This document shows positions 1-64,000 of a stretch of DNA of 64,000 bases, one piece after another. The notes under the pieces were generated by a model. It was given only the letters and a program-made list of their open reading frames with translations, did not search any database and was not told where the DNA came from. The DNA is taken from positions 62,001-126,000 of the forward strand of contig NZ_JAKWJQ010000002.1 of the NCBI RefSeq assembly GCF_022761015.1. The letters are read 5' to 3'. Position numbers and translations under genes: made by a program. The stretch is from Humibacter sp. RRB41 (GTDB lineage Bacteria > Actinomycetota > Actinomycetes > Actinomycetales > Microbacteriaceae). Numbering within the stretch: the first letter of the stretch is position 1; each line of letters begins with the position of its first letter.

Positions 1-85
1 TGCCCGCCGCGCAGCCGGTCAGGCCGAGCGTCGCGGCCGCGAGAATGGCAGCCACCTTCACGGTCTTCTTCGCTGAAAGGCTCAC
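1..85 (-). CDS. N-terminus of a lipoprotein, probably an ABC transporter substrate-binding protein (partial)
   Basis: Only the first 28 codons lie in the window; the rest runs off the left edge. From the GTG at 83-85 the translation begins MSLSAKKTVKV, followed by a hydrophobic stretch rich in A and L and ending in a lipobox LTGC, so the product is a lipid-anchored exported protein. It follows the flavin monooxygenase gene on the same strand after 29 nt, so the two are probably cotranscribed. In actinobacteria such a lipoprotein beside SsuD-like monooxygenases is usually the binding protein of a sulfonate, nitrate or methionine-type importer. That is inference from context, because no mature domain is visible. 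Confidence 0.6.
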   Translation of the reverse strand, partial: MSLSAKKTVKVAAILAAATLGLTGCAAG

Positions 86-114
86 TGTCTGTTCTTTCGG
101 TCGAGGTCCGCGGC

Positions 115-1209
115 TCAGGCCGGGACCAGGTCATTTTCGCGAGCGGCGGCGCCGGCACGCAGAAGGGGGACGAGCTCGTGACCCCAGTCGCGAACATCCG
201 CGAGCGGGTCGAAGCCCCTGATCAGGAAGTTGCGTACGCCGAGGTCGTGGTACTTGAGAAGTGCCTCGGCAACCTGCTGAGGCGTGCCGACGAGTGCTGT
301 CGAGTTTCCGCCACCGTCGCTCAGCTGAGTGACGCCGAACCAGAGTCGCTCGTCGTGCACGAGCTTCTCGGATGCTTCCTCCTTCAGGCGCTGCGCACCC
401 ACGGCCGTGTTCTGTCCGCGGCCGACTCGCCACTTTCGCCCGACGCCCCCCTCGAGGTTGGCTTCATAGGCCTTGCGGATGGCTGCGGCTTTCTCCCATG
501 CCTCGTCTTCGGTCGGTGCCACGATCGGGCGAACGGAGAGAGAGAAATCGATGGTGCGACCGTGGCTGGCGGCTTCGCTGCGGATGAGCTCGATGCGCTC
601 ACGCGTCTGGGCGAGCGGTTCGCCCCACAGCGCGAAGACATCCGCCCAGCGGCCTCCGACACGAATCGCGTCATCGGACTGCCCTCCGAAGAAGATCGGT
701 ACGGAACCAAGCGGCTTGACCGAGCTGAAAGCACCCTCATAGCGATAGAACTCGCCTTCGTAGTCGAAGGGCTCGTCGGAGGTGAGTTCACGACGAAGCA
801 CATCGATGAACTCGGCCGTGCGGCGGTATCGGGCCTGCTTGTCGTGGAAGTCGCCGTCTCGACGCTGATCCGTGTCGCTGCCACCGGTGATGTGATGGAT
901 GGCCACGCGCCCCGCGCCAGTCAGGTTCTCGAGAGTCGCGAGCTTGCGGGCGGTCAACGTGGGCTCGACGAAGCCGGGGCGCTGAGCAATCAGCACGCCG
1001 AGTCGGTCCGTGTTGTACAGCACGTGAGCCGCGACGGCGAGGCCGTCGGGCGAGCTGGCGCTGTGTGCCACGAGTGCACGATCGAAGCCGGCCTCCTCGT
1101 GAGCCTTGGCGAAGTCCGCCAAGTACGTCGGGTCGACGAGCGGGCCCTTCCAGCCCACGCTTTCGGATCCGTAGTTCGTGGAAACCATTCCAAGAATCTG
1201 AATGGACAT
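115..1209 (-). CDS. LLM-class flavin-dependent monooxygenase, SsuD-like
   Basis: The 364-residue protein has the luciferase-like TIM-barrel pattern: an N-terminal strand followed by an ETAR-like helix region, a 'RPGFVEPTLTARKLATL' segment and an 'HHITGGSDTDQRRDGD' segment, both typical of alkanesulfonate monooxygenases. These enzymes use FMNH2 supplied by a partner reductase and O2 to cleave C-S bonds in sulfonates; the substrate here cannot be read from sequence. An AGAGAGGTG Shine-Dalgarno lies just upstream of the ATG at 1207-1209. It is cotranscribed with the partial lipoprotein gene after it and lies downstream of a MocR-type regulator gene on the same strand. A second, different LLM enzyme is at 5175. 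No flavin reductase is visible nearby. Confidence 0.85.
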   Translation of the reverse strand: MSIQILGMVSTNYGSESVGWKGPLVDPTYLADFAKAHEEAGFDRALVAHSASSPDGLAVAAHVLYNTDRLGVLIAQRPGFVEPTLTARKLATLENLTGAGRVAIHHITGGSDTDQRRDGDFHDKQARYRRTAEFIDVLRRELTSDEPFDYEGEFYRYEGAFSSVKPLGSVPIFFGGQSDDAIRVGGRWADVFALWGEPLAQTRERIELIRSEAASHGRTIDFSLSVRPIVAPTEDEAWEKAAAIRKAYEANLEGGVGRKWRVGRGQNTAVGAQRLKEEASEKLVHDERLWFGVTQLSDGGGNSTALVGTPQQVAEALLKYHDLGVRNFLIRGFDPLADVRDWGHELVPLLRAGAAARENDLVPA

Positions 1210-1485
1210 GGATGCACCTCTCTAACGCGCTGTCATTCGCCGCGAAGCGCGGCCGAAACCAAATCAGGAGCCAGGTACTGCGTGAGTGACGCTACTGATC
1301 GTCGAGGGCACGAGGGCTTTTGTTTTCAATTTTGTATTTTTGTTACACCCTGTGTCGGAGCCATGTGTCGTCAGAGCGCACCTATGCCATGCCCGGGTCG
1401 TCTCGTTCGTGCCCGCCGCCCGAGCAGAACGAGCCCGCGGTGCGACGCGCCCCGGCACGTTGGTGGCGACCTTCGGGGCAGAGCG
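1210..1485. other. Intergenic region with an AT-rich tract
   Basis: These 276 bases separate the MocR gene from the monooxygenase gene (both minus strand). They hold the leader and presumably the promoter of the monooxygenase. Positions 1317-1346 form a strikingly A/T-rich tract in an otherwise very G+C-rich sequence. I see no convincing coding sequence and no clear -35/-10 pair. A weak imperfect hairpin (CTCGTT at 1401-1406 with AACGAG at 1427-1432) has no T-run. Confidence 0.4.
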
Positions 1486-2856
1486 TCAGTCGAAGAACTC
1501 GCGCCTGCCGCCCTGCGCGGCCATGGTGATCGTCTCCGCGAGCCGTTCGAAGAGAGCAGTGTCGTCTTCCGGCAGCTGCATCGCCGAAAGCCTGATCATC
1601 GGATGCTCCGGTCGCACGATGAAGGATTTGGCAGCGGCCCCCGCCAGGATGCCCTTGGCAGCGAGTCCGACGAGGGCGTCGGTCTCGTCTGCGACCTCGA
1701 CCCAGAGAACGATGCCGTCTGCGCCGACGTGCACGGTGAGGTCTTGTCGACGCAGAGCGTCGACAAGCAACTCCCGACGACGCTCGTAACGCTCGCGAGC
1801 GTCGGCGACGCGAGCATTCGCGTCGTCATCCTGAACGAGATAAGCCAGTGCGTTCTGCAGAATCCGGCTGTTGGATCCGACACCGTGGCTTCGAAGCCCG
1901 ATCGCACGGTCGACGAGTCGTCGCGGGCCGCCGATCACCGATGTGCGTACATCGATGCCGTAGGCCTTGCAATAGCTGCGCACGCGCAGCACGCGTCCCG
2001 TGAGCTCCTGTCCGAGTGTGGGGACGGCACGCCGTGCGAGCGGACCGATCGAGTCGTCTTCGACGACGACGACGTGCGCATTCTCGGCACGGGACAGGGT
2101 GGCAGCCAGCTCGCGTGCGCGCTGCATCGTCACTGCGTGATCGACGGCGAACGGGGCACCGGGCTGGAAGATGAAAGCTGTCGCGCCTGCTTCGATCGCA
2201 TCGGCGAGCGATGCAGGAAGTGGTCCGGACTCGTCGGCCGCAACGGCCATGGGTCGTAGATCCAGGTCCCGGAGGGTGTCGAGGAACCCCGGGCTGACGG
2301 GTTCGTCGACGGCCACCGCCGAACCTGGTTGCGCCGCTGCAGCGGTCGCAAGCAGGAGCGCCTCTGTTCCACCGCCGGCCGTCATCCATGCATCGGCACG
2401 GAACGGCCAGCTCGGAGCGACGGCGGAATACAGCCGTTCCGTCATGTACTCGCGACCGAAGACGTTGAGGTTGGGAGCTGTCAGGCTGTCGAGCAGTGCG
2501 CTGCCCAGTTCCGGCTGCAGGGAGATGTCCGGTTCGCCCTGCTGGAAATCGATCGACGACCAGTCGGAGACGACATGGAGGGCGGTAGCGGTTCGCACCG
2601 TCGTTCCGCCTCGCCTGTGGGTCTCGATGAGCCCCGCTTCACGCAGGTGGTTCCACACGGCGAGGATCGTTCCGACGCTCGTGGAAGCGGCCTGGGCGAG
2701 GTCGCGGATCGTCGGAAGCTGCGCTCCTGGCGCGAGGGTGCCCGATCGTATGAGCTGTTCGAGTCCGGCTCCGAGCTCGGCCGAAGTGGTGCCCTTGACG
2801 CGTTGAAGGAGCCACTGCGGACTGACCGCGGCCGAGTGCGCCTCGATCACAGACAT
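1486..2856 (-). CDS. MocR-type regulator: GntR winged helix fused to a PLP-dependent aminotransferase-like domain
   Basis: The 456-residue protein has an N-terminal GntR-family winged helix (about residues 20-88, with the 'LPTIRDLAQ...VGTILAVWNHLREAGLIE' pattern) and a class I aminotransferase-fold domain (about 110-450). The PLP lysine is likely K297 in SYCKAYG, and an EDD motif is at 266-268. MocR proteins use bound PLP or its adducts as an effector and usually control a neighbouring gene. This one is divergent from the hydrolase / sulfhydrylase / monooxygenase operon starting at 3098, so regulation of that operon, and perhaps of the 115-1209 gene, is a reasonable inference. The K-A-Y-G surroundings differ from the usual SKxLxPG motif, so catalytic activity is doubtful. 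Confidence 0.85.
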   Translation of the reverse strand: MSVIEAHSAAVSPQWLLQRVKGTTSAELGAGLEQLIRSGTLAPGAQLPTIRDLAQAASTSVGTILAVWNHLREAGLIETHRRGGTTVRTATALHVVSDWSSIDFQQGEPDISLQPELGSALLDSLTAPNLNVFGREYMTERLYSAVAPSWPFRADAWMTAGGGTEALLLATAAAAQPGSAVAVDEPVSPGFLDTLRDLDLRPMAVAADESGPLPASLADAIEAGATAFIFQPGAPFAVDHAVTMQRARELAATLSRAENAHVVVVEDDSIGPLARRAVPTLGQELTGRVLRVRSYCKAYGIDVRTSVIGGPRRLVDRAIGLRSHGVGSNSRILQNALAYLVQDDDANARVADARERYERRRELLVDALRRQDLTVHVGADGIVLWVEVADETDALVGLAAKGILAGAAAKSFIVRPEHPMIRLSAMQLPEDDTALFERLAETITMAAQGGRREFFD

Positions 2857-3013
2857 CAGGATTCCCCGTTCGGCCGTGTGATGTGTTCGTCACGATTGTA
2901 TTGACCCGAGTCCGTGCGCGATATGCGATCGCATCGGAGCCGACCCCCTGAATGAGCGGTCGGGCGACTCTGACCGTCATCATCTGTCCACGATTGGCGA
3001 GACAAAGCGCGAC

Positions 3014-3029
3014 ACATATCTCAATATGT
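3014..3029. promoter_or_regulatory. Inverted repeat between divergent genes, candidate operator
   Basis: ACATAT-CTCA-ATATGT is a perfect 6-bp inverted repeat with a 4-nt spacer. It sits in the 241-nt gap between the MocR gene and the hydrolase gene, about 70 nt before the GTG start. A weak TTGAAA at 3041-3046 follows. It is a plausible binding site for the adjacent MocR regulator or a sulfur regulator. Direct evidence is only the symmetry and the position. Confidence 0.35.
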
Positions 3030-3097
3030 CAGGGCACTATTTGAAATGTACTGCGGTGTCGTAGTACCTCTGGACTCACACGTTCGAAGGAGCATCC

Positions 3098-3847
3098 GTG
3101 CCGACCCATCAGGCAGTCAGCGTCGCGGCCAACCACAGGAGCCGCAACACCGCCCGACTCCGCGGGACCGTCGTCGTCCTCCCAGGGCGCGGCGAGTCCG
3201 CAGCACTGTATGAGCGACTCGGGGATCGCCTGGCCTACGACGGATACGACGTGCTCGTCACCGACTTGCCGCCACTGCACGGCATCGACGCGGCGTGGCT
3301 CGACCAGGCGGCGCCGCCCGCCGAGTTGACCGATGCGGCCCGCGTGACGCTCGTCGGCTCCGACTCCGGCGCCGTCATCGCTGCGCTGCTCGCGTCGCGC
3401 TGGGGTGCAGACTCGGTCGTGCTCGCCGGCATCGGCGGAATCGATGCGGCAGTCGAACGGAGAACTGACGAGGAGCGCATCGCCGAGCGCACGTCGTGCG
3501 TCGTGCACCGCGGACGGCTGTCGGCGGACGCCGATCTCTCCGCGCTGACGGCCCAGACGTTCCGGCCAGAGATCGTAGAGCGACTTCGCGCTCTGACGCT
3601 GACCGTCCCGGTTCTCGCGGTGCACGGCGCCGACGACGAGATCACCGGCATCGGCGAAGCACTCCGTCTCTACGGCTCGCTGAGCCCGGACATCGAGCTC
3701 GCCGTTGTCGAGGGCGGCGTGCACGACGCTCTGAACGACGCGACGCACAGAACGGTCAGCGCCGAGCTCGTGCAGTTCCTGGAGCGCAAGGGCCGGGAGC
3801 CGATCGTGCGACGCGACGCCTCGCTCGTCGAGGAGGTCGCGGCGTGA
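3098..3847 (+). CDS. Alpha/beta-hydrolase fold enzyme with Asp at the nucleophile position
   Basis: The 249-residue protein opens with an 'LPGRGESAALYERLGDRLA' oxyanion-loop region, has a nucleophile elbow VGSDSGA at 86-92, an acid-loop HGADDE and a late GGVHD histidine. In the usual G-x-Nuc-x-G elbow the nucleophile falls on D89 rather than Ser, as in haloalkane dehalogenases and epoxide hydrolases; S88 or S90 would need a shifted elbow. The AAGGAG at 3087-3092 fixes the GTG start. The stop overlaps the next start (GTGA), so it is translationally coupled to the sulfhydrylase gene and belongs to the same organosulfur-type operon. Its substrate is not known to me. Confidence 0.8.
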   Translation: MPTHQAVSVAANHRSRNTARLRGTVVVLPGRGESAALYERLGDRLAYDGYDVLVTDLPPLHGIDAAWLDQAAPPAELTDAARVTLVGSDSGAVIAALLASRWGADSVVLAGIGGIDAAVERRTDEERIAERTSCVVHRGRLSADADLSALTAQTFRPEIVERLRALTLTVPVLAVHGADDEITGIGEALRLYGSLSPDIELAVVEGGVHDALNDATHRTVSAELVQFLERKGREPIVRRDASLVEEVAA

Positions 3848-5178
3848 GCGAACAGAGTGAGCGACGGCATCGCTCGGATGCGGATGGCTGGGCGGGCGCC
3901 ACCAGGCAGGTGCACGCCGGCTTCGTGCCGGGTGTCCCGCAGAACACGTCGGTGGTGCCGATCTACCAGACCGCCGCGTACGAGTTCCCTGACTACGAGA
4001 CGGCGCGCGACATCTTCGCCCTCCGTAAGCCCGGCAACCTCTACAGTCGCACCGGCAATCCGACGAACACGGTGCTCGAGAAGCGGGTCGCCGCGCTCGA
4101 CAACGGCGTCGCCGCGCTTGCCGTGGCGTCCGGCCAGGCTGCGACATCGATCGCGCTGCTGGCGCTGGCCCGCACCGGGCAGCACATCGTGGCATCCAAT
4201 CGGCTCTACGGCGGAACGGTCGACCTGCTCGGCGACACCTTCGCCGACTTCGGCATCACGGCCACGTTCGTCGACCCGTCTGATGCCTCCGCCTGGGGTG
4301 CTGCGACCACCGATCGGACCCGTGCGTGGTTCGTGGAATCGGTCGACAATCCCACCGGACGCGTGCCGGAGCTGCGTGCCCTTGCGGATGCCGCACACGA
4401 GCGCGACATCCCACTCGTCGTCGACAACACGGTGACGCCGTCGCTGCTGCGTCCCTTCGACTTCGGCGCCGATGTCGTGGTGTACTCGGCGACGAAGTTC
4501 CTCGGCGGTCATGGCGCGGCTCTCGCCGGCGTCGTGGTGGACGGCGGCACCTTCGACTTCACGGCTCACCCGGAGCGCTGGCCGCAGTTCACGACGCCGA
4601 GTGCGCGCTTCGGCGGCGTCACGTTCGCCACTGATCTGCCGCAGGGCTCCAGTCCCTACATCACGTATGCGCGGGTCAAGCTCGCCCACGACCTCGGGCC
4701 CGCTCTCTCCGCCCACAGCGCATTCCTCATCGTGCAGGGCATCGAGACGCTCGATCTGCGCATCCGGCGGCAGACCTCGAGCGCGCTGGCGATCGCCACG
4801 GCACTCGCCGGCAATCCGCGGGTGTCCGCGGTGCACTACGCCGGCCTGCCGTCGCATCCCGACCACGAACGGGCGAAACGGCAGCTGAAGGCTGCGGCAT
4901 CCGTGTTCTCCTTCGATCTCGCGGCGGGGGAGCAAGAGGTTGGTGCGTTCATCGACCGGCTGCGGCTCTTCTCGCTCGCAGCCAACATCGGCGACGCGCG
5001 CAGCCTCGTCATCCATCCGGCGACCACGACGCACAGCCGGTTCACCCGGCAGCAACTCGAAGCCGCCGGATTCTCACGATCGACGATCCGACTCTCGATC
5101 GGTCTCGAAGACCCAGACGACCTGGTCGCCGACCTGGAACAAGCCCTCGTGGCAGTGAAGGAGCCCGTACTCGCATGA
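3844..5178 (+). CDS. O-acetylhomoserine sulfhydrylase-like (Cys/Met metabolism PLP enzyme)
   Basis: The 444-residue enzyme belongs to the cystathionine gamma-synthase fold family. It shows YSRTGNPT at 67-74, the VDNT motif near 193-196 and the PLP lysine K218 in YSATKFLGGHG. The length and GNPT/TKFLGGHG context fit O-acetyl-L-homoserine aminocarboxypropyltransferase (MetY/CysD type), which builds homocysteine from O-acetylhomoserine and sulfide or a thiol. Its position between a hydrolase and an LLM monooxygenase suggests that sulfur released from organosulfur compounds enters methionine synthesis here. The GTG start overlaps the upstream stop by 4 nt. A cystathionine gamma-lyase-type activity is the main alternative. 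Confidence 0.88.
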   Translation: MSEQSERRHRSDADGWAGATRQVHAGFVPGVPQNTSVVPIYQTAAYEFPDYETARDIFALRKPGNLYSRTGNPTNTVLEKRVAALDNGVAALAVASGQAATSIALLALARTGQHIVASNRLYGGTVDLLGDTFADFGITATFVDPSDASAWGAATTDRTRAWFVESVDNPTGRVPELRALADAAHERDIPLVVDNTVTPSLLRPFDFGADVVVYSATKFLGGHGAALAGVVVDGGTFDFTAHPERWPQFTTPSARFGGVTFATDLPQGSSPYITYARVKLAHDLGPALSAHSAFLIVQGIETLDLRIRRQTSSALAIATALAGNPRVSAVHYAGLPSHPDHERAKRQLKAAASVFSFDLAAGEQEVGAFIDRLRLFSLAANIGDARSLVIHPATTTHSRFTRQQLEAAGFSRSTIRLSIGLEDPDDLVADLEQALVAVKEPVLA

Positions 5179-6221
5179 AGATCGGATATTGGACACCCGT
5201 CTACGGCGGCTTTCTGCGCAACATCCGCGACGAGGGTCGCATGGAGGCCAGCTGGGAGTACATCCGCGAGGTGTCGCAGCTCGCCGACCGGCTCGGCTAC
5301 GACATCACCCTCGTGCCCGAGCTGTACCTCAACGATCGCAAGGGAGTGGATGCCCCGAGCCTGGAGGCCTGGTCGCTCTCGTCCGCGATCGCCGCGGTCA
5401 CGCAGCGTCTGCGCATCATGACGGCCGTTCGGCCCGGGTTCCACCTTCCGACCGTTGCCGCGAAGACCTCCGCGACGCTGCAGGACATCAGCGGTGACCG
5501 GTTCTCGCTCAACGTCGTCTCGGCGTGGTGGGCGGAGGAGGCGCGCCAGTACGGCGGCCAGTTCGCCGCGCACGACAAGCGCTACGTGCAGTCCAGCGAG
5601 TTCGTGAGCATCTTGCGCGGCATGTGGACTGAGCAGCCGTTCAGTCAGAAGGGCGAGTTCTACGACGTTCAGGATGCCGTGCTCAGCCCGAAACCACGCG
5701 TCGCCCCTCGCATCTTCGCCGGGGGAGAGAGCGAAGACGGTCGTGAAGCCATCGCTGGTTTCGCCGACGCCTACGTGATCCACGGCGGCACGCCCGATGA
5801 GGTGTCGGGCAAGATCGACGATGTGAACGCGCGCCGCAGGCGCAGGCAAGGCGAGGACTTCGCCGAGGTCGGAATGGCGGCCTACGTGATCGTGCGCGAC
5901 ACCGAAGCCGAGGCTCAGGCCGAACTCGAGCGCATCACGGCCGTCGATCCGAGCTCGCCCGGGTACGCCTCATTCGAGGAGTTCGTCGCTCACTCGCAGC
6001 TCGACGTCGAAGTGTCGAAGCGCGAGTACTCCGTCGGCACACGCGGCCTGCGACCGAACCTGATCGGGACACCGGAGCAGGTGGCCGAGCGCATCCGCGA
6101 ATTCGAGAGGGCAGGGGTGACGTTGCTGCTCGTGCAGGCGTCGCCACTCGATGAGGAGCTCGAGCGCATCGCATCGAGCTTGTTCCCGCTCGTCACGGAC
6201 TCGGTTGCGCTCGCGCGCTGA
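5175..6221 (+). CDS. LLM-class flavin-dependent monooxygenase, SsuD-like (second copy)
   Basis: The 348-residue protein is a luciferase-like monooxygenase. It begins MKIGYWTPVYGG and carries the 'RPGFHLPTVAAKTSATL' and 'LNVVSAWW' segments and the late 'GTPEQVAERIREF' helix seen in SsuD/NtaA relatives. It differs clearly from the 115-1209 enzyme, so it probably has a different substrate. Its ATGA start overlaps the sulfhydrylase stop, giving a three-gene coupled operon (hydrolase, sulfhydrylase, monooxygenase). FMNH2-dependent C-S bond cleavage is the family-based expectation; substrate unknown. Confidence 0.85.
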   Translation: MKIGYWTPVYGGFLRNIRDEGRMEASWEYIREVSQLADRLGYDITLVPELYLNDRKGVDAPSLEAWSLSSAIAAVTQRLRIMTAVRPGFHLPTVAAKTSATLQDISGDRFSLNVVSAWWAEEARQYGGQFAAHDKRYVQSSEFVSILRGMWTEQPFSQKGEFYDVQDAVLSPKPRVAPRIFAGGESEDGREAIAGFADAYVIHGGTPDEVSGKIDDVNARRRRRQGEDFAEVGMAAYVIVRDTEAEAQAELERITAVDPSSPGYASFEEFVAHSQLDVEVSKREYSVGTRGLRPNLIGTPEQVAERIREFERAGVTLLLVQASPLDEELERIASSLFPLVTDSVALAR

Positions 6222-6294
6222 CTTCCGGACCTCGCGCCGCTTGCCGACCCGTCGTTAGACTCGGCACCACACGAGGATCAGGGGGGGACTGATC

Positions 6295-6471
6295 ATGGCA
6301 GATCTCGAGACGCAGGCGCTCGTCAGCGAAGCACGCAAGGCCGCGAGCGCGGCGAGCTTCGACATTCAGCAGTTGCCCGAGAATTCGATCGAGCGTCAGG
6401 CGCTGCACAATCTGATCACCGCGGTCGATGCGCTGATCTCGGCGCTCGACGAGCGCGACTCCGACAGCTGA
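6295..6471 (+). CDS. Small acidic-helical protein of 58 residues, unknown function
   Basis: The reading frame starts at ATG 6295 and encodes MADLETQALVSEARKAASAA followed by a second helical stretch ending ERDSDS. It is rich in A, E and D, with no Cys, no membrane segment and no signal peptide, so a small cytosolic helical protein. A purine-rich run precedes the start, and a strong intrinsic terminator follows within 20 nt, which supports a self-contained transcription unit. I do not recognise the family. Confidence 0.6.
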   Translation: MADLETQALVSEARKAASAASFDIQQLPENSIERQALHNLITAVDALISALDERDSDS

Positions 6472-6489
6472 GGCATCCGTTCCATCCGT

Positions 6490-6545
6490 CCGTCGCCCGA
6501 GACGTGGCGCCTCAGTAGAGGCATCCACTCGGGCGACGGTCTTTT
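6490..6545 (+). terminator. Intrinsic terminator after the 58-residue gene
   Basis: A perfect 12-bp inverted repeat (CCGTCGCCCGAG at 6490-6501 with CTCGGGCGACGG at 6528-6539) is followed by TCTTTT at 6540-6545. The loop holds a nested hairpin, GCCTC-AGTA-GAGGC at 6509-6522. This is the only terminator in the window with a good T-run. Confidence 0.85.
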
Positions 6546-6565
6546 GTGCGGTCGTCCGTTTCTGA

Positions 6566-6600
6566 TAAGGGTTGCCTAACCTAACCAGTCTCGATAGTGT
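6566..6600 (+). promoter_or_regulatory. IdeR/DtxR-type iron box overlapping a promoter
   Basis: The minus strand of 6566-6584 reads TTAGGTTAGGCAACCCTTA, matching the DtxR/IdeR consensus TTAGGTTAGCCTAACCTAA at 15 of 19 positions, with one half-site perfect. A possible promoter, TTGCCT (6572-6577), 17 nt, TAGTGT (6595-6600), overlaps it. This arrangement would give iron-dependent repression of the siderophore-interacting protein gene downstream. Confidence 0.75.
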
Positions 6601-6728
6601 CGAGGCCGCGGGGCATCCGCGTGATTCCGTTCGACCCCGGGGCGGGCGTCGGCGGTCGACACGGATGCCCCGCAACAACCGAACTGCTCGCGCCCTCGAG
6701 GTGGCGCACGACCACTCGAGGAGCCGCC

Positions 6729-7472
6729 ATGGCAGCGAACTGGCAGCGCGGTGTGCTGAAGGCGATGGGCGTGAAGAACCACGCCGTCGAGGTCGTCGGC
6801 ATCACCGACTTCACGCCCTGGTACCGGCGCGTGCGCCTCTCCGCCCCCGGATTCCTCGACGAGCTCGCGCTGCATCCCACCATCTGGGTGCGGCTCTGGG
6901 TGCCGTCCCTGTCGAGCGACAAAGTGGTGCAGCGGGGCTACACGATCGTTGATCCCGACCCTGCGGCGGGGGAGTTCAGCCTCGACTTCGTGCTGCACGA
7001 GCCGGTCGGACCGGCGGCATCCTGGGCCAAGCACGCCACGATCGGCCTGAGGGCCGAGGTGGCGCACACACCCCAGAAGCTCTCCATCGATGCCGAGTCG
7101 GACACGCTCGTGCTCGCGGGAGACGTGACTGCACTGCCCGCGATCACCACGATCCTCGGCGCGGCACCAGAAGGCGCGACCAAACACGTCGTCATCCAGG
7201 ACACCCACGACGACCACGACAAGCTGCCCCTTGCAGTGGATGCTCGCACGACCGTCTCGTGGGCGGAGCCGGACGACACGGGAAGCGGCATCGTCGACCT
7301 GCTGGCGGCATCCTTGATCGAGACGCTCGACGCTGAGCGCTCGTACCTGTGGTCGGCGGGCGAGCGCAAGCTCGTGAAGGCGGTGCGGGAGCATGCCCGC
7401 GGTCCGCTCGCGCTGCCACGTCATCGCCAGCACACGCAGTACTACTGGATCTTCGGGCACGACGCCGGCTGA
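6729..7472 (+). CDS. Siderophore-interacting protein (FAD/NAD(P)H ferric-siderophore reductase, ViuB type)
   Basis: The 247-residue protein fits the SIP family: an N-terminal FAD-binding barrel ('FTPWYRRVRLSAPGF', 'QRGYTIVDPDPAAGEFSLDFVLHE') and a C-terminal NAD(P)H-binding part ('LVLAGDVTALPAI', 'LWSAGERKLVKAVREHAR'). Members reduce Fe(III)-siderophores in the cytoplasm to release iron. The ATG at 6729 follows a GAGGAG, and the family N-terminus matches this start. An upstream in-frame extension is unlikely because it crosses the leader. The iron box at 6566 supports control by IdeR/DtxR. It stands alone, with no siderophore transporter next to it. Confidence 0.9.
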   Translation: MAANWQRGVLKAMGVKNHAVEVVGITDFTPWYRRVRLSAPGFLDELALHPTIWVRLWVPSLSSDKVVQRGYTIVDPDPAAGEFSLDFVLHEPVGPAASWAKHATIGLRAEVAHTPQKLSIDAESDTLVLAGDVTALPAITTILGAAPEGATKHVVIQDTHDDHDKLPLAVDARTTVSWAEPDDTGSGIVDLLAASLIETLDAERSYLWSAGERKLVKAVREHARGPLALPRHRQHTQYYWIFGHDAG

Positions 7473-7532
7473 GGTGCGCCGGCTGAACTGCGCCGGCCGT
7501 GGTGAGCCGGCCGAGCACTGTCGGCTCCGTTC

Positions 7533-7583
7533 GGATTCCGTAAGGAGACGGCCGCCGGGCGCATGGATTCCGTGAGGACGGGG
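7533..7583 (+). repeat. Direct repeat in the kdp leader
   Basis: GGATTCCGT occurs at 7533-7541 and again at 7565-7573, each followed by a similar RAGGA stretch, so about 16 of 19 positions agree over a 32-nt period (about three helical turns). The 208-nt region 7473-7680 between the SIP gene and the first kdp peptide gene otherwise holds GCCGGC-based hairpins (7480-7515) but no clear coding sequence. It may be a KdpE binding region; that is a guess from position. Confidence 0.35.
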
Positions 7584-7680
7584 TGCGCGTCTGCGGCGGG
7601 CGGGTTCGATGGTGTCTTGGCCGCGAGGTGCGGCCCGCGTTTGCGTTCATCGCGGCGCGTGAGACCGAACGGAGCATCCG

Positions 7681-7764
7681 GTGTTGGACGTCTTCTGCAT
7701 TCTCGGCATCGTCGCCCTCGGCGTCGTCGTCGCCCTGGTCGGACGGGCGGTGGAGAAGCTGTGA
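7681..7764 (+). CDS. 27-residue single-span membrane peptide preceding kdpF
   Basis: From GTG 7681 the translation is MLDVFCILGIVALGVVVALV followed by GRAVEKL, a single hydrophobic span with a short basic-acidic tail. It has an ACGGAG just upstream, and its stop overlaps the kdpF start by 4 nt (GTGA), the same coupling seen elsewhere in this genome. I recall similar short ORFs with an 'ARGVEKL'-like ending ahead of kdpF in other actinobacteria but know no assigned role. It may be a regulatory subunit of the Kdp pump similar to KdpF. Confidence 0.6.
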   Translation: MLDVFCILGIVALGVVVALVGRAVEKL

Positions 7765-7850
7765 CCTTCTTCGTCGTGTTGTCCGCTGTGCTGGCCGTGG
7801 CATCGCTCGTGTACCTCGTGTACGCGCTCGTGAAACCGGAGAAGTTCTAG
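7761..7850 (+). CDS. kdpF: KdpF, small subunit of the potassium-transporting ATPase
   Basis: The 29-residue peptide is one transmembrane helix ending VYALVKPEKF, the hallmark C-terminus of KdpF. KdpF stabilises the KdpFABC complex in the membrane. The GTG start overlaps the preceding peptide's stop, and kdpA starts at the next base after the stop. Confidence 0.9.
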   Translation: MTFFVVLSAVLAVASLVYLVYALVKPEKF

Positions 7851-9524
7851 ATGGAGTTCTGGCTCTTCCTCGCTCAGCTCGCAACGGTCGCGCTCCTGCT
7901 CGCGATCTGCCACAGGCCGCTGGGCGACTACCTGGCGATCACGTTCACGTCGCGCCGCGACCTGCGCGTCGAACGCGGCATCTATCGCATCATCGGCGTC
8001 GATTCGAAATCCGAGCAGAGCTGGCAGGTCTACCTGCGCAGCGTGCTCGCCTTCTCCATCGTCGGCGTTCTGATCGTCTATCTCCTGCAGCGGTTGCAGG
8101 CGTGGCTGCCGTACTCGCTCGGCCTGCCCGCCGTGCCCCAGGGACTGTCGTTCAACACGGCGATCTCATTCGTGACGAACACGAACTGGCAGTCCTACTC
8201 CCCGGAGGCCACCGTCGGGTACACGGTGCAGATGGCCGCGCTGACGGTGCAGAACTTCGTCTCCGCCGCCGTCGGTCTCGCCGTGGCGATCGCGCTCGTT
8301 CGCGGATTCGCTGCTCATCGATCGGGCACCATCGGCAACTTCTGGGTGGACCTGATGCGAGGAACACTCCGGGTGCTCCTTCCTCTTTCGGTGATCTTCA
8401 CACTCGTGCTCATTGCGGGCGGCGTGATCGAGAACCTGAACGCGGTGCACGCCGTGCACACCATCGCCGGCGCGACCCAGAACATCCCTGGTGGGCCGGT
8501 GGCGTCTCAGGAGGCCATCAAGTTGATCGGCAACAACGGTGGCGGGTTCTTCAATGCGAACTCGGCGCATCCGTTCGAGAATCCGACGGCGTGGACCAAC
8601 CTCGTCGAGGTGTTCCTCATGCTTCTCGTGCCGTTCAGCCTTCCGCGTGCCTTCGGACGCATCGTCGGCGACCGCCGACAGGGATACGCGATCCTCGCCG
8701 CGATGGCCGTCATCTTCGTCGTCTCGCTGTCGCTCATGACATGGGCGGAATCGGCGGGAGGCGGGGCCGCCACGCAGGCGGCAGGCGGCGCGATGGAAGG
8801 CAAGGAGCAGCGGTTCGGCATCCTGGGAACCACGCTCTTCGGCACCACCAGCACACTCACGTCGACGGGTGCGGTGAACGCGGCGCATGACAGCCTCACC
8901 CCGCTCGGAGGCATGATGGCGATGCTCAACATGATGACGGGCGAGGTCGCGCCGGGAGGCATCGGGGCTGGGCTCTACGGCATCCTCGTGATGGCCGTGG
9001 TCGCGGTCTTCCTCGCCGGTCTCATGGTCGGGCGCACCCCCGAGTATCTGCGCAAGCACATCGGGGCGCGCGAGGTCAAGCTTGCAAGCCTCTACTTCCT
9101 CACGACGCCCACGCTGATCCTCGCCGGAACAGCGCTCAGCTTCGGTGTTCCAGGCGTCGTGCAGAGCGTGGAGAAGACGACCATCTTCAATCCCGGCCAG
9201 CACGGATTCTCCGAGATCCTCTACGCCTTCACGTCGGCAGGCAACAACAACGGGTCCGCGTTCGGCGGCATCTCGGCGAATACACCGTGGATGAACGCGG
9301 CCCTCGGATGCGTGATGTTCCTCGCCCGATTCGTGCCGATCGTCTTCGTGATCGCCCTCGCCGGATCGCTCGCAGCCCAGGAGAAGTCGCCCGTCACCAC
9401 GGGCACGCTGCCCACTCACCGGCCGATGTTCGTCGGGCTGCTGGTCGGAACGATCCTCATCATCACGGCACTCACGTACTTTCCCGTTCTCGCACTCGGA
9501 CCACTCGCAGAAGGACTCCACTGA
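7851..9524 (+). CDS. kdpA: Potassium-transporting ATPase subunit A, KdpA
   Basis: The 557-residue integral membrane protein is the K+-selective channel-like subunit. It contains the four selectivity-loop regions of the family, such as [31 protein letters not shown], '[18 protein letters not shown]' and '[13 protein letters not shown]'. Length matches typical KdpA. It directly follows kdpF and is followed after 2 nt by kdpB. Confidence 0.97.
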
Positions 9525-9526
9525 CC

Positions 9527-11683
9527 ATGACCGCTGCTTCTTCACCCGCCACGGCGTCGAAAGGCGGCAAGACGCCCAAACGGGGCGGAGCGCCGAAGGG
9601 CGCGTTCAACGCGAGGCAATTGTGGACGAGCCTCCCGGATGCTCTGCGCAAGCTGAGTCCGCGTGTGCTCTGGCACAACCCCGTGATGTTCATCGTCGAG
9701 GTGGGTGCTGCGCTCACCACCGTGCTCGCGATCGCCCAACCGTTCCTCGGGCATCAGGTCTCCGGCGGAACCTCGACGTCGGTCGCATTCACCTGGTGGA
9801 TCGCGATCTGGCTCTGGTTCACTGTGCTCTTCGCCACCCTGGCAGAGGCAGTCGCCGAGGGTCGGGGCAAGGCGCAGGCCGCCAGCCTGCGCACGACGCG
9901 CACCACCACGAGTGCCGATCGCGTCGTGGACTATGCGGATGACGATCCCGGCGCGCTGCACGCGGCGACGACCCGGATCGCATCGGCCGACCTCACGCTC
10001 GGCGATGTCGTGGTCATCACGGCGGGCGACTTGATCCCCGGCGACGGCGACATCATCTGGGGCGTCGCCTCGGTCGACGAGTCCGCCATCACAGGCGAGT
10101 CTGCGCCGGTGGTGCGCGAATCCGGCGGCGATCGCAGTGCGGTGACGGGCGGAACGCGCGTGCTCTCCGACCGCATCGTCGTGCGCATCACGTCGAAACC
10201 GGGTGAGACGTTCGTCGACCGCATGATCCGTCTCGTCGAGGGCGCGGCACGACAGAAGACACCGAACGAGATCGCGCTGAACATCCTGCTCGCAGGGCTC
10301 ACGATCATCTTCGTGGTGGTGATCCTCGCACTCGGCCCGGTCGCCGGCTACGCGGATGCCGCCCCCACCGTTCCCGTGCTCGTCGCGCTGCTGGTCTGCC
10401 TCATCCCGACCACCATTGGAGCCTTGCTGTCGGCGATCGGCATCGCGGGCATGGACCGGCTCGTGCAGCGCAACGTGCTTGCGATGTCGGGAAGGGCCGT
10501 CGAGGCTGCGGGCGATGTGAACACGCTGCTGCTCGACAAGACGGGGACGATCACGTACGGCAACCGTCAGGCGAGCGAGTTCCTGCCGCTTCCCGGTGTC
10601 GGTGACGACGCACTCGTGAATGCTGCTGCCCTGGCATCACTCAGCGATCCGACGCCGGAGGGCTCGTCAGTCGTGGCGCTTGCAAAGACACTCGGTCACA
10701 GCCCGTCGTCGTCTGTGGCCAGTGAGTCAGTGCCGTTCACGGCTCAGACGCGCATGAGCGGTATCGATCTGAGCGACGGCACGCAGATCCGCAAGGGCGC
10801 AGCGAGCGCGGTCTCCGCCTGGGCGGGGAGCGAGGGCGCGATCGATTCCGCTGTCGCATCCGAGCTCGATCGCATCGTCCAGCGCATCTCGCAGTCCGGA
10901 GGCACGCCGCTCGCGGTCGCGACGCGGGAGCCGAACGGCGGGGCGCGCATCCTCGGGGTCATCCATCTCAAGGACGTCGTGAAGACGGGACTCGCCGAGC
11001 GGTTCGCGGATCTGCGGCGCATGGGCATCCGCACCGTCATGGTGACGGGAGACAACCCGCTCACCGCGAAGGCGATCGCCGACGAGGCGGGCGTCGACGA
11101 CGTGCTCGCCGAGGCGACGCCCGAGGACAAACTGGCGCTGATCCGCAGGGAGCAGGAGGGCGGCAAGCTCGTCGCGATGACCGGTGACGGCACGAACGAC
11201 GCACCGGCGCTGGCTCAGGCCGATGTCGGCGTGGCGATGAACACGGGCACATCGGCGGCGAAGGAAGCCGGCAACATGGTCGACCTCGACTCCGACCCGA
11301 CGAAACTCATCGACATCGTCGCGATCGGCAAGCAACTGCTGATCACCCGCGGAGCGCTCACCACTTTCTCGATCGCGAACGACGTCGCGAAGTACTTCGC
11401 GATCATCCCCGCGATGTTCGTGGGCGTCTTCCCCGGGCTGCAGGCGCTCAACATCATGCAGCTGCATTCTCCGTCTTCGGCGATCCTATCCGCGGTGATC
11501 TTCAACGCGATCATCATCGTGATCCTGATCCCACTGGCGCTGCGAGGCGTGCGGTATCGCCCGTCGTCGGCATCACAGCTGCTCGGACGCAACCTGCTGC
11601 TCTACGGACTGGGCGGCATCATCGCGCCGTTCATCGGCATCAAGCTCATCGACCTGCTGGTCGCCCTGATCCCCGGCTTCTGA
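9527..11683 (+). CDS. kdpB: Potassium-transporting ATPase subunit B, KdpB (P-type ATPase)
   Basis: The 718-residue catalytic subunit carries the phosphorylation motif DKTGT with D337, the TGES actuator motif and the [18 protein letters not shown] hinge. An Ala/Gly/Lys-rich N-terminal tail precedes the first membrane segment. The ATG at 9527 lies 2 nt after the kdpA stop; longer upstream readings overlap kdpA and are not supported. ATP hydrolysis here drives high-affinity K+ import through KdpA. Confidence 0.97.
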
Positions 11684-11724
11684 CGACACCGCTTCGACCA
11701 CCAACTCGAGAAGGAAGAACCGAC

Positions 11725-12357
11725 ATGAGTCCCACGTTCCGCGGAACGGCCAGGCAGTACTGGGTGGCCGTGCGCGCCATGGTCGTGCTGACAGTCGTTC
11801 TGGGCATCGCCTACCCCCTGGCGATGACCGGCATCGGCCAGCTCACCATGCCCGTGCGGGCGAGCGGCTCGCTCATCCAGGAGCACGGGACGACCGTCGG
11901 CTCCAGCCTGATCGGCCAGTCGTTCACCGACGCGAAGGGTGTCCCCCTTGCGCAATGGTTCCAGTCCAGGCCATCGGCGGCCGGCGACGGTTACGACGCG
12001 AACGCGTCGAGCGCCAGCAACCTCGGGCCGAACAACCCGGCACTGACCAAGGCCATCGACGCACGAAAGGCACAGATCGAGAAACTCGACGGGGCGGATG
12101 CCTCGAGCATTCCGCCCGACGCCGTCACGGCATCCGGATCGGGCCTCGACCCGCACATCAGCCCCGAGTACGCGTTGCTGCAGGTGCCGGCGGTCGCCGA
12201 GGCCAGAGGCCTCGCGGCATCCAAGGTCGAAACGCTGGTGAAGTCTATGATTCAGGGGCGGGATCTCGGATACCTCGGTGAACCGACGGTGAACGTGTTG
12301 CGGCTCAACCTGGCGCTTTCCGAACTGGATCCCGGCGGCGACAGCGGACGGAAATGA
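11725..12357 (+). CDS. kdpC: Potassium-transporting ATPase subunit C, KdpC
   Basis: The 210-residue protein has one N-terminal membrane span ('VVLTVVLGIAYPLAMTGI') and an extracytoplasmic domain with 'GSSLIGQSFTD', 'FQSRPSA', 'SNLGPNNPAL' and 'SGSGLDPHISPEYALLQVPAVA', all signature KdpC motifs. An AGAAGGAAG precedes the ATG. It assembles with KdpA and KdpB. kdpD follows after 14 nt, making one likely transcript. Confidence 0.97.
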   Translation: MSPTFRGTARQYWVAVRAMVVLTVVLGIAYPLAMTGIGQLTMPVRASGSLIQEHGTTVGSSLIGQSFTDAKGVPLAQWFQSRPSAAGDGYDANASSASNLGPNNPALTKAIDARKAQIEKLDGADASSIPPDAVTASGSGLDPHISPEYALLQVPAVAEARGLAASKVETLVKSMIQGRDLGYLGEPTVNVLRLNLALSELDPGGDSGRK

Positions 12358-12371
12358 AGGCGGACGGCTGA

Positions 12372-14909
12372 ATGGCCAGGGGCAAGCTGCGAGTGCTTCT
12401 CGGGGCGGCGCCGGGCGTCGGAAAAACCTACGCGATGCTCGAAGAGGGCGCGCGCCTGGCCGAGACCGGCAAGACCGTTGTCGTGGCGCTCGTCGAGACG
12501 CACGATCGCACGGCCACCGCCGCCATGATCAGCGGGCTCGAGGTGATTCCGCGCAGGTCGGTATCTCACAGGGGCATCCTGCTCACCGAGATGGACCTCG
12601 ACGCCGTTCTCGCCCGCCGACCGGACATCGCGCTGGTCGACGAGCTCGCGCACACGGATGCCCCGGGCGGACGCCACGAGAAGCGCTGGGAAGACGTGCG
12701 GGAGCTGCTGGACGCCGGCATCACGGTCATCTCCACGGTCAACATCCAGCACATCGAATCGCTGAACGACGTCGTGGAGCAGATCACGGGGATCAGCCAG
12801 CAGGAGACGATCCCGGACGCCGTTCTGCGCGCCGCCGACCAGATCGAGGTCGTCGACCTCGCACCGCAGTCCCTGAGGGACAGGCTCGCGGAGGGTCTCG
12901 TCTATCCGGCCGCGCGAATCGACGCAGCGCTGTCGAACTACTTCAGGCTCGGCAACCTCACCGCGCTGCGCGAACTGGCCTTGCTCTGGCTCGCCGATGA
13001 GGTGGACACGGCGTTGCAGCAGTACCGCCGCGAGCACGGAATCGACAGCAAGTGGGAGGCGAGAGAGCGGGTCGTCGTCGCGCTGACGGGCGGTGCGGAA
13101 GGCGAAACCCTGCTGCGCAGGGGTGCACGCATCGCCGCCCGGTCGGCCGGCGGAGAGTTGCTGGCAGTGCACGTGGTCAGCGACGATGGGCTGCGGGAGC
13201 GGCATCCTGGTGCACTGGCGGAGCAGCGCGCACTGGTCGCCAAGCTCGACGGCAGCTACCACGAGGTCGTCGGTGCGGACATCCCGGCCGCCCTGGTCGA
13301 CTTCGCCAGGGCGGTGAACGCCACCCAGGTGGTCATCGGCGTTTCGCGGCGCTCGCGCCTTCTCGCCTTGCTCACCGGCCCCGGCATCGGCGCCACGGTG
13401 ATCAGGGCATCGGGCGACATCGACGTGCACATCGTGTCGCACTCGGCGGCCGGTAGCCATCCGCTGGTGCTGCCTCGATCCCGCGGCGCGCTCAGCGTGC
13501 GGCGGCGGGTGTACGGATTCCTCTTGGCGATCGTCGTGGGCCCGTTGCTCAGCTGGTTCCTCTGGCTGTTCCGCAGCCCCGATGCGCTGACCAGCGATGT
13601 GCTCGCGTTTCAGCTGCTCGTGATCGTCGTCGCCCTGGTCGGCGGCATCTGGCCGGCACTGTTCGCCGCCGTGCTCTCAGGTTTCACTCTCGACTTCCTC
13701 TTCGTCGAGCCGTTGTACACGATCACCATCGCTCAGCCCGTGCACCTGCTTGCACTGCTGCTCTACGTGGTCGGCGCCGCCCTGGTGAGTTTCGTCGTCG
13801 ACCAGGCCGCTCGGCGCGCGCGCGATTCGCAGAGATCGGCGGCGGAGTCCGACATCCTGGCGACCGTCGCCGGCGGCGTGATCCGCGGCGACGATGCCGT
13901 CGGGGCGCTCGTGCAACGCACCAAGGAGGCGTTCGGACTGGAGCGGGTGCGCCTGGTCGCTGCCGAGGGGAGCGTGCTCGCCGACGACGGCCAGTCGGGC
14001 GGGGCCGCGGGCACGGTCGAGCCGGTGGGGGAGCGCGCGACGCTCGAATTGTTCGGGAACGAGCTGACGGCATCCGATCGTCGTGTGCTGTCGGTGATCG
14101 TCGCTCAACTCGACGCCGCACTCGAGCACGCGGAGCTCAGCGACACCGCCAGCGAACTGCGGCCGTTGGCCGAGACCGACCGGGTGCGTTCGGCGCTGCT
14201 CGCCGCGGTGGGACACGACCTGCGACGTCCCCTCGCATCCGCGACCGCCGCGGTGACCAGCCTGCGCTCCCACGACGTGAAGCTGTCAGCACCCGATCGG
14301 GATGCCCTGCTCGCGACCGCAGCGGAGAGCCTGGCCGGCCTGGAGTCCCTCGTCACCAACCTGCTCGATGTCAGCAGAGTGCAGGCGGGCGTGCTCGGAG
14401 TGTCGCTGCGCCGGGTCGACGTCGACGACGTTCTGCAGGCTGCACTCGAGGAGCTCGACACCGCCCCGGGAAGGGTCGTGCTCGACATTCCGGACCAGTC
14501 GCCGGCGGTGCTCGCCGATCCCGTGCTGTTGCAGCGCGTCTTCGTGAACCTCTTGGCCAACGCCTTGCGCTTCTCGTCCCCGGTCTCCCCGCCGCGGCTG
14601 GGCGTGAGCGCGTTCGGCGATCATGTGGAGGTACGCGTCGCGGACGACGGTCCTGGCGTGCCGGACGAGCGCAAGCAGTCGGTCTTCCAACCGTTCCAGC
14701 GTGAGGGCGACGCCGACAACTCGACCGGCATCGGGCTCGGGCTTGCGCTGTCGAAAGGCTTCGTCGAGGGGATGGGCGGAACGCTTTCGCCGGAGGACAC
14801 CCCGGGCGGCGGCCTCACCATGGTGGTCTCCTTGCGCGTCTTCTCGCACGGTCACCGCAAGGGCGATGACGGTTCGAGTCCTGCGACCGAACAGGGAGGG
14901 TCGCGATGA
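12372..14909 (+). CDS. kdpD: Potassium sensor histidine kinase KdpD
   Basis: The 845-residue sensor has the N-terminal KdpD domain with Walker A GAAPGVGKT at 11-19, a universal-stress-like domain (about 230-365), a four-helix DUF4118 membrane block (about 380-480), a GAF-like region, a HisKA domain with H615 in GHDLRRPLAS, and a HATPase domain with N, G1 (DDGPGVPD) and G2 (GIGLGLALS) boxes. It senses K+ limitation and phosphorylates KdpE. The stop overlaps kdpE (ATGA). Confidence 0.96.
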   Translation: MARGKLRVLLGAAPGVGKTYAMLEEGARLAETGKTVVVALVETHDRTATAAMISGLEVIPRRSVSHRGILLTEMDLDAVLARRPDIALVDELAHTDAPGGRHEKRWEDVRELLDAGITVISTVNIQHIESLNDVVEQITGISQQETIPDAVLRAADQIEVVDLAPQSLRDRLAEGLVYPAARIDAALSNYFRLGNLTALRELALLWLADEVDTALQQYRREHGIDSKWEARERVVVALTGGAEGETLLRRGARIAARSAGGELLAVHVVSDDGLRERHPGALAEQRALVAKLDGSYHEVVGADIPAALVDFARAVNATQVVIGVSRRSRLLALLTGPGIGATVIRASGDIDVHIVSHSAAGSHPLVLPRSRGALSVRRRVYGFLLAIVVGPLLSWFLWLFRSPDALTSDVLAFQLLVIVVALVGGIWPALFAAVLSGFTLDFLFVEPLYTITIAQPVHLLALLLYVVGAALVSFVVDQAARRARDSQRSAAESDILATVAGGVIRGDDAVGALVQRTKEAFGLERVRLVAAEGSVLADDGQSGGAAGTVEPVGERATLELFGNELTASDRRVLSVIVAQLDAALEHAELSDTASELRPLAETDRVRSALLAAVGHDLRRPLASATAAVTSLRSHDVKLSAPDRDALLATAAESLAGLESLVTNLLDVSRVQAGVLGVSLRRVDVDDVLQAALEELDTAPGRVVLDIPDQSPAVLADPVLLQRVFVNLLANALRFSSPVSPPRLGVSAFGDHVEVRVADDGPGVPDERKQSVFQPFQREGDADNSTGIGLGLALSKGFVEGMGGTLSPEDTPGGGLTMVVSLRVFSHGHRKGDDGSSPATEQGGSR

Positions 14910-15586
14910 AGATCGTGGTCGCCGACGACGACCGGCAGATGCTCGGCGCGTTGCGCATCATCCTCACTGCTCACGGCTACGACGTGCTGGTCGCTGCCGA
15001 CGGCAGGCAAGCGCTCGATGCAGCGATCGAGGGGCATCCCGATCTGGTCGTGCTCGACCTCGGAATGCCGGGCCTCGACGGCCTCGCCGTCATCGATGCG
15101 ATCAGGGGATGGAGCACTGTGCCGATCCTGGTGATCTCCGGCCGCACCGATTCGGCGGAGAAGGTCGACGCCCTCGACAGGGGCGCCGATGACTACGTCA
15201 CGAAGCCGTTCGCGACGGACGAGTTGCTGGCGCGCATCAGAGCCCTGGTGCGCAGGATGCCCACCGCCGACGACGAGCCGCGTGTCGCGTTCGCCGACGT
15301 GATCGTCGATCTGGCAACGCGACGCGTCACGCGCGCAGACAGCCCGGTGCGCCTCACCCCGACGGAGTGGCGGATCTTAGAGCTGCTGGTGCGCAACCCG
15401 GACAGGCTGATCACACGCGAGACGATCCTCACAGAGGTGTGGGGCCCGCATCACACCTCGGATTCCGGATATCTGCGCCTTTATCTCGCCCAGCTGCGCA
15501 AGAAGCTGGAAGCAGACCCGGCACATCCACGGCATCTCATCACGGAGGCGGGCATGGGGTATCGATTCGTTCCGCAGGGCGAGTAG
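14906..15586 (+). CDS. kdpE: Kdp operon response regulator KdpE (OmpR family)
   Basis: The 226-residue regulator has a receiver domain (acidic DDD at 7-9, phospho-acceptor D51 in VLDLGMPG, VTKPF lysine) and a C-terminal OmpR-type winged helix ('LTPTEWRILELLVRNPDRLITRE', 'YLRLYLAQLRKKLE'). It activates kdpFABC when phosphorylated by KdpD. It is translationally coupled to kdpD. Confidence 0.96.
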   Translation: MKIVVADDDRQMLGALRIILTAHGYDVLVAADGRQALDAAIEGHPDLVVLDLGMPGLDGLAVIDAIRGWSTVPILVISGRTDSAEKVDALDRGADDYVTKPFATDELLARIRALVRRMPTADDEPRVAFADVIVDLATRRVTRADSPVRLTPTEWRILELLVRNPDRLITRETILTEVWGPHHTSDSGYLRLYLAQLRKKLEADPAHPRHLITEAGMGYRFVPQGE

Positions 15587-15654
15587 CCCGGTCGGGTCGC
15601 GTCACACGGCCGTACTCTTGTAGCGGATCACGGATACGCGTGGAGGGTCGTCGG

Positions 15655-15966
15655 ATGCCAGCGGCAGATCGATCGGGGAATGTTCGGTTGGGTGGCGCTC
15701 GGCCACGGTCGAAGGCCGCTTCCATGACGCTCGATGAGGCCCGGCTGATCGAGAGCCAGCTCGAGCAGGGCGCCCTCGATCTGACGCTTCCCGGAACTCA
15801 GGAGATCGTCGCGGAGGCGCATCGCGTGCGCCTGAAGGCGACCCTGTGGGGCGCCGACCGGGATGACGTGCGTCGCAAGCAGGTTCGGGGAACCGTCATC
15901 GTGGTCTGCGCGTTCGTCGTCGTGACCGTGTTCGGTCTCGTGGCGTGCCTGTCCGTGCGACCCTGA
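15655..15966 (+). CDS. Small protein with one C-terminal membrane span, unknown function
   Basis: The 103-residue protein has a basic N-terminus, a charged helical middle ('LDEARLIESQLEQGALD', 'EAHRVRLKATLW') and a single C-terminal hydrophobic helix (about 80-100), so it is probably tail-anchored. GGAGGG at 15642-15647 supports the ATG at 15655; a second ATG at 15724 is possible. It lies 68 nt after kdpE on the same strand and may read through from the kdp operon. I do not recognise the family. Confidence 0.6.
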   Translation: MPAADRSGNVRLGGARPRSKAASMTLDEARLIESQLEQGALDLTLPGTQEIVAEAHRVRLKATLWGADRDDVRRKQVRGTVIVVCAFVVVTVFGLVACLSVRP

Positions 15967-15973
15967 CCTGCAC

Positions 15974-16021
15974 GACCTCCACGACCCGCTCGTCAGCGGT
16001 CGGAGATCGTGGCCGGAGGTC
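15974..16021. terminator. Candidate bidirectional hairpin between convergent genes
   Basis: GACCTCC (15974-15980) pairs with GGAGGTC (16015-16021), CCACGA with TCGTGG, and an inner CCGCT-CGTC-AGCGG hairpin closes the stem. It lies at the convergent ends of the small membrane protein gene and the MarR gene. There is no T-run, so factor-independent termination is uncertain. Confidence 0.45.
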
Positions 16022-16520
16022 AGTGGTCGGAGAAGCCGGCGACAGCCCGCCGCCCGGCGTCGGCCGTGCGCTCCAGAAAGCCGGAGATGAGCTCGAGTTC
16101 GGCGTTCGAGTAGCCGGTGCACACGGCATCCATCTCGTCGTTCATTCCCGAGTAGTGCTTGAAGACCTCGCCGATCGCGTCAGGGCGCACCGCGAGCAGC
16201 ACGGCGCGTCTGTCTGACGGGTCTTTCTGTCGTTCGATCCAGCCGCCCTTCTCCAGACGGTCGACGACGCCGGTCATGGTGGCAGGATGCACGCCGGCGC
16301 GACGGGCGAGTGCCCCTGGACCCGCTGGACCGTGCTGCGCCAGGTAGTCGAGGCAGTCGAGATCGATGTCGCGCAGCTCGACCCTGGACGAGACGTGGTG
16401 CGCGAGCAGGGCGATCTGGTTGTTCACATCGCGGAAGTGCCGTTTCACCTCGGTCGTGAGCCGCCGATGCGTGCGGGATGCCGTGCTGTCCGATTCTGCC
16501 ATGGTCATTCTCGCATTCAT
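16020..16520 (-). CDS. MarR-family transcriptional regulator
   Basis: The protein of up to 166 residues has a MarR winged helix: 'LDCLDYLAQHGPAGPGALARRAGVHPATMTGVVDRLEKGGWIERQKDPSDRRAVLL' spans the recognition helix and wing. Three in-frame ATGs (16520, 16508, 16502) are possible starts. It is divergent from the NAD(P)-binding protein gene at 16569, and the 48-nt gap between them is AT-rich (ATAGTACGG..TTCATATTAT), so it probably represses both. The ligand is unknown. Confidence 0.85.
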   Translation of the reverse strand: MNARMTMAESDSTASRTHRRLTTEVKRHFRDVNNQIALLAHHVSSRVELRDIDLDCLDYLAQHGPAGPGALARRAGVHPATMTGVVDRLEKGGWIERQKDPSDRRAVLLAVRPDAIGEVFKHYSGMNDEMDAVCTGYSNAELELISGFLERTADAGRRAVAGFSDH

Positions 16521-16568
16521 ATAGTACGGTTTTCATATTATCAGAACACCGTCGACAAGGAGAATCTA

Positions 16569-17312
16569 GTGAACATCGTGGTCTTCGGAGCGAATGGACC
16601 CACCGGGCGTCTCGTCACCAGACTCGCGTTGGATGCCGGCGCGGGCGTCACTGCCGTCACGCGGGCGCCGGAATCGTTCCCGCTCCACCATGAGCGGTTG
16701 CGCGTCGAAGGCGGGGATGTCTTCGACCAGGCGTCGGTCGATCGTGCCGTCGAGGGGCAGGATGCCGTGTTGTCGGCACTGGGGGTGCCGTACTCGCGCG
16801 AGGCGATCACCACCTACTCGGTGGGAGCGCGCGCCATGCTCGCCGCCATGGAGCGGCACGGCGTGCGTCGCCTGGTCTGCGTGAGCTCGAGCGCCGTCGA
16901 TCCGACTGCAGGGCCCCACGGCGGGTTCTTCTTCGAACGGGTGTTGCAGCCGTTCGTCGCGAACGTGCTCGGCAGGTCGCTCTACGACGACATGAAGCGC
17001 ATGGAGAGCATCGTCGCCGCCAGCGGAACGGAGTGGACGGTGCTGCGCCCTTCCGGCCTCTTCGACGCGGATGCCGTCAGCGATTACCAGGTTGCCGAGC
17101 GTTACCTGCCGCCCAAGTTCACCGCGCGCATCGACCTGGCGGATGCCATGGTGCGGCAACTCGACGACGCCCGCTTCGTGGGTCGCGTCGCGGCGGTCGC
17201 CACGACGCAGGGTGCGCCGTCGGTGGCGCAGCTGATGATGCGCGAAGCGTTCAAGCGTCCGCCGAAGCAGGCGAAGGCATCCGCTGCTCGTGGCACCGTG
17301 CCGGCCGAGTAG
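16569..17312 (+). CDS. NAD(P)-binding atypical short-chain reductase (NmrA/YwnB-like)
   Basis: The 247-residue Rossmann protein starts MNIVVFGANGPTGRLVTRL, with the GxxGxxG nucleotide motif at 8-13, then 'GDVFDQASVDRAVEGQDAVLSALG' and 'YDDMKRMESIV...EWTVLRPSGL'. This matches atypical extended SDRs of the NAD(P)H-binding family, often quinone- or flavin-related. AAGGAG precedes the GTG start. Divergence from a MarR gene suggests MarR control, perhaps by a phenolic or redox signal. Followed after 8 nt by the peroxiredoxin-like gene. Confidence 0.8.
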   Translation: MNIVVFGANGPTGRLVTRLALDAGAGVTAVTRAPESFPLHHERLRVEGGDVFDQASVDRAVEGQDAVLSALGVPYSREAITTYSVGARAMLAAMERHGVRRLVCVSSSAVDPTAGPHGGFFFERVLQPFVANVLGRSLYDDMKRMESIVAASGTEWTVLRPSGLFDADAVSDYQVAERYLPPKFTARIDLADAMVRQLDDARFVGRVAAVATTQGAPSVAQLMMREAFKRPPKQAKASAARGTVPAE

Positions 17313-17320
17313 GTGAGCGC

Positions 17321-17887
17321 ATGGACACGTTGCGCAGAGGCGACGTCGTGTCGCCCCGCTCGTTCACGTCGATCACGGGAAGCCGCATCACGGTGCCGGG
17401 CGAGCAGGTCGTGCATCTGCAATTCCGCCGCTATGCCGGCTGCCCGGTCTGCAACCTCCATCTGCATCAGATGGCGCAGCGGATCGACGACATCAGGGAC
17501 GCAGGAATTCGCGAAGTCGTGTTCTTCCACTCCGAGGCCGAGGTGATGCTTCCCCTTCAAGGGCGATTGCCCTTCGATACCGTCGCCGATCCGGAATTCG
17601 AGGTCTACCGGGAATTCGGCGTCGGCCGGATCACCTGGCGAAATGCGTGGCGTGGGCTGACCTGGCGAAGCTGGCGTTCGGCGGCTCGCGGACTGCGTGC
17701 CGCGCCGAGCCTGCGCAGCGCCCTCGGAGATGGAGAGACCAAGCTCGGATTGCCTGCCGAGTTCTTGATCGCCAGGGACGGGCGCATCGTCGCGCTGCGA
17801 TACGGCAGGTACGTAGACGACCACTGGTCCGTACATGAGTTGCTCGAGATCAGCCGCAACGCTGCTCGTGCGTTGCGCAGCCCTTGA
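17321..17887 (+). CDS. Peroxiredoxin-like (AhpC/TSA-type) protein
   Basis: The 188-residue protein has a redoxin fold with 'VVHLQFRRYAGCPVCNLHLHQM', which places a CPVC pair at the peroxidatic site, then 'VVFFHSEAEVM', 'FDTVADPEFEVYREFGV' and a late 'PAEFLIARDGRIVALRYG', typical of the peroxiredoxin-like family. It probably acts as a thiol peroxidase or thioredoxin-like reductase. It lies 8 nt after the NAD(P)-binding protein gene, so the pair forms a small redox operon facing the MarR gene. Confidence 0.8.
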   Translation: MDTLRRGDVVSPRSFTSITGSRITVPGEQVVHLQFRRYAGCPVCNLHLHQMAQRIDDIRDAGIREVVFFHSEAEVMLPLQGRLPFDTVADPEFEVYREFGVGRITWRNAWRGLTWRSWRSAARGLRAAPSLRSALGDGETKLGLPAEFLIARDGRIVALRYGRYVDDHWSVHELLEISRNAARALRSP

Positions 17888-17929
17888 CCTAGGAGAATGC
17901 GTCGAGTAACGTGCAACCAAATGGTTGTA
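17884..17929 (+). promoter_or_regulatory. Promoter with an ArsR-type operator over the start codon
   Basis: TTGACC (17884-17889), 17 nt, TAACGT (17907-17912) would place the transcript start near the A of the ATG at 17921, implying a leaderless mRNA. The inverted repeat CAACC-AAAT-GGTTG (17914-17927, imperfectly extended by one pair each side) covers the start codon and would be occupied by the encoded ArsR repressor. Confidence 0.6.
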
Positions 17930-18346
17930 GAAAGCACGTCGCTCGACGATCTCTCGGATGCCGAGGTGGACCGTCTCTTTCGCGCCTTGGCGGATGCCAC
18001 GCGCCGTGACATCCTCGTGCGCACGATGGCCGGCGACCAATCTGTCACCACCCTGGCGCGCGGCTATGCGATGAGCTTCGCCGCGGTGCAGAAGCACGTG
18101 GCCGTGCTCGAGAGCGCGAGGCTGGTGCGCAAGGAGCGACGGGGGAGGGAGCAGCTCGTGCGAGCAGTGCCCGAGACCGTGCGGCGCGCGAACGCCCTGC
18201 TGCAGCGGTACGAGTCTCTGTGGCGCGAGCGCGCCGCAGGCATCGAGCGCATCCTCGCCGAGGACGGTTTCACGCCCGGGAACGAACCGACGGCTGAGCA
18301 CACCGCACAGGGCGATACGAACACGACGCGAAGGAGGCGGCCATGA
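17921..18346 (+). CDS. ArsR-family regulator of an SRPBCC/VOC operon
   Basis: The 141-residue protein begins MVVESTSLDDLSDAEVDRLF and carries an ArsR winged helix ('ALADATRRDILVRTM', 'SVTTLARGYAMSFAAVQKHVAVLESARLVRKERRGREQLVRAV'). There are no metal-binding cysteines in the helix, so it belongs to the non-metal group paired with SRPBCC (AHSA1) proteins. An in-frame ATG at 17897 is possible, but its AGGAG would abut the start, so 17921 with a leaderless transcript is preferred. It overlaps the SRPBCC gene by 4 nt (ATGA). Confidence 0.85.
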   Translation: MVVESTSLDDLSDAEVDRLFRALADATRRDILVRTMAGDQSVTTLARGYAMSFAAVQKHVAVLESARLVRKERRGREQLVRAVPETVRRANALLQRYESLWRERAAGIERILAEDGFTPGNEPTAEHTAQGDTNTTRRRRP

Positions 18347-18831
18347 CCGTCATCGGCAGCAGCACGGATCCGCAGCTCCTCACCATGACTTTCGTGGCCG
18401 AGTTTGTAGCCCCGCCCGCACGGGTCTGGCAGGTGTGGGAGGACCCGCGTCAACTCGAGCGGTGGTGGGGTCCGCCGACCTGGCCCGCGACCTTCGACCG
18501 GCACGAACTTGTGGCCGGTGGAGAATCTCGCTATCACATGACCGGGCCAGACGGCGAGAAGGCTCCAGGTTGGTGGACGACGCTCGAAACGGACGCCCCG
18601 AACAGCCTTCTCATCGAGGATGGCTTCTCGCTCGCCGACGGCGAGCCTGATCCCGCGATGCCGACGATGCGTCTCGAGGTGTCCTTTCAGGCGCTCGCGG
18701 ACGGCGACAGCACGCGCATGACGATCACCGCGCGTTTCGCCGACCTGCAGCAGCTCGAGAAGGTCGCCGCGATGGGCATGCTCGAGGGTATGACGGGCGC
18801 CCTCACGCAGATCGACGCCCTCCTGGACTGA
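18343..18831 (+). CDS. SRPBCC-domain protein (AHSA1/START-like)
   Basis: The 162-residue protein shows the AHSA1 pattern: 'FVAPPARVWQVWEDPRQLERWWGPPTWP', 'GGESRYHMTGPDG' and a C-terminal 'GMLEGMTGALTQIDALL' helix. These helix-grip folds bind hydrophobic ligands and are widely paired with ArsR regulators. Coupled to the upstream ArsR gene and followed after 61 nt by a VOC protein gene. Ligand unknown. Confidence 0.85.
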   Translation: MTVIGSSTDPQLLTMTFVAEFVAPPARVWQVWEDPRQLERWWGPPTWPATFDRHELVAGGESRYHMTGPDGEKAPGWWTTLETDAPNSLLIEDGFSLADGEPDPAMPTMRLEVSFQALADGDSTRMTITARFADLQQLEKVAAMGMLEGMTGALTQIDALLD

Positions 18832-18892
18832 AGCCACGGCGAGATCGCCGCGGACCACACCGAGTGCAATACCGATCGAAGGAGAAAAGATC

Positions 18893-19360
18893 ATGGCCGG
18901 ACTCGCACCCATCCAACCCTGTCTCTGGTTCGACCAGCAGGCGCGTGAGGCGATGGAGTACTACGTCGGCGTCTTTCCGAACTCGCGCATCGTCTCGATC
19001 GACGAGTATCCGGACGAGTCCCTCGACGAGCATTTCGCCGGCATGTCGGGCAAGGTGCTCAACGGCAGGTTCACATTGAACGGCGTCGACTTCGTTTGTC
19101 TCGACGGCGGCCCGCTGTTCACGTTCAACGAGTCGATCTCGTTCGTGGTCTCGTGTGCTGATCAGGAGGAGATCGACCGGTACTGGTCGAAGCTGTCGCA
19201 CGTGCCGGAGTCCGAGCAGTGCGGCTGGTGCAAAGACCGGTTCGGTGTCAGCTGGCAGATCATCCCGGCGAACATGGGCGATCTCACGGTCAGGCCGGAA
19301 CAGATCGAGGTGATGATGCGCCAGAAGAAGGTCGTGATCGCCGAACTCGAGAACGCCTGA
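18893..19360 (+). CDS. VOC-superfamily protein, PhnB-like
   Basis: The 155-residue protein belongs to the PhnB-like glyoxalase/bleomycin-resistance group: 'PCLWFDQQAREAMEYYVGVFPNSRIV' at the start, 'FNESISFVVSCADQEEIDRYW' in the middle and 'CKDRFGVSWQIIP' near the end. AAGGAGA precedes the ATG. It completes the ArsR-SRPBCC-VOC operon. Members bind small ligands or carry out metal-dependent chemistry; the substrate is not known. Confidence 0.85.
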   Translation: MAGLAPIQPCLWFDQQAREAMEYYVGVFPNSRIVSIDEYPDESLDEHFAGMSGKVLNGRFTLNGVDFVCLDGGPLFTFNESISFVVSCADQEEIDRYWSKLSHVPESEQCGWCKDRFGVSWQIIPANMGDLTVRPEQIEVMMRQKKVVIAELENA

Positions 19361-19381
19361 CGCAGGCACACCGATAAGGGA

Positions 19382-20131
19382 TCAGGCGACGAGTGCGTCG
19401 ATTCCGATCGTGCGATCGACCACGCCGGACGCGACGGCGCGAAGAGTGATCGCGTGCGAGCGCGCGTACCGGCGCAGAACCCCGAACGCGTCGTCCATGC
19501 CGAGGCTCGCCGATTGAGCCAGCACGCCCTTCGCCTGTTCGATCAGGATGCGGCTGTCGAGCGCGTGCTGCAGTTGTGAGACCACGAGGCCGGACTGACT
19601 GCTGATGCGTTCGTGCAGGATGCCGATGGTCGCGACGTCGGCGAGCGCCTGCGCGACGTCGGCATCTGCACTCGGAAACGCTCCGGCGAACGTGCGGAAG
19701 AGATTCATCGTGCCGATGACGTCGCCGCGGAGCCGCAGCGGCGTCGCGTGCACCGAACGGAAGCCGTGCTGAAGCGCGATCGCCGCGAACTCCGGCCAGG
19801 CCGCCGTCGTCGCCGCGATGTCGGGGACATCGATGGCTTCGCCGATGCGGTAGCAATCAAGACACGGTCCTGCACCCGCGCTCAGCTGCATGACTTCGAC
19901 GAGTTCGACTCTCTCGCTCGTCGACGCGACGAGCTGCAACGCCTCACCCGGCTGGGCGAGCATCAAGCCGCCGGCCTGAGCGTCGAGGATCTCGGTGCAC
20001 TCGCTCACCAGGGTGTGCAGCAGGTCGACGACGTCGTAGTCCGCCGTCAGCGTGTCGGCGACCGCGACGAAGGCTGCGTTGAGTTTGGACTCTCGCGATT
20101 CGTTGCCCATGTCGGCTCCCATGAAGGTCAT
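19382..20131 (-). CDS. GAF-ANTAR protein, putative RNA-binding antiterminator (downstream copy)
   Basis: The protein of up to 249 residues has an N-terminal GAF domain (about 20-165) and a C-terminal ANTAR domain (about 185-240: 'LDSRILIEQAKGVLAQ', 'DDAFGVLRRYARSHAITLRAVA'). ANTAR domains bind paired short stem-loops in nascent mRNA and prevent termination, here presumably under GAF control by a ligand or redox signal. Three starts are possible (20131, 20122, 20110); the last has a GGGAG at proper spacing and gives MGNESRESKLNAAF. It follows the other GAF-ANTAR gene after 8 nt. Confidence 0.85.
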   Translation of the reverse strand: MTFMGADMGNESRESKLNAAFVAVADTLTADYDVVDLLHTLVSECTEILDAQAGGLMLAQPGEALQLVASTSERVELVEVMQLSAGAGPCLDCYRIGEAIDVPDIAATTAAWPEFAAIALQHGFRSVHATPLRLRGDVIGTMNLFRTFAGAFPSADADVAQALADVATIGILHERISSQSGLVVSQLQHALDSRILIEQAKGVLAQSASLGMDDAFGVLRRYARSHAITLRAVASGVVDRTIGIDALVA

Positions 20132-20139
20132 TTCCGAGT

Positions 20140-20838
20140 CTAGAGAGGGTCGTCCGACAGCGCGCCGAAATCGATGTTGCGTCTCACGACGTCGGCCGCG
20201 ACGTCACGTACCGAGCGGTCGGTGGCGAAGGCGTGCGCCCGGAGCCGGGCGAAGGCATCTGTCGCAGAGACATCCAATTGCACGATGATCATGCCGACCG
20301 CCTGATGTACCTCGCGCCGCATCGCGGGCGGGCCGGACGGATCCTCTGCTCCGCCTGCCGACAGCATCGCGAGACGTGCAGCGGCCGTGGTCGTTCCCCT
20401 GGCCAGGGACTCCGCGGTCTCGATCGCGTCGTAGTCCAGGGCGCCCGGTGCCCTCCGGTACAGATCGATCGCCCCGACGACCACCGCGCCGAGTCGCAGC
20501 GGGAACGAGAAGACGGCGTGCACGCCGATGCTCAGCGCGGTCGACGCGAACATCGGCCACGCCTGCGCGACGGGAGAGTCCAGTTCGGCCACCAGCACCG
20601 ACCTGGCCTCGTCGATCGCCTGCCAGCGTGGACCCTCCATGAGATCGAACTGGAACTCGTCCAGCCGCACCGCGTCGGCATTGCTGGCGGCGATGGTGGC
20701 CTGTCTTCCGCCCTCCGACACCACCGAGATGGACGCACCGTCGATGGCCAGCGACGACACGAACGGGCTCACCAGCGAGTTCGCAGCATCCGGTCCGTCA
20801 TTCATCACGACCACTCGCCGGTTCCTGCGCATCAACAC
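20140..20838 (-). CDS. GAF-ANTAR protein, putative RNA-binding antiterminator (upstream copy)
   Basis: The 232-residue protein has a GAF domain (about 40-155, 'QFDLMEGPRWQAIDEARSV' and 'VFSFPLRLGAVVVGAIDLYRR') and an ANTAR domain at the C-terminus ('MRREVHQAVGMIIVQLDVSATDAFARLRAHAFATDRSVRDVA'). It is first of a two-gene operon and is divergent from the desaturase gene. The two copies are similar in plan but not near-identical, so this is not a recent duplication. Confidence 0.85.
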   Translation of the reverse strand: MLMRRNRRVVVMNDGPDAANSLVSPFVSSLAIDGASISVVSEGGRQATIAASNADAVRLDEFQFDLMEGPRWQAIDEARSVLVAELDSPVAQAWPMFASTALSIGVHAVFSFPLRLGAVVVGAIDLYRRAPGALDYDAIETAESLARGTTTAAARLAMLSAGGAEDPSGPPAMRREVHQAVGMIIVQLDVSATDAFARLRAHAFATDRSVRDVAADVVRRNIDFGALSDDPL

Positions 20839-20964
20839 GCAGATTCACCGTACCCCGTCCGATCGCAGGGTGGGCGGAGTACCCTGATGGCAGGTTGTCC
20901 CAGACCCCGACTGCCTGATCATTTCCGATCCGCGGATGCCGCGGCGCAGACGGGGAGAGAATCA

Positions 20965-22062
20965 ATGACGACCATCACGACGCCAGGCCTCGGGGCGGTG
21001 CGGTCTACGGTTCCGCGTACTCCGGGTGCGAACAACGACTACACGCAGTTGGCGTCCGACATCCGTGGTTCCGGCCTGCTGAGGCGCAGGTACGGGTACT
21101 ACTGGACGAAGCTCGTCGCCGTGCCGATCGCCTACGCCGCGTGCTTCGCGCTGCTCCTGTGGGTCGGCAACTCCTGGTGGCAGATGGCCGTCTCTGCGCT
21201 GTTCGCGTTCGTCTTCACCCAGACCGCCTTTCTCGGACACGACGCCGCGCATCGGCAGATCTTCCGCTCAGGCCGGTGGAACGACTGGATCAGCCTCATT
21301 CTCGGCGACCTCTTCATCGGCATGAGCTACGGCTGGTGGCAGCACAAGCACACCAAGCACCACGCGAATCCGAACCGCGAAGGGTACGACCCCGACATCG
21401 AGTTGCCGGTGATCGCCTTCACACCGGAGCAAGCACGCAAGCCCAGGCCGTGGCCGCTGCCCTGGGTGTTCGCGCACCAGGGGGCGTTCTTCTTCCCGAT
21501 CCTGTTCCTCGAGGGCATCTCGCTGCACGCCTCGAGCGTGCGCCGCGTGTTCGCCCGCGAGCCGGTGGCTCGTCGCCCCGTGGAGATCACCTTCCTGATG
21601 GCGAGGCTGATCGGATACCTCGGCATCGTGTTCTTCATCCTTCCGCCCGGCAAGGCGGTCGCCTTCCTGGCAGTGCAGCTCGGGCTGTTCGGCTTCTACA
21701 TGGGCATGTCGTTCGCTCCCAACCACAAGGGGATGCCACTGGTGCCGAGGGAGATGAAGCTCGACTTCTTGCGCAGGCAGGTGATGATGAGCCGTAACAT
21801 CCGCGGCAATCGCGTGCTCGACTTCGCAATGGGCGGGCTCAACTATCAGATCGAGCACCACCTCTTTCCGTCGATGCCGAGGCCGCATCTGAGACGCGCA
21901 GCACCGATGGTGCGCGACTATTGCGCCGATCGTGATGTGCCGTATCTGGAGACCGGACTGTTCGAGTCGTACACGATCGTGTTCCGCTACATCAACCGGG
22001 TGGGGCTGGGGGAGAAGGATCCGTTCGCCTGTCCGATGCTCGAGGTACGGCAGAGTATCTAA
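20965..22062 (+). CDS. Membrane fatty acid desaturase
   Basis: The 365-residue integral membrane di-iron enzyme has the three histidine boxes: HDAAH at 92-96, a HKHTKHH box near 130, and QIEHHLF near 300, plus pairs of transmembrane helices. It inserts a double bond into acyl chains of membrane lipids, probably with electrons from a ferredoxin or similar partner. GGGGAGAG before the ATG at 20965 defines the start. Its last 71 nt overlap, tail to tail, the end of the CDP-alcohol transferase gene on the other strand. Confidence 0.92.
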   Translation: MTTITTPGLGAVRSTVPRTPGANNDYTQLASDIRGSGLLRRRYGYYWTKLVAVPIAYAACFALLLWVGNSWWQMAVSALFAFVFTQTAFLGHDAAHRQIFRSGRWNDWISLILGDLFIGMSYGWWQHKHTKHHANPNREGYDPDIELPVIAFTPEQARKPRPWPLPWVFAHQGAFFFPILFLEGISLHASSVRRVFAREPVARRPVEITFLMARLIGYLGIVFFILPPGKAVAFLAVQLGLFGFYMGMSFAPNHKGMPLVPREMKLDFLRRQVMMSRNIRGNRVLDFAMGGLNYQIEHHLFPSMPRPHLRRAAPMVRDYCADRDVPYLETGLFESYTIVFRYINRVGLGEKDPFACPMLEVRQSI

Positions 22063-22768
22063 GCGCCCGTGGCGCCTCGGCCGGCGAGCGGTGCCGCACG
22101 AGCCACACGACATCGCGCCCGAACGATTCGACGAGCAGCAGAAGGGCCGCGAGCACAAGGACCACTGCGAGCTGCGCGAGCAGTCCGGATGCCGCGAACG
22201 TCAGGGCGATGCCCTGCGCGGCGGTCACGACCTTGCGCCAGTACCGGGGCGGGAGCTGCGCACGAAACCAGGGGAGTGCCCAGCCGACGGCCACGAAGGC
22301 GTAACGCATGAGGCCGATCGCGAGCACCCAGACGCCGAGGGTCTGCGCGACGTAGGCGCTGAGCACCATGAGCAGGAAGGCATCCACCTCCATGTCGTAC
22401 CGGGCGCCGAGTTCGGAGGCCGACCCTGTGCGGCGTGCGACCCAGCCGTCCACCGCGTCGAGCGCGAGCGCGGGGATCGCCAGCCCCACGAGAAGCGGCA
22501 CAGGAATCGGCCCGACGAACGACGCCGCGACGATGGCGGTGATCAGCGCGACGAGTGTGGACCGCGCCGTTGTCACGACGTTCGCCCAGCCGACACGTGT
22601 TGCGCCCCTGCGGTGCAGACCGACGCCGAGCAGAACGTTGGAGACCACGGCGTAGGTGGCTCCCGCTGCCCAGCCGGCAGGCGGAAGCCGCGTCACCAGG
22701 TGCACAAGCGCAAGGCCGGCGATGCACGCAGCCGTCGCGGTGATCGGAATCCAGTGAACCGTTCTCAT
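21992..22768 (-). CDS. CDP-alcohol phosphatidyltransferase family membrane protein
   Basis: The 258-residue polytopic membrane protein contains the catalytic motif D104-x2-D107-G-x2-AR-x8-G121-x3-D125-x3-D129 that defines this family, which transfers a phosphoalcohol from CDP-alcohol to an acceptor (or a phosphatidyl group to an alcohol). AGGAAG upstream favours the ATG at 22768 over one at 22801. It is divergent from the seven-gene train at 22888-29613, sharing its promoter region, so it may build the lipid part of the same product. Acceptor unknown. Confidence 0.85.
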   Translation of the reverse strand: MRTVHWIPITATAACIAGLALVHLVTRLPPAGWAAGATYAVVSNVLLGVGLHRRGATRVGWANVVTTARSTLVALITAIVAASFVGPIPVPLLVGLAIPALALDAVDGWVARRTGSASELGARYDMEVDAFLLMVLSAYVAQTLGVWVLAIGLMRYAFVAVGWALPWFRAQLPPRYWRKVVTAAQGIALTFAASGLLAQLAVVLVLAALLLLVESFGRDVVWLVRHRSPAEAPRALRYSAVPRASDRRTDPSPPAPPG

Positions 22769-22887
22769 GGTCTTCCTCGTGTCTTCTGTCAGAGCCCTCA
22801 TTCCTTAAGACGCGACGACGCGCCGAGCGGTTCAGATGCGATCGGCGATCCGATCGTACGACGCGTGATCGAGTCGAAGGGAGACAC

Positions 22888-23883
22888 GTGCTCGAGGCGA
22901 CGGCGTTCTGGATCGAAAGGCCGGGACTCGGTGCGCTGCGTACGCAGTCGCTGCCACCGGTCGAAGCCGACGAGGTGCTCGTTCGCACGCGCTACACCGC
23001 GGTCAGCCGGGGAACCGAGAGCACGGTGTTCCTCGGCCGGGTGCCGAACGGCGAGCGCGAGCGCATGCGAGCGCCACATCAAGATGGCGACTTTCCCTGG
23101 CCGGTCAAATACGGCTATTTGAACGTCGGCCGGGTCGAACAGGGGCCGAGCGAGCTGGTGGGGCGCACGGTGTTCACGCTGTACCCGCATCAATCGGCGT
23201 TCGTGGTCCCGGCCGCCGCGGTGCTGCCGGTGCCCGACGACGTTCCGGCCAGGAGGGCGGTGCTGGCCGGCGCCGTGGAGACCGCGGTGAACGTCGTGTG
23301 GGATGCCTCACCGCTCATCGGCGATCGTGTCGTGGTGATCGGTGCCGGGATGATCGGATGCTGCGTCGCGCGACTGCTGGCCGGCATCCCTGAGGCTGAC
23401 GTGACGCTGGTGGATGTCGATCCGTCTCGTCGGACGACGGTGGAGCGGCTCGGGGTCGGCTTCGCGGATCCGGCACATGCGCCACGGGACTGCGATGTGG
23501 TGATCGACGCGAGCGGGGCGGAATCCGGCTTGCAGCTCGCTCTTCAGGCAGTGGCGGACGAGGGCGAGGTGATCGAGGCCGGCTGGTTCGGCGATCGGCC
23601 CGTCACCCTGACGCTCGGCGCCGATTTCCACTCGCGAAGGCTGTCCATCCGCTCGAGCCAGGTCGGCATGGTCGCTCCAAGGCGACGCGGCACGCGAAGC
23701 ACGAAGGACAGGCTCGCTCTCGCCCTGCGACTGCTGCGAGATTCGGCATTCGACGCTCTGCTCAGCGGTGAGTCGTCGTGGCGCGATCTCCCGCGGGTGA
23801 TGGCCGAACTGGCCGAAGGCTCGACCGAGAAGGGGGGCGCGCCCGTGCTCTGTCACACCATCGATTGGGAGGACGCATCGTGA
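22888..23883 (+). CDS. MDR-superfamily dehydrogenase, first gene of the pterin-like train
   Basis: The 331-residue protein has a GroES-like N-terminal half ('[17 protein letters not shown]') and a Rossmann half with [13 protein letters not shown] near 150 and a VDVDP acidic end to the next strand. The usual catalytic zinc Cys and GHE motif of alcohol dehydrogenases are not visible; the pattern resembles the BchC-like branch. GGGAG precedes the GTG. It heads seven genes that each overlap the next by 4 nt. Oxidation or reduction of a hydroxyl on the pathway intermediate is the likely role. Confidence 0.85.
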
Positions 23884-24281
23884 CGTTCACCGTGACCGTC
23901 CGCGACCACATGATGGTCGCCCACAGCCTCTTAGGCGAGGTCTTCGGGCCGGCGCAGCGCTTGCACGGCGCAACGTTCGTCGTCGACGCCTCCTTCGGCG
24001 CCGACGAACTCAACACAGACGGCATCGTGGTCGACATCGGTCTCGCGTCCGCCGCGCTGCACGAGATCGTCGGAGCGTTCGCGTACCGCAACCTCGATGA
24101 CGAACCGGAGTTCACGGGGATGAACACCACGACGGAGCAGCTCTGCCGAGTGATCGCGGATCGCCTCGCGGAGCGCGCTTCGGCCGGCAGCCTCGGCGAC
24201 CCAGGGCGACTCCTGTCGTCCGTCGCGGTCACGTTGCACGAGTCCCACATCGCGTGGGCGAGCTATCAGAGGGCGTTGTGA
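23880..24281 (+). CDS. Divergent 6-pyruvoyltetrahydropterin synthase / QueD homologue
   Basis: The 133-residue protein fits the PTPS fold: '[26 protein letters not shown]' area, GIVVDIG at 48-54, NTTTEQL at 82-88 (matching the PTaE motif) and TLHES at 118-122. Two zinc histidines are conserved (H15, H29), but the third, expected at 31, is Ala, and no Cys stands at the catalytic position before H29; the only Cys is C89. So it is a PTPS-like enzyme with an altered active site and probably a different reaction. Coupled by GTGA overlaps at both ends. Confidence 0.85.
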
Positions 24282-25372
24282 GCGACACACGAGATTCGGC
24301 ACCGCGCATCGTGCACGTCGTCGTGCCGGAAGGCGTGGACGACCCTCTTCGGGTCAGCGGTGGAAACGTCTACGACCTCGCGTTGTGCCGGGGGCTGACG
24401 GATCTGGGGTGGGACGTGCGAATGCTCCGGAGTGCGTCAGGCGGTTTCGCAACGACGGCGGTTCTCTCGCGTCTGCCCGACGGAGCCGTGGTCGTCATCG
24501 ACGGGCTGCTCGCCGTGGAAGCGCCGGATGCTCTGGAACGGGAGTCCGGCCGCCTCCGCATGGTCGTGCTCGCGCACATGGTCGCGGCATCGGTCGCACC
24601 TGAGCACGAGCGGGCAGCGGCAGCAGATCGCGAGCGGCGCGCGCTCGATGCGGCGGCGGGGGTGGTCGTCACGAGCAGGTGGACGCGAGACGAGCTCGTG
24701 TCGGAAGGCCTTTCCCATCCTGACCGCATCGTGGTCGCCCTGCCCGGCGTGGAGCGGGTACCCGCGACCGTCGCTTCGCCGGGTGGAACGCGGCTCCTCT
24801 GCGTTGGCGCCGTCGCTCCGCACAAGGGCCAGGACGTGTTGCTGCGCGCGCTCGCAGGGCTCGATGACCGACAGAACTGGACGTGCACCCTCGCGGGATC
24901 GCTCGACGTCGACCCGGACTTCGTCGCAGCGCTGATGACGGTCGCCGAGGCGGCGGGGCTGGGGGAGCGCATCCGGTTCGCCGGGGTGCTGATGGGCAGC
25001 CGACTCGCGGATGCCTATGCAGCGGCCGATCTCCTCGTCGCGCCGTCTCGCGCGGAGAGCTTCGGCATGGCGGTGGCCGAGGCGCTGGCGCACGGCATCC
25101 CGGTGCTCGCCAGCCGGGTCGGCGGCCTTCCGGAGGCGGTGGACGGAAGCGGGGCGGGCATCCTTGTGCCGCCGGACGATCCGTGGGCCCTGCGCGTCGT
25201 GCTGCAGCAGTGGTGGTCCGATGCCGGCAGGCGGTCGGCTCTGAAGGCAGAGGCCATGCGCACGCGTTGTTCGGCACCGGGTTGGCATGAGACGGCAGAA
25301 TCCATCGCCACCGTGCTGAGCGATGTGGCGAGCGGTCACGCGGTGCACGCAAGCAGCAGGAGGAGAGCATGA
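24278..25372 (+). CDS. Glycosyltransferase, family 4-like (GT-B)
   Basis: The 364-residue protein shows the GT-B plan: an N-terminal '[26 protein letters not shown]' region, central '[20 protein letters not shown]', and the C-terminal '[44 protein letters not shown]' donor-site motif with the E-x7-E pair. It retains the sugar-nucleotide type of GT4 enzymes. In the train it would glycosylate the pterin-like product or its lipid carrier. Coupled to neighbours by 4-nt overlaps at both ends. Confidence 0.9.
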
Positions 25373-26187
25373 CCGACGTCGTTCAGACCAGCAGCTCGTG
25401 GCTCGCACTGCGCGAGCCGGAGGATGCCCGCTCGCGCTCGATGCAGCTCGCCCTGGCGGCTGCGACTCGGCTTGGGGACCCACCGATCGTCGTCCACGAT
25501 CTCGGCAGCGGCACCGGCTCGATGATGCGCTGGCTCGCACCGCTGCTTCCCGGTCCGCAGACCTGGGTGCTGCACGACTGGAACGCGAGCCTCGTGGCCA
25601 GCGCGCGGGACGAACGGATGCCTGTCGACCGCGACGGCCGCCCGCTGTCGGTGCGCACGAGCGTCGGGGAGCTCGAGCACGTCGACGGCGATGACCTGCG
25701 GGGAGCTTCGCTCGTCACGGCATCCGCGTTGCTCGACGTGCTGACGTCCGAGGAGGTGCACGCGATCGCAGCGGCGTCTGTCGCAGCCGGTGCCCCTGTG
25801 CTGCTGAGTCTCAGCGTGACGGGCAGGGTCGATCTGATTCCGAGGCATCCGCTGGACGAGGCATTCCAGAATGCGTTCAACGCTCATCAAAGGCGCAGCG
25901 CCGACGGCAGGCGGTTGCTGGGCCCGCACGCTGTCGCGGTCGTTCGCGGGCTGTTCCTCGAGGCGGGCTGGCACGTGCGCCCTGTCGAGACGCCGTGGCG
26001 GCTCGGGCCGCACGATGCGCGACTGCTCGCCGAGTGGTTCGACGGCTGGACGGATGCCGCACTCGAGCAGAGCCCGCACCTCCACGACGATGCCTCCGAC
26101 TACCTCGACCTTCGCCGAGCCCAGCTGACGGACGGAGCGCTGTCCGCCGTCGTGCACCACAGGGATCTTCTGGCGTGGTCGCGATGA
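25369..26187 (+). CDS. Class I SAM-dependent methyltransferase
   Basis: The 272-residue protein has the SAM-binding motif VVHDLGSGTGSMMRWLAPLL near 41-60, an acidic HDWN loop, and a 'LVTASALLDVLTSEEV' motif IV region. It would methylate an O or N atom on the pathway intermediate; the acceptor cannot be read. ATGA overlaps join it to the glycosyltransferase before and the membrane protein after. No stand-alone activity is implied by the surroundings. Confidence 0.88.
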   Translation: MTDVVQTSSSWLALREPEDARSRSMQLALAAATRLGDPPIVVHDLGSGTGSMMRWLAPLLPGPQTWVLHDWNASLVASARDERMPVDRDGRPLSVRTSVGELEHVDGDDLRGASLVTASALLDVLTSEEVHAIAAASVAAGAPVLLSLSVTGRVDLIPRHPLDEAFQNAFNAHQRRSADGRRLLGPHAVAVVRGLFLEAGWHVRPVETPWRLGPHDARLLAEWFDGWTDAALEQSPHLHDDASDYLDLRRAQLTDGALSAVVHHRDLLAWSR

Positions 26188-27197
26188 GCCAGGCAGCGAG
26201 CGCGACGACCTTGAGACCCGTTCCGTCGACTGCCGACGTGGCGAGCAGGGACGCGAAGGCGAAACGACAGCTGAAGTCCGCCGTCGGTTCTCGCCGCTTT
26301 CGCGCGTGGGTGCGCCCGGTTGCCGGTGTGATCCTGCTGGCCGTCATCGTGTGGCGGGTCGGTGCAGCTCCCTTCGTGCACGGCCTGCTCAGCGTAGACC
26401 TGCGGGCGGTGGCAGCTGCGCTCGTGCTGTGCGCCGTGTCGACGGCCGCGTCGGCGTGGCGGTGGCGGGTCGTGGCGAACCGGCTCGGCGTGCGCATCGC
26501 GCTTCCGACCGCGATCGGCATGTACTACCGCTCGCAGTTCCTCAACTCCGTGCTTCCCGGTGGGCTGCTCGGTGATGTGCACCGCGCCGTCGCCCACGGA
26601 GGCGACTCCGGCGACGTGCCGCAGGCATCCCGTGCCGTCGTGATCGAACGGATTGCTGGCCAGGTCGTTCAAGTGATCGTCACGGTCGGGGTGCTGGCAT
26701 GGGCGGGGGCGGAATTCGAGGGATCGGTGCTCCTCGCCCTCGGAATCGTGCTCGCCGTCATCATCGTGACCGCCTCCATCGTCATCGCGAGCGCACGACT
26801 GCGGCGTGTCATCGCACGCGAGGTCGCCGAGCTGCGAGCCGGCGTCGGATCGCCGTCCGCGATCGTGCAGGTCGTCGTCGCGTCCGTCGTCGCGGTCGGA
26901 TGCCACGTCGCCGTCTTCGCGATCGCCGTCGCCGCCGTCGGCGTGCAGGTCCCGCCACTCCGGTCGGGTGTCATCGCCCTCGTCGTGCTGCTCGGCGCCT
27001 CGATCCCCGTGAACATCGGCGGATGGGGCCCGCGCGAGGGCGTCGCCGGATGGACCTTCGCAACAGCGGGACTGGGATCGGCGGCGGGAGTCGCCGCATC
27101 GACCACTTTCGGCGTCATCGCCTTGATCGCGGTGGCTCCGGGCGCGGTCATCGCGATCGCTCTCGCTTCACACCGTCGAGGAGATCGACCATCATGA
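26184..27197 (+). CDS. Flippase-like membrane protein (LPG_synthase_TM / UPF0104 type)
   Basis: The 337-residue polytopic protein carries 'MYYRSQFLNSVLPGGLLGDVHRAV' and 'NIGGWGPREGVAGWTF' motifs of the lysylphosphatidylglycerol synthase transmembrane family, which is also found as a stand-alone membrane protein (AglD-like). A charged 50-residue N-terminus precedes the first helix. No aminoacyltransferase domain follows, so it is not a lysyl-PG synthase. It could move or anchor a lipid-linked product. Coupled by ATGA overlaps. Confidence 0.8.
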   Translation: MSQAASATTLRPVPSTADVASRDAKAKRQLKSAVGSRRFRAWVRPVAGVILLAVIVWRVGAAPFVHGLLSVDLRAVAAALVLCAVSTAASAWRWRVVANRLGVRIALPTAIGMYYRSQFLNSVLPGGLLGDVHRAVAHGGDSGDVPQASRAVVIERIAGQVVQVIVTVGVLAWAGAEFEGSVLLALGIVLAVIIVTASIVIASARLRRVIAREVAELRAGVGSPSAIVQVVVASVVAVGCHVAVFAIAVAAVGVQVPPLRSGVIALVVLLGASIPVNIGGWGPREGVAGWTFATAGLGSAAGVAASTTFGVIALIAVAPGAVIAIALASHRRGDRPS

Positions 27198-27973
27198 CAG
27201 CACCGCGCATGACCTCACGCCGCGAGCCGCGCCCCTATGTGACGCTCAGCAGCGCCATGTCGATCGACGGCTATCTCGACACGGCCCTGCCGCCACGGCT
27301 GATGCTCTCGAATGCCGCCGACTTCGACCGCGTCGACGAGCTGCGTGCAGAGAACGACGCGATCCTGGTCGGTGCGCGCACGATCCGCAAGGACAACCCG
27401 CGGCTGCTCGTGCGCAGCGAAGACCGACGCGGCCTCAGGGCATCGGCCGGCAGGTCCCGACTGCCGTGGAAGGTGACGGTCACAGCGACGGGAGACCTCG
27501 ACCCGTGTTCGGCGTTCTTCGTCGTCGGTGATACCCGAAAACTGGTCTATTGTCCTTCGTCGGTGCAAGGGACGTTGCACCGACGCCTCGGGTCGCTCGC
27601 CTCCGTGGTGGGACTCGGCGAGGACGTAACCATGATCGACCTGCTCAGCGACCTGTGCGAGCGCGGCGTGCAGAGCCTCATGGTCGAAGGCGGGGGAATG
27701 GTGCACACGCAGTTCCTGGCATCCGGCCTCGCGGACGAGTTGCAGCTGGTCGTCGCCCCGTTCTTCGTCGCCGACGAGCAAGCACCGCGTCTGGTTCGCA
27801 ACGGCGCCTTCCCCTGGACGGCCGACCATCGCGCTCGGCTCGTCGAGGTGAGGCCGATCGGGGACGTCGTGCTCTTGCGATACGGACTGTCGGAGCGTTG
27901 CGTCGAAGAGTCAAAGATCGCCTCGCCCCGCGTGCGACCTGCTTCGGTGTTCTCGGCGGGGATCAGGGCATGA
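27194..27973 (+). CDS. RibD C-terminal-type reductase (dihydrofolate-reductase fold)
   Basis: The 259-residue protein has the RibD_C plan: YVTLSSAMSIDGYLD near the start, 'ENDAILVGARTIRKDNPRLLVR', and 'LMVEGGGMVHTQFLASGLADELQLVVAPFFVAD'. RibD C-terminal proteins reduce pyrimidine or pteridine ribosyl intermediates with NADPH. With the PTPS homologue two genes upstream this argues for a pteridine- or flavin-like heterocycle. The last 30 residues are an unusual tail. Coupled at both ends by ATGA. Confidence 0.85.
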   Translation: MTAPRMTSRREPRPYVTLSSAMSIDGYLDTALPPRLMLSNAADFDRVDELRAENDAILVGARTIRKDNPRLLVRSEDRRGLRASAGRSRLPWKVTVTATGDLDPCSAFFVVGDTRKLVYCPSSVQGTLHRRLGSLASVVGLGEDVTMIDLLSDLCERGVQSLMVEGGGMVHTQFLASGLADELQLVVAPFFVADEQAPRLVRNGAFPWTADHRARLVEVRPIGDVVLLRYGLSERCVEESKIASPRVRPASVFSAGIRA

Positions 27974-29613
27974 GCGAGCGATCGGATGCCCGCGACGACG
28001 ACCGGCGGGCAGTTGTGGTGGTCGCGACAACGGCCGCCGTCCTCGTGCTGTTCGTTGCGGCGCTCGCTCCTGGCCTGATCGCCTCCGGATCGGGGCTCGC
28101 CCTTCTCCGCGTTCCCGTCGAGGCCGTGCTCGGGCTGCTCGTGCTGGCACTGCTGCCGTGGGCGTTCGCCCGCAGGATCGTCGCGGCGTTCATCGCCGTT
28201 CTCCTCGTCGCAGCGGCGGTTCTCGCAGCGCTCGACAAGGGGTTCGAGACGACGCTGAGCCGCCCGTTCAACATCGTCACGGATTGGCCGGAGCTGCGGG
28301 ATGCCTACGGCGTGCTCAGTGATTCGGCCGGCGGCTTCGGTGCGGCCGGGCTCGTCGCTCTGCTTCTGCTTGCGGTGGCTGCGGCGCTTGTGGCGGTGAC
28401 CTGGGCGCTCCTGCGCATCGATCGCGTCCTGCGCACTCATCGCAGGGCGGCCCTGATCGGTGGATCGAGTGTGACCGCGGTCTGGGTGGTCGCGGCGCTC
28501 GTCGGGGCGCAACTGGTTCCCGGGGAGCCGGTTGCGGCATCCTCTGTGATCGGAACCCTGGAGCAGAAGGCCGTGCAGGCCGGCGTGACCGCGCACGACC
28601 AAGCGGCGTTCGCGAAGGCTGCGGTGAGCGATCCGTATGCGAAGCTGCCGGCATCCGACCTGCTCACCGGCCTCAAGGGCAAAGACGTCATCGTCGCCTT
28701 CATCGAGAGCTACGGTCAGGTCGCCGTGCAGAACACCTCGTTCTCGTCGGGCGTCGACAAGGTGCTGAACAGCGGTAACGCCCAGCTCGCGAAGGCCGGG
28801 TACTCCGAACGCAGTGCGTTCCTGACCTCGCCCACCTTCGGAGGTATCAGCTGGCTGGCGCACTCGACACTGCAGAGCGGGCTGTGGGTCGACTCGCAGC
28901 AGAAGTACGACCGCGTCACGTCGAGCGACAGGTTCACCCTGAGCGATGCGTTCAAGAAGGCAGGATGGCGCACTCTCAGCGATGTGCCGTCGGATGCCGC
29001 TCCTTGGCCGGTCGGAAAGTCGTTCTACCACTACGACACGCTGCTGAACTCGCAGAACGTCGGGTATCAGGGACCGCGATTCAGCTACGCGCGCATCCCC
29101 GACCAGTTCACCTGGAACTACCTTCAACAGCACGAACTCGCCTCCCCGCATAAGCCGTTCATGGCGGAGGTCGACTTCGTCTCGTCGCACACGCCGTGGA
29201 CTCCGCTTCCCCATCTGGTGCCGTGGTCGTCGGTCGGCGATGGATCCGTCTACGACCCGCAGCCCGCGGAAGGGCTGCCGCCGAGCGTGGTCTGGCAGAA
29301 CCCCCGCCACGTGCAACAGCTGTACGGGGAGTCGGTGCAGTACACGATGAGCACGCTGTTCTCGTTCCTGACCACCTTCAACGACCCGAACCTCGTGCTC
29401 GTCGTGCTCGGCGATCACCAGCCGGCGACCGTGGTGAGCGGGTCGGGAGCGAACCACGATGTGCCCATCAGCATCATCTCGAAGGACAAGGGGGTGATCG
29501 CCGGCATCGACTCCTGGCACTGGCAGCAGGGCGTGTTCCCGTCACCGGCGGCGCCGGTGTGGCGCATGGATGCCTTCCGCAATCGTTTCTTGACCGCCTA
29601 CGGCCCGCAATGA
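27970..29613 (+). CDS. Membrane-anchored sulfatase / LTA-synthase-like phosphotransferase
   Basis: The 547-residue protein has about five N-terminal membrane helices (to about residue 190) and an alkaline-phosphatase-superfamily catalytic domain facing outward. Visible motifs are 'VIVAFIESYGQ', 'LTSPTFGG' (Thr as probable nucleophile, as in LtaS), 'VSSHTPWTPLP' and 'VVLGDHQP'. It could transfer or remove phospho-alcohol groups on a surface glycolipid. It ends the train; the next gene starts 138 nt later. Confidence 0.85.
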   Translation: MSERSDARDDDRRAVVVVATTAAVLVLFVAALAPGLIASGSGLALLRVPVEAVLGLLVLALLPWAFARRIVAAFIAVLLVAAAVLAALDKGFETTLSRPFNIVTDWPELRDAYGVLSDSAGGFGAAGLVALLLLAVAAALVAVTWALLRIDRVLRTHRRAALIGGSSVTAVWVVAALVGAQLVPGEPVAASSVIGTLEQKAVQAGVTAHDQAAFAKAAVSDPYAKLPASDLLTGLKGKDVIVAFIESYGQVAVQNTSFSSGVDKVLNSGNAQLAKAGYSERSAFLTSPTFGGISWLAHSTLQSGLWVDSQQKYDRVTSSDRFTLSDAFKKAGWRTLSDVPSDAAPWPVGKSFYHYDTLLNSQNVGYQGPRFSYARIPDQFTWNYLQQHELASPHKPFMAEVDFVSSHTPWTPLPHLVPWSSVGDGSVYDPQPAEGLPPSVVWQNPRHVQQLYGESVQYTMSTLFSFLTTFNDPNLVLVVLGDHQPATVVSGSGANHDVPISIISKDKGVIAGIDSWHWQQGVFPSPAAPVWRMDAFRNRFLTAYGPQ

Positions 29614-29751
29614 ACGGGCTTCGACCTGAGGACCGCGGCCGGAATCGGCACAGTGGATCCGGCGCAGATCTGAACGTTCACGCGCGCTCACTCGTGTACT
29701 CAACGGCGGCCTCACACAACGGGGGACCACATCGAAAGACAGGTGACGGGA

Positions 29752-30171
29752 ATGAGCGGTAGCAACCAAGGCGCCCTGTGGGTCATACGGATCCTCAGCG
29801 CGATCATCCTTCTCACGATCGGCGGATTCCATTTGTTCCTGGTGTTCGACGGCGTCGGCGGCCTGCTCGGTGTGCTGTTCGTGCTGAATGCCATCGCCGG
29901 TATCGTGCTGGCGATCGCCATGCTCGTTCTCCGCGGTCTGTTGCTCACATGGGCGACGGTGCTGAGCCTGCTGTTCGTCATCGCGTCTCTGCTGTCGCTG
30001 CTGCTCGCGTTGACCGTCGGGCTCTTCGGTATCACCGAGGTCTGGAGCTTCACCCTCGTGCCTGAGACGGTCATCGTCGAGGCCATCGGCGTCGTCGTGC
30101 TCGCCATCGCCACCGCGATCGTCGTGCGTGCACCGCGAAAGGTGTCGTCGGATGCCCCGGCGCGGGCGTGA
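29752..30171 (+). CDS. Small multi-span membrane protein, unknown function
   Basis: The 139-residue protein is mostly hydrophobic, with four predicted helices ('VIRILSAIILLTIGGFHLFLVF' at the start, then two central spans, and a last one near 110-128). GTG at 29743 is an alternative start, but it forms part of a Shine-Dalgarno-like GGTGACGGG before the ATG at 29752. No family recognised. It sits downstream of the train, perhaps read from it. Confidence 0.65.
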   Translation: MSGSNQGALWVIRILSAIILLTIGGFHLFLVFDGVGGLLGVLFVLNAIAGIVLAIAMLVLRGLLLTWATVLSLLFVIASLLSLLLALTVGLFGITEVWSFTLVPETVIVEAIGVVVLAIATAIVVRAPRKVSSDAPARA

Positions 30172-30183
30172 TGTCCCGCACGC

Positions 30184-30207
30184 TGTCGGGTACGACGTCG
30201 CCCGACA
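30184..30207. promoter_or_regulatory. Inverted repeat before the acyltransferase gene
   Basis: TGTCGGG (30184-30190) and CCCGACA (30201-30207) are a perfect 7-bp inverted repeat with a 10-nt spacer in the 73-nt gap between the small membrane protein and the acyltransferase. It could be a terminator stem for the first or an operator for the second. There is no T-run. Confidence 0.3.
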
Positions 30208-30244
30208 CGTGTAGTGCGTCGGACGGGAGTCGGACCCAAGGCTG

Positions 30245-31417
30245 ATGACCGGCGTCGGCGCTGTCGCCTCGACCGTGAATCCTCGCCGGATCGTCGGACT
30301 CGACGGGATCCGCGGGCTCGCAGCGCTGTACGTCGTGCTCAACCACATCTTCGAGCGGGCATGGCCGGGCGCCTCTGCCGTGCACGCGCCGCTCTGGGCG
30401 GCATGGCTCGGTGACGGACGGTTCGCGGTGATCGTCTTCATCGCGGTCTCCGGATTCTCGCTCGCCCTCGGTCCCGTGCGCTCTGGATGGCGCTTCGCAT
30501 CGATCCGGGAGTTCGGGCGCCGACGCGCCTGGCGCATCCTGCCGCCGTACTGGGCGGCCTTGGGGTTCAGCCTGGTCATGGTCTGGTGTGTGCTCGCGCA
30601 GCCAGGGTGGACGGTGCCGAACGCCAAATCCGTTGTCGTCTACGGACTGCTGGTGCAGGATGCCGTGCCTGCCGGCATCCCGAACCGTGCATTCTGGTCG
30701 ATCGCCATCGAGGCGCAGCTCTACCTTCTTCTGCCGTTGCTGCTGTTGATCGTGCGCCGCGTCAGCGCGCCGGCGATGGCGGCATCGGTAGCCGCGGTCG
30801 TCGTCACGATCGGGCTGCTCGGGCCGCACGTGTCACTTCTGAACGACGCGCTCGTGAAGTTCACACCCGACCTCGCCGTGCTGTTCGCCGTCGGCGTCGT
30901 TGCGGCGGGGATCGTCACCGCGAAGGAGCGCGTGCGGTCGCAGCCGTGGGGCTGGTATGCACTCGCAGCGTCGGTCCCGGTCGTCGTTCTGGTCGCGGTC
31001 GAGGGCGCGACCTGGTCGAATCTCAACGTGTTCTGGGTTGATCTGGCCTGGGCCCCCGCGATCGGATGCTTCCTCGCCTCGATCGCCACCTCGCGGCCGC
31101 GGAGCATCGTGCGCCTCCTTGACACGCGGCCGCTCCGCAGCCTCGGGTCGTTCTCGTACAGCCTCTATCTGACCCACATGCCGATCGTGATAGCCGTGTC
31201 CTACGGCCTTGTGCTGCCTCGCGTCGAGTCGGGTGCGCCGGCCTTCTTCGTGCTCGTCGCCGTGCTCGTGCCGGCAACGGTGTGTTTCGCCCGAGTGTTC
31301 GCTGCGGTCTTCGAACTGCCGTTTCAGAGGTACCGAGGGTGGAAAGCACTGCGCGAAGCGGCGGTGCCCGTCGTGCGGCGATTCGTACCACGTGGTGCCT
31401 CCATTCGGGGTCGATGA
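30245..31417 (+). CDS. Acyltransferase 3 family membrane protein
   Basis: The 390-residue protein has the family's first segment 'RIVGLDGIRGLAALYVVLNHIFERA' with the catalytic-type His after the first helix, about ten membrane helices, and the 'GSFSYSLYLTHMPIVIAVSYG' motif late in the sequence. These proteins O-acylate sugars, lipids or peptidoglycan at the membrane. The Shine-Dalgarno is weak (AAGG), so the start is less sure. It may modify the product of the train upstream, but the 74-nt gap and the hairpin leave this open. Confidence 0.85.
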   Translation: MTGVGAVASTVNPRRIVGLDGIRGLAALYVVLNHIFERAWPGASAVHAPLWAAWLGDGRFAVIVFIAVSGFSLALGPVRSGWRFASIREFGRRRAWRILPPYWAALGFSLVMVWCVLAQPGWTVPNAKSVVVYGLLVQDAVPAGIPNRAFWSIAIEAQLYLLLPLLLLIVRRVSAPAMAASVAAVVVTIGLLGPHVSLLNDALVKFTPDLAVLFAVGVVAAGIVTAKERVRSQPWGWYALAASVPVVVLVAVEGATWSNLNVFWVDLAWAPAIGCFLASIATSRPRSIVRLLDTRPLRSLGSFSYSLYLTHMPIVIAVSYGLVLPRVESGAPAFFVLVAVLVPATVCFARVFAAVFELPFQRYRGWKALREAAVPVVRRFVPRGASIRGR

Positions 31418-31432
31418 GACCCGAATGGAGGC
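31397..31432. terminator. Hairpin at convergent gene ends
   Basis: GCCTCCATTCGGG (31397-31409) pairs with CCCGAATGGAGGC (31420-31432), 13 bp with a 10-nt loop that contains the acyltransferase stop codon. It lies between the acyltransferase (+) and the DUF1611 gene (-). There is no T-run, so the terminator role is inferred from stem strength and position. Confidence 0.55.
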
Positions 31433-31486
31433 GAGCCCGCTAACGCACGGACCAGGGCGCCGGACCAGGGCACTGGCCGCGTCGCC

Positions 31487-32653
31487 TCAGTTGGCGAGTC
31501 GCGTGCGCGGCTGCAGCTCGGGGAAGGCGGCCGTCACCATGTCGGCGAGTTCGTCGAGCGGCCGTGTCAGCGGATCGGTTGCCGGCAGTCCGGTCTCCGT
31601 TTCGAGCACGCCGATCGCAGGGGCGATCTCGTCGGGCGTCATGTCCTCGTGGTTCATGGTGACCCCGATGACCTTGGTGTCGGCGAACGCCTCGATGAGG
31701 GTCACCTCGCTCGTGACGCTCGGCACCGGCATCATCGGGAAGTCGCCGAGCATGCGGCGCTTGGGGGCGTGCTGCACGATGACGCCGCTCGCACGGCTGC
31801 CGCGCAGGATCTGCGCGCTGCTCATGTATGCGGGGTGGCTCAGGGCGCCCTGTCCCTCGACGACGATCACGTCGGGGTCTTCGCCCAGGAACGCGGCGAC
31901 GACCTGGTTCTCCACCTCGCCGGAGCAGAACTGGGGAACGATCGCGTCGAGCGCGACGCCGTACTTGCCGCCTTGCATGATCGAGGTCTGGCCGGTGCCG
32001 ACCAAGACGGCACGGATGCCTCGAGCGTTCAGAGCCTGCACGAGCAGAGTGGCCGTTGTGCGCTTGCCGACCGATCCGTCGGTGCCGAGCACCGCGATGC
32101 GGGGGCAGGTGACGTCGAAGATGCGGCCGGAGAAGAGGTGCAGGTCCTTCTTCTCCTTGGGGCGGCGTACATCGGTGATCGTGACCCCGTTCTGCAGCGC
32201 TGCTGCCGCGAACTCCGGATCGTCGTTCAAGAACTCGTGAAGGCCGTTCACGATGTGCATGCCCTGCTCGATGCCGTCGAGCAGCACAGAGCGGTGGGTG
32301 TCGGAGAGCAGGCCGTCCGCCGGCGCCATGCCGAAGATCAGGTAGTCGGGCGTGCGGCCGGCGCGGGACAGAGCCGCTGTGAGTGAGGCGACAACGGGGA
32401 TGCCGTTGGGGACGCCGTCGAGCTGTGCGCCGGCATCCGCGCCGTCGTGCGTGCTGTCGATGACGCTCAGAATCTCGTAGCGCTCCGAAAAACGAACGAG
32501 GCCGTTGGCGGTCTTGCCGTCCTGCTCGCCGAACAGGCCCTCGCAATAGACGATGGCGGTGGCACCGACCGGCAGAGTCGGCTCGATTCCGGCCGGTACG
32601 GGACGCGTCGCGTCGTCGGTGGACGGCGCGGTGAAAGGGGGTACGTGCGACAT
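31487..32653 (-). CDS. DUF1611 P-loop protein (DgcN-like)
   Basis: The 388-residue protein has an N-terminal alpha/beta domain (to about 170) and a C-terminal P-loop NTPase-like domain with GTDGSVGKRTT near 190-200, then 'VGTGQTSIMQGG' and 'IVVEGQGALSHPAY'. This is the DUF1611 plan. From memory, members called DgcN were linked to N-acetylation of D-glutamate together with a partner racemase; I see no partner here, so the substrate stays open. AGAGGAG precedes the ATG at 32653. Confidence 0.8.
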   Translation of the reverse strand: MSHVPPFTAPSTDDATRPVPAGIEPTLPVGATAIVYCEGLFGEQDGKTANGLVRFSERYEILSVIDSTHDGADAGAQLDGVPNGIPVVASLTAALSRAGRTPDYLIFGMAPADGLLSDTHRSVLLDGIEQGMHIVNGLHEFLNDDPEFAAAALQNGVTITDVRRPKEKKDLHLFSGRIFDVTCPRIAVLGTDGSVGKRTTATLLVQALNARGIRAVLVGTGQTSIMQGGKYGVALDAIVPQFCSGEVENQVVAAFLGEDPDVIVVEGQGALSHPAYMSSAQILRGSRASGVIVQHAPKRRMLGDFPMMPVPSVTSEVTLIEAFADTKVIGVTMNHEDMTPDEIAPAIGVLETETGLPATDPLTRPLDELADMVTAAFPELQPRTRLAN

Positions 32654-32873
32654 AGCGCTCCTCTGAGTGGCCCAGAGGAAACGTTCGCACTGCGGCAGAC
32701 TGCGCGCGGAGTTCGGAGAGATCTTCCCTGACGTCGACGAGATGTCAACGCTTCTGAACGTATCAGTGTCGGCTGAACGTCAGCGCTACGTGTCGTGTCG
32801 CCCGAATGAGGGTTTCTCAGCGCGGCGGCTATGTCGTTACCATGTGAGCAACCCCGAGCCATCGAAGGACCTC
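32654..32873. other. Divergent promoter region, no clear gene
   Basis: These 220 bases separate the DUF1611 gene (-) from gmd (+). The region is less G+C-rich than the genes. No coding sequence, hairpin or strong operator symmetry is evident. The two promoters are presumably here. Confidence 0.4.
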
Positions 32874-33866
32874 ATGCCACGTGCGCTCATCACCGGGATC
32901 ACCGGTCAAGACGGTCTCTACCTCTCCGAGTTGCTCCTGGCGAAGGGATACGAGGTCTACGGCCTCATCCGCGGCCAGAACAATCCCAAGCAGGCGGTGG
33001 TCGAACGCATCGTCCCCGACGTGCAGCTGATCTCGGGTGATCTCACCGACCTCCCGAGCCTGCAGCGCGCGATGGGCGAGGCGCGGCCCGACGAGGTGTA
33101 CAACCTCGGGGCGATCTCGTACGTCGCCTACTCCTGGGACAACCCTGCTGTCACGACTCAGGTGACGGGGCAGGGCGTGCTGAACATGCTCGAGGCGACC
33201 AGGACCTACGCGGGCGACGACGTGTCATCCGTGCGGTTCTATCAGGCGTCGTCGTCGGAGATGTTCGGCAAGGCGCAGGAGGTTCCGCAGCGCGAGACCA
33301 CGCTGCTCTGGCCTCGTTCCCCCTACGCCGTCGCCAAGGTGTTCGGCCACTACCTCACGATCAACTATCGCGAGTCGTACGGAATGCACGCGACGTGCGG
33401 GATGCTCTTCAACCACGAGTCGCCACGGCGCGGAGCCGAGTTCGTCACACGCAAGGTGTGCATGGCCGCGGCGCGCATCTCGCTCGGACTGCAGGATTCG
33501 CTTGGACTGGGCAACCTCGAAGCCAGACGGGACTGGGGATTCGCGGGGGACTACGTGGAGGCCATGTGGCGCATGCTTCAGCAGCCTCAGCCCGACAACT
33601 ACGTGATCGCCACCGGCGTCACGCACTCCATCCGCGACCTGCTCGACGTCGCCTTCGACGCTGTGGGGATCGAGGACTGGACTCCCTACGTTCGGCACGA
33701 CGAGAGCCAGATCAGGCCGGCGGAGGTCGACCACCTGATCGGCGACGCGTCCAAGGCCCAGGAGGTCCTGGGCTGGACCCCGACCGTCACGTTCGAGGAA
33801 CTCGTGCAGATGATGGTCGCAGCCGAACTCGACGAACTCGCCGTCACCCGCTCGCTGGTCGAGTAG
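32874..33866 (+). CDS. gmd: GDP-mannose 4,6-dehydratase
   Basis: The 330-residue extended SDR starts MPRALITGITGQDGLYLSEL with the nucleotide motif GITGQDG at 8-14, then 'NLGAISYVAYSW', 'QASSSEMFGKAQEVPQRE', the YAVAK catalytic pair, 'MLFNHESPRRGAEFVTRK' and 'NLEARRDWGFAGDYVEAMW'. All match Gmd, which makes GDP-4-keto-6-deoxymannose for rhamnose or fucose-type surface sugars. No partner epimerase or reductase lies next to it. Longer in-frame readings upstream are not supported. Confidence 0.92.
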   Translation: MPRALITGITGQDGLYLSELLLAKGYEVYGLIRGQNNPKQAVVERIVPDVQLISGDLTDLPSLQRAMGEARPDEVYNLGAISYVAYSWDNPAVTTQVTGQGVLNMLEATRTYAGDDVSSVRFYQASSSEMFGKAQEVPQRETTLLWPRSPYAVAKVFGHYLTINYRESYGMHATCGMLFNHESPRRGAEFVTRKVCMAAARISLGLQDSLGLGNLEARRDWGFAGDYVEAMWRMLQQPQPDNYVIATGVTHSIRDLLDVAFDAVGIEDWTPYVRHDESQIRPAEVDHLIGDASKAQEVLGWTPTVTFEELVQMMVAAELDELAVTRSLVE

Positions 33867-33900
33867 CGCGCCCTCCGCTGGTCGACCAGCGGAGGGCGCG
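33867..33900. terminator. Perfect 34-bp palindrome between convergent genes
   Basis: CGCGCCCTCCGCTGGTC (33867-33883) is followed immediately by its exact reverse complement (33884-33900). The RNA would form a long stem with a minimal loop on both strands. It lies 1 nt after the gmd stop and 15 nt from the Clp gene stop, so a bidirectional terminator is the best reading, though there is no T-run. Confidence 0.65.
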
Positions 33901-33915
33901 GGGGCGCCGACGACG

Positions 33916-36468
<2,553 letters not shown>

Positions 36469-36534
36469 TGATTCTCCTGTTGTCGGATGCGTGCGCCCCG
36501 GAACGGTCCGGAGCATTTACCGTGTTCTCTCGAA

Positions 36535-36555
36535 CTTGAGTCGAGACTTATCAAC
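36535..36555. promoter_or_regulatory. Partial HAIR-like (HspR) element upstream of the Clp gene
   Basis: CTTGAGT at 36535-36541, then a 7-nt spacer, then TATCAAC at 36549-36555, which matches the second half of the HspR consensus (ACTCAAG) at 4 of 7 positions. One perfect half-site at the right spacing, 67 nt before the Clp start, suggests heat-shock control. The match is weak. Confidence 0.35.
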
Positions 36556-36623
36556 TTCAACAAACACGGTGGTGACGTATTCCCGCGTCACGCAACCGAA
36601 CGAAATCGCGTCGGAATGCGCAT

Positions 36624-38312
36624 TCAGGCGCGCGTTCCGCGCATCTCCATCGCGATCTGCGAGGCATCCAGATTGGCGAGCAGGCTCTCGAGCACGTCGG
36701 CGTCGAAGATGCCGTTGTCGCGGGCGTCGAGCAGCTCGGCACGTTGTGCCTCGAGCACCGCGAGCCGGTACTTCCGCTGCTCCTGGAAGCTCTCGAGCGT
36801 CGGCTCACCATCCGGACGGGATGGTTCGGGGATCGCCTGTGCGCTTTTCCGCATCAGCTCCATGATCTTGGTGCGTTCCGTCTCGCTCTCCTTGTCCAGA
36901 GCGTTCTGATCCACCTTCGGTGAGATCATGCGCACCAGGGGGCCGATGGTGCCGCCTTGCACCAGGAGCGAGAAGGCGGCGACCGCGAAGGCGACGAGAA
37001 CCAGTACCGATCGCTGCGGTGTCTCGGAAGGCAGAGTCTGCACTGCGGCGACGGTGACGGCCCCTCGCATACCGGCCCACACGACGGTCAGGCCCTCCCG
37101 CCAGCCGAGTCTTTCGCGGCGGAAGTAGTCGATGTCGGCGAGCATCTTCGTGACCCGTCGGGCGAAACGATCGAGGTCGCGGATCGTGGCCGTGCGCCCT
37201 CCGATCGGGGTCGAGCGCCCGCGGGAGTTCATGCTCTCGATGGCCTGCTGCTGACCGACCGGCGTGGTCATCTGCTCCTGCAGATCTTGCAGACGCGGTT
37301 TCATCTTGGAGGTACGTCGAATCCGTCGGCTGAGGAGGGCGAGCAGAGGAGCGACGAAAGCGGCTCTGATCACGATCGTCAGCACCAGAGCAACGACGGC
37401 GATGATCACCGCCGTGCCGACCCCCGCGTGGTCCTTCTCGACCTGCTCCACGATCGCCTTCAGCTGCAGCCCCATCGTCAGGAACACCGCGCCCTCGAGC
37501 ACGAGTTCGACCGTGTGCCAGTTCTGCGTGTCCGACAGCCGGTTCTGCGGAGAGAGCATGCGGGGCGCGCGGATGCCGGTGATGATTCCCGCGACCACGG
37601 CCGCCACGAGTCCCGATGCTCCGAACAGCTCGGCGGGCACGGCGGCGACGAACGGCACCGTGAACGAGATGACGGTGTTGACGGTCGGATCGGTCACGCG
37701 CTTGCGCACCACCAGATTCAGCCATCCGACGAGCCAGCCGATGACGACGGCGACCACGACGGAGTAGGCGAACGACCCGATGGTGCCCCAGAACGAGAAC
37801 GTCGCGGCAGCCGCGATGATGGCGGTGCGCAGCAGCACCAGAGCCGTTGCGTCGTTCAGCAGACTCTCGCCGTCGAGGATCGCCACGACCCGTTTCGAAG
37901 TCGACGTCTTCTTGATGATCGAGGTTGCCACGGCATCCGTCGGGCTGATCACGGCGCCGAGGGCGACGCCCCAGGCGAACCCGAGCCCCGGAATGACGAG
38001 CATGAAGAACAGGCCGAGCAGCAGGGCGCTGCCGACGACGAGCACGACGGAGAGGCCGCTGATCGCGCCGAACTCGCGACGGAAGTTCATCGACGGCATC
38101 GAAACAGCTGACGAGTAGAGCAGTGGAGGCAGCACGCCCTCGAGAATCCACTCCGGTTCGATCTCGACGGCGGCGAAGACCGGCAGGAAGCTGGCGGCGA
38201 CGCCGATCACCACGAGCACGAGGGGCACGGCGATCCCGAGGCGAGGGCCGATCATCGTGGCGGCCCCGATGACGAGAAGTCCGACCACGATGATGACGAG
38301 CAGTTCAGTCAC
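36624..38312 (-). CDS. Na+/H+ antiporter, CPA1 family
   Basis: The 562-residue protein has 12 or so membrane helices and the CPA1 core motifs 'EGVLPPLLYSSAVSM', 'SPTDAVATSIIKKTS' and 'ILDGESLLNDATALVL' (the ND/D pair typical of Na+/H+ exchangers). A soluble C-terminal tail of about 150 residues follows. It exports Na+ or K+ for H+ and helps pH and salt balance. The start is GTG. It is separate from kdp. Confidence 0.9.
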   Translation of the reverse strand: MTELLVIIVVGLLVIGAATMIGPRLGIAVPLVLVVIGVAASFLPVFAAVEIEPEWILEGVLPPLLYSSAVSMPSMNFRREFGAISGLSVVLVVGSALLLGLFFMLVIPGLGFAWGVALGAVISPTDAVATSIIKKTSTSKRVVAILDGESLLNDATALVLLRTAIIAAAATFSFWGTIGSFAYSVVVAVVIGWLVGWLNLVVRKRVTDPTVNTVISFTVPFVAAVPAELFGASGLVAAVVAGIITGIRAPRMLSPQNRLSDTQNWHTVELVLEGAVFLTMGLQLKAIVEQVEKDHAGVGTAVIIAVVALVLTIVIRAAFVAPLLALLSRRIRRTSKMKPRLQDLQEQMTTPVGQQQAIESMNSRGRSTPIGGRTATIRDLDRFARRVTKMLADIDYFRRERLGWREGLTVVWAGMRGAVTVAAVQTLPSETPQRSVLVLVAFAVAAFSLLVQGGTIGPLVRMISPKVDQNALDKESETERTKIMELMRKSAQAIPEPSRPDGEPTLESFQEQRKYRLAVLEAQRAELLDARDNGIFDADVLESLLANLDASQIAMEMRGTRA

Positions 38313-38392
38313 GGGTCAAGACTGTCAGCACATCCGACGATTTCCGAGGTCATCCGCGGTAGCAGCACACGCGGGCTCGCGCTTTCGGACTG

Positions 38393-41300
38393 CTATGGCA
38401 GCCTCGCGATGAGGTTCAGCACACGCGTGGTCTGCGTTGCGCCGAAGTTGTCGTCGCTGATCAACGCGACAGTCGCAACGTGGCCGCTGCCGAACGAGGT
38501 CACCGCCATGCCTTCGAAGTTGTCGAGCAGCGGATTCGCTTGCGTCTCTTTCGCCGCTGCCCCGAGCGTCGGGCACTGAACGAGGTTCGCCACCAGGGTC
38601 TTGTTGAGCGCAAGAGATGCTTTGGCACCCGACAGGTTGCCGATCGAGCTCACGTCCGCCGCCTTGGTCAGCCCCTTCACTGCGTACAGCTCGACCGAGT
38701 TGCCCACCGTCGTGCTGAATGCCGCCTCCTCGACGAGGAGCGAACCGTTGTCGTATGCGGCGATCTCCGGAATGCGCATGCCAGGCTCCGTGCGGTACTC
38801 CACCTGCTTGGCGAGCGTCCATGTCCCGTGCCGGTTCTGGGAGTACACCAGCAGACGGTGCGCTGTCGCGTCGCCGTCGGCGGAGACGTCACCCGAGAGG
38901 GCACCCTCCATCGCTGCGACGATCGTCTTGCCGTCGGGGGTGATCGTCAGCCCCTCGAGCGTGGCGTTCGACGTCGCTTCACCTGCCGGCGTCGTGCCGG
39001 TCACCGCGAACCTGGCAGGAACATCGAGGGACGCCTTCTGCACGCCGTCGCGCCCGAAGATGCGGATCGACGGCTCGGTTTCACTGCTGACGACGAAGTC
39101 GCCGTTCGGCAGCACCGCGAGACCCTCGTTGTCGCTGTCCAGCCCGTCGTACGGTGTGCCGTCCGCACGCTTGAGCACCAGCGGATCATGGGTCACCTTC
39201 GGGTTCGTGGGGCTGGAGATGAACCAGATTCGGGCCGGGTCGTCACCGTGGTTGTCGACCGCGGAGACGTAGCCGTGCGATCTCGGGTCTTTCGCGAGCG
39301 ACGACAGCCCGCCGAGCTCGGTGCCGTTGTAGACCAGCTTGTCGAGGGCATCCGAGTAGCTCAGCGCTGCGGCGTCGGGTGCGCACGACCGCGAAGCGAG
39401 GCCGGGCGGGGACCACGGCTTGGCTCCGGCGGTGATCGCGACCTCCTGCGGGTCGTGGTCGCTGACCTGGTTCGCGAACTCGGAGTTGACGTGCACCACC
39501 CGGTACGTCGGCTTGCCGACACCCGAGGTGACCAGAATGTGGTCGAGCACCTCGGAGATGCCGTCGTAGTCGTAGGTGTACTGCTGGTTCTTCGGCAGCG
39601 TCGTGATCAGGTCGGTCAGAATCGGCTTGCCGGTCGCCGCCCCGGTGAGCGTCTTCAAGGCAGAGCTGAACTGGTAGTCGTTCAGGTCGCCCGCGACGAT
39701 CACCTTGGCCTTCTTGTCCACCTTCAGCAGCGATGCGACGAAGTCGTGCACCTCTGTCGCCTGCTGGGCTCGCTGCACCGTCGAGGACTGCTCCGGGTAC
39801 TGATAGCGCCCGTCGGCGTTCTGGTCGCCGAGCTTCGAGTCGAAGTGATTGCCGATCACGAAGACGTCCTGACCGCGGAAGTCGAATTCACCCACCAGCG
39901 GCTTGCGGCTGGACTCCCAGGCGTCGCTGGTCGGATCGATGCGGCCGGGGGAGAGGGTGAGCTGCGGCGCACCGTGGGACTTCACGACGGCGGTCGCGGT
40001 GGTCGAGCGGTCGACACTCGAGCCGCCCCGGTCGACGAAGGAGACCCGGGTCGGGTCGAACAGGAATGCAACGCGGATGTTGCCGCCCGGCTGCCCGCCG
40101 TCGAGGTCGTTCACCGGGTCGATCTGACGCCAGTCGTACACGGGCCCGCCCGCGGCGTGGATCGCCGCAGTGAGCTTCGTGAGCGTCTGGTCGGCAGCGA
40201 CAGTTCCGGAGTCGGTTGCGCCGTCGTTGTCCTGAACCTCCTCGAGCGCCACGACGTCGGGCGATGCCAGGTTGGTCACCACGCCCTGCGCAAGCCGTGA
40301 GTACTTGTCGGCGGAGTCGGTCGGCGCCAGGTTCTCGACATTGTAGGTCGCTACCGAGAGTTGGTCGTCCTTGGCTTTCTTCGCCACGACGGGCGCGAGG
40401 CCGCCCGGTTGCACCTGGCCGAGCTTCGTCGCCGCGATCAGGTATCCGCCGTACTGCGAGTAGTCGATCGGCCCGACCGTGGAACCGCTGAACACGTCGC
40501 CGACACTCACGCCGGGGTTGGACCCGTCCGCCGGTACGACCTCGAGCCGGCCTGACGGCGTCTGGTTCTCACCGGTCAGCAGGGTTCCGCCTCGATAGCT
40601 GACGTTCTGGTTCGGTTTCGTGGTGATGTACTGCTCGCCGTACGCGTCGCTCGGGCCGACGACACGGGCGTCGTCCACCTCGACGAGCATCCCCTCGACC
40701 GACTCGTAGTAGTCGAGTGCCGAGCGCTTCGGAGAGATCGGCGTGTTCTCGATGTCGGCGCCGCCGAGGTCGGGTGCATAGGCATCCGGAACCGTGGTCG
40801 GCGTGATCACGATCGGCGCGGGAAGCGCGTTGCCGTGGGACACGATGTACACGCTCGGCGAACCGATCTCGGTCACCGAAAGGTTGGAAGTCTGCGAAAC
40901 GGTGTCGCCGCTGGCCAGCGGGTAGTAGTCCTTCACGCCTCCGCTGACCAGCACGGAGTCGCCCGCCTTCACGGTCGGTGCGCTGGAGGTGTAGACGAAG
41001 ACGCCCTCGCTCGTCGCCGAGTTCGTGTCGGCGTCGGGATCCTGCATCCAGAACCCGCGGCTGCTGCCCGTCGCCCGAACGCCCGTGACGATTCCGGGAA
41101 CGTTCGTGACGGTCTGGCCATCGAGGGGCGAGACGAAGCTCGTGCCCTGGATGTCGTGGATGCGCGTGCTGCCGGCGGTCGGCGGAGTCGGGTCTGTTCC
41201 GCCGCCCTGGTCGGCGGTCGCAGCACCAGGAGTCGGTGCTGCCGCTGCGAAGTCTTCGGCGTTGTCGTCCGTGTCGGCGGCATCCGTGCGCTGCACCGAC

Positions 41301-41842
41301 TGCGTGTTCGACGCCCCGGTCGCAGGGGATCCCTCGGAGAGCGCAGCCGCTCCGAAGCCGACGAGGTCGACGGATGCGCTCTCGCACGTCGCCGCATCGG
41401 TGCAGGTGAGCGCCGATGCAGAGGAGGCCAGTGCAACGGTGCCGTCGGTGGCCGACATCGCGATCGAGCCGGTGGCATCCGACTGCGGCAACGGCGTCGT
41501 GCCGCCCGAGCCCTTGGCCTCGGCGACCACGTAGAACCCGCCGGGCGCGATGCTGCCTGCCAGGGGCGTGACCTGCCACGTTCCCGTTGCGGCCTTCGCG
41601 TGGTACTGCACCGACCATCCGGTGAGGTCGACGGCCGCTGAGCCCAGGTTGGTGAGCTCGACGAAGTCGTTCGTGTATGTCGATCCCGAGTTGCCGCCGC
41701 CTCCGTACACCTCGTTCACCACGATCGAACCCGACGGCGCAGCCTGCGCTGCCGTCGTGACCGCCAATGATCCCGAGATGACTCCGAGCACGGCGACCGC
41801 GACCGCGGCACCCCTCGAAACCCGTCTGATCTGTGTGCGCAT
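38393..41842 (-). CDS. Secreted nuclease with LTD domain fused to a phytase-like domain
   Basis: The 1149-residue exported protein has a signal peptide (cleaved near AQAAP, about 35), a lamin-tail (LTD) domain ('VVNEVYGGGGNSGSTYTNDF'), an OB-type region, an endonuclease/exonuclease/phosphatase domain ('SVATYNVENLAP', 'VVALEEVQD', 'ILVTSGVG', 'SDHDPQEVAI'), and a C-terminal phytase-like beta-propeller ('DNEGLAVLPNGDFVVSSETEPSI'). ExeM/NucH-type nucleases end before that last domain. Joint release of phosphate from DNA and organic phosphates would fit, and a PHO-type direct repeat lies upstream. No anchor is visible. Confidence 0.85.
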   Translation of the reverse strand: MRTQIRRVSRGAAVAVAVLGVISGSLAVTTAAQAAPSGSIVVNEVYGGGGNSGSTYTNDFVELTNLGSAAVDLTGWSVQYHAKAATGTWQVTPLAGSIAPGGFYVVAEAKGSGGTTPLPQSDATGSIAMSATDGTVALASSASALTCTDAATCESASVDLVGFGAAALSEGSPATGASNTQSVQRTDAADTDDNAEDFAAAAPTPGAATADQGGGTDPTPPTAGSTRIHDIQGTSFVSPLDGQTVTNVPGIVTGVRATGSSRGFWMQDPDADTNSATSEGVFVYTSSAPTVKAGDSVLVSGGVKDYYPLASGDTVSQTSNLSVTEIGSPSVYIVSHGNALPAPIVITPTTVPDAYAPDLGGADIENTPISPKRSALDYYESVEGMLVEVDDARVVGPSDAYGEQYITTKPNQNVSYRGGTLLTGENQTPSGRLEVVPADGSNPGVSVGDVFSGSTVGPIDYSQYGGYLIAATKLGQVQPGGLAPVVAKKAKDDQLSVATYNVENLAPTDSADKYSRLAQGVVTNLASPDVVALEEVQDNDGATDSGTVAADQTLTKLTAAIHAAGGPVYDWRQIDPVNDLDGGQPGGNIRVAFLFDPTRVSFVDRGGSSVDRSTTATAVVKSHGAPQLTLSPGRIDPTSDAWESSRKPLVGEFDFRGQDVFVIGNHFDSKLGDQNADGRYQYPEQSSTVQRAQQATEVHDFVASLLKVDKKAKVIVAGDLNDYQFSSALKTLTGAATGKPILTDLITTLPKNQQYTYDYDGISEVLDHILVTSGVGKPTYRVVHVNSEFANQVSDHDPQEVAITAGAKPWSPPGLASRSCAPDAAALSYSDALDKLVYNGTELGGLSSLAKDPRSHGYVSAVDNHGDDPARIWFISSPTNPKVTHDPLVLKRADGTPYDGLDSDNEGLAVLPNGDFVVSSETEPSIRIFGRDGVQKASLDVPARFAVTGTTPAGEATSNATLEGLTITPDGKTIVAAMEGALSGDVSADGDATAHRLLVYSQNRHGTWTLAKQVEYRTEPGMRIPEIAAYDNGSLLVEEAAFSTTVGNSVELYAVKGLTKAADVSSIGNLSGAKASLALNKTLVANLVQCPTLGAAAKETQANPLLDNFEGMAVTSFGSGHVATVALISDDNFGATQTTRVLNLIARLP

Positions 41843-41864
41843 GCCCGTGTTCCCCTTCGACGCG

Positions 41865-41901
41865 TGTCACCCAATCAGGTGACAGTGAACCCTGGGTGAC
41901 G
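41865..41901 (-). promoter_or_regulatory. PHO-box-like direct repeat and inverted repeat upstream of the nuclease gene
   Basis: Read on the minus strand, 41901-41880 gives CGTCACCCAGG then GTTCACTGTCA, two 11-nt units matching the PhoP consensus G(G/T)TCAYYYR(G/C)G at 10 and 8 of 11 positions. A perfect 7-bp inverted repeat, TGTCACC-CAATCA-GGTGACA (41865-41884), overlaps it. The elements lie 23-59 nt before the start codon at 41842. Confidence 0.45.
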
Positions 41902-42022
41902 GCTCGGCGAAACCTTTGCGTCGTTGTTCGCTCATTCGCGCACGCGGCGGGGCGCGCGCCTGGTCGGGCGTCACCTCCGTCTGCCGATACTGTGGGCGGA
42001 ACGTCGCCGACGAGGAGGACAG

Positions 42023-42427
42023 ATGAGTTCAACAGCCCGCCGCCCTGCCGGTGTGACCCTGATCGCCGTGCTCGCCTGGATTCAGGGCGCACTCGACATC
42101 GTCGCCGGCGTGGTGCTGCTCGTGCTTCAGAACGACCCCGCGGTCCTGGATGCCTGGTACGGCCGCACAGCGCTCCTCACCTCCGCCATCCTGTCGATCC
42201 TGTTCGGCGTGATCGTGGTGCTGATCGCCGGCGGCCTGCTCCGTGGCTCACGCGGCGCCCGTATCGTCGTCACGATCGTTCAGTTGCTCGGCATCGTGGG
42301 CGACGCGTTCGCGGCGTTCGCCTCGCCGAGCGAGTTCGCCTGGGCCGCGATCGCCGCGCTGCTCTCGCTGATCATCATCATCCTGCTGTGGACGGGCCGC
42401 GCGAACGACTTCTTCCACTCCCGCTGA
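42023..42427 (+). CDS. Small four-helix membrane protein, unknown function
   Basis: The 134-residue protein starts MSSTARRPAGVTLIAVLAWI and has four hydrophobic helices with 'LLTSAILSILFGVIVVLIAGGLLRGSR' in the middle, a plan common in actinobacterial DUF proteins. GAGGAGG precedes the ATG. It is transcribed away from the nuclease gene. No function known to me. Confidence 0.7.
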   Translation: MSSTARRPAGVTLIAVLAWIQGALDIVAGVVLLVLQNDPAVLDAWYGRTALLTSAILSILFGVIVVLIAGGLLRGSRGARIVVTIVQLLGIVGDAFAAFASPSEFAWAAIAALLSLIIIILLWTGRANDFFHSR

Positions 42428-42466
42428 CCCTCGCTCCCTCGCTCAGGAGCCGTCGAACGGCTCTGC

Positions 42467-42498
42467 TTGACCTTGACCCACGGGTCAACGTTTACCGT
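42467..42498 (+). promoter_or_regulatory. MerR-type promoter with operator in a long spacer
   Basis: TTGACC (42467-42472) and TACCGT (42493-42498) are separated by 20 nt, the over-long spacing typical of MerR-activated promoters. The perfect palindrome TTGACCC-AC-GGGTCAA (42473-42488) fills the spacer. This lies 40 nt before the MerR gene it should control. Confidence 0.75.
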
Positions 42499-42537
42499 GG
42501 TGATCGGCGGCGATGATCCGCCAGAGGGAGGTTGGTC

Positions 42538-42945
42538 ATGAGGATCGGCGAGGTGGCAGAGCGCGCGGGAGTCACGGTCAAGACCGTGCGCCACTATGAA
42601 TCCCTTGGCTTGATCGAGTCGTCGAGGCTGAACAACGGATACCGCGACTACGACGACGAATCTCCTCGGCTGGTGGCTGAGGCGCACGCGCTCGGCCGCG
42701 CCGGGATCCCGCTGGAGCGCACCCGGCCGTTCCTCGACTGCCTGACGTCGGGGAGCGAGCATGCCGACGACTGTCCTGCGACCAGACCCGCGTACCGTGC
42801 GGCGATCGAGGATCTCAGCTCGCGCATCGACGAGTTGGAGCGCCGCCGAGCCGCCCTCGAGCAACTGCTGGAGTCGGCGGAGGCCCGCGGAGATGCCTGT
42901 TGCGAATTCGCCGGAGCGGTGGCCATGGCGGGAGGCGCACGATGA
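42538..42945 (+). CDS. MerR-family regulator coupled to thioredoxin
   Basis: The 135-residue protein has the MerR winged helix at the N-terminus ('RIGEVAERAGVTVKTVRHYESLGLIE') and a coiled-coil dimerisation helix (about 85-115). Cysteines at 68, 79, 121 and 122 could form a metal or thiol sensor; the C-terminal CC pair resembles metal-sensing MerR loops. GGGAGG precedes the ATG. The gene overlaps the thioredoxin gene (ATGA), so thiol or oxidative stress sensing is the likely theme, by inference. Confidence 0.85.
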   Translation: MRIGEVAERAGVTVKTVRHYESLGLIESSRLNNGYRDYDDESPRLVAEAHALGRAGIPLERTRPFLDCLTSGSEHADDCPATRPAYRAAIEDLSSRIDELERRRAALEQLLESAEARGDACCEFAGAVAMAGGAR

Positions 42946-43262
42946 TCGTCGCCGACGATGAGAACTTCGAGGCGATTCTCGATGCCGCGGATTCCCCGGT
43001 GCTGGTCTACTTCTGGGCGACCTGGTGCGGTCCGTGCCGGGTACTCGGTCCGACGTTGGAACAGCTCGAAGGCGACGTGGCCGGCGCTTTCACCGTGGTC
43101 AAGGTCAATGCCGACGACAGCCCGCGCATCGCGGCCGCCTTCACGGTGATGGCGGTTCCCACCATGAAGCTGGTCGTCGACGGCCACACGGTGCGCACCA
43201 TCGTTGGCTCCAAGCCGCGAGCGGCCCTGGAGACGGAGCTCGCGTCGGTGCTCGTCGCCTGA
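42942..43262 (+). CDS. trxA: Thioredoxin
   Basis: The 106-residue protein has the thioredoxin active site WCGPC (C29, C32), 'VLVYFWATWCGPCRVLGP' context, the cis-proline motif AVPTMKLVVDG and a C-terminal helix. It reduces protein disulfides in the cytoplasm with thioredoxin reductase. Coupled to the MerR gene by a 4-nt overlap, giving a regulator-effector pair. Confidence 0.92.
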   Translation: MIVADDENFEAILDAADSPVLVYFWATWCGPCRVLGPTLEQLEGDVAGAFTVVKVNADDSPRIAAAFTVMAVPTMKLVVDGHTVRTIVGSKPRAALETELASVLVA

Positions 43263-43287
43263 ATGGCCGACTCCTTCGCACGATTCG

Positions 43288-44394
43288 TCACCGCGGGCGC
43301 ACCGCGACCGGGCGGCCCTTGAAGCGCACGCGCACCGTGTCATCAGGAACAGGCCGCTCCTGCACGTCGTGCTGCACGGCCAGGACAGTGCCGTCCTTCA
43401 AGCGAACCGTCGTGCGGCGTAGCGAGCCGAGGAAGCTCGAGGCGACGATCACGGCATCCATGCCGTCGCCCGAGTCCGTGAAGGCCAGATCCTCGGGTCG
43501 CACATAGGCCGTCACCTCGCCGGACATCGCGTCGCCGAGCACCGGGATGCTGCTGCCCTGCACGATCACCTCGCCGCCGCCGGCAACACCGTCGAGCCGG
43601 TTGCTCAGCCCCACGAAGTCGGCGACGAACGGGCTTGCCGGCTGCAGATAGAGCTGCTCCGGCGTTCCGATCTGCTCGATCACGCCGGCGTTCATCACGG
43701 CGACCCGGTCGGCGACCGCGAGCGCCTCCTCCTGGTCGTGGGTGACGAACACCGTCGTGATGCCGAGGTCGCGCTGGATTCGCCCGATCTGCTCGCGCAG
43801 CTGCACGCGCACCTTCGCGTCGAGCGCGGACAGCGGCTCGTCCAAAAGCAGCACGCGCGGCCGGGTCACCAGTGCGCGGGCGAGCGCGACGCGCTGCTGC
43901 TGACCGCCGGAGAGCTCGTGAGCGTAGCGCTCGCCGTAGCCGTCGAGGCCGACCAGCTCGAGAGCCTCCGTCGCGCGTGCGACGCGCTTGCGGGCATCCA
44001 CCTTGCGCATGCGCAGCCCGAATTCGACGTTCTGCGTCGCCGTCAGGTGTGGGAACAGTGAGTACGACTGGAACACCATGCCGATGTCCCGCCGGTTCGC
44101 CGGTACCCTCGCGACGTCGTTGCCGTCGATCAGGATGCTTCCGGCGTCGATGCCGTCGAGCCCCGACAGCGCGCGCAGCATGGTCGTCTTGCCGCAGCCG
44201 GACGGACCGAGCAGGGCGACGAACTCGCCGGGGTGGATGTCGAGGCTCACGCCCTGCAGTGCGCGGTGCGCCCCGTAGTTCTTCACGAGCCCGATCAGCT
44301 CGACGGCGGTGCCCTTGATGGTGAGCGGGCCGGTCACGTCGGAGGAACCGGCGGATGCTGTCGCTTCGGATGCGGTGTGTGTGACGACGGTCAT
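43288..44394 (-). CDS. ABC transporter ATP-binding protein of the 2-aminoethylphosphonate-type importer
   Basis: The 368-residue ATPase has Walker A GPSGCGKTT at 63-71, LSGGQQQR, DEPLSALD and the H-loop VTHDQEEA, with a TOBE-like C-terminal domain ('VTAYVRPEDLAF'). It is a CysA/PotA/FbpC-type importer subunit. The start ATG at 44394 overlaps the permease stop by 4 nt. The whole cluster (binding protein, two permeases, ATPase, FAD oxidoreductase, HAD hydrolase, GntR) points to 2-aminoethylphosphonate. A spermidine or iron importer is the alternative. Confidence 0.85.
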   Translation of the reverse strand: MTVVTHTASEATASAGSSDVTGPLTIKGTAVELIGLVKNYGAHRALQGVSLDIHPGEFVALLGPSGCGKTTMLRALSGLDGIDAGSILIDGNDVARVPANRRDIGMVFQSYSLFPHLTATQNVEFGLRMRKVDARKRVARATEALELVGLDGYGERYAHELSGGQQQRVALARALVTRPRVLLLDEPLSALDAKVRVQLREQIGRIQRDLGITTVFVTHDQEEALAVADRVAVMNAGVIEQIGTPEQLYLQPASPFVADFVGLSNRLDGVAGGGEVIVQGSSIPVLGDAMSGEVTAYVRPEDLAFTDSGDGMDAVIVASSFLGSLRRTTVRLKDGTVLAVQHDVQERPVPDDTVRVRFKGRPVAVRPR

Positions 44395-45212
44395 CGTGCT
44401 GTCCTCTTCGTACGGGTGAAGGAGCCGACCCTTCCGATCACGAGCAGCAGCACGAACGCGAACACCAGGGCGAACACGGCGAAGATCGCCGCGACGTAGG
44501 GGTCGGTCTGCTGCAACAGGAACAGGGCGGTTTGGAAAGTGGTCTGATTCAGGAACGACGCGATCGTGAACTCGCCGAGCACGACAGCGATGGTGAGAAA
44601 GCAGGCGGAGAGGATGCCTCGCCGCAGGCCAGGCAGGATCACCCGGCCGAGAACGGAGAACCATCCCGCGCCGAGCGACCTTGCGGCCTCGCTCAGCACG
44701 ACGAGATCGAAGGCGGCGATGTTCGCCTGGATCGGCCGGTACGCATAGGGCAGAACGATGATGCCGATCGCGAAGGCGAGCGTCCAGGCGACGCTGCCGA
44801 ACAGGCCGGCGACCACCTGATACACCGGCACGAAACCGACGACCAGCACGACTGTCGGCACGGTGATCGGCAGCAGGCAGACGAACTCGATCATCCTGCG
44901 CACCCGCGGGTAGCGCAGCTCGACGAGCACCATCGTCGGCAGCAGGATCAGCAGGACGATCGCGACGGTGATCGCGCAGAGCACGAGCGAGTTGCCGATC
45001 CCCTGAAAGAGCTGGTCGTACGTCAACTCCTGATTCGGGTCGAAGATCGCCGCATAGTGGGCGAACGTGAACTCACCGGGGCTCCCCGAGACGCGGAACG
45101 TGAAGAGCAGCATCGCCCCGACGGGCAGGATGAACAGCACGGCGGCGATCGCCAGGATGATCCTGCTGGTCGCCTTGCCCGGAACGGCGCCCACGCGGCC
45201 TACCGCGCTCAT
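44391..45212 (-). CDS. ABC transporter permease (second membrane subunit)
   Basis: The 273-residue protein has six membrane helices and the EAA loop 'SEAARSLGAGWFSVLGRVILPGLRRG' that docks on the ATPase. It resembles PhnV/PotC-type permeases. The ATG at 45212 overlaps the upstream permease stop, and the gene's end overlaps the ATPase start, so all three are coupled. Confidence 0.85.
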   Translation of the reverse strand: MSAVGRVGAVPGKATSRIILAIAAVLFILPVGAMLLFTFRVSGSPGEFTFAHYAAIFDPNQELTYDQLFQGIGNSLVLCAITVAIVLLILLPTMVLVELRYPRVRRMIEFVCLLPITVPTVVLVVGFVPVYQVVAGLFGSVAWTLAFAIGIIVLPYAYRPIQANIAAFDLVVLSEAARSLGAGWFSVLGRVILPGLRRGILSACFLTIAVVLGEFTIASFLNQTTFQTALFLLQQTDPYVAAIFAVFALVFAFVLLLVIGRVGSFTRTKRTAR

Positions 45213-46123
45213 CGCTGCCACCTCCTGGCACGACGCTGCAGTGCAGAGTACGCGGTCATCACGATGACCATCACGACGATCATGCCGAGTGCCAGCACGC
45301 CGGCGGTGTTCGAGACCCCCACGATCGTCTCGCTGGTCAGCTGCTGCTTGATCGCCAGCGGAACGATGCCGCCCTGGTCGATCAGCGCCGCCGCCGTCGC
45401 GAACGACGAGAACGCGTTCGCGAACAACAGGATCGTCGACCCCCAGAACGCCGGGGAGAGGATCGGAAACGCCACCCGCCACCAGTATGTCATGCGTGAC
45501 GCACCGAGCGTGGCTGCGGCTTCACCCCATTGTTGCTTCAGACCCTCCAGTGCCGGCATGAACGTGATCACCATGAGCGGGATCGAGAAGTACAGGTACG
45601 GGAACACCAGGCCGCTGACCTGATACAGCAGCGGCCCGTTCGATGCGTTCAGGTCGAACCCCAGCGTCTGCTTGAGAAAGACGGTGACGACGCCCTGGAT
45701 GCCGATGAGCGCAATGAACGCGAACGCCAGCATGATGCCGCCGAACTGGGCGAGCACGCTGGATGCCGAGTCCACGACGGTGCGCAGCGCGCCGGCCGGA
45801 TTGGCGGCGAGCAGTGCGAAACAGATCACAGCGCCGATGACGGCGCCCAGGACGGCGACGACGGCCGAGACCCAGAACGAGCTCACGAAGTCGCCGACAA
45901 TGGTCGGGTTCGCAAACGCGGCGAGATTCGCGATCGTGAAGGTTCCGGCATCCGTGAAGAATCCGCTCGCCACGGCGTAGACCGTGGGAATGGCCAGGAA
46001 CAGCAAGACGTAGAGCGCGAACGGCGTGAAGCCCAGCCAGCCGGCCCACCGGCGTCGGAACCTGGTGGTCCCGACGCCGGCGGCGGCAGCCGCCGTCGCG
46101 ATTTCAGACGATGCGGCAGTCAT
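45209..46123 (-). CDS. ABC transporter permease (first membrane subunit)
   Basis: The 304-residue protein has six membrane helices and an EAA loop 'GEAAATLGASRMTYWWRVAFPILSPAFWGS'. It resembles PhnU/PotB-type permeases. It follows the binding-protein gene after 33 nt and overlaps the next permease gene by 4 nt. Confidence 0.85.
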   Translation of the reverse strand: MTAASSEIATAAAAAGVGTTRFRRRWAGWLGFTPFALYVLLFLAIPTVYAVASGFFTDAGTFTIANLAAFANPTIVGDFVSSFWVSAVVAVLGAVIGAVICFALLAANPAGALRTVVDSASSVLAQFGGIMLAFAFIALIGIQGVVTVFLKQTLGFDLNASNGPLLYQVSGLVFPYLYFSIPLMVITFMPALEGLKQQWGEAAATLGASRMTYWWRVAFPILSPAFWGSTILLFANAFSSFATAAALIDQGGIVPLAIKQQLTSETIVGVSNTAGVLALGMIVVMVIVMTAYSALQRRARRWQR

Positions 46124-46156
46124 CCGATTCTTTTCTGTCGTGATCTCTGACGAAGG

Positions 46157-47353
46157 TCAGCCGACCGTGGACGCCCACTTGGACGCCAGCACGGAGCCGG
46201 CCGCTGTCGCCTGGTCGGCCGTGAGCTGCACGAAGGTCTTCGGCGGCTCACCGACGCTCTTCAGCACGCTCTCGTCGACGGTCTTGTTCGTGATCATCGT
46301 CTGGAGCGTGGCAGGGTAGGCGCCCGATGCCAGGTAGAGGTTCTGCACCTCGGGGCTGTAGATGTACTCCTCCCAGAGTCGCGCGGCCGCCGGGTTCGGG
46401 GCGTCCTTGTTGATCGCCTGGTTGTAGTAGCTGCCGAGCGCGGTGCCCGGCAGGACGACCGTCTTCCAGTTCGGGTTGCCGGCCGAACCGCCCGCTGCGC
46501 CCCATGCGAGGTTGTTGTAGCTCCACTGGATGACCACCGGGGTCTCGCCGGAGTTCACCGTGGCCTGCGTCGGAAGCACCGAGAGGAAGTTGCCCGCCTT
46601 TTTCAGCTTGCCGAAGAAGTCGACGCCCGGCGTGATGTCGTCGGCCTTGCCGCCGGACTGCAGATCGGCCCAGTAGACGGCGCTCGCCGCCTCGTTGGCC
46701 TGAGTCGGGTCGCCCTTGATCGCGACCTTGCCCTTATACGCCGAGCCGAGCAGATCGGAGATCTTCTTCGGCGCCGTCGTAATGGACTTCGAGTCGTAGC
46801 CGATCGACATCAGGCCGGTGTAGTCGTAGTACCACCTGCCGTCGGAGTCCTTGTAGTCGGCCGGAAGGTCTGACCAGTTCTTCACCTTGTAGTCGGCGAG
46901 CAGGTCGAGGTTCTGGTCGAGAACCGCCGTGCCGAGGTCGAAGACGTCAGGGGCGGTGCTCTGCCCCTTCTGCGACTTGGCCGCCGCCACCTCGTCCGCG
47001 CTCGACCCGTTCGGGTTCTCCGAGTTGATCTTGATCTTCGGGTACTTCTTCTCGAAGCCGGCGATGATCTTTCCGTAGTTCGCCCAGGACGGCGGCAGGG
47101 TGATCACGTTCAGGTGGCCTTCGGCGTTCGCGGCGGCCACGAGGCCGTCCAGGCCGCCGAAGTCCGACGCAGCTGTCGCCTTCTGGGCCGCACTCTTGCT
47201 CAGCGTCTTGGCGTTCGCGGCATCGGCCGACGATGCTCCGCCAGAGGCGCAGGCGGTGAGAGAGACGGCGACGATCGTCGCCATCGCCGCCGTCAGTGCG
47301 AGACGCCGGGTGCGTCGCGAGCCCGTCTTACGGGCTGTCACGCGTTCATGCAT
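46157..47353 (-). CDS. ABC transporter substrate-binding lipoprotein (family 1, 2-aminoethylphosphonate-type)
   Basis: The 398-residue lipoprotein has a basic N-terminus, a hydrophobic stretch and the lipobox LTAC near residue 34. The mature part has type-II binding-protein motifs ('GLDGLVAAANAEGHLNVITLPP', 'YDYTGLMSIGYDSKSI', 'NWKTVVLPGTALGSYYNQAINKDAPNP'), as in PotD/FbpA/PhnS. The ATG at 47353 gives the best signal peptide; a longer reading extends into the oxidoreductase gene and is rejected. Substrate is inferred from the cluster. Confidence 0.88.
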   Translation of the reverse strand: MHERVTARKTGSRRTRRLALTAAMATIVAVSLTACASGGASSADAANAKTLSKSAAQKATAASDFGGLDGLVAAANAEGHLNVITLPPSWANYGKIIAGFEKKYPKIKINSENPNGSSADEVAAAKSQKGQSTAPDVFDLGTAVLDQNLDLLADYKVKNWSDLPADYKDSDGRWYYDYTGLMSIGYDSKSITTAPKKISDLLGSAYKGKVAIKGDPTQANEAASAVYWADLQSGGKADDITPGVDFFGKLKKAGNFLSVLPTQATVNSGETPVVIQWSYNNLAWGAAGGSAGNPNWKTVVLPGTALGSYYNQAINKDAPNPAAARLWEEYIYSPEVQNLYLASGAYPATLQTMITNKTVDESVLKSVGEPPKTFVQLTADQATAAGSVLASKWASTVG

Positions 47354-47421
47354 GGCATGTCCTTCCAGGATTCTTTTCGGGTGATCTCTTGGTGGTCGGT
47401 GAAGTCTTCTTCGGTGATCGC

Positions 47422-48573
47422 TCAGCCGGCGTGGCGAGCCGGCACGAGCTCGTCGAGCACGGCGCGAGCGAGCCCGAATGCCGTGGTCATGCCGACGCCG
47501 CTGGTGACGGATGCCACGGCCACGCCCTGCTCGGGGCTCGCCATCAGAAACGGTCCGGTCGGTGCCGACGCGTAGACGCCGCGCCAGCGACGGCGCACCC
47601 GCAACTCGCCGACGCCGAACAGACGCCGGAAGTGCGCGAGCAACAGTTCGTCGAGGTCTTCCTCCTCGAACGGAGTGAGGGTCGTGGCGTAGTGATGCGT
47701 GTCCCCGATCACGAGCCGGCCGTCCGGGCGCTGGGTGAACATCAGGTTCACGGTGTTCTCCACCAGTTCGGGTGCAGCCTGCATGAGTTCGGCCCGCAGC
47801 CGTGCAGCCGCCGCCGTCGACGAGAAGGCCTCGTAACGCAGCAACGACGTGCCGGTGAAGACTCCGGGTGCGGTGCTGAATCCGCCGGGGGCATCGATCT
47901 CGAGCATGCGCAACCGGCAGCGCTGCACGCCCGCCTGCTCGGCGAGCTCCGGGTAATGCCTGTCGACATCGTGTCCGACGGCCAGCACGACGGAATCCGC
48001 TGTGTACTCTCCGCGGCTGGTGCGCACGAAACCGGCGGTCAGCTCCAGCAGGTTCTCCCCGAAACGGAAGTCCACGCCGAGTTCCAGCAGCCTGCGCACC
48101 AGGGCGGGGATCGCGCTCGGCGAGTCGACCCGCAGGTCCATCGGCAGGTGGGCCCCGGCGACGAGGCCGGGCGCCTCGAAACCGGCCAGCCGGGCTGCTT
48201 CGGCGGCGTCGAGCATCCGTACCGTGTCGCCGCGCTCCGCCGCGAACTCCTCGAGCACCTCGACCTCTGCCGCCGTGCGAGCGAGAACAACAGTGCCATC
48301 GGTGCGCACCGGGATGCCCGCCTCGGCTCCTGCCTGCAGCCACACCTCGCGAGCGGTCAGCGCGTAGTCCAGAATGATGCCCGCTTGCGCGGTCGTGCAG
48401 ATGTGCCCGAAGTTGCGGATGCTCGCACCCACCGGCCGCTCGTCCCGCTCGATCACCCGCACGGACATGCCGCGGTGCACGGCATGCCAGGCGTGAGCGA
48501 GCCCGACGATGCCTGCACCGATGACGACGAGATCGGCATGCGGGGGAGCCACGGTGGAGTCGGGATGGGTCAC
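47422..48573 (-). CDS. FAD-dependent oxidoreductase, proposed phosphonate catabolism (HpnW/TIGR03364-like)
   Basis: The 383-residue flavoprotein starts with a DLVVIGAGIVGLAHAWHAVH dinucleotide-binding motif and has 'RNFGHICTTAQAG' (probable flavin-attachment or substrate loop) and 'RRWRGVYASAPTGPFLM' near the end. From memory the TIGR03364 family is placed with phosphonatase-like HAD proteins and linked to oxidative removal of the amino group of aminophosphonates. The GTG at 48573 is favoured; a GTG at 48618 would add 15 residues. It is divergent from the GntR-HAD pair. Confidence 0.82.
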   Translation of the reverse strand: MTHPDSTVAPPHADLVVIGAGIVGLAHAWHAVHRGMSVRVIERDERPVGASIRNFGHICTTAQAGIILDYALTAREVWLQAGAEAGIPVRTDGTVVLARTAAEVEVLEEFAAERGDTVRMLDAAEAARLAGFEAPGLVAGAHLPMDLRVDSPSAIPALVRRLLELGVDFRFGENLLELTAGFVRTSRGEYTADSVVLAVGHDVDRHYPELAEQAGVQRCRLRMLEIDAPGGFSTAPGVFTGTSLLRYEAFSSTAAAARLRAELMQAAPELVENTVNLMFTQRPDGRLVIGDTHHYATTLTPFEEEDLDELLLAHFRRLFGVGELRVRRRWRGVYASAPTGPFLMASPEQGVAVASVTSGVGMTTAFGLARAVLDELVPARHAG

Positions 48574-48727
48574 GGCACAACTCTGCAGGCGTCGAAGGCC
48601 CCGCTCTGCCGATTCCACTCACTTGTCATGAGATGTTCACCTCGTCCGTCGAGCCCACTCGGACGGGGCCAACGCGGAGTGAACAGCGGGTGGACGGACG
48701 GTGTGATGAGCCATTCGCGCCGACCTC

Positions 48728-48742
48728 TATAGTCAAGCTATG
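48728..48742 (+). promoter_or_regulatory. -10 element TATAGT with a leaderless start of the GntR gene
   Basis: TATAGT (48728-48733) is a near-consensus -10. Six bases later comes the ATG at 48740, so transcription would begin on or next to the start codon. ATAG-TCAAG-CTAT (48730-48742) is a short imperfect symmetry that could hold a GntR-type operator. Confidence 0.5.
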
Positions 48743-49507
48743 AGGGTGCCTCTCCACGAACTCGTTCGCACGTCGATCCGCGAACGGATCCTCAGCGGTG
48801 AACTCGCCGCAGGGGCAGCCCTCCCGAGCGAGGCGGAACTCTGCGCGCAGTTCGGAGCCTCCCGCGGCCCGGTCAGGCAGGCGATCTCGGCGCTGAACGC
48901 CGAGGGCCTCATCGAGACCAGCCAGGGCAAGGTGCCGACCGTCAGCCGGGCGCCGCTCGCGCAGTCGATCGACGATTTCTTCTCGTTCTCGTCATGGGTG
49001 CGCACGATCGGCCGCGAGCCGGGCCAGCGCACGATCGAGATCGCGCTTCGGCGGCCCGAAAAGCTCGTCGCGGCGCGCCTCGGCATCGCGGCAGCCGAGA
49101 ACGCGGTGGAGCTGCTCAGGGTGCGTTTCATCGACGGGCAGGCGGCGATGCTCGAGCGCACGGCCTTCGTCGCCTCGGTCGGACGGTTCCTGTTCGACTT
49201 CGACACCGACTCGGGCTCGCTCTTCGAGTACCTGATCGGGCGGGGCGTTCCGCTGGATCGCGGCGAGCACGTGATCGATGCGGTCGCCGCCGACGAGACG
49301 GATGCCGACTTGCTCGCCGTCGGGGTCGGCACCCCGCTGCTGCGGGTGCGGCGCCTCACCTCGTCGAACGACGGCGAGGTGCTCGAATACTCCGACGATC
49401 GCTACCGTCCCGATCGCGCCGAACTGATCGTTCACAACACGCGCTCCCACGCGACGCAGCGACCGTTCGTCGCCCGCCAGATCAGCCAACCAGGAGGAAC
49501 CAGGTGA
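48740..49507 (+). CDS. GntR-family regulator (HutC/UTRA type) of the phosphonate cluster
   Basis: The 255-residue protein has a GntR winged helix ('LHELVRTSIRERILSGELAAGAALPSEAELCAQFGASRGPVRQAISALNAEGLIE') and a UTRA ligand domain (about 85-235, 'LLRVRRLTSSNDGEVLEYSDDRYRPDRAELIV'). UTRA domains bind small effectors such as sugar phosphates or phosphonates. It is divergent from the oxidoreductase and overlaps the HAD gene (GTGA), so it probably represses both. Confidence 0.88.
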   Translation: MRVPLHELVRTSIRERILSGELAAGAALPSEAELCAQFGASRGPVRQAISALNAEGLIETSQGKVPTVSRAPLAQSIDDFFSFSSWVRTIGREPGQRTIEIALRRPEKLVAARLGIAAAENAVELLRVRFIDGQAAMLERTAFVASVGRFLFDFDTDSGSLFEYLIGRGVPLDRGEHVIDAVAADETDADLLAVGVGTPLLRVRRLTSSNDGEVLEYSDDRYRPDRAELIVHNTRSHATQRPFVARQISQPGGTR

Positions 49508-50199
49508 CCATCCGACTCGTCTCGCTCGACATGGCGGGAACCACGATCGACGAAGGCGGAGCGGTCTACGACGTGCTCGAACGGTCTGTCGCCGAAGCGA
49601 TCGGGAGCGCGGTGCCCGCCGACGTACTTGCACGCTGGATCGGCACAGGCAAGCGCGAGGCGATCCATGGCCTGCTGACCGAGCTCGGTGACGACCCGGC
49701 GAAGACCGACGACGTCTTCGCGCTGTTCTCGGCGAGGCTGAACGATGTCTACGCGGCAACGCCGGCCACACTGTTCTCCGGGGTGCGTGAGGCTGTCTCC
49801 GACCTCCGCGCGAGAGGGGTGAAGGTGGCGCTGCAGACCGGCTACACCCTCGATGTGGCGCGGTCACTGCTGGATGCCGTCGGCTGGGCCGTCGGCGACG
49901 ACCTCGACGCGCTCGTCACGGCCGATGATGTCACGGCCTCGCGGCCGGCGCCGTACCTGGTGTTCCGCACCATGGAGACGACGGGCGTACGCAGCGTCGC
50001 AGACGTGCTGGTCGCGGGGGACACCCCGAACGACCTCCGTGCAGGGGTAAACGCGGGCGCGCGGTACGTCGTGGGAGTGCTCACAGGGGCGGGCGATGTG
50101 CTGGGGCTGGGCGGGCATCCGCACACGCATCTGCTGCCAAGTGTTGCCGCCCTGCCGACACTGCTGGCGGAAGCAGCGGAGTATCCCTCCGGGGGCTGA
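49504..50199 (+). CDS. Phosphonatase-like HAD hydrolase (PhnX-like)
   Basis: The 231-residue HAD protein has the nucleophile motif LDMAGTTID with D9 and A11 (D-x-A-G-T marks phosphonatases), the late VAGDTPNDLRAG motif, and a cap-domain lysine K50 in GTGKREAIHG at the place of the PhnX Schiff-base Lys. From memory it fits the TIGR03351 phosphonatase-like group next to TIGR03364 oxidoreductases. It would cleave phosphonoacetaldehyde to acetaldehyde and phosphate. Coupled to the GntR gene. Confidence 0.85.
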   Translation: MTIRLVSLDMAGTTIDEGGAVYDVLERSVAEAIGSAVPADVLARWIGTGKREAIHGLLTELGDDPAKTDDVFALFSARLNDVYAATPATLFSGVREAVSDLRARGVKVALQTGYTLDVARSLLDAVGWAVGDDLDALVTADDVTASRPAPYLVFRTMETTGVRSVADVLVAGDTPNDLRAGVNAGARYVVGVLTGAGDVLGLGGHPHTHLLPSVAALPTLLAEAAEYPSGG

Positions 50200-50253
50200 C
50201 GGCCGACGTGGCGCGGGGTTACCGTTGTCGGCATCGGCGCAAAGGAGACCGTC

Positions 50254-50661
50254 ATGTCCGTCATACTCAATCCCTACCTGAGCTTTCGCGACAACGCCCG
50301 CGAGGCCATGGAGTTCTATCAGACCGTCTTCAGCGGTGATCTCACTGTCAGCACGTTCCGCGACTTCCACATGAGCGAAGACGAGAGCGAGCTCGACAAG
50401 GTGATGCACTCGCAACTGGACGCGCCGAACGGCCTCGTGCTGATGGCGTCCGACACCCCGAATCGCATGGAGTACACACCGGGCGGTTCGATCACCGTCT
50501 CGTTGAGCGGCGACGATGAGCCGTCGCTTCGCGGCTACTGGGACGGCCTGGCGGCGGGTGCCAGCATCACGCAGCCGCTCGAGAAGGCGATATGGGGCGG
50601 CTCGTTCGGCATGCTCATCGATCGTTTCGGCGTCAGCTGGATGGTCAACATCAACGGGTAG
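50254..50661 (+). CDS. VOC-superfamily protein, PhnB-like
   Basis: The 135-residue protein has 'LSFRDNAREAMEFYQTVFSGDL', 'SDTPNRMEYTPGGSITVSLSGDD' and 'GGSFGMLIDRFGVSWMVNI', a PhnB-like plan. AAAGGAGA precedes the ATG. PhnB proteins are named after the phosphonate operon, but the general VOC function here is unknown and the link to the module upstream rests on position. Confidence 0.82.
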   Translation: MSVILNPYLSFRDNAREAMEFYQTVFSGDLTVSTFRDFHMSEDESELDKVMHSQLDAPNGLVLMASDTPNRMEYTPGGSITVSLSGDDEPSLRGYWDGLAAGASITQPLEKAIWGGSFGMLIDRFGVSWMVNING

Positions 50662-50710
50662 CCGCGTGCGGCCGAGTCCGGCCGATGCCACTGGCTCAGA
50701 CGAGGCCGGC

Positions 50711-51217
50711 TCAGACGAGGCGGGTCAACGGCATCACGAGAAGGCTGGAGCGCGCCGTCGCGACGAGCGCCCCTGAGGCATCCGTCACCTCGCCCGTCGC
50801 GAAGATGACGCGTCGACCGGGTTTCGTCACGGTACCGACGGCGCGCAGCGGTCCGGAGGCCGCCGTGATCGGGCGCAGGTAATCGACGGAGATGTCGATC
50901 GAGGTGTAGCCGAAGCCGGCATCCAGCGTGGAGTGCCCTGCGCAGCCGAGCACCGTGTCGAGCAGCGTGCAGACCAGGCCGCCGTGCACGACGCCGATCG
51001 GGTTGTAGTGCGACTCGTCGGGCTCGCATTCGAACTCGACCCTGCCGTCGCCCACCTCGAGAAGTGTCATGTTCATCGTCGCGCAGATCGGCGGCGCGGG
51101 GAGGTCACCCGTGGCCATCGCGCGGAGAAAATCGGACCCCGCCAGCTCGCGACCGGCCGCGGCGAGCGCGCGCGGGTCTTCCCACTGGATGGTGCGGGTC
51201 CGGGTGCCGGATGCCAT
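50711..51217 (-). CDS. PaaI-type acyl-CoA thioesterase (hotdog fold)
   Basis: The 168-residue protein has the hotdog signature 'NPIGVVHGGLVCTLLDTVLGCAG' with the active-site Asp-helix, followed by 'TSIDISVDYLRPI' and 'GRRVIFATGEVTD'. It hydrolyses acyl-CoA thioesters of aromatic or fatty type. GAGAGG lies before the ATG at 51217; the longer reading from 51250 is less likely. Convergent with the VOC protein gene. Confidence 0.85.
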   Translation of the reverse strand: MASGTRTRTIQWEDPRALAAAGRELAGSDFLRAMATGDLPAPPICATMNMTLLEVGDGRVEFECEPDESHYNPIGVVHGGLVCTLLDTVLGCAGHSTLDAGFGYTSIDISVDYLRPITAASGPLRAVGTVTKPGRRVIFATGEVTDASGALVATARSSLLVMPLTRLV

Positions 51218-51357
51218 GGCGAGCCTCTCTCCGTGCGCCGCGGCGCGCACCGTACGAGGCTACCGACCTCGCCCGGCGAGCTGGTCGTCGGTAGTCTTGC
51301 CGCGGGACAGGCGGAGCCGCTGGCGCTCCGCACGCCACATTCGATGCGGGGGATGCC

Positions 51358-52380
51358 ATGGCCGACGACGTCACGCTCGAGGTCGAAGGACCGCACGGAA
51401 CGCGCGCGGTGCGCATCAGCCATCCCGAGCGCGTCGTGTACCCGGAGCCGGCAATCACCAAGCTCGACCTTGCGCGCTATATTCTCACCGTCTCGGAGCC
51501 GTTCCTGAGAGCGAACGGTGATCGTCCGGTCTCCTTGCAGCGTTTTCGCGACACGATCGACGGCGAGCAGTTCTTCTCGAAGAACCCGCCGAGGGGTGCG
51601 CCGGACTTCATCAGGAGCGTGACGGTGGTCTACCCGAGCGCGAGGTCGCATCCGCAGCTCGTGCTCGACGAACCGGCATCCGCAGTCTGGGCCGTGCAGA
51701 TGGGCACGCTGGTCTTCCACCCCTGGCCGTCGAGGGCGGAGGACTCCGACAATCCCGATCAGCTGCGCATCGACCTCGACCCGCAGCCGGGCACCGACTT
51801 CTCCGATGCGATCCTCGCGGCGATCGAGTTGAGGCGGGTACTGGACGAGGCGGGCCTCGAGGCCTACGTGAAGACCTCGGGCAATCGTGGGTTGCACGTG
51901 TTCGCGCCGATCAGGCCGGAGCGCGAGTTCCTCGACGTGCGACATGCGGTGATCGCCGCCGCCCGCGAGCTCGAGCGACGGATGCCTGAGCAGGTCACGA
52001 CGGCGTGGTGGAAGGAAGAGCGCGGCGAGAAGGTCTTCGTCGACTTCAACCAGGCGAACCGCGATCGCACCATCGCCGGTGCCTACAGCCCGCGTGCCCT
52101 GGCGCACGCGTCCGTGTCGTGCCCCATCACCTGGGACGAGCTGGAGTCGGTGAAGCCGCAGGACTTCACGGTGCTCACGGTTCCCGATCGCCTGGCCGAG
52201 GTCGGAGACCCGTGGTCGGACTTCGGCGAACGCCAGGCCACGATCGACACGCTCCTCGACTGGTGGCAGCGAGACCTCGAGAACGGACTCGGGGAGTTGC
52301 CCTTTCCGCCGGACTACCCGAAGATGCCGGGCGAGCCGCCGCGCGTGCAGCCCAGCAGGGCGAAGAACGCCGACGCCTGA
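51358..52380 (+). CDS. Stand-alone LigD-type polymerase domain (NHEJ primase-polymerase)
   Basis: The 340-residue protein is a LigD PolDom: 'SHPERVVYPEP' at the start, 'FFSKNPPRGAPDF' in the primer-end region, 'LRIDLDPQPGTDF' with the catalytic D-x-D pair, 'TSGNRGLHVFAPI' and 'KVFVDFNQANRDRTIAGAYSPR'. It fills gaps and adds nucleotides at broken ends. It has no ligase domain, unlike the gene at 58146. Convergent with the LigC-like ligase gene 11 nt later. Confidence 0.88.
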   Translation: MADDVTLEVEGPHGTRAVRISHPERVVYPEPAITKLDLARYILTVSEPFLRANGDRPVSLQRFRDTIDGEQFFSKNPPRGAPDFIRSVTVVYPSARSHPQLVLDEPASAVWAVQMGTLVFHPWPSRAEDSDNPDQLRIDLDPQPGTDFSDAILAAIELRRVLDEAGLEAYVKTSGNRGLHVFAPIRPEREFLDVRHAVIAAARELERRMPEQVTTAWWKEERGEKVFVDFNQANRDRTIAGAYSPRALAHASVSCPITWDELESVKPQDFTVLTVPDRLAEVGDPWSDFGERQATIDTLLDWWQRDLENGLGELPFPPDYPKMPGEPPRVQPSRAKNADA

Positions 52381-52391
52381 GACTGCTGCCC

Positions 52392-53432
52392 TTACCTCAG
52401 CACGTCCGACAGGTCGTATGCCACGGGGCGATCGAGCTGATCGAACGTGCACGAACGCGCTTCCCGATCGTCGCGCCACCGTTCGAACTGCACGGTGTGC
52501 CTGAAGCGCATGCCCTCGAGCTGGTCGTATCGCACCTCGAGCACTCGCTCCGGCCGAAGCTTCACGAACGACACGTCCTTGCTGCCGGAGAACCTGCTGC
52601 GATCTGTCGCTCCGGTGACGATCTCGCCTGTTTCGTCCCGCTCCACGAGCGAAGCGAGTTCGTCGACGAGCTCCTGCCGCCGCACATTGCTGAAAGCGGA
52701 TGCCCCGCCGACATTGCGCAGCACGCCATCGTCGTCGTAGAGCCCGAGCAGCAGCGAGCCGACGCCCGATCCGCTGGCGTGCACGCGATAGCCGAGCAGC
52801 ACGACATCCGCTGTCCGATGGTGCTTCACCTTGAGCATCGTGCGCTTGTTGGGCGTGTAAGGGGCGGCAAGCGGCTTCGCGACGACGCCGTCGAGGCCGG
52901 CGCCCTCGAACTCGACGAGCCAGCGGCGGGCGAGGTCGACGTCCGTTGTGGTCTGGCACAGCCGGAGCGGCGGATGCCACGCCCCAGCCAGCTCCTCCAG
53001 CGCTCGCCTGCGCTCGGCGAACGGCTCACCGGTGAGGTCGTCTTCGCCGAGAGCCAGCAGGTCGAAGGCCACGAACATCGCCGGGGTCGTCGCGGAGAGA
53101 AGGCGCACCCGGGTGGCCGCCGGATGGATGCGTTGCGACAGCGCCTCCCAATCGAGCCGTTCGGAGCCCGGCTCGCCGGTGCGCACCACGATCTCGCCGT
53201 CGACCATGCAGTGTGGAAGCTGCTCCGCGAACGCCGCGACGAGCTCGGGGAAGTACCTGGTCAGCGGCTTCGAACCTCGGCTCCCGATCTCGACGCCGTC
53301 GCTGTCGACGGAGACGATGCCGCGGAAGCCGTCCCATTTCGGTTCGTACGACAGGCCGCCGGTGACGCTGTCCGGCTCCGGCACTGCGGCGACGGCGCGG
53401 GCGAGCATCGGTGCGGGAATGGATGCGGTCAT
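52392..53432 (-). CDS. ATP-dependent DNA ligase, LigC-like
   Basis: The 346-residue ligase has the adenylation lysine K32 in YEPKWDGFRG, 'GEIVVRTG', 'FVAFDLLALGEDDLT' and 'GVVAKPLAAPYTPN..MLKVKHHRTADVVLLGY', then an OB-fold C-terminus ('FVKLRPERVLEVRYDQLEGMRFRH'). It lacks Pol and PE domains. It could back up LigD or serve base-excision repair. The ATG at 53432 is favoured over 53468. Confidence 0.88.
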   Translation of the reverse strand: MTASIPAPMLARAVAAVPEPDSVTGGLSYEPKWDGFRGIVSVDSDGVEIGSRGSKPLTRYFPELVAAFAEQLPHCMVDGEIVVRTGEPGSERLDWEALSQRIHPAATRVRLLSATTPAMFVAFDLLALGEDDLTGEPFAERRRALEELAGAWHPPLRLCQTTTDVDLARRWLVEFEGAGLDGVVAKPLAAPYTPNKRTMLKVKHHRTADVVLLGYRVHASGSGVGSLLLGLYDDDGVLRNVGGASAFSNVRRQELVDELASLVERDETGEIVTGATDRSRFSGSKDVSFVKLRPERVLEVRYDQLEGMRFRHTVQFERWRDDREARSCTFDQLDRPVAYDLSDVLR

Positions 53433-53466
53433 AGCCCGATCATGCCGCGTTTCGCTTCCCGCGCCC

Positions 53467-53483
53467 ACCCTCCTGCGGAGGGT
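53467..53483. terminator. Hairpin after alkA
   Basis: ACCCTCC (53467-53473) pairs with GGAGGGT (53477-53483), 7 bp with a 3-nt loop, 4 nt after the alkA stop on the minus strand and before the ligase promoter. No T-run. Confidence 0.45.
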
Positions 53484-53486
53484 TGC

Positions 53487-54332
53487 TCACGACGCGGACG
53501 CGGCCTGCAGTGCGGCATCCGCCGTCCAGAGATGCATCGTGGCGTATGCCCGCCAGGGCCGCCAGCGCTCACCCATGGCCGTCGCCTCGGCCGGCGTCGC
53601 CCCTCCGAGCGCGCGTCGCAGCACGAGATCCCCGACGGGGAAGGCGTCGGTGTCGCGCACGACCCTCAACGACAGATAGTCCACGGTCCACGGCCCGATG
53701 CCGGGCAACGACAGCAACTCGGCTCTCGACCGGGCGGGATCGTGTTCGCGGCCGAGCTCCAGCCCGCCGGCGAAGGCCGATGCCAGCGCCAGCACGGTGC
53801 GGGCGCGTGCGTTCGTGATGCCGACGGCCGCCCGCAGCTCTTCGTGCTCGGCGGCGGCAACGGTCGGCGGGTCGGGGAAGCCGATCAGCCCGTCCGTTCC
53901 CGGTGTGCCGTAGGCGGCGGCGAGCCGTCCGGTGAACGTGCGGCAGGCCGCGAGCGACACCTGCTGTCCGAGTACTGTCTGCACGGCGGCCTCGAACGGG
54001 TCGGGGTGCCCGATGATCCGCACGGCGGGCAGCGCCTCGACAAGCGGTCCGAGTATCGGGTCGTCGGCGAACGCCGCGGCGACCGCGTCCACGTCGGTGT
54101 CGAGGTCGAACCACTCGCGCACGATCTCGAGGAGCGCCAGGTCGGCCTCGGCCGTGACCTCGACTCCGTCGTCCCGCACCAGGACGGTCACCGGCCTGGT
54201 TCCCGAGGCGGTGCGCAGGAGCCGGGTCACCGTTCCGCGCTCGACATCCACCCGCTCCACGCCTGGCACCGAATGGTTCACCAGCGACCGCAGCACGACG
54301 TCGCGTTCCAGACGTCCCTGAAGCAGGGTCAC
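53487..54332 (-). CDS. alkA: DNA-3-methyladenine glycosylase II (AlkA-like)
   Basis: The 281-residue protein has the AlkA N-terminal domain and a helix-hairpin-helix (LPGIGPWTVDYL at 209-220) followed by the catalytic D235 in TDAFPVGDLVLRR. It excises alkylated bases. The GTG at 54332 overlaps the ogt stop (GTGA). A longer upstream reading overlaps ogt and is rejected. Last gene of a sigma-ogt-alkA operon. Confidence 0.88.
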   Translation of the reverse strand: MTLLQGRLERDVVLRSLVNHSVPGVERVDVERGTVTRLLRTASGTRPVTVLVRDDGVEVTAEADLALLEIVREWFDLDTDVDAVAAAFADDPILGPLVEALPAVRIIGHPDPFEAAVQTVLGQQVSLAACRTFTGRLAAAYGTPGTDGLIGFPDPPTVAAAEHEELRAAVGITNARARTVLALASAFAGGLELGREHDPARSRAELLSLPGIGPWTVDYLSLRVVRDTDAFPVGDLVLRRALGGATPAEATAMGERWRPWRAYATMHLWTADAALQAASAS

Positions 54333-54904
54333 GCCGCCGACTCCAAGTGCAGCAGCGCGCTCTTCGCCTCGAGCCCTCCGGCGTATCCACCGAGCGACCC
54401 ATCCGTGCGCAGCACGCGGTGACACGGCACGACGAGCGGCAGCGGATTGGTCGCGCACGCCGAACCCACTGCCCGCATCGCGCGTGGGCTGCCGGCCGCC
54501 GCTGCGACTTGGGCGTAGCTCGCCGTGCTCCCGTACGCGATCGTGGGCAGAATGCCCTGCACAGCACGCCGGAACCCGTGCGAGAGCGAGAAATCCAACG
54601 GCAGGTCGAACCCGCGTCGCTTCCCCTCGAAGTACTGCTCGAGCTCTGTCGCTGCGGCGTCCAGGCGGGCGGGCGAACGCAGCACCCGAGGGCTCACCTT
54701 CGTGGAGAGAGTCTGCAGCACGTCGTCGAAACCCTCGCGATGAAACGCGATGCGCACGATGCCCCGCTCTGTGGCCGCCAGCAGAAGCTCGCCGACGGGG
54801 GAGTCGACGGTGCGGTAGGCGATGTCGAGCAGGCCGGCATCCTGCGCTCCCTGCGCCAGCCTGGTGTGCAGCTCTTCGAGGTGCAGTGTGGTGTCATCGG
54901 TCAT
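54329..54904 (-). CDS. ogt: Methylated-DNA--protein-cysteine methyltransferase
   Basis: The 191-residue protein has the active-site PCHRV motif with C161, 'FRRAVQGILPTIAYGSTASYAQVA' helix-turn-helix region and the 'VGSACATNPLPLVVPCHRV' context of O6-alkylguanine methyltransferases. It removes methyl groups from O6-methylguanine by suicide transfer. ATGA and GTGA overlaps couple it to the sigma factor gene before and alkA after. Confidence 0.92.
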   Translation of the reverse strand: MTDDTTLHLEELHTRLAQGAQDAGLLDIAYRTVDSPVGELLLAATERGIVRIAFHREGFDDVLQTLSTKVSPRVLRSPARLDAAATELEQYFEGKRRGFDLPLDFSLSHGFRRAVQGILPTIAYGSTASYAQVAAAAGSPRAMRAVGSACATNPLPLVVPCHRVLRTDGSLGGYAGGLEAKSALLHLESAA

Positions 54905-55398
54905 GGTCGTGCTCCCATCGTGCGGCGCAGCGCGCTGATGCCGTCGGCAGCCGCCCGCCTCGCCGCGTCGGTCGTTCCGCCGATGATGTCTGCGACCTCC
55001 TGGTACGGCAGCCCGCCCAGGTAGTGGTAGGTCACCGCCTGCCGCTGCTTGCCTGGCAGGGCGGACACCGCGCGGGCGACCGTCTCGGCCGCCGCGCGCT
55101 CGTCGTCGAGGGCGCCGGGGATGCCGAGTGTGCTCGGCTCCTCCGGCAGCCTTTCGACGGTGACCGGTCTGCGCCCTCTGGCACGCACCACGTCGATGGC
55201 CTTGCGGCGGGCGATCGTGACCAGCCACGCCTCGACGTTGGCGTCTGCAGGGAGCCGCGGGTAGGCATCCAGCGCAGACAGGAACGTCTCGGACCACGCG
55301 TCGTCGGCGTCGTCGGCGCCCGCGACCGACAGGCACACCCGCAGCACGGTTCTGCCGTGGGTGCGCACCACCGTTTCGAAGGGCAGGAGCATCATCAC
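54901..55398 (-). CDS. ECF-type RNA polymerase sigma factor
   Basis: The 165-residue protein has sigma region 2 ('VVRTHGRTVLRVCLSVAGADDADDAWSETFLSALDAY', 'EAWLVTIARRKAIDVVRAR') and region 4 ('ALPGKQRQAVTYHYLGGLPYQEVADIIGGTTDAARRAA'). It has no anti-sigma gene next to it. Sharing a coupled operon with ogt and alkA, it probably controls an alkylation response. Start among GTG 55398 and ATGs 55395 and 55392 is uncertain, with no clear Shine-Dalgarno. Confidence 0.85.
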   Translation of the reverse strand: MMMLLPFETVVRTHGRTVLRVCLSVAGADDADDAWSETFLSALDAYPRLPADANVEAWLVTIARRKAIDVVRARGRRPVTVERLPEEPSTLGIPGALDDERAAAETVARAVSALPGKQRQAVTYHYLGGLPYQEVADIIGGTTDAARRAAADGISALRRTMGARP

Positions 55399-55460
55399 AA
55401 CGTAGACGCCGCGGCCGACACGAACGTGAGGTTCGCGGTCAGGCAGGGCGGCCGCACACT

Positions 55461-56492
55461 TCAGCTCAGCGCCAGCAGCTCCTTCACCATCGGGATGACC
55501 TTCGTCGCGTACAGCTCGATCGAGTGCATCAGCAGGTCATGCGGCATGGGGCCGTTCGCGTACTTGAGATCGAACCGGTCCACTCCGAGCACCTTGATGG
55601 CATCGGCGATGCGGTGTGCCACGGTCTCGGGCGAACCGACGTACAGCGAGCCGTGTCGCACTTCGCTGAGGTACTGCTCCCTGCTCTGCGGACCCCAGCC
55701 ACGCTCGGCGCCGATCCGATCCATGGTCGCCTTCTGGTACGGGTAGAGCTGCTCAGTGGCGAGTTCATCGGTGTCGGCGACGAACCCAGGGGAGTGCATC
55801 GCGAGCGGCATCGGCTCGCGGCCCATCTGCTCCTGAGCGCGCTTGTAGAGATCGACGTGCGGCGCGAACCTGCCGGCGTTGCCGCCGATGATCGCCAGCG
55901 CCATCGGGATGCCGTACCGCACAGATCGCACGACGCTCTCGGGGCTGCCGCCGACGCCGACCCACGCCTTCAGCCGCCCGGACTCCGTCTTCGGATACAC
56001 CTGCTGGTCGGTGAGAGGCGGGCGAATGCTGCCGCTCCACGTCACGGCATCCTCTTCGCGGAGCTTGCTGAACAGGTCGAGCTTCTCTTCGAAGAGCGTC
56101 TCGTACTGGGTGAGGTCGTAGCCGAACAGCGGGAACGACTCGGTAAACGATCCGCGGCCGAGCGTGATCTCGGCTCTGCCGTTCGAGACCGCGTCGAGTG
56201 TGGCGAAACGCTCGTACACCCGAACCGGTTCCTCCGAGCTCAGCACCGTGACGGCAGTGCCGAGCGTGATGGTCTTCGTGCGGCCCGCGATGGCGGCGAG
56301 CACGACGTCCGGTGCGCTCACGGCGAAGTCGGCGCGGTGGTGCTCGCCGATGCCGAACGCGTCGATGCCGAGCTCGTCGGCCAGCACGGCCTCCTCGATG
56401 ACGTTGCGGATCGTCTCGGCGGCGGGTCCCTGCTCGCCGTCGTCTTTCAGGGGAACGTCTCCGAATGTGTCCAAACCGAACTGCACGGCCAC
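55461..56492 (-). CDS. LLM-class flavin-dependent oxidoreductase
   Basis: The 343-residue luciferase-like protein has 'DAFGIGEHHRADFAVSAPDVVLAAIAGRT', 'LGTAVTVLSSEEPVRVYERFATLDAVSNGRAEITLGRGSF' and 'VGSPETVAHRIADAIKVLG', a pattern of the group-II LLM enzymes (not SsuD-like). It is single, with a strong palindrome in front of it, so a regulator elsewhere controls it. Substrate unknown. Confidence 0.85.
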   Translation of the reverse strand: MAVQFGLDTFGDVPLKDDGEQGPAAETIRNVIEEAVLADELGIDAFGIGEHHRADFAVSAPDVVLAAIAGRTKTITLGTAVTVLSSEEPVRVYERFATLDAVSNGRAEITLGRGSFTESFPLFGYDLTQYETLFEEKLDLFSKLREEDAVTWSGSIRPPLTDQQVYPKTESGRLKAWVGVGGSPESVVRSVRYGIPMALAIIGGNAGRFAPHVDLYKRAQEQMGREPMPLAMHSPGFVADTDELATEQLYPYQKATMDRIGAERGWGPQSREQYLSEVRHGSLYVGSPETVAHRIADAIKVLGVDRFDLKYANGPMPHDLLMHSIELYATKVIPMVKELLALS

Positions 56493-56509
56493 TCGAGGCC
56501 CCTTTCACT

Positions 56510-56529
56510 GTGTATGCAAATGCATACAC
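56510..56529. promoter_or_regulatory. Perfect 20-bp inverted repeat, operator for the LLM oxidoreductase gene
   Basis: GTGTATGCA-AA-TGCATACAC has 9-bp arms and a 2-nt centre, 18 nt before the GTG at 56492. The length and near-symmetric centre fit a MarR- or TetR-type operator. No regulator gene of that kind lies nearby. Confidence 0.65.
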
Positions 56530-56592
56530 CTCAACATGCGCGTCGCTCCCATCATTCCCTCATCCTGTTCAGGGCGCGCGTAGCGTTGCCCC

Positions 56593-57729
56593 ATGGATGC
56601 CGTCAAGCTCGCGACGAAAAACGCCAAGCGTGCAACGCGCCGCAGCGACAAGCTGATGAAGAAGCGACAGAGGCCGCAGGAGGAGCCGACGACGCCTGCC
56701 GATGCTGCGGTGGCGGAGCGCGAAGCGAAGGCAGCGGCATCCGCTCGATACGGTCGGATGCCGGTCGGATACGTGTTGGGCCGCACGACGCGCGAGTACG
56801 GCAGAGACGGATGCTCCGACCTCGCCGCCGGTCTCACCTACTTCTCCGTGTTGTCGGCTCTGCCGGCTCTCCTGGCCCTCGTCTCGCTGCTGGGCCTCCT
56901 CGGCGCGGGTCGCGAGGGCTCGAAGACGCTGGTCGACGTCGTCGACGCGGTGGCTCCCGCTCAGGTGGAGCCGGCCGTGGCCGGGCTGATTGCGCAGTTG
57001 ACGTCCTCATCGGCCGCTGGCATCGGCCTGGTCATCGGCATCGTCGGCGCCGTGTGGTCCGCATCCGGCTACGTCGGCGCGTTCGGACGGGCGGTGAACC
57101 GCATCTATGGTGTGCGCGAGGGACGTTCCGCGATCGTGCTGCGATCGGGGCAGGTGGTGATCACTGTCGTCGTGCTCGTGCTCGCAGTGCTGGTCGTGCT
57201 CTCACTCGCGCTCAGCGGCCCCCTCGTGCGCAGCGTGGGCGACGCGCTCGGCGTCGGCGACGCCGCGTTCACGACCTGGGAGGTCGTGAAGTGGCCCTTG
57301 GTCGGCGTCGCGGTCGTGGTGGCCGTCGCTGTGCTCTACTTCGGAACCCCGAACCTGCGACACCAGCGCATCGGCTACGTCGCGCTGGGAGCAGCCTTCG
57401 CTGTCGCTGTGATGGTCGTCGGCTCGATCGCGTTCGGCTTCTATGTGTCGAACTTCGGCAGCTACAACCGGGTCTACGGTGCGGTCGGCGGACTGCTCGT
57501 CGCGCTGCTCTGGGTCTGGCTGACCAATCTCGCACTCGTGGTCGGCGCGGAGCTCGGTTCCGAGCTGCAACGCGGTCATGAGCTGTCACTCGGACTCGCG
57601 GCCGAGCGCCACGTGCGGTTGCATCCGCGCGGTGACAAGGCGAGCAACAAGGCCACGGCGAAGCTGCGTGCCGACGAGCGGGTCGGTGCTGCGATCCGCA
57701 GAGCAACGGCCGCCGAGAGCAAGAGCTGA
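56593..57729 (+). CDS. YihY/BrkB-family membrane protein
   Basis: The 378-residue protein has a basic N-terminus (to about 60), six membrane helices with the family's 'LAAGLTYFSVLSALPALLAL' and 'GSYNRVYGAVGGLLVALLWVWLTNLALVVGAEL' segments, and a basic C-terminal tail. The family is widespread and has been called ribonuclease BN or virulence factor, but the role is not settled. Divergent from the LLM gene. Confidence 0.88.
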   Translation: MDAVKLATKNAKRATRRSDKLMKKRQRPQEEPTTPADAAVAEREAKAAASARYGRMPVGYVLGRTTREYGRDGCSDLAAGLTYFSVLSALPALLALVSLLGLLGAGREGSKTLVDVVDAVAPAQVEPAVAGLIAQLTSSSAAGIGLVIGIVGAVWSASGYVGAFGRAVNRIYGVREGRSAIVLRSGQVVITVVVLVLAVLVVLSLALSGPLVRSVGDALGVGDAAFTTWEVVKWPLVGVAVVVAVAVLYFGTPNLRHQRIGYVALGAAFAVAVMVVGSIAFGFYVSNFGSYNRVYGAVGGLLVALLWVWLTNLALVVGAELGSELQRGHELSLGLAAERHVRLHPRGDKASNKATAKLRADERVGAAIRRATAAESKS

Positions 57730-57835
57730 CGAAACGCATCCTGTGCGCCCCCTGTGCAACCGGGCCTGCCGCGGTTAGTCTGACGATGTTCCTGCTGTAC
57801 AGCTTCATCGGCGAGACCAGACCAGGGAGACAGCG

Positions 57836-58129
57836 ATGATCGCTTCCATCCTCGACAACGACGACGTGCACTTCGAGCACAGGGGCGCTGGATATGTCAT
57901 CCATCGACTCGGCCCACAGAATTGGGCAGTGCGCAGGGACGACGGTCGCACGGTCGGTTCGCTCGTGATCGTCTCCGAGGAGGGCGAGGAGCACGAGCCG
58001 GTGTACGGGGGCATCATCGCGGGCCAGAGCGAAACCGACTACGAAGGCTCCGACTGGGAGTCCATCGTGCGCGGCCTGGTCAACGAGGAGCTCGAGGCCG
58101 AGTCCGAAGAGGCCACGAACGGCGCCTAG
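57836..58129 (+). CDS. Small acidic protein of 97 residues, unknown function
   Basis: The protein starts MIASILDNDDVHFEHRGAGY and has a beta-rich centre with 'VYGGIIAGQSETDYEGSDWESIV' and an acidic tail. GGGAGA precedes the ATG. No membrane span. It is convergent with the ligD gene, 16 nt away. I do not recognise the family. Confidence 0.7.
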   Translation: MIASILDNDDVHFEHRGAGYVIHRLGPQNWAVRRDDGRTVGSLVIVSEEGEEHEPVYGGIIAGQSETDYEGSDWESIVRGLVNEELEAESEEATNGA

Positions 58130-58145
58130 GGCTTGTCCGGCATCC

Positions 58146-60563
58146 CTAGCTCTCGCGCACCACGTCTTTCGGGTCCTTGTCGGTTCGCCAGCCGCGCCAG
58201 GACGGCTGCCTGAGTCTGCCGCCCTTCGTCCATTCTGCGAACTCGACCTCTCCGACGAGCGTCGGCTCCACCCAGTGCACACCGCGGGCGTCGGTCGCCG
58301 GAACGTCGTCGAACGGACTCGCCGTCGCAGCGACCTTCCCGAGCTCGGCGGCGATCTCGTCGAGTTCGACGTCGCCGAACCCGGTGCCCACCTTCCCGAC
58401 GTAGGCCAGCGTGCTGCCGCTCGGGATGCCCATGAGCAGCGACCCGACTCCGTGCTCGCGTCGTCCCTCGCCGGGCTTCCACCCACCGATGACGACCTCC
58501 TGCGTCTTGTGGTGCTTCACCTTGATCCAGGCCGTCGAGCGCTTGCCGCTCGCATAGGTGGACTCGCGGTCCTTCGCCACGATGCCTTCGAGTCCGTTGG
58601 CGCGACTGCGGTTCATGGCGTCCGCGATCGGCCCCGGCACGGCATCCGGAACCTGTAGCACCCTGCGGTGCCGGTCGGAAACGACGTGGGCGAGTGCTGC
58701 CCTGCGAACCTCGTATTCCTCACCGGTGATGTCTTCGCCGTCGAGCTCCACGATGTCGAAGACGAAATACCTGACAGGCACGCGTGACGCAGTCCGTGAG
58801 ATCTCCGTTTCGTTCTGCAGGTTCATCCGTTGCTGCAGCAGCCCGAAGTCGGGCCGCCCGTCGTTCAGCGCGACGATCTCACCGTCGAGCACGGCTGGGG
58901 AGCGCAGCGAGTCAGGGATCGCGGTGAGTTCCGGGTACTGGGCCGTGACGTCGTGGCCGTTCCTGGTGACCAGGCGCACGCCGCCCTCGGTCACGTACGC
59001 GAGCGCGCGAATGCCGTCCCACTTGTCCTCGAACACCCACCGGTCGTCCTCGTCCGCCTCGAGCTGGCCGACGCTGCCGAGCGTGGCGAGCATGGGGGAG
59101 TAGTCCCTCTTCGGAGCATCCAGCGTCATCCTGTGGATGAGCCAGTTCTTCTCGGCCGTCGAACCTCCCGACGAGCCGCCGGTGTGCAGAAGGGCCACCT
59201 TCACAGGCCCACCGAGCCCGCCGCGCTCCGACGGATGCAGCGTGACGATGATCTCCTTGCCGTCACGCCACTTGTGCAGGTCGTAGACGCCGGAGTCCCA
59301 GATGTCCACGTGGCCTGCGCCGTATTCCCCGTGCGGTATGTCTCCCGCGAACCCGCCGTAGTCCAGCGGGTGGTCCTCGGTCTGCACCGCCAGGTGATTC
59401 TGCTTCGGATCGGTCGGCACGCCCTTGGGAAGCGCCCAGCTCACCAGCACTCCGTCGTGTTCGAGCCTGAAGTCGTAGTGCAGGTTCCGTGCTGCGTGCT
59501 TCTGGATCACGAACGAGCGTCCGTTGGTCGTCGTCGGCGCGCTCGACGGCACCGGCTCTGGTGTCTTCGCCGCGTCGCGCTTGCCACGGTAGACGGTCAG
59601 CCGATCGCGTTCCGGCTTCTCGGAGGCGCCGGCCGGGTCGTCGATCTCGTGCGAAAGACCGGAGAGCGCATCTCCCTTGTCCGCAACGCGCTTCACCACC
59701 TCGTCGTACGTGAGTTGCCGCAGCTTCGGCGAAGCAAGTTCGCGCCAGGTGCGAGGGGCGGCGACCGTCGGATGCCATCGGCCGCGCAACGAATACGGCG
59801 CAACCGTCGTCTTGTTCGCGTTGTTCTGACTCCAGTCGACGAAGACCTTGCCGGCCCGATCGGCGCGCTTCATCGTGCTGATCACGAGGTCGCGATGATC
59901 GGCTTCGAGCGCCTTCGCGAGTTCGTGCGCCACCTGCGACGCATGGTCGGAGGTCTGCGAGCCGTCCAGACGCGCATACAGGTGGATGCCCTTGCTCCCG
60001 CTCGTCACAGGGGCGGGATCCAGCCCCATGTCGGCGAGGATGTCCCTAGCCCACTTCGCCACCTGCGCGCACTCCGCCAGCCCGACACCCTCGCCGGGGT
60101 CCAGATCGAGCACGAGGCGATCGGGGTTCTGCTCGGCGCCGTCTGCGTCCACGCGCCACTGCGGAATGTGGATCTCGAGCGCGGCGATCTGCCCCAGCCA
60201 GGCGAGTACTGCCGGCTCGTTCACCATCGGGTACACGTTGGTGTGGTCGCTGTGCTCGATCCGTACCCGCGGAACCCAGTCGGGAGTGCCTTCATCGAGG
60301 TTCTTCTGAAAGAACGGCTGCCCTGGGTGTTCCGGAGTACCCACCCCGTTCACCCATCGCTTGCGTGTGGCCGGCCGCCATCGAGCATGGTGGATCAGGT
60401 GCGGCGCGATCTGCGCGTAGTAGGCGATCACGTCGCCCTTGGTCGTGCCGGTGGCGGGATACAGCACCTTGTCGAGATTGCTCAGTTTGAGCCGGTGCCC
60501 GTCGACGTTCACGATCTGCGACGAGGTGCCACCCTGCCCGGCCGCCGTCTTCTTGGCCCTCAT
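58146..60563 (-). CDS. ligD: LigD, multidomain NHEJ DNA ligase (polymerase, phosphoesterase, ligase)
   Basis: The 805-residue protein has a PolDom (about 20-290; 'LSNLDKVLYPATG', 'LVLDLDPGEGV', 'VTSGSKGIHLYAR', 'KVFVDWSQNNANKTTVAPYSLR'), a 3'-phosphoesterase domain (about 340-460; 'FVIQKHAARNLHYDFRLEHDG', 'IPHGEYGAGHVDIWD'), and a ligase domain (about 490-800) with the adenylation lysine K514 in EDKWDGIR. The order Pol-PE-Lig is that of Mycobacterium tuberculosis LigD. It joins double-strand breaks with Ku. The ATG at 60563 is divergent from the Ku gene 60 nt away. Confidence 0.95.
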   Translation of the reverse strand: MRAKKTAAGQGGTSSQIVNVDGHRLKLSNLDKVLYPATGTTKGDVIAYYAQIAPHLIHHARWRPATRKRWVNGVGTPEHPGQPFFQKNLDEGTPDWVPRVRIEHSDHTNVYPMVNEPAVLAWLGQIAALEIHIPQWRVDADGAEQNPDRLVLDLDPGEGVGLAECAQVAKWARDILADMGLDPAPVTSGSKGIHLYARLDGSQTSDHASQVAHELAKALEADHRDLVISTMKRADRAGKVFVDWSQNNANKTTVAPYSLRGRWHPTVAAPRTWRELASPKLRQLTYDEVVKRVADKGDALSGLSHEIDDPAGASEKPERDRLTVYRGKRDAAKTPEPVPSSAPTTTNGRSFVIQKHAARNLHYDFRLEHDGVLVSWALPKGVPTDPKQNHLAVQTEDHPLDYGGFAGDIPHGEYGAGHVDIWDSGVYDLHKWRDGKEIIVTLHPSERGGLGGPVKVALLHTGGSSGGSTAEKNWLIHRMTLDAPKRDYSPMLATLGSVGQLEADEDDRWVFEDKWDGIRALAYVTEGGVRLVTRNGHDVTAQYPELTAIPDSLRSPAVLDGEIVALNDGRPDFGLLQQRMNLQNETEISRTASRVPVRYFVFDIVELDGEDITGEEYEVRRAALAHVVSDRHRRVLQVPDAVPGPIADAMNRSRANGLEGIVAKDRESTYASGKRSTAWIKVKHHKTQEVVIGGWKPGEGRREHGVGSLLMGIPSGSTLAYVGKVGTGFGDVELDEIAAELGKVAATASPFDDVPATDARGVHWVEPTLVGEVEFAEWTKGGRLRQPSWRGWRTDKDPKDVVRES

Positions 60564-60623
60564 GGCCTCGACGTTACGCCGCGAGGGTTGTCGTACCGCG
60601 CTGCGGGCTGTGCAATAGACGGT

Positions 60624-61445
60624 ATGCGAGCCATAGGCAAGCGCGTGATCGCCTTCGGCCTGGTCAATGTGCCGGTCAAGATCTACAGCGCCACCGAGGA
60701 CCACGACATCTCTCTGCACCAGGTGCACGACAAGGACGGCGGGCGCATTCGCTACCAGCGCCGCTGCGAGATCGATGGCAAGGTCGTTCCGTACGAGCAC
60801 ATCGACAAGGCGTACGACGCCGGCGACCGAACGGTCATCCTGACGAACGAAGACCTGGCGTCGCTCCCGGAGGAGCGCAGCAACGAGATCGAGATCGTGG
60901 AGTTCGTGCCGGCCGATCAAGTCGACCCCATGATGTTCGAGAAGAGTTACTTCCTCGAGCCGGACTCGGCGTCGGCCAAGGCCTACGTGCTGCTCCGCGA
61001 GACCCTCGAGGCCACGAAACGCACGGCGATCGTGAAGTTCGCGTTGCGCCAGAAGACTCGCCTCGGCGCGCTGCGCGTGCGTGATGGGGTGCTGGTGCTG
61101 CAGGGCCTTCTCTGGGCCGACGAGGTTCGCACCGCCGAGTTCCCCGGCCTCGACGCGACGGTGAACATCTCGGACAAAGAACTGGACATGTCGGCGAAAC
61201 TCGTCGCGGAGTACGAGAGCGACTTCAGTCCTGAGAAGTTCGACGACGACTACCAGATCCAGCTGAAGAAGCTGATCGACGCCAAGCTGGAGCAGGGCGA
61301 CAGCATCGACACGGAGGCGACGTTCGGCCAGCAGGACGAGGGCGAGAAGGGCGAGGTGCTCGATCTGATGGAAGCGCTGCGGCGCAGCGTCGAGAAGAAT
61401 CGCTCGGGCAAGACCCGTTCCGGCTCTGGCAAGAAGGCTGGCTGA
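60624..61445 (+). CDS. ku: Ku, DNA double-strand break end-binding protein
   Basis: The 273-residue protein fits bacterial Ku: MRAIGKRVIAFGLVNVPVKI at the start, 'YQRRCEIDGKVVPYEHIDKAYD', 'FEKSYFLEPD' and a basic Lys/Ser-rich tail that in other Ku proteins binds DNA and recruits LigD. It is divergent from ligD. A much longer in-frame reading on this strand is antisense to ligD and is not real. Confidence 0.95.
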   Translation: MRAIGKRVIAFGLVNVPVKIYSATEDHDISLHQVHDKDGGRIRYQRRCEIDGKVVPYEHIDKAYDAGDRTVILTNEDLASLPEERSNEIEIVEFVPADQVDPMMFEKSYFLEPDSASAKAYVLLRETLEATKRTAIVKFALRQKTRLGALRVRDGVLVLQGLLWADEVRTAEFPGLDATVNISDKELDMSAKLVAEYESDFSPEKFDDDYQIQLKKLIDAKLEQGDSIDTEATFGQQDEGEKGEVLDLMEALRRSVEKNRSGKTRSGSGKKAG

Positions 61446-61510
61446 GCCAGGCATCCGCGCCGCAGCTCTGTTGAACCGTTGCAAGGGACCATAGCTGCGA
61501 TGATGGGCGA

Positions 61511-61843
61511 ATGGGGTTTCTCATCTACGGCTCGGGCGCCGAATACGAGATCGACGATCGCACGCTCACACACCTGAAGATCGCGATCGTGGCCAAGCTG
61601 CGCCTCCAGGAGAGCTTCCTGGTCAACTGGAGTGTGCCGGCCGAGGATGGATCCGGCCGTGTGAGTCTCTGGCTCTCACCTGCCATCCCGCTCCAGTTCC
61701 GGTTCAGCGGCAGCAAGTCGCCGGAGCTGAACAAGAAGTGGCTCGAAGCGCTGGCGCTCTCGTCGCACGGCACCCGTGGAATGGTGGCGATGCCCGAAGA
61801 AGAGGCCGAGACGTTCATCGCGTCGGCTCCGAGCGCCGGCTAG
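61511..61843 (+). CDS. DUF7882-type small protein (often mis-named ATP-dependent DNA ligase)
   Basis: The 110-residue protein starts MGFLIYGSGAEYEIDDRTLT and has 'AKLRLQESFLVNWSVPAEDG' and 'LWLSPAIPLQFRFSGSKSPELNKKWLEAL'. From memory it fits the DUF7882 group, a Microbacteriaceae-rich family of 100-110 residues. It has no ligase motifs. The nearby ligD may explain the ligase name used for such proteins. Role unknown. Confidence 0.75.
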   Translation: MGFLIYGSGAEYEIDDRTLTHLKIAIVAKLRLQESFLVNWSVPAEDGSGRVSLWLSPAIPLQFRFSGSKSPELNKKWLEALALSSHGTRGMVAMPEEEAETFIASAPSAG

Positions 61844-61848
61844 CCGGC

Positions 61849-62733
61849 GTGGAGCTTCAGCGCAGGCCGCTCGGCAGCGGGGATGCCTGGGTGCACGGTC
61901 CGGACGGCCGACGGTTCTGGGGAACGTTCGGCGCCGCCGGGCTCCTGGTCGCGCATCGCGATGCCGGCGTTCTGCTGCAGCATCGGGCGGAGTGGAGTCA
62001 CTTCGGCGGCACCTGGGGCCTGCCGGGAGGTGCCAGGCACGAGGGTGAGAGCGCCCGACAGGGCGCGATCCGCGAGGCGTCGGAGGAGGCAGGAGTTCCC
62101 GCCGAGCTCATCCGGGCCAGATACCTTTCGTCGCTCGATCTCGGCTGGTGGTCCTACTCCACGGTCGTCGCCGATGCCGAGGTGGTGTTCGAGCCCGTGA
62201 TCGGCGACGCGGAGAGCATCGCGGTGCGCTGGGTTCCGGTTGCGGAGGTCGAGAACCTGCCCTTGCATCCTGGATTCGCAGAGCGCTGGCCGAGCTTGCG
62301 CGCCGACCTCTTCATCGATCCCGTCGTCGTGGTCGATGCCGCCAATGTCGTCGGCTCGAGACCCGACGGCTGGTGGAAGGATCGTCCTGCTGCCGCCGGC
62401 CGCCTCGTCGATGGCCTTCTCACTCTCGGTCGAACGGGATGGCCCGCCGACGCGCTCGATCTTCCGCACGATCTTTGGTGGCCACGAGTGACAGTGGTTC
62501 TCGAGGGTGAGGCGAAGCGGATGCCCGACCCGGCAGAAACCGGGGATCTCACGATCGTGCGCGCCGACACCGACGGCGACTCGGCGATCGTGGCTCACAC
62601 GGCAGCACTGCCGGATCCGTCTCAGGCGATCGTGGTCACCGCCGACCGTGAGCTTCGCGATCGGGTGGGCGAGCTCGGAGCAACCGTCGCGTCTCCCTCG
62701 ACGCTCCTCGGAGCGTTGGACGGACTCGGCTGA
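61849..62733 (+). CDS. NUDIX hydrolase fused to a NYN/PIN-like domain
   Basis: The 294-residue protein has a complete NUDIX box (G61 to V83, with R75-E76 and E79-E80) after 'SHFGGTWGLPGG', so it should hydrolyse a nucleoside diphosphate derivative. The C-terminal half ('VVVVDAANVVGSRPDGWWKDR', then 'VVTADRELRDRVGELGA') has the acidic pattern of NYN/PIN ribonucleases. GTG at 61849 follows the DUF7882 stop by 5 nt and gives the best start. Confidence 0.82.
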   Translation: MELQRRPLGSGDAWVHGPDGRRFWGTFGAAGLLVAHRDAGVLLQHRAEWSHFGGTWGLPGGARHEGESARQGAIREASEEAGVPAELIRARYLSSLDLGWWSYSTVVADAEVVFEPVIGDAESIAVRWVPVAEVENLPLHPGFAERWPSLRADLFIDPVVVVDAANVVGSRPDGWWKDRPAAAGRLVDGLLTLGRTGWPADALDLPHDLWWPRVTVVLEGEAKRMPDPAETGDLTIVRADTDGDSAIVAHTAALPDPSQAIVVTADRELRDRVGELGATVASPSTLLGALDGLG

Positions 62734-62778
62734 ACGATTGCGGTCGGATCGGCTGCGGTTCGAGCAGGGCGACGCAGA

Positions 62779-63234
62779 TCAGACGGTCACTCCCTCGCCG
62801 GCGAGGGATGCCTTCCACCTGACGAGGGCACGAACCGTTGCGCTGTCGTCGTCGGCGAGCTCCGCCATCGTGTCTTCCGGCACGAAGTAGTTCACGGCGA
62901 CCCAACCGCGCACCATCTCGGACCCGTCGGAGGCCAGCTCGCGCAGCACGTCGCAGGGAGTGGCCTCGTTGCGTGCCACACATCCGCGCACGCCGTCGTC
63001 GGGATCGTGCGCCAGAGTCTCGAACAGATCGGCCGGGGTGTTGTAGCTGCTGGCTACGCTCTCCCTGATCTTGGGATTCGCGCTCTGTGCCAGCACGCGG
63101 AGCCGGTGGATCTTGCTCTCCGTGACCGGAGGCATCGGGTGCAGGGCCGCTGCCTCTTCCGACGTCAGCATCGAGGGCGCTGCACGACGCATGGCCTCGC
63201 GCTGAGCAGGGGTGTTGAAGCGGATGCACGACAT
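62779..63234 (-). CDS. Leucine-rich-repeat-variant (LRV) protein
   Basis: The 151-residue protein starts MSCIRFNTPAQREAMRRAAP and has three or four LRV-type repeats ('NPKIRESVASSYNTPADLFETLA', 'DPDDGVRGCVARNEATPCDVLRELA', 'DGSEMVRGWVAVNYFVPEDTMAELA', 'DSATVRALVRWK'). Such repeats form a superhelical protein-binding surface. The ATG at 63234 is preferred over a longer reading into the next gene. Partner unknown. Confidence 0.78.
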   Translation of the reverse strand: MSCIRFNTPAQREAMRRAAPSMLTSEEAAALHPMPPVTESKIHRLRVLAQSANPKIRESVASSYNTPADLFETLAHDPDDGVRGCVARNEATPCDVLRELASDGSEMVRGWVAVNYFVPEDTMAELADDDSATVRALVRWKASLAGEGVTV

Positions 63235-63295
63235 GGCATCCAGGCTAACGGCGACCACCGTCGCTGCGGGTGCCGAGCCGTCGGCGGGTCGGCGG

Positions 63296-64000
63296 TCAGG
63301 GTGTGGTGGCCTCCCGCGCCGGGCGACGCGGGAACCACGGGACGATCGGCGAGGTCGTCGCCTGGTAGTCCGCATACTCGGGGTAACGCGTGCGCGTGAT
63401 GCTCTCGGTGAAGATCGTCGAGCCGATGAACAACACAGTGAGCAGCACCGCGCCGATGACGGTCCACTGCAGAACGGATGCCGCTGCGATCGTCCCGAAG
63501 AAGAACACGACCCACCACTGCGCCTGCTCGAAGAAGAAGTTCGGATGCCGGGAGAAGCGGAACAGACCGGAGTCGAGAAAACGCTGGCTCGGCTGGCGGC
63601 CCTCGGCGATCTCAGCGGCCTTCCAGCGGTGGAAGTCCCACTGCTGCTGGTCGGCGATCGTCTCACCGATCAGGAACGCGAGGAACACGATCGTCGCGAC
63701 CACGTCGAGAACAGTGAACGGGCTCTGGTGCTGGAAGGCCGTCCATGCGGGGAGCGTGATCAGGAACAGAAGAATGTTCTGGTAGATCACGATGAAGAAG
63801 AGGTTGAAGAGGAACCACTGCCAGCCCTTGATCCTCGAGCGGAGCAACGCCCACCGGTAGTCTTCGCCGCCGGGAGCATAGCCGCCCTTGCGCGCGAAGT
63901 TGAACGTGAGCCTCGCACCCCACAGCGTGATGAGGGCCGCCATCACGTCGAGCCTCACGTCGGCGAGCCCTGCGGCGCCCGCGTACACCCACACGTACGC
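63296..64000 (-). CDS. DUF1295 / steroid 5-alpha-reductase C-terminal-type membrane protein (partial at window end)
   Basis: The reading frame is open to the window edge. About 235 residues are visible with five or six membrane helices and the family's late 'GLFRFSRHPNFFFEQAQWWVVFF' motif, then 'SITRTRYPEYADYQATTSPIVPWFP'. A GTG at 63994 could be read as a start, but the family usually has more N-terminal helices and the frame continues, so the N-terminus is cut. Possible NADPH-dependent reductase of lipids or sterol-like compounds. Confidence 0.82.
   Translation of the reverse strand, partial: AYVWVYAGAAGLADVRLDVMAALITLWGARLTFNFARKGGYAPGGEDYRWALLRSRIKGWQWFLFNLFFIVIYQNILLFLITLPAWTAFQHQSPFTVLDVVATIVFLAFLIGETIADQQQWDFHRWKAAEIAEGRQPSQRFLDSGLFRFSRHPNFFFEQAQWWVVFFFGTIAAASVLQWTVIGAVLLTVLFIGSTIFTESITRTRYPEYADYQATTSPIVPWFPRRPAREATTP

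Follow-up and report, generated by a model that had tools for sequence, protein, structure and literature searches.

Seven overlapping genes in the actinobacterium Humibacter sp. RRB41 form a cluster that probably diverts the first riboflavin intermediate, 2,5-diamino-6-ribosylamino-4(3H)-pyrimidinone 5'-phosphate (DARPP), into a methylated, sugar-bearing, perhaps membrane-bound pterin-like molecule. The cluster was found in a stretch of 64,000 nucleotides, hereafter the window. Its gene set and gene order are conserved in distant relatives, its PTPS homologue has lost its catalytic residues in all 118 family sequences, and it is linked to the enzyme families that make DARPP.

Gene content and layout of the train

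The train consists of seven intact reading frames (genes A to G), all on the plus strand, and each adjacent pair shares exactly 4 nt (ATGA or GTGA). The six overlaps run consecutively through 22888..29613, as the first-pass annotation of this DNA had described. A CDP-alcohol phosphatidyltransferase gene is divergent from the train, and a candidate accessory gene (H) follows it:

21992..22801, minus strand: CDP-alcohol phosphatidyltransferase, divergent from the train (PF01066, 45.4 bits)
22888..23883, plus strand: gene A, MDR-fold NAD(P)-dependent oxidoreductase, BchC-like (weak MDR match; GAGMIG Rossmann motif)
23880..24281, plus strand: gene B, PTPS/QueD-fold protein (PF01242, 81.3 bits against a cut-off of 22.4)
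24278..25372, plus strand: gene C, family-4 (GT-B) glycosyltransferase (PF00534, 100.3 bits; E-x7-E motif at residue 260)
25369..26187, plus strand: gene D, SAM-dependent methyltransferase (class I) that forms a separate conserved family (weak PF13649 match)
26184..27197, plus strand: gene E, flippase-like / LPG-synthase-TM membrane protein (PF03706, 114.3 bits; 8 hydrophobic segments)
27194..27973, plus strand: gene F, RibD_C / Rib7-type pyrimidine reductase (PF01872, 120.7 bits)
27970..29613, plus strand: gene G, membrane protein with an alkaline-phosphatase/sulfatase-fold domain (weak PF00884 match)
29743..30171, plus strand: gene H, candidate accessory membrane protein of 142 aa that recurs near the cluster in relatives

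The family assignments of the train genes were confirmed by Pfam and NCBIfam profiles, three of the matches (MDR, methyltransferase, and "sulfatase") being weak. In Microbacteriaceae loci, a start codon permitting the 4-nt overlap was present at the six junctions in 15/20, 18/20, 16/17, 12/17, 17/18, and 13/14 cases (raw counts that include the window and count three loci twice, each denominator being the loci that have the junction). The overlaps are no accident of one genome, since at most of the junctions relatives could begin translation at the same start. They suggest translational coupling of neighboring genes, and the earlier claim that the seven proteins must be made in fixed ratio was an over-reading, because such overlaps point to coupling and not to stoichiometry.

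Distribution and conserved gene order

Relatives were counted over 115 distinct loci, or over 118 when the duplicates L066/L146, L067/L147, and L079/L153 were kept. Both totals include three Streptomyces loci (L095, L101, and L110) with gene B and no cluster; 17 of the 118 stop no more than 4.5 kb from B, which makes absences there uncertain. Two further loci, L052 and L053, were left out. The relatives from the contig scan were the best 80 of at least 583, and 14 of 29 plasmid-borne records were opened.

The MDR and PTPS genes are neighbors in 107/115 distinct loci, and the PTPS and GT4 genes in 108/115. All 14 opened plasmid loci, which come from Actinomycetota, Pseudomonadota, and Halobacteria, carry the core of MDR, PTPS, and methyltransferase genes; GT4 is absent in two of them and weak and distant in one. 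Gene order, on which the first-pass annotation had staked its proposal of a single pathway, is conserved beyond close relatives, across phyla and into archaea, which bears that proposal out. The gene set is ancient and mobile. A serine-hydrolase-like gene lies near the cluster in 18/118 loci.

A clade-specific secondary metabolite cluster, for example for a nucleoside-like antibiotic, would suit the patchy occurrence (24/149 genomes of the order and 15/120 of the family, the window genome counted in both) and the carriage on plasmids. We consider this quite improbable, given that the same core occurs in three phyla and two domains, and that beyond the genes listed here no other gene cluster reached more than 18/118 loci, save one that overlaps D on the opposite strand.

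A phylum-wide tally of 107/396 was rejected as a measure of the spread of the B family after motif inspection. Among 30 loci from this tally, nine (L174-L182) were of the FGPAQ-HGA type and 20 (L184-L203) of a sister type, FGPAxRxHGHT, and no motif was obtained for L183; all eight weaker matches inspected (L209-L215 and L218) keep the QueD-like CxxxHGH motif. Six sister clusters showed no match to GCH II (GTP cyclohydrolase II), the CDP-alcohol transferase, the flippase, G, or the D-family methyltransferase within 20 kb. Each of the six adjoins a FolB gene, which could be an ordinary folate gene; the 118 main loci showed no FolB in their vicinity. Because the sister clusters gave no match to the genes of the lipid part, and the flippase and G were matched in 5 and 4 of the 14 plasmid loci, the lipid part of the pathway may be lineage-specific.

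Gene B: a PTPS-fold protein without the PTPS catalytic residues

In PTPS, zinc is bound by three histidines (H + HxH) and the active site contains an Asp-His pair. Residues of gene B were counted over 118 family sequences, including the three loci present twice. Two zinc histidines are kept in 118/118, and the third, the second His of HGH, is replaced by Ala (116) or Val (2). The His of the Asp-His pair is replaced in all 118 (by Tyr in 114), and the Asp is retained in four. A Glu that we take to anchor the 2-amino-4-oxo ring is present in every sequence. The catalytic Cys lies in CxxxHGH (QueD) or CxxxxxHGH motifs in the portion of PMC5041015 available to us; its QueD position is Ala in 118/118 B-family sequences, and the sole Cys of the window's B is residue 89. 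B thus shares fold, Pfam family, and pterin-anchoring Glu with the PTPS/QueD enzymes (COG0720), but has neither the catalytic Cys, nor the third zinc His, nor an intact Asp-His pair. Judged by these residues B is not a PTPS, since the catalytic Cys, the third zinc His, and the catalytic His are gone in all 118 sequences even though the Glu stays, and the "pterin-type enzyme" of the first-pass annotation cannot be kept in the PTPS sense. The closest solved structure is the Streptomyces coelicolor orthologue SCO6650 (3d7j; family profile E 2e-54).

The database annotation of B, by default "6-carboxytetrahydropterin synthase", would place the train among the usual genes for folate, queuosine, or riboflavin, which is extremely improbable in our view. 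A queuosine, folate, or riboflavin operon was rejected on account of the catalytic loss in B and of the separate riboflavin operon and GCH I of the window genome. The annotated parts of the train (Pfam, NCBIfam) included no other queuosine or folate gene, and its Pfam matches included no DHBP synthase, deaminase, lumazine synthase, or riboflavin synthase.

Proposed source of the substrate

GCH II was found in 73/115 distinct loci. A creatininase-family gene was found in 41/115, of which 40 have GCH II in reach and one (L112) does not. The conserved Tyr of the cluster GCH II is kept in all 33 copies with no creatininase-family gene nearby and replaced in all 40 copies that have one (Met 30, His 9, Gln 1); this match represents a single evolutionary event, as each character changes once on a tree of 74 rows, which leaves one independent pair (sign test, p = 1). 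The Tyr is also kept in four proteobacterial ribA genes with no creatininase-family gene in the opened stretch. In the Haloarcula sp. GH36 cluster, GCH III, which is unrelated to GCH II, overlaps the MDR gene, and H. sinaiiensis has a creatininase-family gene ~5 kb upstream of its MDR gene. According to the accessible part of PMC9478397, BrbF, of the creatininase family, is a proven AFRPP formamidase that converts AFRPP to DARPP. All three routes, i.e., a Tyr-less GCH II with a creatininase-family enzyme, a Tyr-keeping GCH II, and GCH III, should lead to DARPP.

The GTP cyclohydrolase that the first-pass annotation placed near similar actinobacterial sets is present there, its type being GCH II. 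GCH I as a hidden partner was rejected, as the clusters carry GCH II or, once, GCH III. The window genome has one GCH I match and one GCH II match, both on contigs other than that of the window, where the first-pass annotation had suggested that such an enzyme be sought. The GCH II lies in a riboflavin operon on contig C8 (gene names read from translations). A dedicated GTP-opening enzyme was not apparent, with no GCH II in the window or in any of the 14 Microbacteriaceae loci; the Microbacteriaceae carriers have exactly one GCH II in 13/14 cases and two in one. Since the riboflavin GCH II is the only one in the window genome, we infer that the cluster of this organism borrows DARPP from the riboflavin enzyme RibAB.

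Core enzymes

The RibD_C domain of gene F spans residues 14-227 of 259, with no deaminase domain. Its best NCBIfam match is TIGR01508 (DARPP reductase) at 112.6 bits, below the equivalog cut-off of 186.45, and its nearest solved proteins are 5xux and relatives (E 1.6e-29). RibD_C was found in 73/115 distinct loci and was missing near the cluster in 42/115, some of them on contigs that end early; six Streptomyces-like genomes have their best RibD_C match away from the cluster, and in some loci (e.g., L048) RibD_C and GCH II are fused.

GCH I, PTPS, and FolB share one tunnel fold. B might thus close DARPP to dihydroneopterin phosphate, with F as a dihydropterin reductase, so that the cluster would bypass GCH I and feed a dedicated pterin pool. 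The GCH II or GCH III genes within clusters, the HxH kept by the B versions of sister and haloarchaeal clusters, and the relation of F to RibD_C proteins including Rv2671 (4xrb), which reportedly has DHFR-like activity, are in line with such a bypass. We nevertheless regard it as unlikely: neither the third zinc ligand nor the catalytic residues are present in the window's B, and F is nearest to ribosyl reductases.

Gene A scores 29.7 bits with the MDR profile (cut-off 31.8). The catalytic zinc ligands of MDR enzymes are expected at Cys and GHE sites, where the consensus of the A family has SRGTE and KYGYL in columns at least 85% conserved (114 sequences), suggesting an MDR-fold enzyme without the usual N-terminal catalytic zinc ligands. 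Its best NCBIfam match is to the BchC-type MDR dehydrogenases (58.4 bits); however, this is far under the BchC cut-off of 291.25 bits, and the train holds no bacteriochlorophyll gene. Gene D reaches 19.3 bits with PF13649 (cut-off 27), and no solved relative was found by sequence search. Its family HMM matches all 14 opened plasmid loci, four archaeal ones among them. The GT4 and the methyltransferase are fused into one protein in locus L204.

Membrane-linked genes

The CDP-alcohol transferase has the full DxxDGxxAR...GxxxDxxxD motif from residue 115 and seven hydrophobic segments. Homologues occur in 96/115 distinct loci (window included) and 8/14 opened plasmid loci, compared with 99/115 and 5/14 for the flippase (gene E) and 35/115 and 4/14 for gene G. 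All three occur together in Peteryoungia, Agrobacterium, and Rhizobium SL42 clusters, supporting the earlier reading that membrane-linked genes belong to the set. Gene G scores 20.7 bits with PF00884 (cut-off 25), has six hydrophobic segments and the conserved motifs ESYG, LTSPTxGGxSWLAH, SSHxPW, and GDHQP, and found no PDB sequence match at E 0.1. A classical sulfatase was ruled out, as no C/S-x-P-x-R formylglycine motif was found in the sequence; G is probably an LtaS/EptA-like phosphotransferase. Gene H had no Pfam or NCBIfam match, and its homologues near the cluster (14/115 distinct loci, window included) are mostly from Microbacteriaceae. A cytochrome b gene is present in four proteobacterial clusters (b561 family where tested).

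The product could instead be soluble, a glycosylated tetrahydropterin that serves as cofactor or pigment and resembles cyanopterin or the Chlorobium pteridine glycosides, with the membrane genes as neighbors that have other functions. The clusters of Methylosinus, Palleronia, Halobellus, SC52, Neorhizobium, and Halomicrococcus, which have the core and no CDP-alcohol transferase, flippase, or G matches, would fit a soluble product, as would the six sister clusters with their adjacent FolB, and a pteridine glycosyltransferase is described for Chlorobium tepidum in the consulted part of PMC5683033. Yet the flippase gene lies within the train here, and both it and the CDP-alcohol transferase are found in most distinct loci and recur in Alphaproteobacteria; we find a soluble product rather unlikely.

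Proposed pathway

Whether the train is a pathway from DARPP to a head group of pterin or pyrimidine type that is methylated, glycosylated, and probably attached to a lipid is in our judgment evenly balanced. GTP would be opened and deformylated to DARPP, here by RibAB. Gene F may reduce either DARPP, turning ribosyl into ribityl like Rib7, or a later dihydropterin ring. The tunnel-fold protein B and the MDR enzyme A, its near-constant companion, would build the pterin- or pyrimidine-type core, to which D may add a methyl group and C a sugar. The divergent CDP-alcohol phosphotransferase would couple the core to a phospholipid moiety, gene E would assist the outward flipping of the product, and gene G may add a phospho-substituent on the outside. 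The sugar, methyl, and lipid steps are placed in a provisional order. If F formed the ribityl compound early, B could not, on chemical grounds, close the ring in the manner of GCH I, so the simplest readings of F and of B are mutually exclusive.

The modified heterocycle of the first-pass annotation, glycosylated and methylated, is supported, and it is probably derived from GTP. A broader proposal, of a bacterial and haloarchaeal pathway from DARPP to a membrane-anchored, glycosylated, methylated pterin-type lipid, is tentative and somewhat doubtful; such a lipid may be a bound redox carrier, a role suggested by the cytochrome b gene of the four proteobacterial clusters.

Comparison with known systems

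No paper on the whole cluster or its product was found in the CC-licensed PMC literature, so that "undescribed" stands within that literature for the product; it does not stand for SCO6650 (3d7j) and SCO6655, which have already been studied. Taken together, the conserved pathway, the heterocycle, its modifications, and the cyclohydrolase of the first-pass annotation were upheld, and the PTPS sense and the fixed ratio were not. We know of no pterin lipid or pterin export route described earlier. If the proposal is true, the cluster would provide the first of each, built by a tunnel-fold enzyme whose active site is new. Its parts resemble cofactor biosynthesis, and the organisms that carry it span three phyla and two domains. 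A 2026 review of bacterial pterins (PMC13259868) states, in the part accessible to us, that an efflux system for pterins has yet to be identified; the flippase gene of this pterin-type cluster offers a candidate.

Functional studies reportedly exist on SCO6650 and on SCO6655, an altered GCH II. The cluster region of S. coelicolor is presumably SCO6648-SCO6655, the outer number obtained by counting. The cluster would explain an altered GCH II and a PTPS relative without catalytic residues in Streptomyces and relatives, and it names their missing partners. The available text of PMC2853524 places PTPS at SCO6650 and GCH II at SCO6655, and by numbering alone the four numbers between them correspond to the GT4, methyltransferase, flippase, and creatininase genes of Streptomyces loci. 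In contrast to that region, the window train includes RibD_C and G and has neither a creatininase gene nor its own GCH II.

Cyanopterin and the Chlorobium pteridine glycosides rely on GCH I and a true PTPS. They combine a GTP-derived pterin with a glycosyltransferase, as proposed for the cluster, but the available part of the Chlorobium PGT paper (PMC5683033) names no lipid-transfer or flippase gene, unlike the cluster. The BrbF/ArfB system, as far as the accessible part of PMC9478397 describes it, uses a creatininase-family enzyme for the formamidase step, as would the candidate homologues of the cluster, but yields riboflavin, whereas the train lacks the remaining riboflavin genes.

Organization of the gene cluster

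The first-pass annotation had described a train of seven genes (A-G) joined by six successive 4-nt overlaps, and re-reading of the window sequence found both the genes and the overlaps to be exact. The train and the gene beside it are as follows.

22888..29613, genes A-G, in order:
A, MDR protein without zinc ligands
B, PTPS-fold protein
C, GT4 glycosyltransferase
D, class I methyltransferase
E, flippase-like membrane protein
F, RibD_C reductase
G, membrane phosphotransferase/sulfatase-fold protein
Divergent from the train: CDP-alcohol phosphatidyltransferase, motif intact

In a family search of the window proteins, A, D, and G did not reach the Pfam cut-offs. By raw count, the same 4-nt start was usable at each junction in 12-18 of the 14-20 Microbacteriaceae loci having that junction. 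Genes A-G almost certainly act together as one functional unit. Judged from the gene families, its product could about equally well have or lack a pterin-type ring, and a link to a lipid is a tentative reading drawn from the same source.

Three further genes lie near the train. The gene at 29743-30171 encodes a small membrane protein without a family match, which is kept near the cluster mostly in Microbacteriaceae. At 30245-31417, 3' of the train and outside the conserved set, is a membrane protein of the acyltransferase-3 family (PF01757), and the gene at 31487-32653 on the minus strand presumably encodes a DUF1611/DgcN-type protein.

Distribution within actinobacteria

Of 149 genomes in the order, 24 carried protein B, as did 15 of 120 in the family; both counts include the window genome. 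In the species collection, B occurred at no fewer than 583 places. Carriers among the matches listed there included Streptomyces, Micromonospora, Actinoplanes, Pseudonocardia, Actinomadura, Nocardioides, Microbacterium, and Agromyces, as well as a Thermoleophilaceae MAG. Gene maps were drawn for 118 loci, 115 of them distinct and the window among them. Counts over the distinct loci were 112 for A, 111 for C, 99 for E, 96 for the CDP-alcohol transferase, 94 for D, 73 for F, and 35 for G; GTP cyclohydrolase II (GCH II) accompanied 73, and a creatininase-family gene 41.

Three Streptomyces loci (L095, L101, and L110, at ~9944-10402) carried a PTPS-like gene alone, near an apparent ECF-type sigma factor and a SARP-like regulator. 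A serine-hydrolase-like gene occurred in 18 loci (L087, 15271-16758, and 17 others), and the gene adjoining ribA on a Streptomyces plasmid is likewise annotated as serine-hydrolase-like.

The PTPS-like protein

All 118 B sequences had Ala at the Cys position, HGA or HGV in place of HGH, and a replacement for the His of the Asp-His pair, and all retained the anchoring Glu. The nearest solved structure is SCO6650 (3d7j), for which the structure's authors are said to have reported neither zinc nor PTPS activity. Four aligned haloarchaeal versions retained HxH and lacked the Cys. Most likely, B binds a 2-amino-4-oxo-pyrimidine ring and catalyzes a reaction other than that of PTPS.

Supply of the probable starting intermediate

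Three different enzyme solutions should supply one intermediate, 2,5-diamino-6-ribosylamino-4(3H)-pyrimidinone 5'-phosphate (DARPP), the first riboflavin intermediate. The first is a GCH II with a conserved Tyr, which we take to be position 105 counted on E. coli RibA; this Tyr was found in 33/33 GCH II genes from clusters without creatininase and in 4/4 proteobacterial ribA. The second pairs a creatininase-family gene with a GCH II whose Tyr site holds Met, His, or Gln, as did 40/40 GCH II genes from clusters with creatininase; one Streptomyces plasmid added a further GCH II with the Tyr replaced, together with a creatininase-family gene. Met at this site of SCO6655 reportedly halts the enzyme at the formylated product (AFRPP), as described by Bandarian and co-workers. 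In the third, found in one of the four haloarchaeal loci examined (Haloarcula sp. GH36), a GCH III gene overlaps the MDR gene. According to PMC9478397, the creatininase-family protein BrbF strips the formyl group off AFRPP, and GCH III, an archaeal enzyme unrelated to GCH II, yields that same formylated product.

On the GCH II tree, a single event suffices to explain the loss of the Tyr, and another the arrival of the creatininase, and we therefore count one correlated switch rather than many. The GCH II genes on the tree formed two groups far apart from each other, one of 24 rows and one of 50, the latter including RibAB of the window genome; this suggests that GCH II was recruited more than once. 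DARPP is probably the starting point of the pathway, and this reading is well supported.

The genome of Humibacter sp. RRB41 contained one GCH I match and one GCH II match, the latter with the Tyr kept and in an apparently ordinary ribD-ribE-ribAB-ribH operon. Since this single GCH II is that of the riboflavin operon, the riboflavin pathway has to be the source for the train, if DARPP is used at all. Among 14 carriers from the organism's own family, 13 had exactly one GCH II and one had two. Five large, Streptomyces-like genomes (G453, G286, G442, G421, and G389) had a third GCH II within ~1 kb of a RibD_C gene standing by itself. This GCH II lies at a distance from the cluster and may supply the same pathway.

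Related clusters in another class and on plasmids

A sister cluster is found in a different class of the same phylum. Six of the 15 loci fetched (L204-L208 and L216) carried RibD-MDR-PTPS-GT4 in one direction, one (L217) had a main-type cluster, and eight had a QueD-like PTPS alone, among them L210 with RibD and GCH II matches >5 kb away. Around the four genes, all six sister loci also carried FolB, another methyltransferase, and a phosphatase of the PHP type, and GCH II, the CDP-alcohol transferase, the flippase, and G gave no match there. The layout was FolB / RibD-MDR-PTPS-GT4-MT-PHP phosphatase-AlaX-like; in L204, GT4 and methyltransferase formed a single protein. The sister PTPS retained HGH, with Ala replacing Cys and His-Tyr replacing Asp-His.

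A plasmid search returned 29 records with matches, Alpha- and Gammaproteobacteria and haloarchaea included, and gene counts rest on 14 of them. MDR-PTPS-MT was found in 14/14 loci, with GT4 within reach in 12 (one weak and on the opposite strand), the CDP-alcohol transferase in eight, the flippase in five, and G in four. The set was complete in Peteryoungia, Agrobacterium, and Rhizobium SL42 (G, flippase, CDP-alcohol transferase, ribA, MDR, PTPS, GT4, MT, and RibD), and a cytochrome b gene accompanied it, of the b561 family in Peteryoungia; the Thiodictyon cluster had a cytochrome b gene too. This gene adjoined RibD in four proteobacterial clusters (L223, L226, L231, and L236), and the L226 copy was b561 by Pfam.

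Comparison with Streptomyces coelicolor

SCO6655 of S. coelicolor is a GCH II, according to PMC2853524. The span SCO6650-SCO6655 brackets exactly four genes, matching those between PTPS and GCH II in Streptomyces loci without a local RibD, and by gene-number count SCO6652 should thus be the methyltransferase. On this count, MDR-PTPS-GT4-MT-flippase would correspond to SCO6649-SCO6653. Among SCO6649-SCO6654, the accessible text of PMC3610822 yielded no gene other than SCO6652. Table 3 there gives its log2 change in second versus first mycelium as 0.8, 4.3, and 4.1 at 24, 48, and 72 h, a ~17-20-fold increase at the stages that its authors name aerial and spores. This rise may point to a function in surface cells or stationary ones.
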